Assembly (NCBI GenBank): GCA_937931785.1
Contig: CALHAX010000026.1
Location: 1-47,532 of the forward strand
Length of the DNA stretch: 47,532 nucleotides
Direction: 5' to 3'
Origin: an uncultured Hyphomicrobiaceae bacterium
GTDB taxonomy: Bacteria; Pseudomonadota; Alphaproteobacteria; Rhizobiales; CALHAX01
Below are positions 1 through 47,532 of this stretch, piece after piece. The notes beneath the pieces were generated by a model that saw only the letters and a program-made list of their open reading frames with translations, did no database searches and was not told the DNA's origin. Positions within the stretch are counted from its first letter, which is position 1. Each line of letters opens with the position of its first letter. The translations under genes and the position numbers were made by a program.

Positions 1-1
1 A

Positions 2-952
2 CCAACGGGCACCAACGCAGTTGAAGCAGCATTGAAGATCGCCCGCAAGGTTACGGGGCGCTCCAATGTGATCAGTTTCACGAACGGCTTTCACGGCGTA
101 TCGCTCGGATCATTGGCGTTGACCGGAAATAAATTCCTGCGGAAAGCCGCCGGAGTGGAATTACCTGGCGCAACACAGATGCCGTATGATGGCTATCTTG
201 GTGACAGTGGTGATACGATCGCATTTATCGATCGGATGCTATCCGACGCCTCAAGCGGCATGGATCTTCCAGCCGCAATGATCGTGGAAACGGTCCAGGG
301 CGAAGGAGGTCTCAACGCCGCAAGCATAGAGTGGCTCAAAAGTCTCCGCCAGCTGTGCGATAATCATGACATTCTTCTGATCGTCGATGATATTCAGGCG
401 GGTTGCGGTCGCACCGGTACCTTCTTCAGTTTCGAGCCTGCCGGTATCGTACCGGACATCGTGACACTATCAAAGTCGTTGTCCGGTTACGGCGTTCCAT
501 TTTCTGTGGTTCTCATGAAGCCCGAACACGACGTCTGGGCACCCGGAGAACACAACGGAACGTTTCGTGGCAACAACCACGCTTTCGTCACCGCAACCGC
601 TGCACTCGAAACATATTGGGCAACACCGGATTTCGAAACCGATATCGCCATGAAGTCAGATATCCTCGAAGACAGTCTCCAGAAGTTGGTTAATACGTTC
701 CCGGAAGATCTTGTACGTATCAAGGGGCGCGGAATGATGCGCGGTATTGAATGTGCCGATCCGACCCGTGCAGCTGCAATAACATCAACTGCATTTCAAA
801 ATGGTTTGATCATTGAACGCGCCGGCCCACGTGATGAGATTATCAAGTGTCTTATGGCATTGACCATCACCCAGGAACAATTAGTTGAAGGCCTTGATGT
901 ACTTTCGCTTTGCGTGGATAAAGAATTGCAGTCAGGATCGAAATCATGCTGA
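2..952 (+). CDS. ectB: Diaminobutyrate-2-oxoglutarate aminotransferase, 5' end missing
   Basis: PLP-dependent class III aminotransferase of the EctB family, which converts L-aspartate semialdehyde and an amino donor into L-2,4-diaminobutyrate (Dab). The frame is open to the first base and reads PTGTNAVEAALKIAR at the very start, so about 110 N-terminal residues lie outside the window; the first internal start-like codon (TTG at 32) is not the real start. Visible family motifs are SFTNGFHG, MPYDGYLG, ETVQGEGG, the PLP-pocket segment LLIVDDIQAGCGRTG and the Schiff-base lysine in LSKSLSGYG, followed by NGTFRG. The stop overlaps the next gene by 7 nt (ATGCTGA), implying translational coupling. 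In ectoine operons ectB is followed by ectC; here it is followed by a poly-amino-acid synthetase, which suggests Dab is made as its monomer. Family call is firm; the pathway role is inferred. Confidence 0.92.
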   Translation, partial: PTGTNAVEAALKIARKVTGRSNVISFTNGFHGVSLGSLALTGNKFLRKAAGVELPGATQMPYDGYLGDSGDTIAFIDRMLSDASSGMDLPAAMIVETVQGEGGLNAASIEWLKSLRQLCDNHDILLIVDDIQAGCGRTGTFFSFEPAGIVPDIVTLSKSLSGYGVPFSVVLMKPEHDVWAPGEHNGTFRGNNHAFVTATAALETYWATPDFETDIAMKSDILEDSLQKLVNTFPEDLVRIKGRGMMRGIECADPTRAAAITSTAFQNGLIIERAGPRDEIIKCLMALTITQEQLVEGLDVLSLCVDKELQSGSKSC

Positions 953-3900
953 CTTGCAACACACATGATAACACGCCGCGCTGGCAACCAGGCGAACGTC
1001 TCGACCACCTGTTTGAGGCGCGTTGCGACGCTTTGCACGCTCAAAAGGATGCGGACACGACAGCCGTTGTCACAGATACGGGCACGCTCAGCTTCCGTGA
1101 TCTCGACAATCGTGCCAATCAGGTGGCACGTCATCTGACGAATGAAGGTGTCAGTGCTGGCGATCGCGTTGGCTTGATGTTCGATAAATCGGCAGAGTCC
1201 TACATCGCTCTTCTGGCTGTTCTGAAAATCAACGCAGCCTATGTACCGCTTGATGGCGCCTTTCCAAACGATCGCATTGCGTTCATTCTTGAAGATGCGG
1301 ACGTCAAGGTTCTCGTTGCACAATCCGTGTTTCGCGAAAAACTTGAGAGCTGCGCAATACGTCAGATCTTCATTGACGCAGATACGACTGCTATCGACGC
1401 CTTGCCATCCCACCGTTTGGGCGAAGAGGAAAAATCTGCTCCAAAGAGTGAACTCAGTTATATCATCTACACATCGGGGACGACGGGAAACCCCAAAGGC
1501 GTCGCGATCGATCACGCAAGCATTTGTAATTTTGTTCGTGTTGCTGCCGAGGTCTACGGCATCACCTCAAACGATCGCGTTTACCAGGGCATGACGATCG
1601 CGTTCGACTTCTCGGTCGAAGAACTGTGGGTGCCGCTTCTTGCGGGGGCAGCGCTCGTACCTAGCAAGGCAGGAACAAGTCTTGTTGGCGACGAACTCGC
1701 TGATTTTCTCTCCAGTCGAAAGATCAGTGTCCTTTGCTGTGTGCCAACCTTGCTTGCAACCATCGAGGTTGATCTTCCCGATCTGAAAATTCTCGTGTTG
1801 TCCGGCGAAGCGTGCCCGCAAAATCTCGTGACGCGTTGGCACAAACCAGGTCGCACGCTTTTGAACGCCTATGGCCCGACCGAGGCGACCGTCACTGCGA
1901 CGTTGACAGAACTGTACCCCGAAAAACCAGTTACGATCGGTGTGCCACTCCCAACGTATACAATTGTCATTCTGGATGAAAATGAGGCCAACATTGTCTC
2001 TGAAGGCGCAATGGGTGAAATCGGCATCGCCGGCATCGGGCTGGCAGATGGTTACCTCAACCGTTCAGATCTCACATCGGAAAAGTTCATTCCAGATTTC
2101 CTGGACCTGCCACACAATCCGTCGAAACGCATTTATCGGACCGGTGATCTCGGATGCATCAATGCCGATGGTGAAATTGAGTTCCATGGTCGGATCGACA
2201 CGCAGGTCAAAGTGCGCGGTTACCGGATCGAACTGACTGAAATCGAGTCAGTCCTGATGCAGGTTCCAGGTGTCACGCAAGCCGTTGTCGATGCCTATAC
2301 GTTTGATGATGGCGCAAAGGAACTGGTCGCTTACTACTCCGTCTCGAAGGATTGTGTAGCTGTATGCCAAACCGAAATGCGAGAGACTTTGCGCAAGCAG
2401 GTGCCCTCTTACATGGTACCCAGCTACTTTGAAGAGTTGAACGTTATCCCTCTGACAACCAGCAACAAGGCTGATCGCAAGGCGCTACCAGCTCCAAGCG
2501 GACGGCGTAGTGCGGGGAATGCGACAAATCATGTTGCTCCGCAAACGGAAGCTGAGAAACTTCTCGCAGGCCTCCTCACTGATATCATGCAGATCGATCG
2601 TGTCTCGATTGACGATCACTTCTTCCAGGATCTTGGTGCGCACTCGATGTTGATGGCGCAATTCTCCTCGAAAGTCCGGAAAACAAACGGTCTGTCGGCG
2701 GTGTCGATGATGGACATTTATCTCAACCCCAGCGTTCGCCAATTGGCTGCGCACATCGAGGGTATGTCAGACGAGGCTATCGTGACTGTCGGGGCGGAAG
2801 CGACAGAGCTGCATACACCATCCAATCTCGCGTATTACGGCTGTGGGGCCATGCAGTCGCTCTTCCTGCTCGCTTATGGAGTGTTCGGGTTCTGGATTCT
2901 GGCGATGGGCATCAAATGGTCCTACGCCGCAATAGCCAATCCGTTCGAAGCATACGTCCGCATTGTGGCGTTCGCAGTCGGCGCAACAGGTTTGTTTACC
3001 GCCATTCCCGTAGCCGCGAAATGGCTTCTGGTCGGTCGCTGGACAGCAGATTCGTTCCCGGTCTGGAGTGCAAAATACTTCCGCTTCTGGCTCGTGCGTA
3101 CACTCGTGCAGAGCGCACCGCCGGTTGCATTCAAGGGCGGTCCATTGTTCAACGTTTACCTCCGACTTCTCGGCGCAAAGATTGGTCGCGGTACTGTCAT
3201 TCATGCACGTCAGGTTCCGGTTGCAACCGATTTGTTCAGCGTGGGTGACAATACGCTTCTGCAAACGGATGCCGTGATCACAGGCTATGGTGCGCATGCC
3301 AATACGCTTGCCATTGGATCAGTCGAGATTGGCAATGACGTCTATGTCGGCCATGGCAGCGTTGTCGATAGCGATACTGTCATGGAAGACGGCGCGCAGC
3401 TCGGCCACGCCTCATCGCTTCAGAAGGGGCAGCGTGCAGAAGCTGATACCAGCTACCACGGTTCGCCTGCTGTACAAACGCAGACGAAGTTCTGCACGGT
3501 GGACGGTATGGAATGCACAGGCCTGCGTCGCGGCATCTACACAACTGTGCAAATTGTCTGGTCGATGCTGATCGCCTTGCCGCTCGGCCTGCTGATTGCG
3601 TACCAGCTTTTCCCGATCGCCCAAGGCATGATTTCGGGTCATGCCGCCGCTGACACAAGCGTGGTATCGCTTGCTGGAAGATTGGCACTGGTCTCGGTTG
3701 CGCTATTCTCCGCAGGCCTCGTTTTCGGTTTGATCCGTGTCGCGGTCCTGCCCCGCCTTCTGAACCGCTTCCTCAAGCAAGAGAAAATTTATGTCCTCTT
3801 CGGCGTTCATCACTTCATTCACCAAACTGTTTCAGCCGCGAGCAATTCCAGGTTCTTCAACATCATCTTTGGCGATAGCTCGATGATCGTCCATTACCTG

Positions 3901-5133
3901 AAGTGGATCGGTTGGGAACTGAATACGGTCGAACAGAGTGGGTCGAACTTCGGCACGAACCAGAAGCATGATAATCCTTTCCTGTGCGATATTGGTTCAG
4001 GCACGATGGTGTCCGATGGTCTTGCGATGATCAACACAGAGATGTCCGCATCATCCTTTCGCCTCTGCAAGACATCGATTGGTGACAACAACTACCTGGG
4101 CAACAACATCCAGTTCCCGTCAAACGCAACAACGGGTCGGAATTGCCTGTTGGGCACCAAGGTGATGATCCCGATTGATGGCGTTATACGTGAAAACGTT
4201 GGCCTGCTCGGATCGCCAGCCTTCGAGATCCCACGTGCCGTTGAGCGGGACGTCGACATCAAGTCCAGCATGGACGACGAAACGCGCAGCCTGCGTCTGC
4301 GTCAGAAGAATCGACACAATGCCGTCACCGCACTTGCGTTCCTCGCGATGGTTTGGGGCATGATATTTGTCGCTCTGCTCGTCGGTTACACGGCACTGAT
4401 GGCATACCCGGTCTACGGTTTGTTACCACTCATGTTGGCGGGCATCGGCTTGTCTCTCGCATCGATCGGTGTGTTGGCATTCGCCGAACGTGCAGCATTC
4501 GGCACCGGTAAACTACGCCCACGCACGGTCTCCATTCACGATCCATATTTCTGGAAACACGAGCGCTATTGGAAGTTCGGCGAAACCCCGTTGATGTCTC
4601 TCTTCAAGGGTACGCCGATGAAAAATCTTGTCACAAGCCTGCTCGGCGTGAAAATGGGGGCCAAGGTCTTTGATGATGGTTGCCAATTCATCGACAAGGG
4701 TTTGATCGAGATCGGCGATTTCGCGAACCTGAACGAAGGTGCAACAATCCAGGGGCATTCGCTGGAAGAAGGTGCATTCAAGTCCGACTACATCAAGATT
4801 GGTCGTGGAAGCACACTCGGTGCAGCAGCTTTCGTGCATTACGGTGTTACCGTCGAAGAAAACGTTTTCATCATGCCGGATTGTTTCGTCATGAAAGGCG
4901 AAACACTCGAAGCCAACTCGACCTGGCTTGGCAACCCGGCCAAGGCGATCAATCAGGCCAAGGTGCAGAATGTGACCGAGACGGAAAAGGACACAGTCAG
5001 CCAGAAAACCGTGATATGTCAGACGGTGTTTTCCAACGAGCACATTACCATCTCTCGTGCCGTTCCAACCGGCAAAGTAAAGCAACCGGGCAAACACACT
5101 GCTGAGCCCCACATACACGACAAGGCAGCGTGA
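946..5133 (+). CDS. Pls/PosA-type single-module NRPS: homopoly(amino acid) synthetase
   Basis: Membrane-bound synthetase of 1395 residues resembling epsilon-poly-lysine synthetase (Pls) and PosA. An adenylation domain fills about residues 15-515: core A3 YIIYTSGTTGNPKG near 172, A5 NAYGPTEAT near 307, A7 YRTGDLG near 397, A8 KVRGYRIE, A10 NKADRKALP. A carrier domain follows with LGAHSM and the pantetheinyl Ser567. There is no C, E or TE domain. The rest alternates three soluble segments (about 715-860, 940-1100 and 1190-1345, with left-handed-helix-like hexapeptide stretches) with three pairs of hydrophobic helices starting near 636, 865 and 1125, i.e. six membrane spans as in Pls. In that family the tandem C-terminal domains form isopeptide bonds repeatedly to make a cationic polymer. 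The start at 946 overlaps ectB and the stop overlaps the PPTase gene. Dab as monomer is inferred from ectB; lysine, ornithine or diaminopropionate are not excluded. Confidence 0.9.
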   Translation: MLTCNTHDNTPRWQPGERLDHLFEARCDALHAQKDADTTAVVTDTGTLSFRDLDNRANQVARHLTNEGVSAGDRVGLMFDKSAESYIALLAVLKINAAYVPLDGAFPNDRIAFILEDADVKVLVAQSVFREKLESCAIRQIFIDADTTAIDALPSHRLGEEEKSAPKSELSYIIYTSGTTGNPKGVAIDHASICNFVRVAAEVYGITSNDRVYQGMTIAFDFSVEELWVPLLAGAALVPSKAGTSLVGDELADFLSSRKISVLCCVPTLLATIEVDLPDLKILVLSGEACPQNLVTRWHKPGRTLLNAYGPTEATVTATLTELYPEKPVTIGVPLPTYTIVILDENEANIVSEGAMGEIGIAGIGLADGYLNRSDLTSEKFIPDFLDLPHNPSKRIYRTGDLGCINADGEIEFHGRIDTQVKVRGYRIELTEIESVLMQVPGVTQAVVDAYTFDDGAKELVAYYSVSKDCVAVCQTEMRETLRKQVPSYMVPSYFEELNVIPLTTSNKADRKALPAPSGRRSAGNATNHVAPQTEAEKLLAGLLTDIMQIDRVSIDDHFFQDLGAHSMLMAQFSSKVRKTNGLSAVSMMDIYLNPSVRQLAAHIEGMSDEAIVTVGAEATELHTPSNLAYYGCGAMQSLFLLAYGVFGFWILAMGIKWSYAAIANPFEAYVRIVAFAVGATGLFTAIPVAAKWLLVGRWTADSFPVWSAKYFRFWLVRTLVQSAPPVAFKGGPLFNVYLRLLGAKIGRGTVIHARQVPVATDLFSVGDNTLLQTDAVITGYGAHANTLAIGSVEIGNDVYVGHGSVVDSDTVMEDGAQLGHASSLQKGQRAEADTSYHGSPAVQTQTKFCTVDGMECTGLRRGIYTTVQIVWSMLIALPLGLLIAYQLFPIAQGMISGHAAADTSVVSLAGRLALVSVALFSAGLVFGLIRVAVLPRLLNRFLKQEKIYVLFGVHHFIHQTVSAASNSRFFNIIFGDSSMIVHYLKWIGWELNTVEQSGSNFGTNQKHDNPFLCDIGSGTMVSDGLAMINTEMSASSFRLCKTSIGDNNYLGNNIQFPSNATTGRNCLLGTKVMIPIDGVIRENVGLLGSPAFEIPRAVERDVDIKSSMDDETRSLRLRQKNRHNAVTALAFLAMVWGMIFVALLVGYTALMAYPVYGLLPLMLAGIGLSLASIGVLAFAERAAFGTGKLRPRTVSIHDPYFWKHERYWKFGETPLMSLFKGTPMKNLVTSLLGVKMGAKVFDDGCQFIDKGLIEIGDFANLNEGATIQGHSLEEGAFKSDYIKIGRGSTLGAAAFVHYGVTVEENVFIMPDCFVMKGETLEANSTWLGNPAKAINQAKVQNVTETEKDTVSQKTVICQTVFSNEHITISRAVPTGKVKQPGKHTAEPHIHDKAA

Positions 5134-5867
5134 GCTTCAGGCACCTCGGCATGATTGTTCAGGAACGCATCGGTAGTGTCACTGTGTGGGCAGCAACGCT
5201 GGCCGATGCGCTTCATCTTGATGCCTTTGCAGCCGTGAGTGTTGATGAACTTGAGCGGGCAAAAGAATACAACTCTCTTGCTGATCGCGACCGGTTTCTC
5301 TCCGGTCGCACGCTGCTCCGACATGCATTGTCCCAAACCGTTGACCACACGACAGCAGAAGATGAGTGGACCTTTGAAATTGATCGCTATGGCAAACCAT
5401 CAGTCGCTGGCCACCTTCCGCAACTCGGTTTCAGTATTTCGCATACAGGGAATTGTGCCACGGTCGCCGTCAGCTGCCATGCGGCTGTTGGTGTTGATAT
5501 CGAAGCACGCGAACGTAACGATAAGCAGGAGATCATTTGGGAGTGTTTGACTCCCTGCGAGGCGCGTGACCTCAGCCGCGTCGCGGAACACCAGCAATGG
5601 GACAGGTTTCTCAGCTACTGGACAGCCAAGGAAGCCTGCGCAAAAGCACTCGGCCTCGGAGTTGCAATACCGTTCGACGCAATCGGGATCACGCTTGGTG
5701 CATCACCGACCGCGACGGTTCACTCCAGTTGTTTTACAGATGCAGAATTGATACTGGCGCTCACGACCCTGGAAGTTGACGCGACGGGCTATCGCCTGGG
5801 CGTGGTGACACATGAACAGAAGCGGAGGCTGCAAGCTTCAGAACCGTATCCCGTTCCATCATCGTGA
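5130..5867 (+). CDS. Sfp-type 4'-phosphopantetheinyl transferase
   Basis: Transfers 4'-phosphopantetheine from CoA to a carrier-protein serine, converting it from apo to holo form. The 245-residue length is typical of the Sfp branch. Hallmarks are the Mg/CoA-binding segment GVDIEARERN near residue 120 and the signature WTAKEACAKALGLG near 165, plus the upstream FSISHTGNCA block. The GTG start at 5130 sits in a GTGA overlap with the stop of the synthetase gene, so it is almost surely co-translated and serves that enzyme's Ser567. The gene converges on, and overlaps by 9 nt, the S41-like gene on the other strand. Dedicated activation within a three-gene operon argues that the polymer pathway is self-contained. 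Confidence 0.93.
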   Translation: MSFRHLGMIVQERIGSVTVWAATLADALHLDAFAAVSVDELERAKEYNSLADRDRFLSGRTLLRHALSQTVDHTTAEDEWTFEIDRYGKPSVAGHLPQLGFSISHTGNCATVAVSCHAAVGVDIEARERNDKQEIIWECLTPCEARDLSRVAEHQQWDRFLSYWTAKEACAKALGLGVAIPFDAIGITLGASPTATVHSSCFTDAELILALTTLEVDATGYRLGVVTHEQKRRLQASEPYPVPSS

Positions 5868-7262
5868 AAGAATACGGTCAACGAATTGTCTGGCGGCCAA
5901 CTTGTGCTTGTCTTTCGCTTTCTTACGCTTGCGTACATCGGCAAAGATATCGGGTTGAATTCCTTTCCCCTCCCATAACGTTTTCCGGACATCAAGGTAA
6001 ACTTCATTGGACAAGCTGAGACGCCAACCATTCGGAAGGCGTTTTTCCAGCATGTCCGACAAGATACCCTCAGTCGCATCGCCCACATGTGTCACATTCG
6101 GCAAGGCGCGCAATGCCAGCGTGAAAATCTCCGCCGCACTCGCAGTCTTATGGCTGGTGATGAGAAAAATGGGACCTGTATACCTCTTCCCTTTGCCAGG
6201 CTCGATATAGATCGGCTGTGGCCGCTCGCCTTCGCCATCTCCTGCGTATTTGTAATAGCCAAGCGTGCGTTCAGCGACGAAGCGGCTTGCGATACGACGC
6301 GCAAATGCGTCATCTCCACCCCCGTTCATGCTGACATCGATGATCACGGCTCTGGCGTCCTCGAAAAGCTCCATCGCACGGTCCATCGCATTGTCGATGG
6401 CCTTGCGTCCGCCGCCTGACATCGAACGAATGCTGAGTACGCCAATCTCTTCGTCGATCAATCCAAATCGAATGGCCTTTCCAGCGCCTGTCTCGACGTC
6501 ATCATCGACCAGCTTTTCTCCAATGCCACGCATCCAGTATGATGCCGTATTGCTAGCCTTGCGATCAAGTTTGAAACGCTTCAGGCGATCGGACGCCCGG
6601 GGCCGACCCGCATCAAAACTTCGTTTTGTACCGTTGATCCGTGCCGTCAACGTTACATGTCCGTCGTTAATATTGGAGAGAAGACTTTTTATGATTTTGA
6701 ACAGTTCTTTATCCGAGAGATCGTTGTTGACCTGGTTCCGGTGCATCTCGACAACGCGTGCCCAGTCCACATCCCGGACAGAGAAGAATGCATAGTGCGT
6801 GTTGAAGATTTCAACCAGGGCGTCGAACACGGCAACGGGATGATCCGCCGGTTTCGACAAACACTGCGCGGGCAGCGCGTCAATCTTGTCGAAGGTATAG
6901 GCGTAATTACTGTCATCTGAGGTGAGGTGAATGGTTTGGCCGTTGTTTGAGAACGCGGCCGTTCGGCCAAGATCGTTCAGTTCGGTAGACCCTCGACGTT
7001 GCTCCATGCAGAAGGATTCCGCCACATCGTAGACGCGCGGCTTGCCCTTTCTGAATTCGAGAAGCCAGCCGTACCCCCTTGAACGCCATACACCGCTCAA
7101 CTCTGTCCGTACCGAGGTCGTCATGACGTCTCCCGTGAAAAGTATGGAGCCGACCTCAACAAGGGGTGAATCCACGGGTGGCTTTGTTGAAGTGGCGCGT
7201 TCACTCGTCAGCCATACCAGCAGAACAGCGCCCAATGCCAAGGTTGTGATACGTCGTTTCAA
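5859..7262 (-). CDS. Exported S41-family peptidase-like protein
   Basis: A 467-residue protein with a Lys/Arg-rich N-terminus and hydrophobic stretch (about residues 4-18) fitting a signal peptide, so probably periplasmic. The C-terminal half carries the S41 (tail-specific/tricorn/IRBP-like) fold: strand AVIIDVSMNGGGD near 290-302, then FLITSHKTASAAEIF with the likely nucleophile Ser375, then VGDATEGI and RLSLSNEVYLD. The lysine used by classical Tsp/CtpA proteases about 25 residues after the serine is Ile400 here, so it belongs to the tricorn/IRBP-like subgroup or may be inactive. No PDZ domain was recognised. The first 200 residues are not assigned. It is convergent with the PPTase gene and shares its last 9 nt; no functional link is shown. 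Confidence 0.75.
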   Translation of the reverse strand: MKRRITTLALGAVLLVWLTSERATSTKPPVDSPLVEVGSILFTGDVMTTSVRTELSGVWRSRGYGWLLEFRKGKPRVYDVAESFCMEQRRGSTELNDLGRTAAFSNNGQTIHLTSDDSNYAYTFDKIDALPAQCLSKPADHPVAVFDALVEIFNTHYAFFSVRDVDWARVVEMHRNQVNNDLSDKELFKIIKSLLSNINDGHVTLTARINGTKRSFDAGRPRASDRLKRFKLDRKASNTASYWMRGIGEKLVDDDVETGAGKAIRFGLIDEEIGVLSIRSMSGGGRKAIDNAMDRAMELFEDARAVIIDVSMNGGGDDAFARRIASRFVAERTLGYYKYAGDGEGERPQPIYIEPGKGKRYTGPIFLITSHKTASAAEIFTLALRALPNVTHVGDATEGILSDMLEKRLPNGWRLSLSNEVYLDVRKTLWEGKGIQPDIFADVRKRKKAKDKHKLAARQFVDRILSR

Positions 7263-7480
7263 ATAACACCTGTTCGCTCGGAACGCCGGGAGTTGCGCAC
7301 AGCGATCAATATCTCAGGAACCAGCGTTGTTTTATACTGGGTAATCGTAGGCGAAAAAATGTCACAATCCGTATGACTTGATTTGCGGCGAACCAAACTT
7401 GGTCGCGTAAGAGATCAGAGCGTACACATGGCGCACCTTTCGCGATGGAACATCAGGATTGGTCATTCAATCAATCAGAT

Positions 7481-8638
7481 TCAGTAGGATCGCGGCATAT
7501 CCAGAACATGTTCTGCAATGTAGCTCAGGATCATGTTCGTAGAAATTGGTGCGACCTGGTACAGGCGTGCCTCGCGGTATTTCCGCTCAATGTCGTATTC
7601 CTCTGCGAAACCGAAACCACCATGTGTCTGGACGCATGCTTCGGCAGCGGCCCAGGATGCATCCGCGCAAAGCATCTTGGAAAGGTTCGCTTCTTCGCCT
7701 GGATTTCCGCCTGCTTCAAACCGCATGATCGCCTCATTCAACATCAGTTCTGCGGCGCGCATTTCAGCATAGGCCCTGGCAATCGGAAACTGGACACCCT
7801 GGTTCTGGCCAATCGGGCGCCCGAAGACTTCTCGGTCCGTTGCGTAGCGTGCCGCCTTGTCGATGAACCATTTTGCATCACCAATGCATTCCGCGGAAAT
7901 CAGGATACGTTCAGCATTCATTCCGGAGAGGATGTAGCGAAACCCCTTGCCTTCCTCGCCAATGAGATTGGCGGCAGGAACCGGCATATCGTCAAAAAAT
8001 AGTTCCGTTGTCGCATGGTTCATCATCGTTCGGATCGGGCGAATGGTCAGCGACGCGCCTTTGACCTTGCGCATGTCCACAAGAAAGACGGAGAGACCTT
8101 CCGTTCTTTTCTCAACCTCGTCACGCGGTGTCGTGCGTGCGAGCAGGAGCATGAGGTCCGAATGTTCAGCGCGGGACGTCCAGATTTTCTGTCCGTTGAT
8201 GATATAGGTATCGCCGTCACGGCGTGCTGTTGTGCGGAGTGCCGTTGTATCCGTACCGCTCGTCGGTTCCGTTACGCCGAAAGCTTGAAGGCGCAAGGAT
8301 CCGTCGGCAATGCCTGGCAGGTATTCCAGTTTTTGTGCGTCAGACCCGTGACGCAACACCGTGCCCATCGTATACATTTGCGCATGGCATGCTGCCGCGT
8401 TGCCGCCCGAGTGGTGAATTTCCTCCAGAATTGCTGCACCGGCGGAGATCGGCAGGCCAAGGCCACCATGCGCCTCAGGAATAAGAGCAGAAAGATAACC
8501 AGCGTCGGTCAGTGCCCGCACGAAGGCCGTTGGATAGGCTTGTTCGCGGTCGCAGCGGCGCCAGTATTCGCCGGGAAAGTCAGCGCAGAGTTTCTGAACG
8601 CCATCGCGAATGGCTTGGTGTGAGAGGTCGTAGGTCAT
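7481..8638 (-). CDS. Acyl-CoA dehydrogenase family protein
   Basis: FAD-dependent acyl-CoA dehydrogenase of 385 residues, the usual family length. Landmarks are QAFGVTEPTSGTDTTALRT near residue 130 (FAD/substrate segment), GQKIWTSRAEHSDL and QTHGGFGFAEEYDIER near the C-terminus. The start at 8638 (MTYDLSHQ) is chosen because GGAG lies 6 nt upstream; an in-frame ATG 69 nt further up adds residues unlike the family. The C-terminal segment reads LYQVAPISTNMI where medium-chain enzymes have YEGT, so the usual catalytic glutamate is absent there; the glutamate of ISAECIGDAK on the preceding helix could replace it, as known for isovaleryl-/long-chain-type enzymes. The substrate is unknown. It follows the phosphonate genes on the same strand but has no evident role in that pathway. 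Confidence 0.88.
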   Translation of the reverse strand: MTYDLSHQAIRDGVQKLCADFPGEYWRRCDREQAYPTAFVRALTDAGYLSALIPEAHGGLGLPISAGAAILEEIHHSGGNAAACHAQMYTMGTVLRHGSDAQKLEYLPGIADGSLRLQAFGVTEPTSGTDTTALRTTARRDGDTYIINGQKIWTSRAEHSDLMLLLARTTPRDEVEKRTEGLSVFLVDMRKVKGASLTIRPIRTMMNHATTELFFDDMPVPAANLIGEEGKGFRYILSGMNAERILISAECIGDAKWFIDKAARYATDREVFGRPIGQNQGVQFPIARAYAEMRAAELMLNEAIMRFEAGGNPGEEANLSKMLCADASWAAAEACVQTHGGFGFAEEYDIERKYREARLYQVAPISTNMILSYIAEHVLDMPRSY

Positions 8639-8730
8639 GATGCTCCGCTTGATGGCCTGGTGGTGGTTTCCGCCCCATGTTTGTCCCGAGAGAGACGGTG
8701 ACGACAATCCGGCACAACTATCGGAATAAG

Positions 8731-9044
8731 CTAACCGAACAAATCGCGAATGACATCCTCGGCAGCGGCGAAGGCATGAGTCATACCCTGTCCATTTGTC
8801 ATAGTGGCAATCGTGACCTTATCTATCGGCGAGAACCTCTAAAGGTCTGATCCGGGAAGATGTGCGTAATGCCCGAACCAGCGTTGGACAACCTGCGCAT
8901 CCGGCAACGTGATCATGCGCGTCAGTTCATTGATGATCAGTCGATCAACCTCCTCTGACAGATCGGCCCGCCCGTGCGGGATGGATAGCATGCGCGAGAC
9001 CCATAATACCTTCCACCCACGATCGCCAAATCCGTGTGAGTCAT
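8731..9044 (-). pseudogene. Remnant of PbfD-like FAD-dependent oxidoreductase
   Basis: Both ends of one FAD-oxidoreductase gene survive, joined by a large internal deletion. From the ATG at 9044 the sequence reads MTHTDLAIVGG; removing one inserted A restores GIMGLAHAIHPARAGRSV, a Rossmann dinucleotide-binding N-terminus. It then jumps, in another frame, to EEVDRLIINELTRMITLPD and VVQRWFGHYAHLPGSDL, hits an in-frame TAG at 8839-8841, and continues RFSPIDKVTIATMTNGQG and MTHAFAAAEDVIRDLFG to the natural stop at 8731. About 100 of roughly 370 expected residues remain. This matches the TIGR03364-type oxidases found beside phosphonate genes, including PbfD, which oxidises AEP or N-methyl-AEP. Its position just downstream of pbfA-like and dehydrogenase genes supports that identity. 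One frameshift, one nonsense codon and one deletion make it non-functional. Confidence 0.85.
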
Positions 9045-9150
9045 TGCCATTCAATCCAGTCTGTTGGAGATGCGCTGTTGACGATTATAATGCGATCCGT
9101 TGTAGCATCTTCCGCGCTTACATATCGTGATGTTTGATGAATAACAGCGT

Positions 9151-10176
9151 TTAGTCGGCAAACCTGACGCCATGACTCTGTGTCCGTAATCTGGGATCGT
9201 CTGACTTTACGAGTGCTGACTGTCCACCCAGGAGTTCAAAACACCGTTCCAGGGTTTCCCGTTCAAGCCGCATCATGGCCTCATGAGTGTAGAAGGTCAG
9301 GTGCGGGAGCATAATGACGTTGGGACGATTGAAGAGGCTGCTAAGTGGATGGCCGACCGTTGAAAGTGGTTCCTGACTGTAGACATCCAGTCCTGCACCA
9401 GCGATCTGTCCGTTGTCGAGCGCGGCGAGCAGCGCGCTTTCAACCACCAGCGCTCCACGGGACACATTGATGAAATAGGCCGATGATTTCATGGCTTTGA
9501 ATTCGCCGTGCCCAATGAGATGTCTTGTTTCGGAATTCAGCACGCAATGCACCGAAACAAAATCACTCGTGCGCAGCATCGCTGAAAGGTCGTCGTATTT
9601 TTCGACACCAGCCGCTTTCATATCATCTACAGAAACGTTGGGATCGTAGCCGATAACCCGAGCTCGAAAACCCGCACCAGCCATGCGGGCCATACTTTTG
9701 CCAATACGGCCAACGCCGACTAGTCCCACCGTTTTTTCAGCGATATCTGTGCCGAGCCAGGCAGATGTTGGCCAGATCCAGCCGCTGTCGCACATTTCGC
9801 GATGCATGGGTGTCAGCTTCTTGGCCAATGCAATCATCATCGCAAATGCGCCTTCCGCAACAGTTTCTTCGGCGTATTCCGGGATGTTGACGACAGGTAT
9901 TTTTCTCTGCTTTGCCGCTTCGATATCAATCGCATCAATGCCAACGCCGTACTTGACGATACCCTTCAGTCTTGCGGCACTATTGATCACGCGTGCGGTA
10001 ATCGGCGTGTAACACATCAACAGAAGATCGGCATCTTCAACCTCACGGGCAAGCTTGTCCTCACTCACACCATCCGGCAGCAATACCATCTGCGCACCAG
10101 CTTTCATCAGCTCCGCGTCGATGTGGGGGCATTCGAGTTCCTGATCGGTTCGCACAATTTTCATGCCAGTGCTCAT
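9151..10176 (-). CDS. D-isomer-specific 2-hydroxyacid dehydrogenase family protein
   Basis: NAD(P)-dependent oxidoreductase of 341 residues. It has the Rossmann signature VGLVGVGRIGKSMAR near residue 150, the catalytic arginine in FINVSRGALV, a glutamate in DVYSQEP and the catalytic histidine in MLPHLTFYT, in the normal order for this family. Its ATG overlaps the stop of the PbfA-like gene by 4 nt (ATGA), so the two are translationally coupled. The coupling implies a substrate related to the phosphonate pathway, for example a hydroxy- or oxo-phosphonate intermediate, but this is inference; the sequence does not separate it from phosphoglycerate- or glyoxylate-reductase-like enzymes. The C-terminal 20 residues extend beyond the conserved core. 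Confidence 0.85.
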   Translation of the reverse strand: MSTGMKIVRTDQELECPHIDAELMKAGAQMVLLPDGVSEDKLAREVEDADLLLMCYTPITARVINSAARLKGIVKYGVGIDAIDIEAAKQRKIPVVNIPEYAEETVAEGAFAMMIALAKKLTPMHREMCDSGWIWPTSAWLGTDIAEKTVGLVGVGRIGKSMARMAGAGFRARVIGYDPNVSVDDMKAAGVEKYDDLSAMLRTSDFVSVHCVLNSETRHLIGHGEFKAMKSSAYFINVSRGALVVESALLAALDNGQIAGAGLDVYSQEPLSTVGHPLSSLFNRPNVIMLPHLTFYTHEAMMRLERETLERCFELLGGQSALVKSDDPRLRTQSHGVRFAD

Positions 10177-11576
10177 GCGAGACCGAGACTTGTTCCGGCC
10201 TCGTTCAGGCTGGAGTCAATGATGTCGAGTGCGTCATCCATTTGTTCTTCGGTCAAGATGAGGGGAGGTGTGAACGTTAAAACGTTCCCCATGGTGATCT
10301 TGAACGATAGCCCCTTGTCGAGGCACCTGTAAAAAACGTCTTCCGCAAGATCATTGGCAGGCGTCTTGTCGTCTCGACTTTCGACCAATTCGATACCAAT
10401 CAAAAGTCCGCGTCCGCGCACATCTCCAATCGTCTTGTGCCGGGTCTTCATGTCGTTAAGGCGCGCAATGGCATGTGCGCCAACAGTTGCAGCATTTTCC
10501 ACAAGACCTTCGTCTTCGATAATCTCGATCGTTGTCAGGCCGGCCCGTGCCGTCACAGGATTTTTTTCGTGTGTATAGTGACCGAAGGCATAATCGGCGG
10601 CAACATCCAGTCCCGGGCGAGTGAGAGTGGCAGCGAGTGGTAGAATGCCGCCGCCCAGTGCTTTGCCCATAACCAGAATATCCGGAACGACATCGTCATG
10701 ATCGCAGGCGAACATGCGTCCAGTTTTGCCCAGGCCTGTCGGAATCTCGTCAAAGATCAGGAGTGCGCCATGCGCGTCACAGGCCTTGCGAACTTCAGCC
10801 CAGAAACCTGGCGGGGGAATGTAGGGAACAGCTCGCGCCGGTTCGGCGATGACAGCGGCAACATCACCTTCCTTCTCCAGAACATAACGGATAAAATTTG
10901 CGCACGTCATCTTGCAGAGGTCAAGTTGCGGTGCACCGTCACGATCCGGATAACCGTAAGGGCAACGATAGCAAGCAAACGGCGCGACGTGTGACGCTCC
11001 TGTCAACAGTGGGCCAATGACATGCGATCGAAACAAGGCCTCTCCACCAACCGATGCGGCACCAAACCCGGCCCCGTGAAAAGCGTCCCAGAACGATATC
11101 GTTTTATGTCGACCGGTTGCCGCGCGTGCAATTTTGAGCGCCACCTCCACGGCATCGGATCCGCCCGTGGTGAACAAAACCTTGGACAAGTCACCTGGAG
11201 CAATATCGGTGAGTTTTCGCGCCAACGCGGTTGCCGGTTCGCATGCAAAGCGACGTGGTGCAAATGGCAAGTCATCCATCTGCTTGGTGATTGCCGCTTT
11301 GAGACGGGGATGTCCGTAGCCAATGTGATGAACGTTATTGCCATGAAAGTCGAGGTATCGACGCCCCTGCGTATCCTCGATATACGCGCCCTCTGCCTTG
11401 GCAATAACCGACATGCAGGGCGTCGAGACCGACTGATGCAGGAAATGCTGTGCGTCCTCTGCAATCAGATTACGGGTGTTTTTGTCGTGCGTGCGTTGCG
11501 CCCAGGCAATCCGGCGTTGTGAGGTGTTGATTTCACCTTCGGACTGCAATTCGGATGCGCCGATGTCCCCGTCCAT
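10173..11576 (-). CDS. pbfA: PbfA-like PLP enzyme ((R)-1-hydroxy-AEP ammonia-lyase)
   Basis: Class III aminotransferase-fold protein of 467 residues. PLP features are VLFTTGGSDAVEVALK (phosphate-binding turn), the aspartate in LLIFDEIPTGLGKTG and the lysine in VMGKALGGGILP. In phosphonate clusters, family members annotated as aspartate aminotransferases have been shown to be PbfA, an ammonia-lyase turning (R)-1-hydroxy-2-aminoethylphosphonate into phosphonoacetaldehyde. That would feed PhnY/PhnA encoded just across the LysR gene. The start at 11576 (MDGDIGASEL) is preferred over a GTG/ATG-like codon 36 nt upstream because GAGG lies 5 nt before it. The next gene overlaps by 4 nt. The specific activity is inferred from context; an AEP:2-oxoacid transaminase is the main alternative. 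Confidence 0.75.
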   Translation of the reverse strand: MDGDIGASELQSEGEINTSQRRIAWAQRTHDKNTRNLIAEDAQHFLHQSVSTPCMSVIAKAEGAYIEDTQGRRYLDFHGNNVHHIGYGHPRLKAAITKQMDDLPFAPRRFACEPATALARKLTDIAPGDLSKVLFTTGGSDAVEVALKIARAATGRHKTISFWDAFHGAGFGAASVGGEALFRSHVIGPLLTGASHVAPFACYRCPYGYPDRDGAPQLDLCKMTCANFIRYVLEKEGDVAAVIAEPARAVPYIPPPGFWAEVRKACDAHGALLIFDEIPTGLGKTGRMFACDHDDVVPDILVMGKALGGGILPLAATLTRPGLDVAADYAFGHYTHEKNPVTARAGLTTIEIIEDEGLVENAATVGAHAIARLNDMKTRHKTIGDVRGRGLLIGIELVESRDDKTPANDLAEDVFYRCLDKGLSFKITMGNVLTFTPPLILTEEQMDDALDIIDSSLNEAGTSLGLA

Positions 11577-11925
11577 TTTGCCTCGGTTCGTTCGTGCTGC
11601 TGTCCAGCGCATATTGGATCAGACTTGAACCGGAGAAACAAGTCACGGAGATTCTGACACCTTGAACGGATGGTTCAAGAGGCATTGCAACTGCGAAGGT
11701 ATGCTGGCCGTACGGATTTTCATCCATGCCAACGACGCGTATGTTTCCACACTCTGAGAACACATGCCACATGCCACATGCCACATGCCATTCTGACGAA
11801 CAGCATCCCCCCCTCAACGCAAGCCTGAAGAAAACGGTAGACGGGCAAAACAGAGATTTACGATACAGTTGCCTGCACGAAAGAGGTGTTGGGAATGCGG
11901 ACCAAATGATTTCGCGGGTACTGGC
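11577..11925. other. Intergenic spacer between pbfA-like and LysR genes
   Basis: 349 nt without a credible gene. Both flanking genes are on the minus strand, so this holds the promoter and leader of the pbfA-like operon. A 7-nt tandem repeat lies near its middle. No clear terminator hairpin for the LysR gene was found. Confidence 0.6.
11761..11790. repeat. Short tandem repeat, 4 x CACATGC
   Basis: Four perfect head-to-tail copies of CACATGC followed by CA. It lies about 185 bp upstream of the pbfA-like start codon, outside any gene. Such a tract can vary by strand slippage and, here, could change promoter spacing; that effect is speculative. Confidence 0.9.
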
Positions 11926-12813
11926 TCAGGAATCCGGCAAATGAGTACTATCAACATCCTCACGAGCCATCTCGATGAATTTTGTCACGAGAGGCAGTTT
12001 TCGATCCACTTTACGACAGATGAGACATTCGTTTGCACCGAGTTGAACGTTTGCAATAGCAAGCTTGTGCAACCGGGAATCGTGACCGAACTCCCCTTCG
12101 TTGACGACACCAACCCCCATGCCGAAGGCAACGGCTTCGCGCACAGCTTCCCGGCTTCCCATGATGATTGTATCATCGAGTTTGATGTTTTTTTGCTGCA
12201 AGACAGCATCAAAAACAGAGCGTGTTGTGGATCCATCTTCGCGCAAGACAACGGTTTGACTTGTGAGATCTTTCAAGCTGATTTGTCGCCGCCGGGCCCA
12301 CGGATGATCCCGCGCAACAAAGATAACCAACCGATCCCTCTTAAGCGGGATGACGTCCAAACGCTTGTGTGATCCGATGTCGGGGAGAATGCCTATATCG
12401 CTCGCACCCGAAAGCACATTGCTCAACACGTCTTGTGAGTTGCCGAAAAAAACGGACCGTTCGACCTTCGGATAACGCCGCCCGAAAGTCGCAAGCACGG
12501 GGATAACGCTAAACGGTGCATCAGCGCCAACGCGCAGTGTCCCCGTCACCACCTGTTTGGCTGACTTCAGGACGTTGTGCACCTCTGCTTCAAGTGCAAA
12601 ATAGCGAAGCGTTGTCTCGTAAAGTGCGCGGCCCGTATCTGTCATGGTGACTTCGCGACGCCCGCGGTGAAACAGCACCGTGTCGTAGCCTTCTTCAAGC
12701 ATTTTAACTTGGCTGGACAATGTCGATTGAGACACGCCCAGCGACTTCGACGCGCCTGTAAAGCTGCCCACTCTCGCAACGGCATGGAACGCTCGGAGTT
12801 GCGTATGATTCAT
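11926..12813 (-). CDS. LysR-family transcriptional regulator of the phosphonate cluster
   Basis: 295 residues with an N-terminal winged HTH (LRAFHAVARVGSFTGASKSL, then SQSTLSSQVKMLE) and a LysR substrate-binding domain from about residue 90 (GTLRVGADAPFSVIPVLATF). It is transcribed away from phnW across a 146-nt gap and lies upstream of the pbfA-like operon on its own strand. LysR proteins beside phnW/AEP genes are commonly AEP-responsive activators, so this one probably senses AEP or a breakdown product and controls both arms. The effector is inferred, not seen. Confidence 0.9.
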   Translation of the reverse strand: MNHTQLRAFHAVARVGSFTGASKSLGVSQSTLSSQVKMLEEGYDTVLFHRGRREVTMTDTGRALYETTLRYFALEAEVHNVLKSAKQVVTGTLRVGADAPFSVIPVLATFGRRYPKVERSVFFGNSQDVLSNVLSGASDIGILPDIGSHKRLDVIPLKRDRLVIFVARDHPWARRRQISLKDLTSQTVVLREDGSTTRSVFDAVLQQKNIKLDDTIIMGSREAVREAVAFGMGVGVVNEGEFGHDSRLHKLAIANVQLGANECLICRKVDRKLPLVTKFIEMAREDVDSTHLPDS

Positions 12814-12959
12814 TGATAAAATCGATGATGCATGTTGAAATTACACATTTGATCGATGGTAAGAAAGAGTTCAAAGAAGCGCAAGTCATGCCTCTCGACC
12901 TGAGTTACCTGCTCGAAGAGCCAAGCTGGTCCACAACCGTTCAAACAGGAAAATTCACG
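12814..12959. promoter_or_regulatory. Divergent LysR/phnW control region
   Basis: 146 nt between the LysR ATG (12813, minus) and the chosen phnW ATG (12960, plus). A continuous frame runs from 12813 into phnW, but those residues are unlike PhnW. An imperfect dyad with ATCGAT in both outer arms lies at about 12822-12859 and is a candidate LysR operator. AGGA lies 9 nt before the phnW ATG. Confidence 0.5.
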
Positions 12960-14117
12960 ATGGCTTCTGCATCAAGCAGCTCCCCCGCGAAATCTGAAAC
13001 AGGTGATCCCTGGTTGCTGACACCAGGACCACTCACCACCTCCCGGTCGGTCAAGGAAGCTGCCGTCCATGACTACGGATCAAGAGATCATTATTTTATC
13101 GATGTGAACGTGCGCATGCGGCAAGCGTTGGTCGAGATCGTCAATGGCTCTGGAAGCCACGTTTGTGTCCCGATGCAGGGTAGTGGTACATTTGTTGTCG
13201 AGGCGATGATTGGTACTCTGGTGCCTCGAGATGGCAAGGTTCTGGTTCTTGTGAATGGTGCCTACGGAACGCGAATCGCAAAAATTTGTGACGTGATCGG
13301 TCGTTCGAAGAGCGTGCTTGAGTTTCCGGAAAATGTGCCAGTTGATCCAGCTGCGGTGGGGAAAGCCCTTGCAGAGGACGCGTCGATCACGCACGTGGTT
13401 GCCGTTCATTGTGAAACGACAACGGGAATTTTGAATCCGGTTGAGGATATTGCTGCAATTGTCGCAGAACACGGGCGCCGTTTTTTGATTGATGCAATGA
13501 GCGCATTTGGCGCGATCCCGCTTGATGCAACCACAGTGCCGTTCGAAGCCGTGGTAGCATCGTCGAACAAATGCCTGGAGGGAACACCCGGCCTTGGGTT
13601 CTGTGTTGTCCGGCAAGACGCGCTGGAAGCGGCAAAGGGTAATGCGCATTCCCTGACCCTCGATCTTCATGATCAATGGACCGCTCTTGAGGCGACCAAA
13701 CAGTACCGCTTCACACCGCCGGTTCATACAATTCTGAGTTTTGATCAGGCGTTGAAGGAATTTCAGGATGAAGGAGGGGTGGCAGGACGAGGTGGTCGAT
13801 ACACAGAGAACTGCAGGGTGCTGGTTGACGGTATGCGCCGGATGGGTTTTTCCCCATTGTTGCCTGATGAACTTCAGGCCCCCATCATCGTGACGTTCCT
13901 CATGCCGCAAGACAAAAGGTTTGACTTTCAGTCCTTTTATGACGCCCTGCGCGACAAGGGGTATGTCATCTATCCGGGGAAATTGACCGTTGCAGAAACA
14001 TTTCGCATCGGTTGCATCGGACGTCTCGGTACCGCAGAGATAGAAGGTGCTCTTCGAGCAATCAAAGGGACGTTGGCCGAAATGGGGGTTGCAGATTGCG
14101 CCCCGATTGCCGCTTGA
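12960..14117 (+). CDS. phnW: 2-aminoethylphosphonate-pyruvate transaminase
   Basis: Transfers the amino group of 2-aminoethylphosphonate to pyruvate, giving phosphonoacetaldehyde and alanine. A class V aminotransferase of 385 residues. It opens with WLLTPGPLTTSRSVKEA, has PMQGSGTFVVEAMIG (PLP-binding turn), LIDAMSAFGAIP and the Schiff-base lysine Lys204 in SSNKCLEGTPGLGF, all typical of PhnW. The start at 12960 follows an AGGA and gives the family length; an upstream TTG at 12813 would add 49 unrelated residues. It leads the phnW-phnA-phnY operon; phnA begins 30 nt downstream. Divergent from the LysR gene that likely activates it. Confidence 0.94.
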   Translation: MASASSSSPAKSETGDPWLLTPGPLTTSRSVKEAAVHDYGSRDHYFIDVNVRMRQALVEIVNGSGSHVCVPMQGSGTFVVEAMIGTLVPRDGKVLVLVNGAYGTRIAKICDVIGRSKSVLEFPENVPVDPAAVGKALAEDASITHVVAVHCETTTGILNPVEDIAAIVAEHGRRFLIDAMSAFGAIPLDATTVPFEAVVASSNKCLEGTPGLGFCVVRQDALEAAKGNAHSLTLDLHDQWTALEATKQYRFTPPVHTILSFDQALKEFQDEGGVAGRGGRYTENCRVLVDGMRRMGFSPLLPDELQAPIIVTFLMPQDKRFDFQSFYDALRDKGYVIYPGKLTVAETFRIGCIGRLGTAEIEGALRAIKGTLAEMGVADCAPIAA

Positions 14118-14147
14118 GCCCATACGGAAAACACAGGAGTTTCCAAC

Positions 14148-15416
14148 ATGTCTGTTTCGAAATCACATGTGTCCGTCAATGGTCGCGACTATCCCTGGCC
14201 AGCGCAACCCGTCGTGGTCATCTGCTGCGATGGTAGCGAACCTGAATACATGGAGCGCGCGGTCGCTGACGGGTTGATGCCCAATCTGGAAAAGATCCTT
14301 GCGAAAGGTGAAAATCTCCGTGGCCACAGCGTGGTGCCGTCATTTACCAATCCCAACAACATGTCGATTGCCACAGGGAGGCCTCCGGCCGTCCACGGGA
14401 TCTGCGGTAATTTCCTGATCGATCCGGATACGGGCGATGCGGTGATGATGAACGATCCGAAGTTCCTGCGCGCTCCGACGGTTTTTGCGGCGTTCCAGGA
14501 CGCTGGCGCAAAGGTGGCGATCGTGACAGCCAAGGATAAATTGCGCCTCCTTCTTGGAAAAGGATTGAAGTTCGATGGAACCGCCGTCAGCTTTTCGACT
14601 GAAAAAGCGGACCTGTGCAAACCTGAAACGCACGGCATTGAGGGGGTTTGCGAGATGGTCGGAATGGAGGTTCCGGAAGTCTATTCCGCTGAATTGTCGG
14701 AGTTTGTGTTTGCCGCAGGTGTGAAGCTACTTGCGTCGATGAAACCGGATATCATGTATCTCTCCACCACTGACTATGTGCAGCACAAATTTGCTCCAGG
14801 ATCCGATGGATCCAATGCATTTTATTCCATGATGGACAAGTATCTCGGTGGTCTGGACGCAGGCGGCGCAATGATTGTGCTGACAGCGGATCATGGCATG
14901 AAAGACAAACATCTCGCTGACGGATCGCCTGATGTTCTCTATCTTCAGGACGTCATGGATGAGTGGCTTGGCGTGGGAGCTGCCCGCGTGATCTTGCCGA
15001 TCACCGATCCTTACGTTGTCCACCACGGTGCACTTGGCTCGTTTGCAACTGTCTATCTGCCAGAAGGTGCAGACCACAGCGCATTGGCAACGCGTATTGC
15101 AGCGCTCGACGGCATTGATGTGTGTCTCGCAAAAGCTGAAGGGTGCGCACGGTTCGAGTTGCCAGAAGATCGAACGGGCGATCTGATTGTCGTGTCTGGC
15201 GGACCCAACGCAACCAAGGTGATCGGCACCAGCGCAGATCAGCACGACCTGACGGGCCTTACTGATCCACTGCGCTCGCATGGTGGTATAACAGAGCAGG
15301 AAATCCCAATCATTCTCAACCGCAAGGCAGCCGACCTGCCGTCCAACCTGCGAAATTTCGACGCCTTTTACATCGGGTGTTCGCAAGCCGCGAAACTGGC
15401 CCAGGCCGCTGAATAG
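14148..15416 (+). CDS. phnA: Phosphonoacetate hydrolase
   Basis: Cleaves the C-P bond of phosphonoacetate to acetate and phosphate; alkaline-phosphatase-superfamily two-metal enzyme of 422 residues. Metal ligands and nucleophile are all in place: Asp28 (VICCDGSEPEY), nucleophile Thr67 (SFTNPNNMS), Asp248-His249 (TADHGMKDKH) and His378 (RSHGG), with an Asp/His pair around STTDYVQHKFAPGSDG. These positions are within one to two residues of those described for Sinorhizobium PhnA. AGGAG stands 8 nt before the ATG. It sits between phnW and phnY, the order phnWAY, completing a hydrolytic AEP pathway that avoids phosphonatase (PhnX). Confidence 0.95.
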   Translation: MSVSKSHVSVNGRDYPWPAQPVVVICCDGSEPEYMERAVADGLMPNLEKILAKGENLRGHSVVPSFTNPNNMSIATGRPPAVHGICGNFLIDPDTGDAVMMNDPKFLRAPTVFAAFQDAGAKVAIVTAKDKLRLLLGKGLKFDGTAVSFSTEKADLCKPETHGIEGVCEMVGMEVPEVYSAELSEFVFAAGVKLLASMKPDIMYLSTTDYVQHKFAPGSDGSNAFYSMMDKYLGGLDAGGAMIVLTADHGMKDKHLADGSPDVLYLQDVMDEWLGVGAARVILPITDPYVVHHGALGSFATVYLPEGADHSALATRIAALDGIDVCLAKAEGCARFELPEDRTGDLIVVSGGPNATKVIGTSADQHDLTGLTDPLRSHGGITEQEIPIILNRKAADLPSNLRNFDAFYIGCSQAAKLAQAAE

Positions 15417-15428
15417 AAAGTACTGGAT

Positions 15429-16889
15429 ATGAACGAGATGAGCGCAAACCGCCCAATCATTGCCGAAGCAATGCGGATTGGTGGAGAGAAAGTCACGACC
15501 AAGGATGTGGTCGAGGTACGCTATCCTTATACAAACGAAGTGATCGGCACAGTTCCAGCCGGTACGGCGGAGCACGCGCGCAAGGCCTTTCAGATTGCTG
15601 CAGATTACACACCGAAACTGACACGTTACGAACGCCAGCAGATACTGTTCCGCGCGGGTGAAATCATCCGGGATCGTCGCGAGGCCCTTGCCGAAGTTCT
15701 CACTCTGGAGCTTGGCATCTGTAAACAGCACTCCCTTTATGAAACCGGGCGGTCATATGATGTGTTCACGCTTGCAGGTCAGATGTGCATCATTGACGAC
15801 GGGCAGATATTCTCATGTGATCTGACGCCGCAAGGCAAAGCGCGAAAAATCTACACCAAACGTGAACCCGTTCGTACGATTTCGGCAATCACGCCATTCA
15901 ACCATCCGCTCAATATGGTGGCGCACAAGATTGCACCATCCATTGCCACCAACAACTGTATGGTTTGCAAACCGACAGAGTTGACGCCACTCACGGCGAT
16001 TGCGCTCGCGGACATTTTGTATGAGGCCGGTTTGCCGCCCGAAATGTTCCAGATCGTGACCGGACGTCCGGAAGACATTGGTGAAGAAATGATCGTCAAT
16101 GACAACATTGACATCATCACATTCACAGGAGGTGTGAAGGTCGGAAAGATGATCGCAGAAAAAGCCGGATACACGCGTGCGGCGCTGGAGCTTGGCGGGA
16201 ATGATCCGCTGATCATTCTGAACGATCTGGCCGGTGGCGATCTGGAAAAAGCGGCGGCGATCGCGGTTGCCGGTGCGACAGGCAATTCTGGCCAACGCTG
16301 CACAGCGGTGAAACGTATTCTCGTGCAGGACGATATTGCTGACAAGATTGTGCCGCTGATTCTTGAGAAAGCCAAGGCGATCAAATTTGGCGATCCGGAA
16401 GATCCGGAGACGCAGCTTGGTTGCGTCATTCACGAAGAAGCCGCAGCGGTTTTCGAACAACGTGTCTATGACGCCGAGAAGCAAGGCGCGAAGATTCTCT
16501 ACCATCCTGGTCGCAAGGGGGCGTTGCTCCCACCGATCGTCGTCGATCATGTGCCGCATGAATCTGAGCTCGTCATGGAAGAAACATTTGGTCCGATCGT
16601 TCCGATCATTCGGGTGCCAAACGACGATGCCAAAGTGATGGACATCTCCAACTCTACCGCGTTCGGTCTGTCTGCCGGGGTGTGCACCAACGACCTCAAT
16701 CGCATTACCGCCTATATCGATGGATTGAATGTCGGCACAGTCAACATCTGGGAAGCGCCTGGATACCGGATTGAAATGTCGCCATTTGGCGGCATCAAGG
16801 ATTCCGGAAATGGCGTGAAGGAAGGCGTTCTGGAAGCGATGAAATTTTTCACAAACGTCAAGACATATTCCCTGCCTTGGCCAGTGTGA
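15429..16889 (+). CDS. phnY: Phosphonoacetaldehyde dehydrogenase
   Basis: NAD-dependent aldehyde dehydrogenase oxidising phosphonoacetaldehyde to phosphonoacetate, the substrate of PhnA. 486 residues. The catalytic Cys291 lies in [12 protein letters not shown], which also holds the Arg290 and Lys297 positions reported for phosphonate binding in Sinorhizobium PhnY. The general-base glutamate is in [10 protein letters not shown], and the cofactor region shows [12 protein letters not shown]. It begins 12 nt after the phnA stop with only a weak ribosome site; a second ATG 12 nt downstream is possible. No transporter gene for AEP is present in the window, so uptake must be encoded elsewhere. Confidence 0.94.
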
Positions 16890-17073
16890 TGATGACTGCC
16901 ATCCAAGAACACAGATAGCGCGACGCTTCTCCTCTGGAGTCCAGAATGGCGCGTACGGACATGGCCTATACGTGCTACGAAGAGATGCGTCGCGTTCTGG
17001 CGAACAGAACATGCAGGGAAGGACTGTAGTCTATTCAACGCATTGGCTGAGACTCAGGCCTCGGATACTGTGT

Positions 17074-17150
17074 CATAGCGCGTCTGATTCAAATGGAACC
17101 ATGACGCGACGCCCCAGGTCGCTCCACAGAGATCCCAGTGTCTCCATTTA
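17074..17150 (+). repeat. Dispersed 77-nt repeat, copy 1
   Basis: Lies between the converging phnY and CoA-binding genes. Aligns without gaps to 41504-41580 in the same orientation with 64 of 77 identical positions by hand count. Shared core words are AGCGCGTCT, ATTCAAATGGAA, CATGACGC and CCAGGTCGCTCCAC. Not part of any gene. May be a family of intergenic repeats or the end of a lost mobile element. Confidence 0.8.
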
Positions 17151-17163
17151 AGTCGGACACACT

Positions 17164-17631
17164 CTAGATTCCCAGGTTCAGCTTTGGTTTCCAGAACGGG
17201 CGGAACAGCTCAATCTTGGGGCAACGGTCCATCACAACTTTCATGCCGCCATCTTCGGCAATTCTGGCAGCTTCCGCATTGACAACCCCGATCTGCCCCC
17301 AAAGGATCTTTGCACCAATAGCGACGGCGTCGCGGGCAATGTCCGGCAAGTCTTCCGAACGACGAAACACTTCGACCATGTCGACAGGTCGATCGATGGA
17401 GTTGAGCGATGGATAGACCTTGATCCCGCGAATCTCCTCGAGGCCAGGCCGCGGATTGACCGGGATCATATCGTATCCGGTTTCATGCAAAACACGCAGA
17501 ACGCCATAGGAGAATTTCGTCTTGTCCGGGCTCGCGCCGACCATGGCAATGGTTTTTACAGACTTGAGAATGTCCTGCAGATACGCATCGTCATATGGTT
17601 TGCTATGGTCCATATAGGCCGTCCTACTCAT
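17164..17631 (-). CDS. CoA-binding-fold protein
   Basis: 155 residues, almost entirely one CoA-binding (succinyl-CoA-synthetase-alpha-like, YccU-type) Rossmann domain: IAMVGASPDKTKFSYGVL near residue 30, YDMIPVNPRPGLEEIRG, VDMVEVFRRSEDLPDI, ILWGQIGVVN and a C-terminal VVMDRCPKIEL. Homologues are small stand-alone proteins of unclear function. The ATG overlaps the stop of the ferredoxin gene by 4 nt, making it the third gene of the methanethiol-oxidase operon. A role in handling a CoA thioester of the sulfur pathway is conceivable but unproven. Confidence 0.85.
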   Translation of the reverse strand: MSRTAYMDHSKPYDDAYLQDILKSVKTIAMVGASPDKTKFSYGVLRVLHETGYDMIPVNPRPGLEEIRGIKVYPSLNSIDRPVDMVEVFRRSEDLPDIARDAVAIGAKILWGQIGVVNAEAARIAEDGGMKVVMDRCPKIELFRPFWKPKLNLGI

Positions 17632-17999
17632 GGCGCTTCCTCCTTCGGCGTGGCAATATCCGCCTTCAGTTCATGGGGTGCGAGCGGGTCGAGAAACGGA
17701 TTGCGATACAGCGTGTCATGGCTCTCGACGCCAATCTCCAGGGTGCAGTCGCTTGTCGGGCGCGCAACGCAAAGGATGATATATCCGTTTGCGAGTTGGC
17801 GGTTATTGAGCGCAACCTGGGCTTGCTGATTGACGGTGCCTTCAATCAGTTTGGCGGCACATGTAATGCAACCACCGTATTTGCAGCCGTAGGGCAGATC
17901 GACTCCCCGCTCACGAAGGCTCTCAAGCAGGGGGCGGCGGTGATCAACCTCATACGTTTCATCGTTCTGGTTGGCGAGGGTGATGCGATACGTCGTCAT
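17628..17999 (-). CDS. Plant-type [2Fe-2S] ferredoxin
   Basis: Small electron carrier of 123 residues. Three cysteines sit in GCKYGGCITCAAK (C-x4-C-x2-C) and the fourth in ILCVARPTSDC, the classic plant-type 2Fe-2S pattern. The start at 17999 (MTTYRITLANQ) is chosen because the frame upstream overlaps the preceding gene and loses similarity. It shares ATGA with the stop of the methanethiol-oxidase gene and ATGA with the next gene. It may pass electrons to or from an oxidoreductase linked to methanethiol oxidation; no partner reductase lies nearby. Confidence 0.92.
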   Translation of the reverse strand: MTTYRITLANQNDETYEVDHRRPLLESLRERGVDLPYGCKYGGCITCAAKLIEGTVNQQAQVALNNRQLANGYIILCVARPTSDCTLEIGVESHDTLYRNPFLDPLAPHELKADIATPKEEAP

Positions 18000-19363
18000 A
18001 GCCAGATATCGCTTGTGCAATCGCCGCCTGGATAGCGGGTTTCGTGGCAACGAGATGGCCCATTCGGCTCCTTGCCGAAATCGACCACGAAGTCGGGATC
18101 GATTTCCATGCCACCGTTTTCCGTATCGCAGTTGATCATCAGCATACACCCGCCATTGGTGCGGATCTCTGGATAAAACTGGTTGTCCCAGGTGGAAAAT
18201 AATGAGGTGGTAACGTAAAGTCGTTTTCCATCCAGTGAAAGCTGGATCATCTGCGGCCCACCCGTCACCTTGACGCCATTGACTTCAGGCGCTTTTTCCA
18301 GAAGCCCGCCCATCCAGATCTGACCTGTAAACTTTGGATTGTGCGGGTCAGAAATGTCGTACTGGCGAATGTCGCCGTGCAACCAGTTGCAAAAGTAGAG
18401 GAAGCGATCGTCCATCGAAAGCAGGATGACAGAGATAACGCCGGGCACCGGGATGGGCCATTCCGGATGCGGTTCGTTGGCAACGTCAATTATTTTCTCC
18501 CATTGCCACTCGTCCGCATTATCTTTCCACCAGTGGATGATGTTGGCTGACAATGCTGCGCCGACAAAACCGTGGGACGAGTCCGGGTCGTGGTGAAAGC
18601 GCACCTCCAGCGGAATGAGGCCGTCTTCACCGAGATACATTGTCTGCTTCGGTTCCTTCTTCTCGAAGTCCCAGAAATGCAGTTCACGCCCATACTTGAG
18701 GTGCCCGACTTCCTCCAGATCAAAGCCTGGCATGAAGGTATTTGGGGCGGCCCATTCCGATGAGACCATCACATTGTGGCGGGGTTGATACCAGAAGTCG
18801 TAACCGAACTTGATGTCGCCCATAGAGTTTTCCCAGCGACCAACGATCTCGAAATCCTTGTTGAGGTGAAGATAGCCACCGGGCGCATTGCCCTGTGCGT
18901 CACCAAGCATGGAGATGATGATGTCCGAGCCGAGGCAATGGATCGTGTGCGGGGCGGACAGGTTGGTCTTCGCCTTGATTTCCGATCCCTCGATCACCTT
19001 GAACAATGTGGGATTGCGGGGATCGGTTGCGCAGTCGACGATATGCAGGTTGGATGAACGCACACCGGGAACAATCAGGTACTTTCGTTCCATGCCCGCA
19101 TCGCCATGGCACGACGAACAGGCGTTCCAGCCCATGTGATGGAGTTCATCTCCGATCCCGGGCATCTCGAGACGCGAGATGACCTGACTGTAGGTCGAGC
19201 TCTCGGGATCCGCATCGATCGTGCAGAGATAGTCAGGCTTCTGGATGCCGGTGCCTGTGTAGATCGCGATGGTATAGAGGATTTTTTCGCGCGGCGCTTG
19301 CATGGCGTCCGCAGGAGAAGCGTACCCGGGGCCACAACACGTCGCTTCACCATTGTCACTCAT
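17996..19363 (-). CDS. mtoX: Selenium-binding-protein-56-like methanethiol oxidase
   Basis: 455 residues of the SBP56/MtoX family, which oxidises methanethiol to formaldehyde, sulfide and hydrogen peroxide using copper. Recognisable blocks are KILYTIAIYTGTG near the start, DELHHMGWNACSSCHGD with the conserved Cys pair, VSSEWAAPNTFMPGFDLE and HGDIRQYDISDPHNPKFTGQ near the C-terminus. The start at 19363 (MSDNGEATCCGP) follows a GGAGG 8 nt upstream; the open frame extends 161 codons further but into the divergent IclR gene. It heads an operon with a ferredoxin and a CoA-binding protein, without the SCO1/SenC and MauG genes often found beside mtoX. A DmdA-like gene next door strengthens the methyl-sulfur reading. 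Other SBP56 functions remain possible. Confidence 0.85.
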   Translation of the reverse strand: MSDNGEATCCGPGYASPADAMQAPREKILYTIAIYTGTGIQKPDYLCTIDADPESSTYSQVISRLEMPGIGDELHHMGWNACSSCHGDAGMERKYLIVPGVRSSNLHIVDCATDPRNPTLFKVIEGSEIKAKTNLSAPHTIHCLGSDIIISMLGDAQGNAPGGYLHLNKDFEIVGRWENSMGDIKFGYDFWYQPRHNVMVSSEWAAPNTFMPGFDLEEVGHLKYGRELHFWDFEKKEPKQTMYLGEDGLIPLEVRFHHDPDSSHGFVGAALSANIIHWWKDNADEWQWEKIIDVANEPHPEWPIPVPGVISVILLSMDDRFLYFCNWLHGDIRQYDISDPHNPKFTGQIWMGGLLEKAPEVNGVKVTGGPQMIQLSLDGKRLYVTTSLFSTWDNQFYPEIRTNGGCMLMINCDTENGGMEIDPDFVVDFGKEPNGPSRCHETRYPGGDCTSDIWL

Positions 19364-19450
19364 AGTATTGCCTCCACCCCGCACAATTTTGACTTGCCTC
19401 TTGATTTTCAGCGTCCTACAACATGAGACAAATGTCCGTAAAGTGAAAAT

Positions 19451-20212
19451 ATGCATCTCGATCGCCTCATTGCTGTTTTGGAAACCGTGGCCATTGCGGG
19501 GCGCGCCGTTTCGCCTGTGGATGTGCAGCGCGCTACCGGCCTCCCGCGACCTACGTGCTATCGATTGCTTCAGACGCTGGCCGAACATCGTCTGCTTGAT
19601 ACGCCGGAGGATGCCCCCCGTTACCTGATCGGCGAGCGATTGAAGCGCATTGCCATTCTCGGGCAGCCGGACGTGAACGTATGCCAATCTGCGGCACCGA
19701 CATTGAAAAAGGCGGCCATTGAATTTGGTGAAGCGGTGTTTCTGTCCCGGTTTCGCGATCGGTCCGTCGAGATCATTCATGTGGAAACGCCGGTCGACAC
19801 CGCGCGCTCGTTTATCCACCCCGGGCTTGGCAATCGGCCCCTGCATGCCTGCTCTTGCTCAAAGGCTATCGCCGCTTTCGCCGATCGAGATTTCCTGGGT
19901 GAGGTTCTCTCCAAACCTTTACGTGCCTACACAGAACAAACGAAGATCCAGCGGGACGAAATCGAACAGGAATTCCTCAACATTCGGGATCGCGGTTTCG
20001 CAGAGTGTGTCGAAGAAATTGAAGTGGGCGTCTCAAGCGTCGCCGCGCCCATCCGTATCGGAACTGTCGGCGTGCCATTCAGCGTCGGTGCGACGGGGCC
20101 CATTCGTCGCTTCACCAGCCGCCACCGCAAAAAAATTGGTGCCGCATTGATTGACGTCGCAGATCGCATTGCAGCGAACCTGCAACTTTCCCACGCGAGC
20201 GCATCGTACTGA
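19451..20212 (+). CDS. IclR-family transcriptional regulator
   Basis: 253 residues with an N-terminal winged helix (VSPVDVQRATGLPRPTCYRL) and an IclR effector domain (EIIHVETPVDTARSFIHPG, GNRPLHACSCSKAIAAF). It is divergent from mtoX across 87 nt and 38 nt upstream of the DmdA-like gene on its own strand, so it can control both. IclR proteins typically bind small organic acids; a methyl-sulfur metabolite is a reasonable effector here but is inference. Confidence 0.92.
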   Translation: MHLDRLIAVLETVAIAGRAVSPVDVQRATGLPRPTCYRLLQTLAEHRLLDTPEDAPRYLIGERLKRIAILGQPDVNVCQSAAPTLKKAAIEFGEAVFLSRFRDRSVEIIHVETPVDTARSFIHPGLGNRPLHACSCSKAIAAFADRDFLGEVLSKPLRAYTEQTKIQRDEIEQEFLNIRDRGFAECVEEIEVGVSSVAAPIRIGTVGVPFSVGATGPIRRFTSRHRKKIGAALIDVADRIAANLQLSHASASY

Positions 20213-20250
20213 ACACTGTCGGACAAACTGTCCATCCGGGATCAACATCC

Positions 20251-21408
20251 ATGCCATCAGATCATGAAGCCTTTCAAAAATTCAGCTTCGGAACACAGGT
20301 GAGAAAGTCTCCCTATTCGGACGCCGCGTTGCGCTGGGGGGCAAAGGGATTTTCTGTCTACAACCATATGTATATTCCGCGCGACTTTGGGGATCCGGTT
20401 CAAAACTTCTGGAATCTCGTGAACGAGGCTATCTTGTGCGACGTGGGCGTTGAGCGGCAGGTGGAAATCACAGGGCCAGACGCCGCACGATTCATCCAGT
20501 ATCTTTGTTGCCGTGATCTTTCGAAATGCCAGGTCGGGCAGTGTAAATATGTTCTGATAACCGACCAGGATGGCGGCATTATCAATGATCCCATCCTGTT
20601 GAAACTTACAGAAAATCATTTCTGGTTGTCGATTGCAGACAGCGACGTGCTTTTGTGGGCAAAAGGACTTGCAGTGAATTCCGGCATGGACGTTCGTATC
20701 GTTGAGCCGGATGTTTCGCCGCTTCAGCTTCAGGGACCAAACTCACGCGACATCTTGCGGGCTGCGTTCGGTGAGGGTCCTGCGGAGTTGAAATATTATT
20801 GGTTTACTGAGTACGACTGGGATGGAATCCCCCTGATCATTTCGCGAACGGGATGGTCGAGTGAGTTGGGATACGAGATTTTCCTTCGCGACGGGTCTGC
20901 AGGCGACAAACTATGGGAATACCTTATGGACGTTGGGCGTCCACTTGGTCTCCATCCAGGGCACACCTCCAGCATTCGTCGCATCGAGGCGGCGATGTTG
21001 TCTTATCACGCAGACATGACACTGGAAAATAATCCGTTTGAGCTCGGAATGGATCGACTTGTAGACCTCGAAATGGAGGCCGATTTTGTCAGCAAGTCTG
21101 CGTTGACGCGCATCAAGACTGCGGGTGTGAGCCAACTGTTCGTTGGTCTAGTGATTGATGGCCTACCACTCTCCGGTTCGAATGACGAACACTGGCCAAT
21201 CAGCAAAGGCGGAGAGGTTGTTGGGCACGTGACGTCCGCGATCTACTCTCCTCGCCTGAAAAAAAACATCGCACTGGCAATGGTTGCGCGCGATCAGGCC
21301 AAGATTGGAACGAGACTTGTGATCGATATGTCCGGAGACGTGCGAGACTGTGAGGTTGTTCCGAAACCCTTTTACGACCCCAGGAAATCGATCGCCGTAA
21401 AAACCTGA
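20251..21408 (+). CDS. GcvT-fold methyltransferase resembling DMSP demethylase DmdA
   Basis: 385 residues of the aminomethyltransferase (glycine-cleavage T) fold. Several segments follow DmdA more closely than GcvT: VYNHMYIP, DVGVERQVEITGPDA, VLITDQDGGIINDPILLKL, VEPDVSPLQLQGPNSRD, GYEIFLRDGS and SSIRRIEAAMLSYHADMTLE followed by NNPFELGMDRLVDLE. DmdA moves a methyl group from dimethylsulfoniopropionate to tetrahydrofolate, giving methylmercaptopropionate, the route that ends in methanethiol. The neighbouring mtoX would oxidise that product. No dmdB, dmdC or dmdD is in the window. It could instead demethylate another S- or N-methyl compound; the family is sure, the substrate is not. Confidence 0.6.
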   Translation: MPSDHEAFQKFSFGTQVRKSPYSDAALRWGAKGFSVYNHMYIPRDFGDPVQNFWNLVNEAILCDVGVERQVEITGPDAARFIQYLCCRDLSKCQVGQCKYVLITDQDGGIINDPILLKLTENHFWLSIADSDVLLWAKGLAVNSGMDVRIVEPDVSPLQLQGPNSRDILRAAFGEGPAELKYYWFTEYDWDGIPLIISRTGWSSELGYEIFLRDGSAGDKLWEYLMDVGRPLGLHPGHTSSIRRIEAAMLSYHADMTLENNPFELGMDRLVDLEMEADFVSKSALTRIKTAGVSQLFVGLVIDGLPLSGSNDEHWPISKGGEVVGHVTSAIYSPRLKKNIALAMVARDQAKIGTRLVIDMSGDVRDCEVVPKPFYDPRKSIAVKT

Positions 21409-21552
21409 CGTACAGCGCGCTTAGGACAGGCGTTTTGTTGGGTGGAAATGAAACGTTTGTCGCGTTCGTAACGGCAAGCACGAATCGCATAATCTGCTAT
21501 CCTCAACAGGAGGGCATTGCGCGCACGTGTGCAGAAGTTGCGCTGCGCTGAA

Positions 21553-21566
21553 ACGTAAATTTACGT
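21553..21566. promoter_or_regulatory. 14-nt perfect palindrome upstream of channel gene
   Basis: ACGTAAATTTACGT is fully self-complementary over 14 nt. It ends 64 nt before the mscS-like start codon, in the 222-nt spacer after the DmdA-like gene. The size and place fit a dimeric repressor site; the regulator is unknown. Confidence 0.55.
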
Positions 21567-21630
21567 CCCTCTTGTCGAGAGCAGAATGCTTGAAGGCAGA
21601 ATGGCATTTCACGCGATTTCCGAGGGTATC

Positions 21631-23346
21631 ATGGTCACGATCAATCGCTTCGTTTTGATAACATTGTTCACGTGTGCAACGCTTGTGTTCGCGCCGGTCA
21701 CGAATGCATGCGCCCAGGAAGGCGATGCCAGTGTCGTGAAGCAAGACGTCGGTCCCGGGGACACGCAAGAGTTGGACGCGATTGCAACTCTCGGAAATCT
21801 TCTTGCAACCCGCAAAGAGCAACAAGCTGTCGTCGCTGCGTTCAAGAAGCAATTGCGCGCGGCCAGAGAGGACGCGACGCGCACTGAACTCAAGGCCAAC
21901 ATCACAGAGGCCCAGAACAAACTATCGCAATTGGACGCACAGTTGACAGCGATTTCCACCGGCGTGGCTGATGACTCGTTTGCCAATCGACAAGGTCAAC
22001 CGTTCAACCTTCAAAGCGAATTGGTAGGTTTGGCAGAGCCATTTGTGAAGATGATGCGCGAAGCAACCGCAACAGCGCGAGAGATCGAAAAGTTGCGATC
22101 CACGCAGAATGAAGCCAAGCGACAGACGGAGCTCGCCAGAAAAGCGCTCATGCGAATAACGCAGCTCAAGGACGCGTTACCGAAAAACGAGCGCACGGCA
22201 CGATCTGCTGAAGCACGTCATCTGAAAGAGCAGGACGAAATCTGGCAAAAACGTCTCCAGGAATCGGGAGACCTTGCTGAAACGGCCGCACAACAATTGC
22301 AAATTCGACAGGATGAACAGGCTAATTCTTCCACTGATGTCGGCGAGGTTGTCATAGATTTTCTCCGGAATCGTGGATTGAATCTCCTGCTTGCGTTTGG
22401 CGCATTTTTTGGCGTCTTCATGTTGTCGAGAGTGATTGGGCAATTTTTTGGACGCATGCGTCAGAAGCAGAAAATAAAACGATCATTCGCTGTTCGCGTT
22501 GGCAGCCTCGTCTACCGCGTTGTGACGATACTGATTTCGCTCTTTGCAATGCTGTTTGTGCTCAATTTGATGAACGACTGGATACTACTCGGCATGACAT
22601 CCGTGTTTGCCGTTGCGATCGCCTGGATTGGGCTCAAGATGCTCCCGGCGATTGTAGAACAAACGACCCTGCTGCTCGATCTCGGTGCTGTCCAGGAGGG
22701 GGAACGGGTTATGCTCAACAATGTGCCATGGCGCGTTGAACACCTCGACTTCTACACGGATCTTGTCAATCCGGATCTGGAAGGGGGGACGTTCACTTTG
22801 CCGGTCAGGGAATTGGTTGGTTTACACTCGCGTCCCGCCGCGGTCGACGAAGCCTGGTTTCCTACCCGTAAGGGAGACTGGGCACAGCTCGCCGACGGGC
22901 GAACCGGAGAAATTGTGATTCAAACACCAGAGCTTGTTCAACTCGTGGAGTTGGGCGGTTCACGGGTCACATATGCCACGGCAGATTTTCTGGCGAACAC
23001 GCCACGTAATCTTTCGACCGGATATCGAGTCGAGGTCAGTTTTGGTATTGATTACAAGCATCAGATCGACGCTGTAGATGAAATCCCTACAAAATTACGG
23101 AAGCATATCCACGCCGGCTTGAGTGAAATGTTGAATGGCAAGGGTTTGCGCGGCGTGGATGTGGATCTTGCTGGCACAGGTGCATCCTCGATTGACTACG
23201 ACATCGAAGCTGATATCGCAGGGGATCACGCGCACCTCTTTGAAGATATTGAACGTGAAATATCGCGTCTCCTTGTTGACGCCTGCAACACGTACAACTG
23301 GACAATCCCGTACCCGCAAATGGTCCTGCATCAAGCGTCAACCTAG
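21631..23346 (+). CDS. MscS-family mechanosensitive ion channel
   Basis: 571 residues. A signal peptide (about 1-30, ending ACAQEG) precedes a periplasmic region of about 200 residues rich in Lys, Glu, Ala and Gln with heptad-like spacing, probably coiled coil. Hydrophobic spans start near residues 249 (LLLAFGAFFGVFML), 290 and 315. The MscS beta domain follows with VQEGERVMLNNVPWRVEHLD, and a C-terminal domain with SFGIDYKHQIDAVDEIP. An MscS-type channel releases solutes at osmotic downshock. The start at 21631 is preferred to two upstream ATGs because GAGGG precedes it and the signal peptide begins there. It stands alone, with a palindrome in its upstream region. Confidence 0.8.
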   Translation: MVTINRFVLITLFTCATLVFAPVTNACAQEGDASVVKQDVGPGDTQELDAIATLGNLLATRKEQQAVVAAFKKQLRAAREDATRTELKANITEAQNKLSQLDAQLTAISTGVADDSFANRQGQPFNLQSELVGLAEPFVKMMREATATAREIEKLRSTQNEAKRQTELARKALMRITQLKDALPKNERTARSAEARHLKEQDEIWQKRLQESGDLAETAAQQLQIRQDEQANSSTDVGEVVIDFLRNRGLNLLLAFGAFFGVFMLSRVIGQFFGRMRQKQKIKRSFAVRVGSLVYRVVTILISLFAMLFVLNLMNDWILLGMTSVFAVAIAWIGLKMLPAIVEQTTLLLDLGAVQEGERVMLNNVPWRVEHLDFYTDLVNPDLEGGTFTLPVRELVGLHSRPAAVDEAWFPTRKGDWAQLADGRTGEIVIQTPELVQLVELGGSRVTYATADFLANTPRNLSTGYRVEVSFGIDYKHQIDAVDEIPTKLRKHIHAGLSEMLNGKGLRGVDVDLAGTGASSIDYDIEADIAGDHAHLFEDIEREISRLLVDACNTYNWTIPYPQMVLHQAST

Positions 23347-23699
23347 ATTGATAGATCCCGCCAGTCCTCGTGGGTGTTGCGGCTCGATCATCTGTCACAT
23401 GCACCGAATTTTGTAGTCGCCTGATCTGCCACCAGGATCAAATGGCCTTGCTCGATTTGCAGAACAGCAAGCTGGACCAACAGTTCAAGTCACCTCTCAG
23501 TTGTTGACAAAACCGGGTAGTCCAGATCAATCTTGAGATATGGCACGGACAACCAAATCAGCAATGAGCTTGGTGAGCGATCACCGTAACGGTCGACGTG
23601 CAACCGGCTGCGATCTCGTGATCTGTATTACCTGCATAGACGCCTGACCTCCGACTGTGGGGCAGGATTTTTTCTTGCAAGTCATGCCCGGTCCCTGTG
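23347..23699. other. Intergenic region before hyuA
   Basis: 353 nt between the channel gene and hyuA. No convincing gene, RNA or terminator was found on either strand. It should hold the promoter of the hyuA-to-aldehyde-dehydrogenase operon. Confidence 0.5.
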
Positions 23700-25799
23700 A
23701 TGTCTTCTCCCTCCTACCGACTAGCCATAGATATAGGTGGCACGTTTACCGATATTGCTGTTGCCGATGCGACAGGGCGGATTTGTGCCACGACGAAAAC
23801 CGCCACGACCTCCACCAATCCAACGGAAGGCGCGCTCTCGGGAACGCGCATCGTATTGGATCAGCTGGGCATCGGCTTCGACGCAATCAGTGCCTTTATT
23901 CACGGAACCACGTTGGCAACGAACGCACTGATCGAACGGCGTGGCGCTGTTGTTGCCTGCATTACGACAGAGGGATTTCGGGATATTCTCGAGATCGCCT
24001 ATGAACGTCGCTACAGCCAGTACGACATCAATATTGAAAAACCGGATCTGCTTGTTCCGCGTTCCCGATGCTTTACGGTACCGGAGCGCATGAACGTCCG
24101 CGGTGAGGTGCTACAACCGTTCGACGAAGCATGCGTCGACCCGTTGATCACCAATCTGGATCAATGCGATGCGGAAGCGGTCGCGATTTGTCTCCTGCAC
24201 GCGTACGCCAATCCATCACACGAAGAACGATTGCGAGACTTGATCACCGAACGCAGACCCGATCTCTTTGTATCATTATCATCGGAAGTGAGCCCGGAAG
24301 CACGTGAGTTCGAGCGTTTGTGCACGACGGTTGCAAGCGCCTACATCCAACCACTCATGTCGACCTATCTCGCGCAGTTTTCTGAAACGTTCGCGCGGGA
24401 AGGATTGCAATGCCCAGTTCTGATGATGACATCCGGCGGCGGCATGACAACGATCGAGACCGCGCGACAGTTACCCATCAGACTGGTCGAAAGCGGCCCC
24501 TGTGGAGGCGCAGTCCTTGCCGCAACGGTGGCCCGGCAAGCTGGCCTGGATCGTGTTCTGTCGTTTGATATTGGCGGGACTACTGCGAAACTCTGCCTGA
24601 TTGACGATTATTTTCCACAGACCGCTCGAAATTTTGAGATTTCACGTGCGGCACGGTTCATCAAAGGCAGCGGAATGCCAGTGCGTATTCCGGTTGTCGA
24701 GATGATCGAAATTGGCGCCGGTGGAGGATCTATCGCATCCGTCGACACGCTCGGTCGCATCACCGTCGGTCCTCGGAGTGCTGGTTCGGAACCAGGCCCC
24801 GCCGCTTTCGGGCGTGGCGGGAAAGAGCCGACCGTCACAGATGCAGATGTGGTGCTTGGACTTATTGATCCGGAACGGTTCGCTGAAGGGCGTTTGCACA
24901 TCGATGCTGAGGCGGCAAAGACCGTATTGTCCACATGCGTAGGGTCTGCACTCGAACTCACCGCAGAGCAGGCAGCACACGGCGTTAGCCAGATTGTCGA
25001 TGAGAGCATGGCGAGTGCAGGCCGCATGCACGCAATCGAGTCGGGCAAGGATCTTGGTGCGCGCACGATGATTGCATTTGGCGGCAATGGTCCCCTGCAT
25101 GCCACCCGTGTTGCACGTCGGGCCGGGATCAGTCGCATTGTCATTCCGTTAGATCCCGGGGTGGGATCGGCGTTGGGGTTTCTTGAAGCGCCAGTATCGT
25201 TCGAAATCGTACGCAGTCGTTACGCCCGACTTGAGTCGTTTGACCTGCATGCAATTAATATTCTGTTCGATGATATGATTGCGATAGCCAGCAGTGTTGT
25301 GCGCGCCGGAGCCAAAGATCATACGCTTGAAACGGTGCGTAGTGCATTTTTGCGCTACCACGGGCAAGGTCATGAGATTGAAATCACACTGCCAGACAGA
25401 CCGTTGCAAGCGATGGACATCGAAACAATGCAATGTTTGTTCGAAGATGCCTACAGTGCGCAGTTTTCGAGACCGGTACCGGGCATGAGCATCGAGATTT
25501 TGAACTGGTCTGTTCTGGTCACGACGCCGAGCCGTCCAACCGCTGTCCCCACTGCCGCTCCTGAACCAAAACCAATACAATTGGCGATGAAACGCACCGT
25601 GCATTGCGATCTGACAGGCAATCAGATCGAAGCGGCCGTTGCCCTGCGTCAGAACTTGTCTCCGGGGGATTGTTTCGACGGACCAGCACTCGTCGTCGAG
25701 CCGCAAACGACAACGCTGGTCAGCGCCGACTTCTCTGCGTCGGTGGATGGGTTTGGCAATCTCGTACTGGTGCAGAAAGGTGCGCGAAATGTCTCCTGA
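23700..25799 (+). CDS. hyuA: Hydantoinase/oxoprolinase subunit A (HyuA family)
   Basis: ATP-dependent amide- or lactam-ring hydrolase subunit of 699 residues. The actin-like phosphate motif IDIGGTFTDIAVAD opens the protein, followed by FIHGTTLATNALIERRGA, MTSGGGMTT and the second actin-like motif LSFDIGGTTAKLCLIDD near residue 290. GAGGGSIA and IAFGGNGPLHA mark the oxoprolinase core. Pairs of HyuA and HyuB open hydantoin, 5-oxoproline or related rings, or carboxylate ketones. The ATG at 23700 directly follows a GTG at 23697; both are usable. The 3' end overlaps hyuB by 11 nt. It heads a seven-gene operon ending in an aldehyde dehydrogenase. Confidence 0.9.
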   Translation: MSSPSYRLAIDIGGTFTDIAVADATGRICATTKTATTSTNPTEGALSGTRIVLDQLGIGFDAISAFIHGTTLATNALIERRGAVVACITTEGFRDILEIAYERRYSQYDINIEKPDLLVPRSRCFTVPERMNVRGEVLQPFDEACVDPLITNLDQCDAEAVAICLLHAYANPSHEERLRDLITERRPDLFVSLSSEVSPEAREFERLCTTVASAYIQPLMSTYLAQFSETFAREGLQCPVLMMTSGGGMTTIETARQLPIRLVESGPCGGAVLAATVARQAGLDRVLSFDIGGTTAKLCLIDDYFPQTARNFEISRAARFIKGSGMPVRIPVVEMIEIGAGGGSIASVDTLGRITVGPRSAGSEPGPAAFGRGGKEPTVTDADVVLGLIDPERFAEGRLHIDAEAAKTVLSTCVGSALELTAEQAAHGVSQIVDESMASAGRMHAIESGKDLGARTMIAFGGNGPLHATRVARRAGISRIVIPLDPGVGSALGFLEAPVSFEIVRSRYARLESFDLHAINILFDDMIAIASSVVRAGAKDHTLETVRSAFLRYHGQGHEIEITLPDRPLQAMDIETMQCLFEDAYSAQFSRPVPGMSIEILNWSVLVTTPSRPTAVPTAAPEPKPIQLAMKRTVHCDLTGNQIEAAVALRQNLSPGDCFDGPALVVEPQTTTLVSADFSASVDGFGNLVLVQKGARNVS

Positions 25800-27450
25800 A
25801 ACGACGACGCATGATCGGACGGTACTGCAGGTCATGTGGAACCGCTTGCTGGCAATCGTTGAAGAACAAGGTCAGGCACTGATCCGCGCAGCGTTCAGTC
25901 CGATTGTTCGTGAATGCGGAGATATTTCCGCAGGTATTTTTGATCTCCAGGGCCGAATGCTGGCTCAGGCCGTAACGGGAACGCCAGGGCACATCAACAC
26001 CATGGCTGAAGCGGTCAAACATCTGCGGGCCCGTTTCCACGTGCAGAACATGAAACCCGGCGACATCTATGTCACCAACGACCCCTGGCTGGCTTCGGGC
26101 CATCTGAACGACTTCCTGTTGATGATGCCTGTGTTCTACGAAAACCGTGTTATTGGTTTTACCTCCTGCACCTCTCACCTGGTTGATCTTGGGGGGAAGG
26201 GTATGGGACCGGAAGGCACAGACATCTTCGATGAAGGTCTGCGCGTGCCGCCGTGCAAACTCGTCAGCGAGGGCGAGATCAACGCGCTACTGCTGGATAT
26301 TGTCAAGGCCAACTCCCGTGAACCCATTCCGGTGGAAGGCGATATCTACGCTTTGATTGCGTGTTGTGAGGCGGGAGCAAGCCGCCTTGCTCGCATGATG
26401 GAGGAATTCAAGCTTAAAGATCTCGATCGTCTTGCAAACCACATCATCGATACATCACGACGTGGGACTCTCAAGGCGGTGGCCCAGGTTCCGGCTGGCG
26501 TCTATCGTAATCGGTTGATCGTTGACGGCTATGAAAACGAGATTGAACTGTGCGCGACGTTGACCGTAAGTGCCGACGGCATAACTCTCGACTACAATGG
26601 AACATCGCAGTGTTCACGCTACGGCATAAACGTACCATTGAATTACGCGACCGCTTATTCGGTGTTCGCGATGCGTTGCATCATTGGCCCGGACATTCCG
26701 AACAACGCGGGGTCCCTGGATGTATTTCGGGTGATCGGTCCGAAGGGGTGCATCCTCAATGCGCAACCTCCCGCACCTGTGGCGATGCGCCATACGCTCG
26801 GCCAGATGACTCCCGACCTGGTGTTCGGGTGCCTGCATCAGGCGTTGCCTGAGGAAATTCCAGCAGAAGGGGCATCGGCAATGTATGATCTGCCACTACG
26901 TAGTGCGCCCGAGGTGGCTCGTGCGGGTGGAGACGTATTTGCCATCGAGTTTTGCCACAATGGTGGTACGGGCGCCCGCCCGAACAAGGACGGCCTTTCG
27001 GCAACCGCGTATCCGAGCGGTGTTCTGGGTTCGCAGGTGGAGATTAGCGAAAGCGTTGCTCCGGTGCTCATCAAACGGCGCGAACTTCGCAAAGACAGTG
27101 GTGGTGCTGGAAAATATCGCGGCGGTCTTGGTCAGAGCATTGAAATGGAATCCGCAAATGGCAATGCCTTTATTCTCTTCCTGTCCGTTGAACGGGTGAA
27201 GTATCCGGCACGGGGACGCGCCGGCGGTGATCATGGAATGCCGGGGCGTATACGTGTTGGCGATGGTCCGGATTTGCCCAGCAAGGGTGAAGTGCTCGTC
27301 AAACCGGGAGAGACGCTTGTTTTCGAGACACCGGGTGGTGGCGGGTTCGGTCTACCAAATGATCGTTTGCGGACCAGTGTTGAGCGTGACTTGAGCGATG
27401 AGTTGATCAGCGAAGAAGCGGCACGTAATCTTTATGATTGGGAATGCTGA
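25789..27450 (+). CDS. hyuB: Hydantoinase/oxoprolinase subunit B (HyuB family)
   Basis: 553-residue partner of HyuA. Diagnostic blocks are MWNRLLAIVEEQGQALIRAA and SPIVRECGDISAGIFD at the N-terminus, GDIYVTNDPWLASGHLNDF, VDLGGKGMGPEGTDIFDEGL, GNPAL-type region replaced by LGSQVEISESVAPVL, and the C-terminal PGGGGFGLP. The start at 25789 (MSPETTTHDR) gives the family N-terminus; the open frame upstream runs inside hyuA in another frame and is discarded. Coupled to hyuA by an 11-nt overlap and to the aminotransferase gene 2 nt downstream. The substrate is not predictable from sequence. Confidence 0.9.
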   Translation: MSPETTTHDRTVLQVMWNRLLAIVEEQGQALIRAAFSPIVRECGDISAGIFDLQGRMLAQAVTGTPGHINTMAEAVKHLRARFHVQNMKPGDIYVTNDPWLASGHLNDFLLMMPVFYENRVIGFTSCTSHLVDLGGKGMGPEGTDIFDEGLRVPPCKLVSEGEINALLLDIVKANSREPIPVEGDIYALIACCEAGASRLARMMEEFKLKDLDRLANHIIDTSRRGTLKAVAQVPAGVYRNRLIVDGYENEIELCATLTVSADGITLDYNGTSQCSRYGINVPLNYATAYSVFAMRCIIGPDIPNNAGSLDVFRVIGPKGCILNAQPPAPVAMRHTLGQMTPDLVFGCLHQALPEEIPAEGASAMYDLPLRSAPEVARAGGDVFAIEFCHNGGTGARPNKDGLSATAYPSGVLGSQVEISESVAPVLIKRRELRKDSGGAGKYRGGLGQSIEMESANGNAFILFLSVERVKYPARGRAGGDHGMPGRIRVGDGPDLPSKGEVLVKPGETLVFETPGGGGFGLPNDRLRTSVERDLSDELISEEAARNLYDWEC

Positions 27451-27451
27451 T

Positions 27452-28522
27452 ATGAAAGCCAATCCACATATCGCCACCCTTGATGCTTATGCGCTCACGG
27501 ATACATCCGGTGGACTGATATCGCTGGCGCAGAACGAGAGTCTGCGACCACCAAGTCCGCACGCGATTGCAGTGGCCGCAACAGCAGCGGCGAACGCGCA
27601 ACTCTATTCCGACCCGGGCTGGACAAAGCTGCGAGCCGCAATCGCGAAGGTGCATGCCATTGATCCGGAGGTGATCCTTTGCGGTGCCGGTTCAATGGAG
27701 TTGATCGCTGCGTTGGCCGGCGCATACCTCGGCCCGAATGAGCGCGCGTTGACAACCGCGCATGGCTATCTTTTCTTTCGCACGGCAACGCGTATTGCCG
27801 GAGCGCAAATTGATTTGGTTTCGGAGCCGGATATGACGATTGATGTTGATGCGCTCGCGGCTGCGATAACGCCTGAAACGCGCATCGTCTTCATTGCCAA
27901 TCCCGGAAATCCGACAGGAACAAGAATTGATATTGATGCGCTCTGGCGGCTCCGCACCTCAATGCCGTGCGACGTGATGCTGGTTGTCGATGAAGCCTAC
28001 GGAGAATTTTCCGATACCGGTAGAGCGGATGAAAGTACTTTCAATCTCATCCAAGCCGGAAACACGGTGATCCTGCGAACGTTGTCCAAAGCTTATGGAC
28101 TGGCGGGGCAGCGTATCGGTTGGGGCGCGTTCCCACTCGAGATTGCGAGCGAGGTCCGCAAGGTTCTGAACCCGAACAATATCAGCAGCGTCTCTCTGGC
28201 GATGGCAACAGCAGCGATGCGCGATCAGAACTATATGCGAGAGACGGTTCAACTGACGCACGAACGCCGCGTCGACTTCATGGAAAGGGTGCGCAAAACA
28301 GGTATTTTCATCCCGGAAAGTTATGCAAACTTTGCGCTTCTCCAGTTCTCCAGCGACGAACAGGCGGGCGCTGCGGATGCAGCATTGCGAGAGTGCGGTC
28401 TTCTCGCTCGAGCCATGGGAGGATACGGCCTCGCAAATTGCCTGCGTGTGACTGTCGGTGACGAGGCTGCGATGCTTCGAACCAGTGTATGTCTCGAACG
28501 CTTCATGGAGGGGCAGACGTGA
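27452..28522 (+). CDS. HisC-like class I/II aminotransferase
   Basis: PLP-dependent aminotransferase of 356 residues related to histidinol-phosphate aminotransferase. Seen are LAQNESLRPPSPHA (substrate segment), ILCGAGSMELIAALAG, FIANPGNPTGT, LVVDEAYGEF and the Schiff-base lysine in LRTLSKAYGLAGQRIGWG. The start at 27452 lies just past the hyuB stop with GGGA upstream; an ATG at 27434 inside hyuB is an alternative. Being embedded between hyuB and a racemase-like gene, it is unlikely to serve histidine synthesis and more likely removes the amino group of the ring-opened product, giving the 2-oxo acid used by the TPP enzyme downstream. Confidence 0.85.
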   Translation: MKANPHIATLDAYALTDTSGGLISLAQNESLRPPSPHAIAVAATAAANAQLYSDPGWTKLRAAIAKVHAIDPEVILCGAGSMELIAALAGAYLGPNERALTTAHGYLFFRTATRIAGAQIDLVSEPDMTIDVDALAAAITPETRIVFIANPGNPTGTRIDIDALWRLRTSMPCDVMLVVDEAYGEFSDTGRADESTFNLIQAGNTVILRTLSKAYGLAGQRIGWGAFPLEIASEVRKVLNPNNISSVSLAMATAAMRDQNYMRETVQLTHERRVDFMERVRKTGIFIPESYANFALLQFSSDEQAGAADAALRECGLLARAMGGYGLANCLRVTVGDEAAMLRTSVCLERFMEGQT

Positions 28523-29259
28523 CGAAACAAACCCGAGGCACAGCACGTATCGGCACACTGGTGCCGTTCACCAATACAAACCTCGAGCCGGATTTGATGT
28601 TGATGGCCCCGGCGGGAGTCTCGATTCATGTGGCCCGCCTTGGCGGTTACGATGTGGATGAAATTCCGGACGCAAACCAGATGGCAGCGCTTGGCGCATC
28701 GGATATTGACGAACCGCTGCGGCTCCTCAGCGGTGCGCATCCAGACGTCGTACTGTACGGGTGTACCTCGGCTACGCTGGCACACGGTGTCGCATTTGAC
28801 CATGATCTTGCAGCACGAGTCGAGGCGAAGAGCGGGGTCCGAACGGTAACGGCAGCAGGCGCATTGGTCGCCGCGCTGCAGACGCTCGGTGTCAAGCGCA
28901 TCGCGTTTGCCTCTCCCTACGTCGCATCACTCAACGACCAGGCGATCGCCTTTCTCCGCGAGCGCGGTTTTGAAACTGTCTCCCGTGCGGACTATCCAAC
29001 AGCACTTGGCAACTACGGCCAGGGTGAACTGTCCCCCGACATGGTTTTTGAACTTGGTATGCAGGCGTTCAGAAAAGAGGCGCAAACACTCGTGCTGTCT
29101 TGCACGGACATGCGAAGCGTTGAGGTGATTCAGCGCCTGGAGGAGGCAACAGGACGCCCCGTCATTACGTCAAATCAGGCCATGATGCGGAAAGCCCTCG
29201 ATCTGTTGGGGCTCAAGTCGTCGATGACGGAGTTCGGCCAATTGCTGATGGATCGATAG
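28519..29259 (+). CDS. Asp/Glu racemase / maleate isomerase-like protein
   Basis: 246 residues of the Asp/Glu/hydantoin racemase and arylmalonate-decarboxylase/maleate-isomerase superfamily. The two active-site cysteines are visible: Cys82 in LYGCTSATLAHG and Cys195 in LVLSCTDMRSVEV, in two similar half-domains. The N-terminal RIGTLVPFTNTNLEPD is typical of the maleate-isomerase/EutA-like branch. The GTG start at 28519 has GGAGG 7 nt upstream and overlaps the previous stop as GTGA. In a pathway with HyuAB it could racemise the ring substrate or the freed amino acid; isomerisation or decarboxylation are alternatives. Confidence 0.85.
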   Translation: MTKQTRGTARIGTLVPFTNTNLEPDLMLMAPAGVSIHVARLGGYDVDEIPDANQMAALGASDIDEPLRLLSGAHPDVVLYGCTSATLAHGVAFDHDLAARVEAKSGVRTVTAAGALVAALQTLGVKRIAFASPYVASLNDQAIAFLRERGFETVSRADYPTALGNYGQGELSPDMVFELGMQAFRKEAQTLVLSCTDMRSVEVIQRLEEATGRPVITSNQAMMRKALDLLGLKSSMTEFGQLLMDR

Positions 29260-29439
29260 CGATCACGCGTCTCCGCCCCGGCGGAAGGAGGGACCATCAC
29301 CAAACGACGTTGAACTTTGTCTGTCTTGGCGCAGGCATCATTCGAGCAGGTCTCGTATTCCATGCAGGGACCCGGTAATGAAGAGGAAGATGGGACGAAC
29401 ACGCGGGGTTGTCTGGTGTCTGCTGCAAAGGTTGAACAC

Positions 29440-29976
29440 GTGAAGTCAAATACAGAACCCGGAGACCTCGGAACCCAATGGCCGCATGAACTATATCGCG
29501 CTCTGAAATCTGCAGACGTGCGTCAGATGGCGTATGTGCCGGACGCTGGTCACTCAACACTGATTGAACTCTTCACCGCAGACGATGAGGTGACGTGCAA
29601 CGTCCTCACCACCGAAGAAGAAGGCGTCGCCGTTTCAGTTGGGGCGTGGTTAGGCGGGCAGCGGTGCGTCCTTCTCATGCAGTCGTCCGGCGTCGGAAAC
29701 TGTATAAATATGCTGTCGTTGCCGGTTCTGACACAATCGCCCTTGCTGATGATTGTCACGATGCGTGGCGAGTGGGCGGAATTCAATCCCTGGCAGGTGC
29801 CCATGGGGCAAGCAACGCAAGCGTCACTTGAAGCGATCGGTATCACTGTCCTGCGTGCTGATACAGCGGAAGATCTTATCGATATCGTCGGTCAGGCGGC
29901 CAACACGGTTTACGATACAGATCAACAGGTAGCCGTTCTGATTGGTCAGCGGTTACTTGGAAAGAAAGTGTGGTGA
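29440..29976 (+). CDS. TPP-dependent decarboxylase, PYR-domain subunit (ComD-like)
   Basis: 178 residues forming the N-terminal pyrimidine-binding half of a thiamine-diphosphate decarboxylase, as in sulfopyruvate decarboxylase subunit ComD or the first half of phosphonopyruvate decarboxylase. The catalytic glutamate is in VLTTEEEGVAVSVGAWLGG, followed by LLMQSSGVGNCINML and IVTMRGEW. The GTG at 29440 is chosen because AAAGG lies 8 nt upstream and the length then fits the family; earlier starts at 29317 or 29362 would add a non-conserved tail. GTGA overlap with the partner subunit. Expected to act on the 2-oxo acid from the aminotransferase. Confidence 0.85.
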   Translation: MKSNTEPGDLGTQWPHELYRALKSADVRQMAYVPDAGHSTLIELFTADDEVTCNVLTTEEEGVAVSVGAWLGGQRCVLLMQSSGVGNCINMLSLPVLTQSPLLMIVTMRGEWAEFNPWQVPMGQATQASLEAIGITVLRADTAEDLIDIVGQAANTVYDTDQQVAVLIGQRLLGKKVW

Positions 29977-30569
29977 ACACAATGGCTTTGCAAACAATGG
30001 ATCGGAGACAAGCTGTTGCCAAGCTGCTGGACGCCCGAGACGGCGCACTTGTCGTCACGGGGCTCGGATCGCCGAGTTACGACGTTCACGCAGCAGGAGA
30101 TAGGGACGATAACTATTATCTCTGGGGCGCCATGGGGAGTGCAGCGCTTGTCGGCCTGGGAATCGCGCAGGCACAACCCGACAAGCGCGTGATGGTGATC
30201 ACGGGAGACGGTGAACAGCTCATGGCTTTCGGCAGCCATGCCACAATAGGCGTTGCGCAACCGAAGAACCTCGACATTATCGTGCTCGATAACGAACACT
30301 TCGGCGAAACAGGCATGCAACCCAGTCATACAGGATCGGGGATTGATCATGCAGCGTGCGCGGCCGCCTGTGGTTTTGCAGACACCGGAGTGCTGCGCGC
30401 GCCAGACGAGGTTGATGGACTGTGCCAGAAGTTACGACAGAAAGGGGCGGGACCGCGTCTGTTTGTTCTGAAGGTAACGGCGAAGAATCTACCGCGTTCG
30501 CTACCGCCCCGGGATGCCGTCTTCATCAAAAACCGGTTTCGTACTCATCTGGGCTTTTCACCCTGCTGA
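29973..30569 (+). CDS. TPP-dependent decarboxylase, PP-domain subunit (ComE-like)
   Basis: 198-residue diphosphate-binding partner of the preceding subunit. The TPP motif runs from MVITGDGEQLMAFGSHATI to NLDIIVLDNEHFGETGMQ (GDG and N about 27 residues apart). WGAMGSAALVGLGIAQA is also family-typical. Together the two genes form an alpha/beta enzyme like ComDE, which makes sulfoacetaldehyde from sulfopyruvate; related enzymes act on phosphonopyruvate or other 2-oxo acids. The start is GTG at 29973 within the stop of the first subunit, or ATG at 29982. An aldehyde dehydrogenase gene follows 50 nt later, fitting an aldehyde product. Confidence 0.88.
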   Translation: MNTMALQTMDRRQAVAKLLDARDGALVVTGLGSPSYDVHAAGDRDDNYYLWGAMGSAALVGLGIAQAQPDKRVMVITGDGEQLMAFGSHATIGVAQPKNLDIIVLDNEHFGETGMQPSHTGSGIDHAACAAACGFADTGVLRAPDEVDGLCQKLRQKGAGPRLFVLKVTAKNLPRSLPPRDAVFIKNRFRTHLGFSPC

Positions 30570-30619
30570 AGCGTCAGGTCGGAACACGCGGTTGGGACAA
30601 CAGAAAGAAAAAGGGAGTA

Positions 30620-32101
30620 ATGTCCGTGGAAACGTATCGACACTACATTGATGGCGCATGGACTGATCCAGCATCCGGACAATGGTTCGACACGATCAAC
30701 CCCTACACAGATGAACCCTGGGCAAAAATCGCGCAGGGCAACAATCAGGATGTCGACAAAGCCGTTGCAGCTGCAAAATCAGCTTACGATACTGTTTGGT
30801 CCGTCATGCATCCAACGCAACGCGGCAAACTTCTGGTCAAGCTTGCCGAACTCATCGAGCGCGATGCTGCACACCTCGGCGAAGTCGAAGTGCGGGATAA
30901 CGGCAAGCTGATCGCCGAGATGGGCGCACAAACAAAATACATGGCTGAATGGTACCGTTACTATGGCGGGCTTGCCGACAAGATCGAGGGATCTGTCATC
31001 CCGAGTGACAAGCCTGGCGTCTTCAACTTCACACGTTATGAACCGCTCGGTGTCGTGGGGATGATTACCCCCTGGAATTCACCCCTCCTTCTGCTTGCAT
31101 GGAAACTACCGGCGGCGCTCGCTGCAGGAAATACGGTCGTTGTCAAACCTTCGGAATTTACCTCTGCATCGACACTGGAATTCATGAAGCTGATTGAGGA
31201 GGCAGGATTCCCGAACGGTGTTGTCAATGTTGTGACTGGTTACGGCCTCGACACGGGTGCCCCTCTGGTTGAACACGTAGACGTTGCCAAGATCGCGTTC
31301 ACGGGTTCAGACATGTCCGGGCAGAAGATTTATGAGGCTGCAGCCAGGCAAATCAAACCTGTTTCACTGGAGCTTGGCGGTAAGTCGCCCAACATTGTGT
31401 TCGAGGACGCTGATATCGACGCAGCCGTCATGGGGGCAATCTCCGGCATTTTTGCAGCGACCGGCCAGACGTGTATTGCAGGCTCTCGCCTGCTCTTGCA
31501 GCGCAGCATCCATGACGCATTCGTGGCGAAGCTGATCGAAGTCGCCAAGGCGGCGAAAATCGGTGATCCTATGTCTACCGAAACCCATGTCGGGCCAGTC
31601 ACAACCCCGCCGCAGTATCAGAAAATTCTGGATTATATCGACATCGCAAAACAAGACGGTGCAACCTGCATTCTTGGTGGCAAGCCTTATACAGGACCCG
31701 AAGCCAAAGGGAGCCAATTCGTCGAACCGACCATCTTCGTTGATGTGAACAACAAGATGCGGATCGCTCAGGAAGAGGTTTTTGGTCCAATACTCGCCGT
31801 GATTCCATTCGATACGGAAGAGGATGCCATTGCCATCGGCAACGATGTTGACTTCGGATTGGCGGCTGGTGTCTGGACATCAGACATTGGCCGGGCCCTG
31901 CGCATGTCCGAGAAATTGAAGGTCGGAACCGTGTGGGTAAACACGTATCGTGCCGTGAGTTACACGTCGCCGTTTGGTGGTTACAAACGCAGCGGCATTG
32001 GTCGGGAAAGTGGGGCTGAGGCCATCAAACAATTCATGCAGGTCAAGTCCGTCTGGATCGCCCAGGAGACGTCCGTTACCAACCCCTTTATTCTCCGGTA
32101 A
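30620..32101 (+). CDS. Aldehyde dehydrogenase family protein
   Basis: NAD(P)-dependent aldehyde dehydrogenase of 493 residues. It has ITPWNSPLLLLAWKLPAALA, VVKPSEFTSAS, FTGSDMSGQKI, the general base in SLELGGKSPNIVF, catalytic Cys285 in ATGQTCIAGSR and EEVFGPILAVIPF. The ATG at 30620 is only two bases from GGGAG; the GTG two codons later (30626) has the better 8-nt spacing, so translation may begin there. An open frame upstream to 30422 lies within the TPP gene and is discarded. As last gene of the + arm it would oxidise the aldehyde made by the TPP decarboxylase. The 266 nt downstream, before convergent pxpA, show no clear terminator. Confidence 0.93.
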   Translation: MSVETYRHYIDGAWTDPASGQWFDTINPYTDEPWAKIAQGNNQDVDKAVAAAKSAYDTVWSVMHPTQRGKLLVKLAELIERDAAHLGEVEVRDNGKLIAEMGAQTKYMAEWYRYYGGLADKIEGSVIPSDKPGVFNFTRYEPLGVVGMITPWNSPLLLLAWKLPAALAAGNTVVVKPSEFTSASTLEFMKLIEEAGFPNGVVNVVTGYGLDTGAPLVEHVDVAKIAFTGSDMSGQKIYEAAARQIKPVSLELGGKSPNIVFEDADIDAAVMGAISGIFAATGQTCIAGSRLLLQRSIHDAFVAKLIEVAKAAKIGDPMSTETHVGPVTTPPQYQKILDYIDIAKQDGATCILGGKPYTGPEAKGSQFVEPTIFVDVNNKMRIAQEEVFGPILAVIPFDTEEDAIAIGNDVDFGLAAGVWTSDIGRALRMSEKLKVGTVWVNTYRAVSYTSPFGGYKRSGIGRESGAEAIKQFMQVKSVWIAQETSVTNPFILR

Positions 32102-32367
32102 AAATAGAAACAACGGCTTTTGTGCGCAAGTTGTGCGTATATGTGGCGTACAGCAGGTGCGGATCTTCAGGAGTGCAGACAGGTTCTTTCGGACAGCTCG
32201 GTAAGCGTAAAAACTGGTTCACAGTTCACGTCACATCTCGCTCCAATGCGGCAACAGGCATAATGTTGGTCGTGATCGGTGCATGCCGTGTCTCGATACC
32301 TCAAAGGAGCGAACCCGCCCTCTCATCATGATGTTCATGGTACGTCATCTTGTTCGTCATCCCGACC

Positions 32368-33135
32368 TTACGAGTCGCCGAAGCATCGTATGGATATCCC
32401 GGCATCGACAAGTTTCCGGCGTAATGCAACAGCGGTCTTGACGGCGTCAGGCTCATCTCCGTGCACACACACGGTCTCCGGTTCGATTGGTATTTTCTTT
32501 CCGTTGATGGACGTGATTTCCCGGTTTTCGATCATGGCAAGAACGTTGTCGGCAGCTTCGCTCGCATCGTGGATCATCGCCCCCTCTTGTCCACGTGCAA
32601 CCAGTGTTCCATCGTCGTTATACGCGCGATCTGCGAAGACTTCATGCGCTATGGGCGCCTGCAACGTCCGCCCAGCGCGTTCCAGTTCCGTGTTGGGCAG
32701 CACAAGCGTGATCAGGTTCGCAGAAATGCTTTGCACTGCCGCGACACACGCTTCTGCAACGTCATACATTTCGCACGCCATGTTGTTCAGCGCACCATGC
32801 GGTTTGACGTGCCGCACACGCGCACCCTCCGAAGCGGCGATCGCTTGCAACGCGCCGATCTGATAAACGATCATGGCCTGCAATTCTTCACCCGAGAGGC
32901 CATGAATGCGACGTCTGCCAAATCCCTGTAGATCGTGAAAACCGGGGTGTGCGCCAATGCCGACACCGTGCTTGCTGGCCAGTCGAACCACTTTTTTCAT
33001 CTCAAGTGGATCACTTGCATGAAACCCACAGGCAATGTTCGCGCTGGTGATGACCTCCAGGATAGCTTCGTCGTTTCCCATGCGCCAGGGGCCAAAGGAT
33101 TCGCCAAGGTCGGCATTCAGATCGATTGTTTTCAT
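32368..33135 (-). CDS. pxpA: 5-oxoprolinase subunit A (LamB/YcsF family)
   Basis: 255 residues, the standard PxpA length. The family opening IDLNADLGESFG, SANIACGFHASDP and GVGIGAHPGFHDL are present, as are VRHVKPHGALNNMA and CVHGDEPDAV. PxpA, PxpB and PxpC together perform ATP-dependent cleavage of 5-oxo-L-proline to L-glutamate, and relatives act on other cyclic or amide substrates. It is the last gene of pxpB-pxpC-pxpA, 14 nt after pxpC, and converges with the aldehyde dehydrogenase gene. Together with hyuAB the island thus holds two unrelated ATP-driven ring-opening systems. Confidence 0.95.
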   Translation of the reverse strand: MKTIDLNADLGESFGPWRMGNDEAILEVITSANIACGFHASDPLEMKKVVRLASKHGVGIGAHPGFHDLQGFGRRRIHGLSGEELQAMIVYQIGALQAIAASEGARVRHVKPHGALNNMACEMYDVAEACVAAVQSISANLITLVLPNTELERAGRTLQAPIAHEVFADRAYNDDGTLVARGQEGAMIHDASEAADNVLAMIENREITSINGKKIPIEPETVCVHGDEPDAVKTAVALRRKLVDAGISIRCFGDS

Positions 33136-33148
33136 GATGCGTGTTTAT

Positions 33149-34216
33149 TCACTCCCATGGAAGATGTTCGCCATTTGCAACGGCTCCACTGATGAGGTTC
33201 GTCGAATTCAAGTTCATTAAATTTTCTTTGTCGATTGTCGCTTGTACCAGATGCTTCTGTCGTGAAGCGATGGCCCTTTCTTGCGCCTGCAGAGCAGTCA
33301 AACTTTCAGTATGGTCGACCAGCTCGAACATGACATCGCTACCGGGTTGCTTTTGAACGAAAGACGGAACATCTGCACGAACGATGCACGCAATACGTGG
33401 ATATCCGCCTGTTGGCTGGCGATCTGCGAGCAGCACTACGGGCTGCCCGTTCCCCATCAGTTGAATATCACCAAGCACAATGCTTTCCGATATGATTGGC
33501 GCATTCGAATTTGGTAAAAACGGCGCGCCGTCGAAGGACAGCCGAGCGCCCATGCGGTCCAGCTCATGTGTGATCTTGAACGTCGTTGCAAAGAAACGGG
33601 CACGCTCTTCGTCTGAGAAAAGATGACTTTGTGCACTGAGCATCACACGCGTGGTGTCGCGTCGATCGACCGGAAATTCGGGGAGTGTCAACCCAACGTT
33701 GCGAGACATATCCGGCATGACATGCAACACGTCGCCATCACGCAAATTTCGTCCGCAATGCCCGCCGATTGATGCACGGAGATGTGTTGAGCGCGCCCCG
33801 AAGACCATTGGAACGTCAATGCCGCCACCGACCATCAGATAACTGATATTGCCACCGCGAATAATACCGAGATCAAGCACTTGACCGGCCGTCATCGCAA
33901 ACGTGGTTCGATGTGAAATCTCCTGGCCGTCCAGAGTGGCCGGGATCGGCGCACCGGTCAGACATGCCTGTATGGAGCCTTCCAGGACTTCGTAACAGCC
34001 GCCCATGCCGAAAATCTCCACACACGCCGGTGTTACGGATGGAGTTCCGAGCAAGGTCAAGCCTTCGCTGTAGGCGATGCGGTCTGCAACACCACCTTCT
34101 GTAATACCCCAGGAAAGATACCCCGGACGACCCAGGTCCTGGACGCTGCTATAGGGGCCGGCGCGATTGACCCGGAGTATGGCTCCTGTATGTGGTTGCG
34201 ATGTCACTGTCGTCAT
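33149..34216 (-). CDS. pxpC: 5-oxoprolinase subunit C (biotin-dependent carboxyltransferase-like)
   Basis: 355 residues of the KipA/PxpC family, related to the second half of allophanate hydrolase. Blocks seen are LRVNRAGPYSSVQDLGRPGY, ITEGGVADRIAY, IFGMGGCYEVLE, LMVGGGIDVPMVFGARSTHL and GNGQPVVLLADRQPTGGYPR. The ATG at 34216 shares ATGA with the pxpB stop; an ATG 12 nt upstream is less likely. Works with PxpB and PxpA in one cytoplasmic complex. Confidence 0.94.
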   Translation of the reverse strand: MTTVTSQPHTGAILRVNRAGPYSSVQDLGRPGYLSWGITEGGVADRIAYSEGLTLLGTPSVTPACVEIFGMGGCYEVLEGSIQACLTGAPIPATLDGQEISHRTTFAMTAGQVLDLGIIRGGNISYLMVGGGIDVPMVFGARSTHLRASIGGHCGRNLRDGDVLHVMPDMSRNVGLTLPEFPVDRRDTTRVMLSAQSHLFSDEERARFFATTFKITHELDRMGARLSFDGAPFLPNSNAPIISESIVLGDIQLMGNGQPVVLLADRQPTGGYPRIACIVRADVPSFVQKQPGSDVMFELVDHTESLTALQAQERAIASRQKHLVQATIDKENLMNLNSTNLISGAVANGEHLPWE

Positions 34217-34962
34217 GCCAGATCGCACTCAGGTTGCCAGTTGCCAGCATCACGCGCCGCTTCAATCGCCTCGAATTCAGCTTTGCCAATCGCTGAAAAT
34301 GAAATCGTGTCTCCAGCTGTGATCAGAACAGCCGGATCTCGGTCAGGATGAAAATTTCTCAAGGGACTTCGACCGATTTCATACCAACCTGTGGGCATGG
34401 TTGTCGCGGCGATGCAGGTTTGCCCGACAGCGCATATGACAGCACCAGGAGGAATTTCAGGCGTGATGGACGTGCGCCGCGGAACATGAAGTGTGTCAGG
34501 TAAAAGTCCTGAATACAGAAAGCCGGGTGCAAACCCGATCATCAGAACCTGCTGAACGTTCACGCTGTGCAGTCGAATAACCTCGGGGATGTCGAGATTC
34601 AAGGCGTTTGCCATCTCCGCAAGGTCGGGCGCCAACGCCTGATCGTAACATACAGGTACGTTCCAGACGCGTCGGCTTACCTGTTCGATGTTCGAGAGAT
34701 CGGTATGTTGATCAAGAAGCCCTCGCAACGTTGCAGACAAGTGTTCAAATGAGATTTCAAGCGGGTCGAACCTGATGACCACGGACTTGATGGTCGGTGC
34801 TGTTTCCAGAACACCCGGAATAACGGATTTACGGATAACGCGTTCAAAAGCAGCAACCCTGCCGTTAAGCTCAGTGCTTATGCCGTCACCAAACTCAACG
34901 AGCACGCTGGCATCACCAAGCGGTCGCAACGCGGGAAAGGATGAAGGTGCGAACGAATACAT
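34213..34962 (-). CDS. pxpB: 5-oxoprolinase subunit B (KipI/PxpB family)
   Basis: 249 residues related to KipI and the first half of allophanate hydrolase. It begins with RPLGDASVLVEFGDGIS and contains VPVCYDQALAPDLAEMA, IGFAPGFLYSGLLP, VPRRTSITPEIPPGAV and TGWYEIGRSPLRNF. First gene of pxpBCA. There is no Shine-Dalgarno sequence before the ATG; a good promoter sits so close that the transcript probably starts within a few bases of the ATG, so translation may be leaderless. A 12-nt palindrome covers that space and suggests repression. Confidence 0.94.
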   Translation of the reverse strand: MYSFAPSSFPALRPLGDASVLVEFGDGISTELNGRVAAFERVIRKSVIPGVLETAPTIKSVVIRFDPLEISFEHLSATLRGLLDQHTDLSNIEQVSRRVWNVPVCYDQALAPDLAEMANALNLDIPEVIRLHSVNVQQVLMIGFAPGFLYSGLLPDTLHVPRRTSITPEIPPGAVICAVGQTCIAATTMPTGWYEIGRSPLRNFHPDRDPAVLITAGDTISFSAIGKAEFEAIEAARDAGNWQPECDLA

Positions 34963-34974
34963 TTTGTATACAAA
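34963..34974. promoter_or_regulatory. Palindromic operator candidate at pxpB start
   Basis: TTTGTATACAAA, a perfect 12-nt palindrome, abuts the pxpB ATG and overlaps the -10 element of its promoter. The form resembles sites of GntR/FadR-type repressors (TTGTATACAA-like). No GntR gene is found in the window. Confidence 0.6.
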
Positions 34975-35000
34975 TTATCGATAGATTGCGGACGCTGCAA
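34972..35000 (-). promoter_or_regulatory. Sigma70-type promoter of pxpBCA
   Basis: On the minus strand TTGCAG and TAATTT are separated by exactly 17 nt. The -10 ends 9 nt before the pxpB ATG, which puts the expected start of transcription at or within a few bases of the start codon. Confidence 0.55.
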
Positions 35001-35119
35001 GATATATCACATGCTTGATTTTTTGATCAGGCGAAACTGGTCGTAAAAATTCGTCACGACTGGAAGAAATAGTATAAGAGCCATTTCAGCCTGGCAGATC
35101 CCGATCCCGCGTTTCTGTT

Positions 35120-35450
35120 CCTCGCAATGGGCTTCGCATGTAATTCGAAATTGTTGACGGAATGCATCCATGCAATGCAGTCGTGACCATGCGGTGAATG
35201 GAGAACTGGATCCAGTCAGCGATGGCGCTGCGGGCAATTGGGAAGGCTCTCGAAGCGTTGGCGGTGGACGCACTGCTCCTTGAGAGAACCGGGTCATCGC
35301 TCCAATATGTCGTTGTGTTGCGGACAGTGCGGCATGATAAACGTCTCTTTCAATCCATAGCCTCGCACCAGTCTGATGTATTGGCGAGTGGTGAAAACCA
35401 TTCCATTATCGCTCCATAGCAGGAAGGGAACAGCTACTCGTCCCACTGCC
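35120..35450 (-). pseudogene. Decayed IS3-family transposase (OrfB) fragment
   Basis: On the minus strand one frame reads PFLLWSDNGMVFTTRQYIRL then VRGYGLKETFIMPHCPQHND and ILER followed by a stop; the next frame gives GSLKEQCVHRQRFESLP, and a third gives IARSAIADWIQFSIHRM and ALHGCIP. Stitched together these match the DDE core of IS3-family transposases (SDNG ... YGL ... PEQNG-ER ... SLKEECV ... F-S ... DWIQWYN-R-H-ALG). At least two frameshifts and the absence of the N-terminal part show it is dead. No terminal inverted repeats or target duplication were recognised. It lies between dadA and the pxpB promoter, a place where a pxp regulator gene might once have been. Confidence 0.85.
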
Positions 35451-35630
35451 CCAAAACACGCAATGAAAACTTGTTCCTATGCGGCGGCGTGGTTTGCTGT
35501 TTTTGACAGATATAAGCTGCACAGATCACTACATGGGAAGCTTCGACCGCGAGGTTCTTGATGCTGCGGAGATAATTTCGCAGTGCTCCCCTGTTGGAAG
35601 TCGGTTCGGTCATTGGCCTGTTACGAACCT

Positions 35631-36902
35631 TCATGCCCCTCTGTCTTCAAGTTGAAATCGATCGAATCTGTAAGGATCGAGATCAATGTTCGGTTGGCGC
35701 CCTGTCATAATATCAGCAATGAGACCGCCAGTTCGGGGCGCCATCATCAAGCCGTAGTGACTATGCCCAAACGCGGCAAACAAACCTTTCTGTCCAGGCA
35801 CCTGACCGAGAAATGGCAAGCTGTCTGGCGTCGACGGTCGAACCCCCATCCACTGTTCCACTTGAGTGGTGTTGAGATCAGGCAGAATACGTTGAGCTTG
35901 TCGGGTGAGAATTGCGATGCGCTTTGCATTCGCAGGTTTGTCGAGGCCTGCAAATTCCGACGTTCCGGCAACTCTGAGACCCGTTGTCATCGAACTTGCC
36001 ACGCACTTCAAATCAACATCCATGACCGAATGGTTTAATGTGACACCCGGGTTCGAGAACTCAACATGATATCCACGCTCCGCTTCCAGCGGCACAGACA
36101 AGCCGAGCGGTTCCAGGAGCTGCGCAGACCAGGCGCCCGCCGCAAGAACAACTCTCGAAGCCATTATTGATTTCGCAGGTGTTTCTATGCGCCACATGCC
36201 GTCCCCATGCGGGACGATTGCCGACACCAGTTCCTTGACGATCTCACCACCATGAGCTGCAAACTTCTGCGCGAGGATTTGACATATTTCACCAGGGGAT
36301 CTCGCCCGTGCTTGCCCTTTGATCAGAACGGCTGCCTTGAATTCAGAGGACAATGCAGGCTCAAGTTTTGTCAGTTCCGACGTCCCGATAACATCCAGAT
36401 CTCCACCCTTCTCCACCCGCAACTGATACTCAAGCGCTTGCAGCGATGCCTTGTTGGCTTGGCGGTAAGCGTGAACATAGTAGCTGTCGACAATCAAATG
36501 TTCAGCCCCTGTTCCTGCCAAATGACGGCGATAGAGTTCCACGTTGCTATGGTTCAAGGTCGCGAGTGAGTCTGATATTTTTCGCGCGCGGTTCACGCTT
36601 CCTTGTTTCAGGAACTTCACGATCCAGGGCGCCACTTTTAACGCGTAAGATGGCGCAACGACCAGTGGCCCTGCAGGCTTCAATAGCCAACGCGGAATAT
36701 TGCGCCATAACCCCGGCACGGACATGGGAGATACGGACCATGGAGAAATAATTCCAGCGTTGCCAGAAGACGCCCCACCCCCAGGGTCATCCCTGTCGAT
36801 CAACAGGACATGCTCGCCCGCTTCAAGCAATGACAGGGCGCAGCAAATACCAACCGCACCCGCACCAATCACAACAACAGGCTCATGCTCTCCACCAGCC
36901 AT
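35631..36902 (-). CDS. DadA-like FAD-dependent D-amino-acid dehydrogenase
   Basis: 423 residues of the DadA/DAO family. FAD-binding VVVIGAGAVGICCALSLLEA begins near residue 8, then DRDDPGGGASSGNAGIISPW, VLAAGAWSAQLLEPLG, and the C-terminal GVRPSTPDSLPFLGQVPG and FAAFGHSHYGLMMAPRTG. Such enzymes oxidise D-amino acids (or imino acids such as proline derivatives) to 2-oxo acids and pass electrons to the respiratory chain. The ATG at 36902 starts 4 nt after the TRAP permease stop; a GTG at 36938 within that gene is an alternative. Co-transcription with the transporter suggests it acts on the imported compound or its product. Substrate unknown. Confidence 0.85.
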   Translation of the reverse strand: MAGGEHEPVVVIGAGAVGICCALSLLEAGEHVLLIDRDDPGGGASSGNAGIISPWSVSPMSVPGLWRNIPRWLLKPAGPLVVAPSYALKVAPWIVKFLKQGSVNRARKISDSLATLNHSNVELYRRHLAGTGAEHLIVDSYYVHAYRQANKASLQALEYQLRVEKGGDLDVIGTSELTKLEPALSSEFKAAVLIKGQARARSPGEICQILAQKFAAHGGEIVKELVSAIVPHGDGMWRIETPAKSIMASRVVLAAGAWSAQLLEPLGLSVPLEAERGYHVEFSNPGVTLNHSVMDVDLKCVASSMTTGLRVAGTSEFAGLDKPANAKRIAILTRQAQRILPDLNTTQVEQWMGVRPSTPDSLPFLGQVPGQKGLFAAFGHSHYGLMMAPRTGGLIADIMTGRQPNIDLDPYRFDRFQLEDRGA

Positions 36903-36906
36903 CAGG

Positions 36907-39153
36907 TTATCCGGCGGATACAGGTGGAACGGCCTCACGACGTCGTTGTGCCAGTTGCTGGATAATCACCGGCGCTGCGACAAACAGGGCGATCACATCG
37001 CTGGTCAGGCTTGGAGCCACAAGCAAGAGACCACAAACGGCCATGAGTACGCGCCAGATGTGCTTGAGTGGCGCCATGAAATATCCTGCGACCGCAGTCG
37101 CGATCGCGAACACCCCTGCAGCACACGTGAGTGTGACCTGAAACAATGCGGTCCAGGAAAAATATTCAGGCAGAACGATCAGGATCACTGGCGCATAAAC
37201 AAACACCATTGGCACCATGAGCTTTCCGATACCCAACGTGAAGGCATTGATGCCGGTACGGAACGGATTAGCGCCTGCAATACCAGCCGCCGCATAAGCT
37301 GAGGCACACACCGGTGGCGTGATTTCCGAAATAACACCGTAATACAAGACGAACATGTGCGTCGCGAGCGTCGGCACGCCCAGCTGGGCCAATGCGGGTT
37401 GGGCAACGGCGACAAGCATGATGTAAAGCGCTGTCGTGGGAAGCCCCGCCCCCATGAGAATGCAAGCCATCGCAATAAGGACAAGCGACAGGAATTGCTG
37501 GATTGACGGTTGCGAAAACGCTTCGAAGGGCAACCAGCCGAGAAGGGCGTGAAGGCCAACGGACATATCAGCGGCACCCGCAGTCACCATGAAACCGAGA
37601 CGAAAGCCAACACCGGTTGTATTGATAACCCCGACGACAATGCCAACCGCGGCTGATGCAGCGCCGACGGCCAGCGCGTATTGAACACCGACATGGAAAC
37701 TGTCGAACAGCTCCCGGAACGGCTTTCGTTCCCCGCGGTGCAACAGCGACAGGATTGTGCAGCCTGCAAGAATTCCCGCAATTGTCGGCGAGAAACCTTC
37801 GCCACTCAGGGGCGAAGCTTTCCAGAAAACGAACCCCAGAAATGCGAACGGCACGATCAAGGTTGCGGGGCGAGCGAATGATGTAAATCCGACAATAATG
37901 CACAACAGCAAACCGATGAACGCTGCCATATTCGGCGAGTAACCGGAGAACAGGACAACAAGCAGGGCGATCAGCGGAACGATCGTGAACCACCCCTCAC
38001 GCCAGACCTTCACGAAGTTTGGAAGATCTTCTTTTGCGTACGTCGGAAGACCTAAGCGTAGCGCCGTGAAATGAACGATAGAAAGGACACCAATGTAGTG
38101 CATCGCTGCTGGGATAATCGCTGCAATCACGATGGTGGTATAGGGAACCTCAAGATATTCGGCCATCAGGAAACTGGCGGCCCCCATGATCGGAGGGGTA
38201 ATTTGCCCCCCGGCACTCGCTGCCGCTTCAACACCACCGGCAAAATACCCCGGATAGCCCATACGTTTCATATTCGGAATTGTCAGGGATCCCGTCGACA
38301 CCGTGTTGGCGATGGATGACCCGGATATCGTTCCAAAGAATGCGGATGAAACAACACTGACTTTGGCGGGTCCACCGGTATAACGACCTGCCATCATCAT
38401 CGCATTGTCGACAAAAAACTGACCAAGTCCCATACGCTGCGCGACAACGCCAAACAAGACGAAGTGGAACACCACGGTCGATACGACCCATAAGGTGACG
38501 CCAAAGATTCCCTCGGAAGGAAAGTACATGTTGTTGACAAACTGTCGCCAATCGACACCGGGATGTTGCAGAATTTGAGCGGGCATATAAGGCCCGAACA
38601 ACGCGTAAACCATGAAAATCAGAATAATCAGCGGAAGAATGAAGCCGATTGTGCGACGGGCAATTTCAAGCGTGCAAAGGATCAGCGCCGACCCGAGAAC
38701 CACATCAATGGTCGTAGGATTACCCTGCCGCAGCATCTGTTCAGGGACGTTTAATCCAAACCCGGCAAACCCGCGCCAACTGAACCAGAGAAACAAGGCA
38801 GCTGCGATGCCGGAGATCATCAAAACCCAATCGTAGAGCGGGACATTACCGGGCTTCAGAATACGTGATGGGTTGTATTCGAGGTTATGGGCCGTCTTGA
38901 GAAACGGAAATCCGACGAAGATGAAGAAGAACAGTCCAGCGAGATGAATGCCCATGTGGACATAATCAACCGGTGTGCCAAATCCCGCAGTCCACAAGTG
39001 ATAAAGCGCAAACGCAATCGTCGCCCAATAGAAGGCTGTGCCCAGCGTTGGCCCGTTGTCTCGGGTGTTCAGCGCCGTGTCATACTTCTTCTCGATTTCA
39101 TCGAGCGTTTTCTGATCAATGGCGTGCGGGGCGAGTGCGTCTGTTTGAGACAT
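36907..39153 (-). CDS. TRAP transporter fused small/large permease (DctQM type)
   Basis: Inner-membrane permease of 748 residues with about 16 or more hydrophobic spans; small (4 TM) and large (12 TM) subunits are joined, as is usual for TAXI-type TRAP systems. Large-subunit motifs include SVVSSAFFGTISGSSIANTV, VEAAASAGGQITPPIMGAAS and ACILMGAGLPTTALYIMLVA, followed by EITPPVCASAYAAAGIAGAN. It uses an ion gradient to import organic acids or amino-acid-like solutes delivered by the TAXI receptor encoded upstream. The start at 39153 (MSQTDALAP) is one of two in-frame ATGs; 39180 adds nine residues and neither has a strong ribosome site. A terminator hairpin separates it from the receptor gene. 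Confidence 0.93.
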   Translation of the reverse strand: MSQTDALAPHAIDQKTLDEIEKKYDTALNTRDNGPTLGTAFYWATIAFALYHLWTAGFGTPVDYVHMGIHLAGLFFFIFVGFPFLKTAHNLEYNPSRILKPGNVPLYDWVLMISGIAAALFLWFSWRGFAGFGLNVPEQMLRQGNPTTIDVVLGSALILCTLEIARRTIGFILPLIILIFMVYALFGPYMPAQILQHPGVDWRQFVNNMYFPSEGIFGVTLWVVSTVVFHFVLFGVVAQRMGLGQFFVDNAMMMAGRYTGGPAKVSVVSSAFFGTISGSSIANTVSTGSLTIPNMKRMGYPGYFAGGVEAAASAGGQITPPIMGAASFLMAEYLEVPYTTIVIAAIIPAAMHYIGVLSIVHFTALRLGLPTYAKEDLPNFVKVWREGWFTIVPLIALLVVLFSGYSPNMAAFIGLLLCIIVGFTSFARPATLIVPFAFLGFVFWKASPLSGEGFSPTIAGILAGCTILSLLHRGERKPFRELFDSFHVGVQYALAVGAASAAVGIVVGVINTTGVGFRLGFMVTAGAADMSVGLHALLGWLPFEAFSQPSIQQFLSLVLIAMACILMGAGLPTTALYIMLVAVAQPALAQLGVPTLATHMFVLYYGVISEITPPVCASAYAAAGIAGANPFRTGINAFTLGIGKLMVPMVFVYAPVILIVLPEYFSWTALFQVTLTCAAGVFAIATAVAGYFMAPLKHIWRVLMAVCGLLLVAPSLTSDVIALFVAAPVIIQQLAQRRREAVPPVSAG

Positions 39154-39234
39154 GGGATTACCGGACAGGAGGGCGCCCATGCATCACGCTCGCAACCGTT
39201 GATCAGGTTTGAACCGGCGCGCTGGGCATTGGAG

Positions 39235-39266
39235 AAAAAAGGGGCAACAACTTCCGTTGCTGCCCC
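39235..39266 (-). terminator. Intrinsic terminator inside TRAP operon
   Basis: Minus-strand transcript folds as GGGGCAGCAAC, loop GGAA, GUUGUUGCCCC (11-bp stem with one G-U pair) followed by six U. It starts 15 nt after the TAXI receptor stop and lies 82 nt before the permease start. Partial termination here would make more receptor than permease. Confidence 0.88.
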
Positions 39267-39280
39267 AGGTCAAGGGAGTA

Positions 39281-40294
39281 CTACTTGAGCAGGCCCGCTT
39301 CCTTGTAGAAACGCTCCGCGCCCGGATGGAGTGGCACGCCGATGCCGGCAACCCCGTCGAGAGCGGTTTCCTTTGTGATGACCTTGCCCTTGGCATGGCC
39401 ATTGTCGAGGAGTTTGCGTGCCGTATCGGACCAGAGCGCTTTGGTGATCTGGTAGATCAGCTCATCATCTTGCTTGGCATTCGTCACGAGAATACCACTG
39501 ACCGCAACCGTGTTCACATCGTAACTCACGCCTGCATATGTGCCAGCTGGAATTTTCGAAGGAATATAATACGGCACAGTCTTGTTCGCTTGCTTCACCT
39601 CAGCATCGGTAAAGCTGTAAAGCTCCATGCCCTTGGTGTTGTCGAGCTGGATCATCGCAGCAACAGGTGTGCCCGCAGCATAGAAGTAGGCATCCAACTG
39701 GCCATCAGCAATCCGCTCTGCACTCTGTGAGTTGTTCAGTTCAGCTTCGTCGATGTTGTCGCGGTTCACGCCATGATCACCAAGAATAAGCTCCACTGCG
39801 ATCTGTGTGCCTGAGCCCGCCTGAGCAATACCCACACGTTTGCCCTTCAAATCCGCAACACTGCTGAGCTTGCCACCCTTTGGCAGAACGAGATGCAGGT
39901 CTTCAGGATAGAGGTTGGCGATGATCCGTAGGTCGGGCTTTGCATTGCCCTTGAATTTACCGATGCCGTTGTAAGCAAAGTGCAGGGTCGCGGCGCCAGA
40001 CAGTCCGGCTTCCATCTGGCCAGCCTGAATCGCGTTCACGTTGTGTGCAGATGCGTTCGTTGACTGCGCCATGGCAACCAGTCCCGGTACGCCACAGTTG
40101 CCGCCCTTGCCGCATTCGCGCGACCCGGGGGGGTTCGAAATTGCGTTGGCAATAATACCACCGATCGGGAAGTAGGTGCCGCCAGCACCGCCAGTGCCAA
40201 TGCGAAAGAACTTCATTTCCTGCGCTTCGGCAATACCGCCCGCAAACATCGCGCTCGCGAGCGCCGCGATAGCCAACTTGCTTGTAAATCTCAT
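39281..40294 (-). CDS. TAXI-family TRAP transporter solute-binding protein
   Basis: Periplasmic receptor of 337 residues. A signal peptide (about 1-24, cleaved near GIAEAQE) is followed by FFRIGTGGAGGTYFPIGGII, the TAXI family opening, and KGKRVGIAQAGSGTQIAVEL. Cys residues in RECGKGGNCGVPG resemble other TAXI proteins. The start at 40294 (MRFTSK) has GGAGG 8 nt upstream, preferred to an ATG 15 nt earlier. Relatives bind glutamate, glutamine or dicarboxylates; the ligand here is not predictable. First gene of the - arm, divergent from a LysR gene. Confidence 0.93.
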   Translation of the reverse strand: MRFTSKLAIAALASAMFAGGIAEAQEMKFFRIGTGGAGGTYFPIGGIIANAISNPPGSRECGKGGNCGVPGLVAMAQSTNASAHNVNAIQAGQMEAGLSGAATLHFAYNGIGKFKGNAKPDLRIIANLYPEDLHLVLPKGGKLSSVADLKGKRVGIAQAGSGTQIAVELILGDHGVNRDNIDEAELNNSQSAERIADGQLDAYFYAAGTPVAAMIQLDNTKGMELYSFTDAEVKQANKTVPYYIPSKIPAGTYAGVSYDVNTVAVSGILVTNAKQDDELIYQITKALWSDTARKLLDNGHAKGKVITKETALDGVAGIGVPLHPGAERFYKEAGLLK

Positions 40295-40399
40295 GTACGT
40301 TTCCTCCATTGCATTTTTTTATCGCGGTACGTGCACAACTCGCTCTCTGATCGTGAGCAACTCTGCGCCGACTGCATGGAGAAAACTTAGACGATCACC

Positions 40400-40436
40400 C
40401 TATAGAAGCAATCTTGAAATACTTTTAGATTCATAG
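40400..40436. promoter_or_regulatory. Candidate LysR operator between TAXI and LysR genes
   Basis: Imperfect dyad CTATAGAAGC ... GATTCATAG across 37 nt in the 189-nt divergent gap. A possible TAXI-gene promoter (TTGCTT, 16 nt, TAAGTT on the minus strand) overlaps one arm. By-eye assignment only. Confidence 0.35.
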
Positions 40437-40483
40437 ATTTTATTTATGGACATCCCTGCAAAGTTGTTGTCAATCGTAACGCC

Positions 40484-41395
40484 ATGAACTTCAAGCAACT
40501 CAACACATTTCGTGAAGTCATGATCACCGGTTCGATGTCGGAGGCGGCCAGAAACCTCAACCGTACACAACCGGCAGTCAGCGCCCAGATTGCGAGCCTC
40601 GAAGATGAAGTCGGGTTGAAGTTGTTCGAACGCCGGGAAGGTCGCCTTCATCCAGTACCCGAGGCGCATTACCTGCATGCAGAGGCCTCGACGATCCTCG
40701 AGCGCTTAAGCGCCACAGAACAGACTTTGCGTGGTGTCCAGAACCTTGAGCACGGAGACATTCGCATCGTCTCGATGCCGGGTCCCTCAGTGTTCTGGCT
40801 GCCCAACATTGTCAGCACATTTGTCACAGACCGCACCGCGGTCAACGTGTCGCTGATCTCCCGCAGTTCCTATCAGGTTCAACAACTTCTCGCGACGCAA
40901 CGTTTCGATATCGGCATTGCCGACCGCGGGATATCGGACGCCGCCCAATCGGCACTGGTTCAACATGAAATGGTTGTACTCCCTTGTGTGTGCGCTGTTC
41001 CGCGAGGAGACCCTCTTGCGGAACACACAACTGTCACTGTGCAGGACCTGGACGGGCGACCGATGGCAACGTTGTACGACGATCACCCAACGTGCATACA
41101 AACGCGAAAATCGTTCCAGGACCAAGGCGCATCATTCAACCGACGATTCGATGCCCAGTACTTCATTCCGTTGCTAACATTTGTGGAAGCCGGATTGGCC
41201 TATGCGATCGTCGATCCTATCACTGCTGCGAGCTACCGGAGTTATCGCGGAGACAATGCTACTTTGGCATTTTTGCCGTTTCTGCCAGAGATCGATTTGA
41301 ATGTATCCGTAGTAACACCTGCGCATCGTCCACTATCGAAACTGGCAACAACGTTCGTGAATTTCCTGCGACTTGAGCTTCAAGCACTAACATAA
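40484..41395 (+). CDS. LysR-family regulator of the transporter arm
   Basis: 303 residues. N-terminal winged HTH (LNTFREVMITGSMSEAARNL, then TQPAVSAQIASLEDEVGLKL) and a substrate-binding domain from about residue 90 (GDIRIVSMPGPSVFWLPNIV). It is transcribed away from the TAXI receptor gene across 189 nt, the usual arrangement for a LysR activator of a transport operon; it may also act on the converging hyu arm. The inducer is likely the imported solute or a product. A 580-nt gap without genes follows. Confidence 0.92.
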   Translation: MNFKQLNTFREVMITGSMSEAARNLNRTQPAVSAQIASLEDEVGLKLFERREGRLHPVPEAHYLHAEASTILERLSATEQTLRGVQNLEHGDIRIVSMPGPSVFWLPNIVSTFVTDRTAVNVSLISRSSYQVQQLLATQRFDIGIADRGISDAAQSALVQHEMVVLPCVCAVPRGDPLAEHTTVTVQDLDGRPMATLYDDHPTCIQTRKSFQDQGASFNRRFDAQYFIPLLTFVEAGLAYAIVDPITAASYRSYRGDNATLAFLPFLPEIDLNVSVVTPAHRPLSKLATTFVNFLRLELQALT

Positions 41396-41975
41396 TCGCA
41401 AATGTCTGCTCCTGATGCTGTGGACGGCTCTACCAAGGACATCATGTACGAACAGCAGTGTATGAGCACAACGAAGTTCTCAACCATCAGCTTTAGAGCG
41501 CCCTATAGCGCGTCTTATTCAAATGGAAGCATGACGCTACGATCCAGGTCGCTCCACCGACACCCCGACGTCTCCGTTTATGTTGTGACGGGGCCATCAG
41601 TTCCGATACAATGTCTCACACGTACCATCATGATCCCGGCACCTCTCCTTCGTAGAGGTCACCCCAAGTCGTACAGACTCCAACGCCATCGCCTACGTTA
41701 AATCCTTTCGTGAAAACCGATTGCGACTGCAATTGCGCCAGGGATAACAGAAGTGTTTCCTGTCAGGGCGTCAGGACCAGGCTTGTGAGAGTGGCGCCCC
41801 GGAAGTCAGTCGCCAATCCGTTCAATTCGAATCGATTTGGCGCAGCTTTAAACACCACCTTAACTTACGAGATTTTAATCCGTTCACAGTAGATCTGCTT
41901 TGAAAGGTTGATTGCGTACCGCCATGTACGGCGGATAAAAAAACAAACCGCAACGCCTGGAATTGGGGATTGCGT
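41396..41975. other. Intergenic region before the autotransporter gene
   Basis: 580 nt with no credible gene. It holds the second copy of the 77-nt dispersed repeat (41504-41580) and a small hairpin (ACCTCT/AGAGGT) near 41640. The short open frames here show no recognisable similarity. Confidence 0.6.
41504..41580 (+). repeat. Dispersed 77-nt repeat, copy 2
   Basis: Ungapped match to 17074-17150, same orientation, 64 of 77 positions equal by hand count. Both copies lie in gene-free DNA next to a gene end. Most differences cluster near the 3' part (41561-41569). Confidence 0.8.
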
Positions 41976-44900
41976 ATGTTTGTTTTTTGTCGTTCGGCGA
42001 CAGGCGTCGCTTGTTCGTTTGTCCGTAAAATCACCAGCTTTGCTGCATCATACCTGTGCGCTGCCGCACTGATTGCCATTTTTTCGGCAGGTCTTGCACG
42101 CATTGACGGGCATTGGCGCGCGCTTGCCCACACCAACACTGTCGGTTACGTCGTTTCAACGGGCAATGCCATAACAGTGTACTACGGGACATATCATGGC
42201 ACCAACAATCCCGAAGGGATTATATCGATAATCGGTCCGGTCACGATGGCGCAACCCGCCGGGAATATTACATCGACCAAACCTGTCGAACTCATAGATA
42301 ATATCAATAACTTTCGAGCAACGTCCTGCGGGGGGCTTAATCCGAATCGAACGGTAATGCGGTGGCAGAGTGCAACGTTTACAGGCGTTCCAAGCGGCAC
42401 GTATTCCATCACACTTACAGGATCGTTTTCTCAAAACTGGCAGCCCTGCAGTTCAGAAATGAGCTCCCCAACTTCGACATTCACTTTTGATACAAACTTA
42501 CCAGTCATTTCCGGAATGCCAGCCGATATCGTTCAGGGGACAGATGCCGGTCAGCCAACTGCTGTGGTTACGTGGACGCCGCCGACGGCCACTGATGATG
42601 TCGCGATTGCCAGCTTCACATCGACACACAATCCTGGTGACACCTTTCCGATTGGCACAACCACAGTCACCTATACGGCTCAAGATACATCGGGCGGCAT
42701 CACCACCGGATCATTTACAGTCACGATCAATGACACAGAAGATCCGGTTGTCAGCCCCCCTGCAAATCAAACGGTTGAGGCGACGAGTTCGAATGGAGCG
42801 ACGGCGACATTTGCATTTGTCGCGAACGACAACGTCGGGGTTGCCACCACGACGTCCAGCCCGGTGTCAGGTTCGCAATTCCCCCTTGGAACCACGACCG
42901 TTATGCTCAGTGCGAACGATGCCGCTGGAAATACAGGCACCGGCTCTTTCGACATCACCGTAGTTGACACAACCGCACCGAACATTGTGACAGTCAACGT
43001 CAATACGACCACGGACCCAGGAGCCTCAACTGCCGTTGTAAGTTATAACGCAACAGTCAATGACTCGGTGGGAGTGGCTGCCACGACTTATTCTCCTCCG
43101 TCTGGCTCAGCGTTCCCGGTCGGCGTTACGACCGTTACAGCATCCGCTAGCGATGCAGCAGCAAATACCAGCACAGAAACATTTACTGTCACCGTGCTCG
43201 ATGACGAGGTGCCTGTTGTCACTGTGCCATCAAACATCACCGTCGACACGGACACCGGCAGTGCGACTGCAGTTGTGACATATAGTGCCTCAGCAATTGA
43301 CAATGTCGATGGTGCGATTGTTCCAATATTAAATTCCGGTCCTTCTTCAGGAGCGAGCTTCCCAATTGGCGTAACCACTGTGTCATATCGGGCAACGGAC
43401 AGCGCCGGAAATACCGGCACTGCTTCTTTTACAGTTACGGTGGCCGATACCGAAGACCCGACAAGCACATCAATACCGTCAAACATAACGCAATCGGCTG
43501 ATCCGGGCAGTAGCACTGCAGTCGTAACATATGTGACGCCAACATTCAGCGATAACAGTGGAAACGTCACGGTGATGAGAACCGGAGGCCTGGCTTCGGG
43601 AGAACCGTTTCCTGTCGGTGCGACAACGATTACCTACGAAGCGACTGATGCATCAGGGAACACTGAAATTGTTTCCTTTACAGTCACGGTTACAGACAAC
43701 GAACCACCGGTTGTTACTGTGCCTGCCAATATCATGATCGGCACAGATCCGAGTAATGACAGTGCGGTGGTAACTTACATCGTCTCAGCCAGCGACAACA
43801 CAGATGGATCGCTATCTCCTTCGTTGATATCGGGTCTGGTGTCTGGCGCTGCTTTCCCGATCGGATCAACGACAGTGGCTTACAGCGCCAGGGATCTTGC
43901 AGGGAATGCTGCAACTGGCTCGTTTACAGTTACAGTGATCGATGATGAAGCCCCGGTCGTCACGGTGCCAGGAAATATTACGATCACCACAGACCCTGGA
44001 AGCGCATCTGCAACGGTTAATTACACCATAGCTGCCAATGACAACGTGGACGGCGCATTGACGCCAGCTCTCACAAGCGGATTGACATCTGGAGCACATT
44101 TTCCGCTTGGTACCACCACCGTCACCTATCAAGCGATTGACGCCGCCGGAAACACCGGTGAGGCAACCTTTACTGTGACAGTCCAGGATGGGGAGGCTCC
44201 TATTGTTTCCGTACCTGCCAACATTTCTGTCAATACAGATCCGGGATCCGCAAGTGCTGTTGTCACCTATGCGGTGTCAGGCTTCGACAACACGGATGGC
44301 ATTCTTACTCCGATACGGACAGCGGGTCTCGCGTCGGGGGCGGCCTTCCCGATCGGAACGACGATCATGACTTACGAGGCAACAGACTTGGCGGGAAACA
44401 CAACGAGCGAGTCGTTCACAGTGACCGTCTCGGATGCAGAGCGTCCGGTTATAACCTCTCCTGCCAATATCACTGTAACGACAGATTCCGGTACCAATAC
44501 CGCAGTGGTCACATATCCCATATCCGCAACAGATAATGTGGATGGAAGTATTACACCGACACTGACCGCAGGCCTCGCCTCGGGAACTGCCTTCCCGGTT
44601 GGGATCACTACAGTCACATATCAAGCCATTGATAGTGCCGGAAATACCTCCACGGTGACATTCACAGTTACCGTGACTGATAATGAAGCACCAACTGTAG
44701 TGTCTGTACCGAATAGCATCACCCAAGACACTGATCCAGGATCGGACACTTCAGTCGTCACTTACGCAACACCAGTATTTGCCGACAACGTCGGGATCAC
44801 AAGTGTGGCACGCAGCAATGGCCTTGACTCCGGTGCCGCATTTCCTGTTGGCACAACGACGGTCACACATATCGCAACAGATGCGGATGGAAATTCTGTT

Positions 44901-46907
44901 GAGGCAATATTTACAGTAACCGTTGTCGACGTCGAAGCACCAACGATCGTTCCTCCTGCAAACATTTCCGTTTCGACGGATCCCGGAAGCAGCGAGGCGG
45001 TCGTCACGTTCCCATTGACTGCAACAGACAACTACGGTGTAGCCACGCTGACATCATCACCGACAACCGGCTCAAGTTTCCCTCTCGGTGCCACCGTCGT
45101 TACCATTACGGCAACTGACACATTCGGAAATACCAGTACATCTACGTTCACAGTGACGGTCACAGATAACGAGAACCCCACACTGGCAGGTGTGCCGGAG
45201 GACATCCTGGTGACCGTAGACTACCCAACAACATCTGCGCCAGTCAGCTTTGCAACGCCAACAATCAATGACAATGCACAAGGTGCGACAGTCTCTCAAA
45301 CCTCTGGCCTGGCATCCGGCTCCTCGTTTCCGTTGGGCACCACAGTGGTAATGTATGAGGGGCGCGACGCTTCGAGTAACATTGTCACCGCCTCATTCAA
45401 CGTAACGGTTCGTCAAACACCACCTGGAGATGTCACGTTTGTTGTGAATGCGGACGTTAACGACGGAACGTTCCGCTTTGCGTCACCAGAGCCGAATTTC
45501 AATTTTTCAATTTCGACCTCAAACGGCGTTGGTCAGTCCGCAAATATTCCAGTCCGTCCGGGATCTTACAACGTGGTTGCCACCGCACCGAGTGGTTTTG
45601 GATTTATCTCTATTCACTGCTCCGACGACGACAGCGTGTCCAGCATTTCGACTGCTTCAGTCATAATAAATCTCCAGACATCAGAAAGTGTTACGTGTAC
45701 ATTTGAAACTGCAGACTCCCGGACAAGAACAAGCGAAGCCATTGGCAATTTCCTGCGTCGACGCAACGACCTTCTTTTGTCATCAGAGCATGATTGGGAT
45801 CGTCAGATCGATCGGCTTGCGCGTCGAAAATCAAAACCGGCAGCTTCTGGCTTGGACAACTCAACGTCTTCCTTCGGTGGAAATGGTTTTGGAGGACGGC
45901 TCGGTGAAGATCACGGTGCCGAACTTCTCACAGGGTCCGGTTTTGGGCGCAAATTACCTGGAGCACTCTCTGTCTCGGTCGACACTGGCATCTCCACATC
46001 GTTCGCAACTTCGATGTCGGAGTTACAGAATTTCTCAGCAACGAGTGAACAACGTCGGGTTCTGGGGTTGTTGGGTGAAGATGCTTACAAAGCGCTTGGT
46101 GCTGAAGAACTGACCTCATCCGGAACATCGTCGAACTTCGATATCTGGACGGAAGGTCGTTACACGCGTTATGACGATGACAATCCGGCTGGTGCCGCAA
46201 GTGGTCATTTTGCTCTTCTGTATCTCGGCGCAGATTACATCGTGAACCCATCGCTTCTGGTCGGGATTATGGGCCAGTATGATGACACTCGTGAAGAGTC
46301 CGATGCGGACGATCTGACCATTCACGGGCGCGGATGGATGGTCGGTCCATATGCCACCATCAAACTGGCTCCGAGTCTTTACTTCCAGGGACGGGCGGCG
46401 TGGGGCCAGTCCCGCAACGAGATCAGTCCCTTTAATACCTATTCGGACACGTTCGACACAGAAAGATGGCTGGTCAGAGGGCGTCTACAAGGACGTTGGA
46501 ATTATGGTGACTGGCTTTTTTCTCCGAGTGCGTCGTTCGCTTACATCGAAGAGCGCCAGTACGCATACACGGATTCTCTCAATGTCCTGATCCCGGAACA
46601 AAAAGCAACCCTGGGGCAGGCGGAGTTTGGTCCGGAAGCGTCATACACAATCAATCTTGAGGATGGCTCTCAATTGATCCCCACCGCTTCGTTCAAGGGT
46701 GTTTGGAACTTTGCGGAAGAAAATTCTACCCGACTCTCCGAAAACGCAGGAGGTGATAATAACATTCGCGCCAAGGCCGGGGCAGGTTTGAAATTCATCG
46801 GAAAAAATGGTGTGTCATTCGAGTTGAGCGGAACCTATGATGGGATTTTTGACGAGGAATACGAGTCATTGAGTGGTAATTTTCGACTACACATCCCTCT
46901 GAACTAA
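41976..46907 (+). CDS. HYR-repeat autotransporter (type V secreted surface protein)
   Basis: 1643 residues. A long N-terminal signal region of about 50 residues has a hydrophobic core (SYLCAAALIAIFSAGLA). Residues about 50-175 are an unassigned beta-rich domain. Twelve HYR (hyalin-type, Ig-like) repeats of 78-83 residues fill 176-1150. An Ig-like segment with a Cys pair (SIHCSDDD ... SVTCTF) ends near 1255, then a linker and a C-terminal autotransporter beta-barrel from about 1388 (FDIWTEGRYTRYDDD) to the end, with alternating aromatic strands such as WLVRGRLQGRWNYGDW. The barrel should lie in the outer membrane and expose the HYR stalk. Probably an adhesin. The ATG at 41976 has GGGGA 7 nt upstream; a TTG at 41970 is less likely. 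The last residues (HIPLN) lack the usual terminal aromatic. Confidence 0.9.
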   Translation: MFVFCRSATGVACSFVRKITSFAASYLCAAALIAIFSAGLARIDGHWRALAHTNTVGYVVSTGNAITVYYGTYHGTNNPEGIISIIGPVTMAQPAGNITSTKPVELIDNINNFRATSCGGLNPNRTVMRWQSATFTGVPSGTYSITLTGSFSQNWQPCSSEMSSPTSTFTFDTNLPVISGMPADIVQGTDAGQPTAVVTWTPPTATDDVAIASFTSTHNPGDTFPIGTTTVTYTAQDTSGGITTGSFTVTINDTEDPVVSPPANQTVEATSSNGATATFAFVANDNVGVATTTSSPVSGSQFPLGTTTVMLSANDAAGNTGTGSFDITVVDTTAPNIVTVNVNTTTDPGASTAVVSYNATVNDSVGVAATTYSPPSGSAFPVGVTTVTASASDAAANTSTETFTVTVLDDEVPVVTVPSNITVDTDTGSATAVVTYSASAIDNVDGAIVPILNSGPSSGASFPIGVTTVSYRATDSAGNTGTASFTVTVADTEDPTSTSIPSNITQSADPGSSTAVVTYVTPTFSDNSGNVTVMRTGGLASGEPFPVGATTITYEATDASGNTEIVSFTVTVTDNEPPVVTVPANIMIGTDPSNDSAVVTYIVSASDNTDGSLSPSLISGLVSGAAFPIGSTTVAYSARDLAGNAATGSFTVTVIDDEAPVVTVPGNITITTDPGSASATVNYTIAANDNVDGALTPALTSGLTSGAHFPLGTTTVTYQAIDAAGNTGEATFTVTVQDGEAPIVSVPANISVNTDPGSASAVVTYAVSGFDNTDGILTPIRTAGLASGAAFPIGTTIMTYEATDLAGNTTSESFTVTVSDAERPVITSPANITVTTDSGTNTAVVTYPISATDNVDGSITPTLTAGLASGTAFPVGITTVTYQAIDSAGNTSTVTFTVTVTDNEAPTVVSVPNSITQDTDPGSDTSVVTYATPVFADNVGITSVARSNGLDSGAAFPVGTTTVTHIATDADGNSVEAIFTVTVVDVEAPTIVPPANISVSTDPGSSEAVVTFPLTATDNYGVATLTSSPTTGSSFPLGATVVTITATDTFGNTSTSTFTVTVTDNENPTLAGVPEDILVTVDYPTTSAPVSFATPTINDNAQGATVSQTSGLASGSSFPLGTTVVMYEGRDASSNIVTASFNVTVRQTPPGDVTFVVNADVNDGTFRFASPEPNFNFSISTSNGVGQSANIPVRPGSYNVVATAPSGFGFISIHCSDDDSVSSISTASVIINLQTSESVTCTFETADSRTRTSEAIGNFLRRRNDLLLSSEHDWDRQIDRLARRKSKPAASGLDNSTSSFGGNGFGGRLGEDHGAELLTGSGFGRKLPGALSVSVDTGISTSFATSMSELQNFSATSEQRRVLGLLGEDAYKALGAEELTSSGTSSNFDIWTEGRYTRYDDDNPAGAASGHFALLYLGADYIVNPSLLVGIMGQYDDTREESDADDLTIHGRGWMVGPYATIKLAPSLYFQGRAAWGQSRNEISPFNTYSDTFDTERWLVRGRLQGRWNYGDWLFSPSASFAYIEERQYAYTDSLNVLIPEQKATLGQAEFGPEASYTINLEDGSQLIPTASFKGVWNFAEENSTRLSENAGGDNNIRAKAGAGLKFIGKNGVSFELSGTYDGIFDEEYESLSGNFRLHIPLN
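42501..45425 (+). repeat. Array of 12 HYR-domain coding repeats
   Basis: 2925 nt made of twelve units averaging 244 nt. Each ends with a block like FTVTVxDxExP and has a central FP(I/V/L)GTTTVTY and DxAGNT. Two subtypes are seen: units with DN(V/T)DG and SGLxSGAxFP (4, 6, 7, 8, 9) and shorter units with DNVGV-like cores (1, 2, 3, 11); 5, 10 and 12 are intermediate. DNA copies are well diverged. Confidence 0.92.
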
Positions 46908-46981
46908 ACATTGTCACGGTAGGCAGAGAAAATTAATTCAACTCACTTAATGTTGAGGTGTCAGGCGACCGGATATCCACC

Positions 46982-47512
46982 ATGAATCGCAACATCTCCA
47001 TTCTTTCGTTACTTGCGTTTCTCGCAGGTGCTGGATCTTTTTTCGCTATCGCCTCCAGCCAGACGGCGGCGGATCAAAATCCATTCGAAAGCCTGAGGTT
47101 GGGTATGTCTTCAGAAACAGCATTCTCCCTCATGCAGCAACTCGATCCGGCAGCATTTACAGGCCCAGTGTGTAGTGGCGCGGATGGTATTGCCGCACGC
47201 GTCACGCATTTGGGAATGACCTGGCAATTGAGCGCTCACAACAATAACGGCAAAATTGACGAACTCGTTCTGGAGCGTCACAGTCAGGAAAAATCAGACA
47301 CAGCCACAAGTTGCAGAGCGACGTTTGAAAAGCATGTGGTTCCACACTACAACCGCATGCAAGGCAATCCAACCTGGACGACTCGAGACGAAGACCACCA
47401 TCTCCATGTCCTTCACTCAACGTCGACGCCCCAGTCACAAACCTTGTCACTCTTCGCTGGACGCCAGAATCGCACTGATGCCTTGTGCACGTATCGGATC
47501 GCCTTTCGTTAG
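46982..47512 (+). CDS. Small exported protein of unknown function
   Basis: 176 residues with a signal peptide (about 1-26: ISILSLLAFLAGAGSFFAIA), followed by FESLRLGMSSETAFSLMQQL, which resembles the short lead helix of SmpA/BamE-like or other small periplasmic domains only superficially. Three cysteines (VCSGAD, TSCRAT, LCTYRI) may form a disulfide. Not recognised further. The start at 46982 (MNRNIS) begins the signal peptide; an ATG-like codon 24 nt upstream adds hydrophilic residues. It follows the autotransporter by 74 nt and may be co-transcribed. No terminator is visible before the window end. Confidence 0.7.
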   Translation: MNRNISILSLLAFLAGAGSFFAIASSQTAADQNPFESLRLGMSSETAFSLMQQLDPAAFTGPVCSGADGIAARVTHLGMTWQLSAHNNNGKIDELVLERHSQEKSDTATSCRATFEKHVVPHYNRMQGNPTWTTRDEDHHLHVLHSTSTPQSQTLSLFAGRQNRTDALCTYRIAFR

Positions 47513-47532
47513 GTTTTCTTCCTCAATTTCGA

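Follow-up and report, generated by a model that had tools for sequence, protein, structure and literature searches.

This locus raises the question of why a gene for the transaminase EctB should lie directly against a Pls/PosA-type polymerising synthetase in an alphaproteobacterium. The stretch of DNA analysed (47,532 nucleotides, hereafter the window) begins at the start of contig C26. Its first genes probably form a dedicated poly-diaminobutyrate operon making gamma-poly-diaminobutyrate (gamma-poly-Dab), presumably of the L form. The relevant features are the following.

2-952, + strand: 3' part of ectB, diaminobutyrate--2-oxoglutarate transaminase (NF006733/TIGR02407); the 5' part is at C28:3-374, - strand
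946-5133, + strand: Pls/PosA-type single-module synthetase, 1395 aa, A-PCP-membrane polymerising region (TIGR02353)
1036-2487, + strand: adenylation domain, residues 31-514 (PF00501, PF13193, TIGR01733)
2563-2757, + strand: carrier (PP-binding) domain, residues 540-604 (PF00550)
2842-4941, + strand: C-terminal polymerising region, residues 633-1332 (TIGR02353, spans, AlphaFold2 model)
4756-4758, + strand: codon of His1271, candidate catalytic base (invariance, profile alignment)
5130-5867, + strand: Sfp/HetI-type 4'-phosphopantetheinyl transferase (PPTase), GTG start overlapping the pls stop (PF01648, PF22624)
5859-7262, - strand: S41-family peptidase, convergent, possible accessory (PF03572, 91.5 bits)

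The earlier note had described a self-contained operon of three genes overlapping by 7 and 4 nt. The genes, their order and both overlaps stand, and the families are confirmed by scores above the model cut-offs: NF006733 for the EctB part in the window (484.6 bits, cut-off 438), TIGR02353 for Pls (627.2 bits against 423.1; an equivalog-domain model matched C-terminal to the AMP-binding and PP-binding domains) and PF01648 for the PPTase (56.6 bits, cut-off 25), which also matches PF22624 and scores under the cut-off of NF042922. The three-gene extent needs revision. ectB is truncated by the contig edge, the window holding 316 of its 433 aa, and the remaining 5' part is found on contig C28, which overlaps the window start by 24 nt without mismatch. 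The proposed C28-C26 join rests on this overlap and on the unbroken protein match. On C28 a 95-aa ORF precedes the 5' part of ectB; this ORF, outside the view of the earlier note, is probably the first gene of the set.

Ectoine operons are the best-known setting of EctB. The joined protein (C28 + C26) passes the EctB equivalog model TIGR02407 (650.4 bits, cut-off 552.2), a property shared with ectoine EctB, and its Lys275 is presumably the PLP lysine, as assigned from the motif. Both the model score and the usual setting would suit an ectoine-operon leftover that chances to adjoin pls. Such an origin is extremely improbable, however, given the 7-nt overlap of ectB with pls, the recurrence of the EctB-Pls pairing in other genomes and the lack of EctA and EctC over cut-off in the genome, on which the leftover was rejected. 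In the profile search of the host's draft genome (99.3% complete) no EctC exceeded the cut-off; the absence of EctC is settled, since the same model does match in relatives (21 of 150 order-sample genomes). The best EctA score in the whole-genome search was 23.4 bits (cut-off 120.6), with nothing on C28; no control reached this cut-off, and the EctA absence leans on the model alone. The search for ectA and ectC upstream, proposed in the earlier note, thus found neither over cut-off in the genome and no EctA on C28; as regards genomic context, the complete ectoine operon (ectA and ectC with ectB) that would have spoken against that note was not found in the draft genome. The window's EctB further differs from ectoine EctB in grouping within a 9-row Pls-linked set (SH-aLRT 98). 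The locus is also a warning against taking an ectB annotation without ectC as ectoine synthesis.

The synthetase comprises AMP-binding, AMP-binding_C, PP-binding and Hexapep domains only (Pfam, E <= 0.001); no classical condensation or thioesterase domain was found at this threshold. The adenylation code is DFECVSAVTK (D221, F222, E225, C264, V284, S286, A308, V316, T317 and K508), and the carrier attachment residue is Ser567 (motif LGAHS, codon 2644-2646). Code positions 1 and 3 are occupied by D221 and E225, as in Pls/PosA synthetases; in PosA this Asp and Glu are described as binding the two amines (PMC10522769). Since the pair is kept, a non-basic monomer, which the earlier note had named as fatal to its reading, is unlikely as far as the sequence allows. 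PosA of Acinetobacter baumannii, which makes delta-poly-L-ornithine, has the same A-PCP-six-span architecture, a predicted C-terminal beta-helix fold and Asp/Glu at positions 1 and 3, but its code is DMEHNGTVSK (PMC10522769); against the window's C-terminal region, two members of the order whose code resembles that of PosA score no more than 160 and 186 bits. Pls of Streptomyces albulus (epsilon-poly-L-lysine; PDB 7WEW, A domain) belongs to the same family, its A domain matching that of the window at E 4.1e-78.

At code position 2, Phe is reported for poly-2,3-diaminopropionate (PDAP) and poly-Dab (PDAB) synthetases, Met for Orn and Ala for the Lys enzymes (PMC10522769), whereas the window has F222. 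Phe fails to separate Dab from Dap, because it is reported for poly-Dap as well and is present in 68/68 EctB-free sister loci. The polymer could therefore consist of Dap or be mixed, with EctB meeting another Dab need. Dab is also a substrate, weaker than Dap, of the S. albulus PDAP A domain (PMC4668381), and a diaminopropionate ammonia-lyase-like gene lies directly 3' of pls in four relatives (L052, L060, L082 and L088). This lyase-like gene is absent among the ORFs beside the window operon, no Dap-forming pair was seen by eye among the ORFs of the first 9 kb or on C28, and the operon's own monomer gene yields Dab, so that a Dap or mixed polymer is improbable.

The C-terminal region contains six hydrophobic spans in three pairs (638-656 and 673-691, 867-885 and 916-934, 1129-1147 and 1162-1180); the hydropathy scan also flagged two weaker stretches inside the A domain. 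In the AlphaFold2 model of residues 626-1342 (pLDDT 86.7, pTM 0.87) a unit of two membrane helices plus one left-handed beta-helix occurs three times, in agreement with the six membrane spans and three C-terminal domains claimed earlier. The closest solved structures to this fold model are hexapeptide acyltransferases. His1271 is conserved in 96 of 97 Pls sequences, the remaining one having a gap, and the profile alignment pairs it with the THPL-motif histidine of hexapeptide O-acetyltransferases. It is thus a candidate catalytic base of the condensation, and offers a testable residue in a poorly understood polymerising region.

Generic acyltransferase folds of this kind would also fit an enzyme that activates Dab without homopolymerising it, yielding a short oligomer or a Dab conjugate, for example on an envelope component. 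PosA products in vitro are 7-12-mers (PMC10522769), and an S41 peptidase and a porin, added at two Skermanella loci, fit an envelope role. Enzymes with demonstrated homopolymer synthesis, however, share the A-PCP-six-span architecture, and the 29 neighbourhoods compared point to no acceptor gene, since no gene family besides Pls and EctB is common to more than 6 of them; an oligomer or conjugate is unlikely, if slightly less so than a Dap-containing polymer.

Synthesis of gamma-poly-Dab could proceed as follows. EctB would form L-Dab from aspartate semialdehyde and glutamate, and the PPTase would place phosphopantetheine onto Ser567 of the synthetase. The A domain would adenylate Dab and then thioesterify it to the carrier. 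The membrane C-terminal region, in which three acyltransferase-type units with a left-handed beta-helix are fused, would link Dab iteratively via the side-chain amine, with His1271 as the possible base in condensation. The cationic isopeptide polymer suggested earlier, perhaps gamma-poly-Dab, is supported by the sequence, from which we infer the product with its monomer, linkage, stereochemistry, length, export and biological role.

The polymer is probably L, because the operon is without a racemase gene. Poly-D-Dab, with D-Dab coming from a racemase encoded at another locus, is a sub-case of the poly-Dab reading whose likelihood overlaps with it; it is rather unlikely, although the least so of the alternatives. 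The known transaminase-linked system yields a D polymer (PMC8225329), and besides one DapF over cut-off (on C121) the whole-genome search matched a 388-aa DapF-like ORF on C51 below cut-off (49.9 and 41.2 bits). The described clusters, in contrast, couple a PddB-type racemase gene translationally to the synthetase (PMC8225329); no such coupled gene is present here, and the DapF search gave no match on C26 or C28.

That system, pddA-pddD of Streptoalloteichus hindustanus, is a poly-D-Dab cluster in which the synthetase PddA is accompanied by the Dab transaminase PddC (PMC8225329); PMC8117764 gives WP_083959783 as accession of the D-polymer synthetase. The window resembles it in pairing a Dab--2-oxoglutarate transaminase gene, here overlapping pls, with a Pls-like synthetase of a single module, and in translational coupling, used there between pddB and pddA (PMC8225329). 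The window operon differs in having no pddB-like racemase gene and, by eye, no aspartate kinase beside it, and, set against the description of the pdd cluster, in carrying a PPTase and in its alphaproteobacterial host. The novelty of an EctB-coupled Pls is accordingly narrower than the earlier note suggests, the pairing of a Dab transaminase with a Pls-like synthetase being already known from pddA/pddC (PMC8225329). The features that look new are the distribution across alphaproteobacteria mostly without ectoine genes, the PPTase inside the operon, the associated S41 peptidase and a small domain; a literature search, subscription papers aside, gave no report of an alphaproteobacterial poly-Dab operon among the matches listed. 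Isopeptide polycations of the Pls/PosA family are antimicrobial, and bacterial ones had been identified from actinomycetes until PosA, according to PMC10522769. For producing poly-Dab in a laboratory strain, a compact operon joining monomer supply, polymerase and activator could be attractive.

Of 101 related loci, 12 have the window's pocket class and 68 the sister pocket; EctB is encoded a short distance upstream of Pls (within about 1.2 kb) in 10 of the former and in none of the latter. Chance does not explain this coupling: only 21 of the 289 class-sample genomes have an EctB (E <= 1e-120), yet one adjoins Pls in those 10/12 loci. A testable pocket rule is S-A/V versus G-T/S at code positions 6-7. 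The Fisher p of 6e-12 for the pocket-EctB link ignores kinship and is unfit as evidence, because the pocket class changes once on the Pls tree (53 selected rows, many near-alike Mesorhizobium rows omitted; long-branch warning on L049 and the outgroup); on this tree the split is a single evolutionary event, not many. The EctB tree, a quick tree of 41 rows with a long-branched outgroup and L037 and L039 omitted, requires at least three changes of the Pls-linked label among EctC-linked EctBs, which may be gains or losses. EctB was present in the flanks of only 4/30 EctC loci of the EctC search. EctC over cut-off was found in one of ten related whole genomes of the window's Pls class, where a second EctB adjoins EctC; in G143 and G037 (loci L052 and L060) EctC is present on other contigs.

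Several loci call for individual comment. For L177 (code DFECLSVVTK), from a Paenarthrobacter plasmid, the search covered the plasmid record alone and found no EctB there; L102 has the pocket and no EctB in its genome, its Pls lying at the edge of a contig; ectB and pls of L074 are separated by a 360-aa ORF. L063 (code DYECISLVSK) was rejected as an EctB locus, its class-III aminotransferase, five genes upstream, scoring only 46.5 bits to EctB. L085 and L136 were dropped, being on the same contigs as L052 and L060, and L048, L061, L072, L094 and L106 lack a usable code; in L072 EctB adjoins a split Pls frame. One contig scan for relatives covered the best 80 of 209 matches. In the wider phylum sample, 7 of 398 genomes matched at E <= 1e-100, namely the genome of the window itself and six from a single genus, adding no new EctB-linked lineage.

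ectB-pls hosts include Alphaproteobacteria and MAGs labelled Thiotrichaceae and Planctomycetota. We tentatively suggest, at somewhat under even chances, that mostly ectoine-less Gram-negatives have repeatedly assembled ectB-pls into a poly-Dab module with accessory parts of its own (PPTase in some, a small domain, a secreted-type S41 peptidase); if so, 'ectB' in such genomes would mark a polycation, not ectoine. The in-operon PPTase occurs in 4/13 loci, with homologues immediately 3' of Pls in L049, L070 and L071. S41 peptidase homologues (E <= 1e-4) lie near Pls only in L070, L071, L179, L192 and L102, that of L102 being partial at a contig end; the peptidase may be an accessory that shortens the polymer or shields its producer. 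The small domain is linked to ectB-pls loci and is fused to EctB in two relatives.

The ectB-pls-PPTase genes at the window start form a real, intact-looking operon, with gamma-poly-Dab (diaminobutyrate) as the most likely product. The three reading frames claimed in the earlier note are present and overlap by 7 and 4 nt, and profile searches confirmed their families:

2-952, forward strand, EctB
946-5133, forward strand, Pls/PosA-type synthetase
5130-5867, forward strand, PPTase

The window covers bases 1-47532 of contig C26. The N-terminal part of EctB, absent from it, is matched by the EctB model on another contig of the same genome (C28, 3-335, reverse strand), the end of which equals the window start over exactly 24 nt. 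The joined EctB comprises 433 aa; its TIGR02407 score is 650.4 bits (cut-off 552.2). It is preceded on C28 (locus L043) by a small reading frame:

393-680, reverse strand, 95-aa ORF, stop 18 nt upstream of the ectB start

Beyond it lies a divergent ORF, acyl-CoA ligase-like by eye. The 95-aa ORF has no Pfam family over the cut-off and resembles an N-terminal extension fused to EctB in loci L070 (E 1.7e-4) and L071 (5e-5). Its matches to the small ORFs before ectB in L091 and L093 (E 0.19 and 0.076) are not stronger than two unrelated matches; a common W-x-V-x-D...GG-x-F pattern is visible in these ORFs.

The earlier note had left it to be checked whether ectA and ectC are absent; neither is over the cut-off in the window's draft genome (3.66 Mb, 99.3% complete). 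The EctC model, which matches 21 of 150 order-sample genomes (20 over the cut-off), has no match there, EctA matches lie on other contigs and do not exceed 23.4 bits (cut-off 120.6), and the next-best EctB match, the two ectB halves set aside, reaches 193.3 bits. Within the limits of a draft genome, these searches therefore indicate a single ectB and no ectoine pathway. A class-III aminotransferase-like ORF, unlike EctB, occupies window positions 10173-11612 (reverse strand; 132 bits to TIGR02407). Contig C51 of the same genome carries a 388-aa DapF-like ORF (7328-8146, forward strand) that falls short of the DapF cut-off (49.9 and 41.2 bits) and could be a racemase.

Among ten whole genomes with the window's Pls class, EctC is over the cut-off only in Leisingera daeponensis, where a second EctB lies 39 nt before it; another has a sub-threshold match of 20.7 bits. 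Three more records searched are plasmids only and little informative. Counter to this reading, two genomes of the window's order (those holding L052 and L060) carry EctC on contigs other than the Pls contig.

The adenylation pocket code of the synthetase is DFECVSAVTK, its positions being located by motif and given in PheA numbering. In a check of this placement, two order members read DMEHNGTVTK and one DGESVSVVNK, each one letter off the published DMEHNGTVSK and DGESISVVNK. Code position 2 is described in passages of PMC10522769 as Phe in PDAP/PDAB, Met in Orn and Ala in Lys synthetases.

The relatives compared were the best 80 of 209 loci from a genome scan and 23 order loci, 101 after removal of two duplicates. 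The Ser-pocket (DFE, Ser at position 6) occurs in 12 of them; in ten, a same-strand EctB precedes Pls, either overlapping it or at a distance of up to about 1.2 kb (a 360-aa ORF intervenes in L074), which makes 11 of 13 with the window. The exceptions are L088, from a Skermanella aerolata genome that holds a second Pls immediately next to an EctB and no EctC, and L102, where Pls begins 432 bases from the contig end and no EctB was found in the genome. Within this sample EctB is in the flank of none of 68 Gly-pocket loci (DFE, Gly at position 6; upstream flank under 2 kb in five), none of 16 with other codes and one (L072) of five without a usable code. Plasmids of Skermanella rosea and S. mucosa carry ectB-pls with the code DFECLSVVTK; the same code is found on a Paenarthrobacter plasmid, EctB being absent from that record.

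A window-type Pls with EctB also stands on a contig of a MAG labelled Planctomycetota (L078), and a window-type Pls (830-aa frame, weak A-domain match) in one labelled Candidatus Nitrosocosmicus, an archaeon (L094). Annotated Pls/PosA proteins of Streptomyces plasmids (L178, L181; ~850-910 aa) have the polymerising region and little or no A domain.

In a quick Pls tree of the C-terminal region only, Ser-pocket forms make up a basal grade and Gly-pocket forms one clade (support 100). Pocket class changes once, so the split is a single event. In the EctB tree, linkage to Pls must have changed three times or more among EctC-linked EctBs (starred branches force three), by gain or by loss; the Pls-linked groups comprise nine members including the window (support 98), three (96) and a pair (100).

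In the synthetase, the A domain is followed by the carrier (Ser567) and six hydrophobic spans arranged as three pairs. An AlphaFold2 model of residues 626-1342, built from 23 sequences (mean pLDDT 86.7, pTM 0.87), consists of three repeats, each with a helix pair, short helices and a beta-helix, in agreement with the C-terminal model of PosA described in passages of PMC10522769. The closest solved structures are left-handed beta-helix acyltransferases: maltose O-acetyltransferase by Foldseek (E 5.3e-5) and serine acetyltransferase by VIA-align (Z 16.1, rmsd 1.7 over 100 residues). His1271 is conserved in 96 of 97 Pls, with a gap in the remaining one; the other histidines of the window's C-terminal region are retained in 83 Pls at most. 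In a profile alignment it coincides with the His of the THPL motif, the catalytic base in galactoside/maltose O-acetyltransferases. The polymerising region may thus act as a fused beta-helix acyltransferase.

The pairing of a Dab transaminase with a Pls-like synthetase, the feature that gave the system its air of novelty, is already known (pddA/pddC of Streptoalloteichus, in excerpts of PMC8225329), and family members are present in many phyla, Rhizobia included (passages of PMC10522769). No report of an alphaproteobacterial ectB-pls-PPTase operon was found in the literature among the matches listed. Other polymers of the family are described as antibacterial or antifungal (same passages). For Leisingera sp. 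ANG1, an ectB-pls carrier (L091), no zone of inhibition is recorded on seven marine bacteria (excerpts of PMC7333567); provided that the operon was expressed there, this hints against a strong antibacterial role of the product.

The kind of system is already known; its accessory context looks new. A PPTase homologue directly follows Pls in L049, L070 and L071 and lies ~4.2 kb downstream in L052; none is in the flanks of the other eight Ser-pocket loci at the threshold used. A peptidase gene faces the operon:

5859-7262 of the window, convergent to the operon, S41 peptidase

Its homologues (E <= 1e-4; 111 loci searched, two of these duplicates) are confined to Ser-pocket loci: L070, L071, L179, L192 and, as a partial frame, L102. 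In Skermanella rosea and S. mucosa, ectB and pls are followed, in this order, by a hypothetical gene, an S41 peptidase and a porin.

Diaminopropionate ammonia-lyase-like PLP enzymes are encoded in four loci:

L052, 6493-7635, reverse strand, NF006058 cut-off reached
L060, 1-990, reverse strand, frame cut by the stretch end, below the NF006058 cut-off
L082, 12330-13514, forward strand, NF006058 cut-off reached
L088, 12245-13414, forward strand, NF006058 cut-off reached

The four loci comprise every non-redundant synthetase whose code has Pro at position 4, and in each of them this gene comes directly after pls; the enzyme might perform a monomer-recycling or racemase-like step. After Gly-pocket, EctB-free Pls, a GNAT acetyltransferase is found in L069 (12216-12680, forward strand), L079, L084, L095, L127 and L194; a nearby ORF in L079 belongs to the family of the histone-deacetylase-fold protein of L063.
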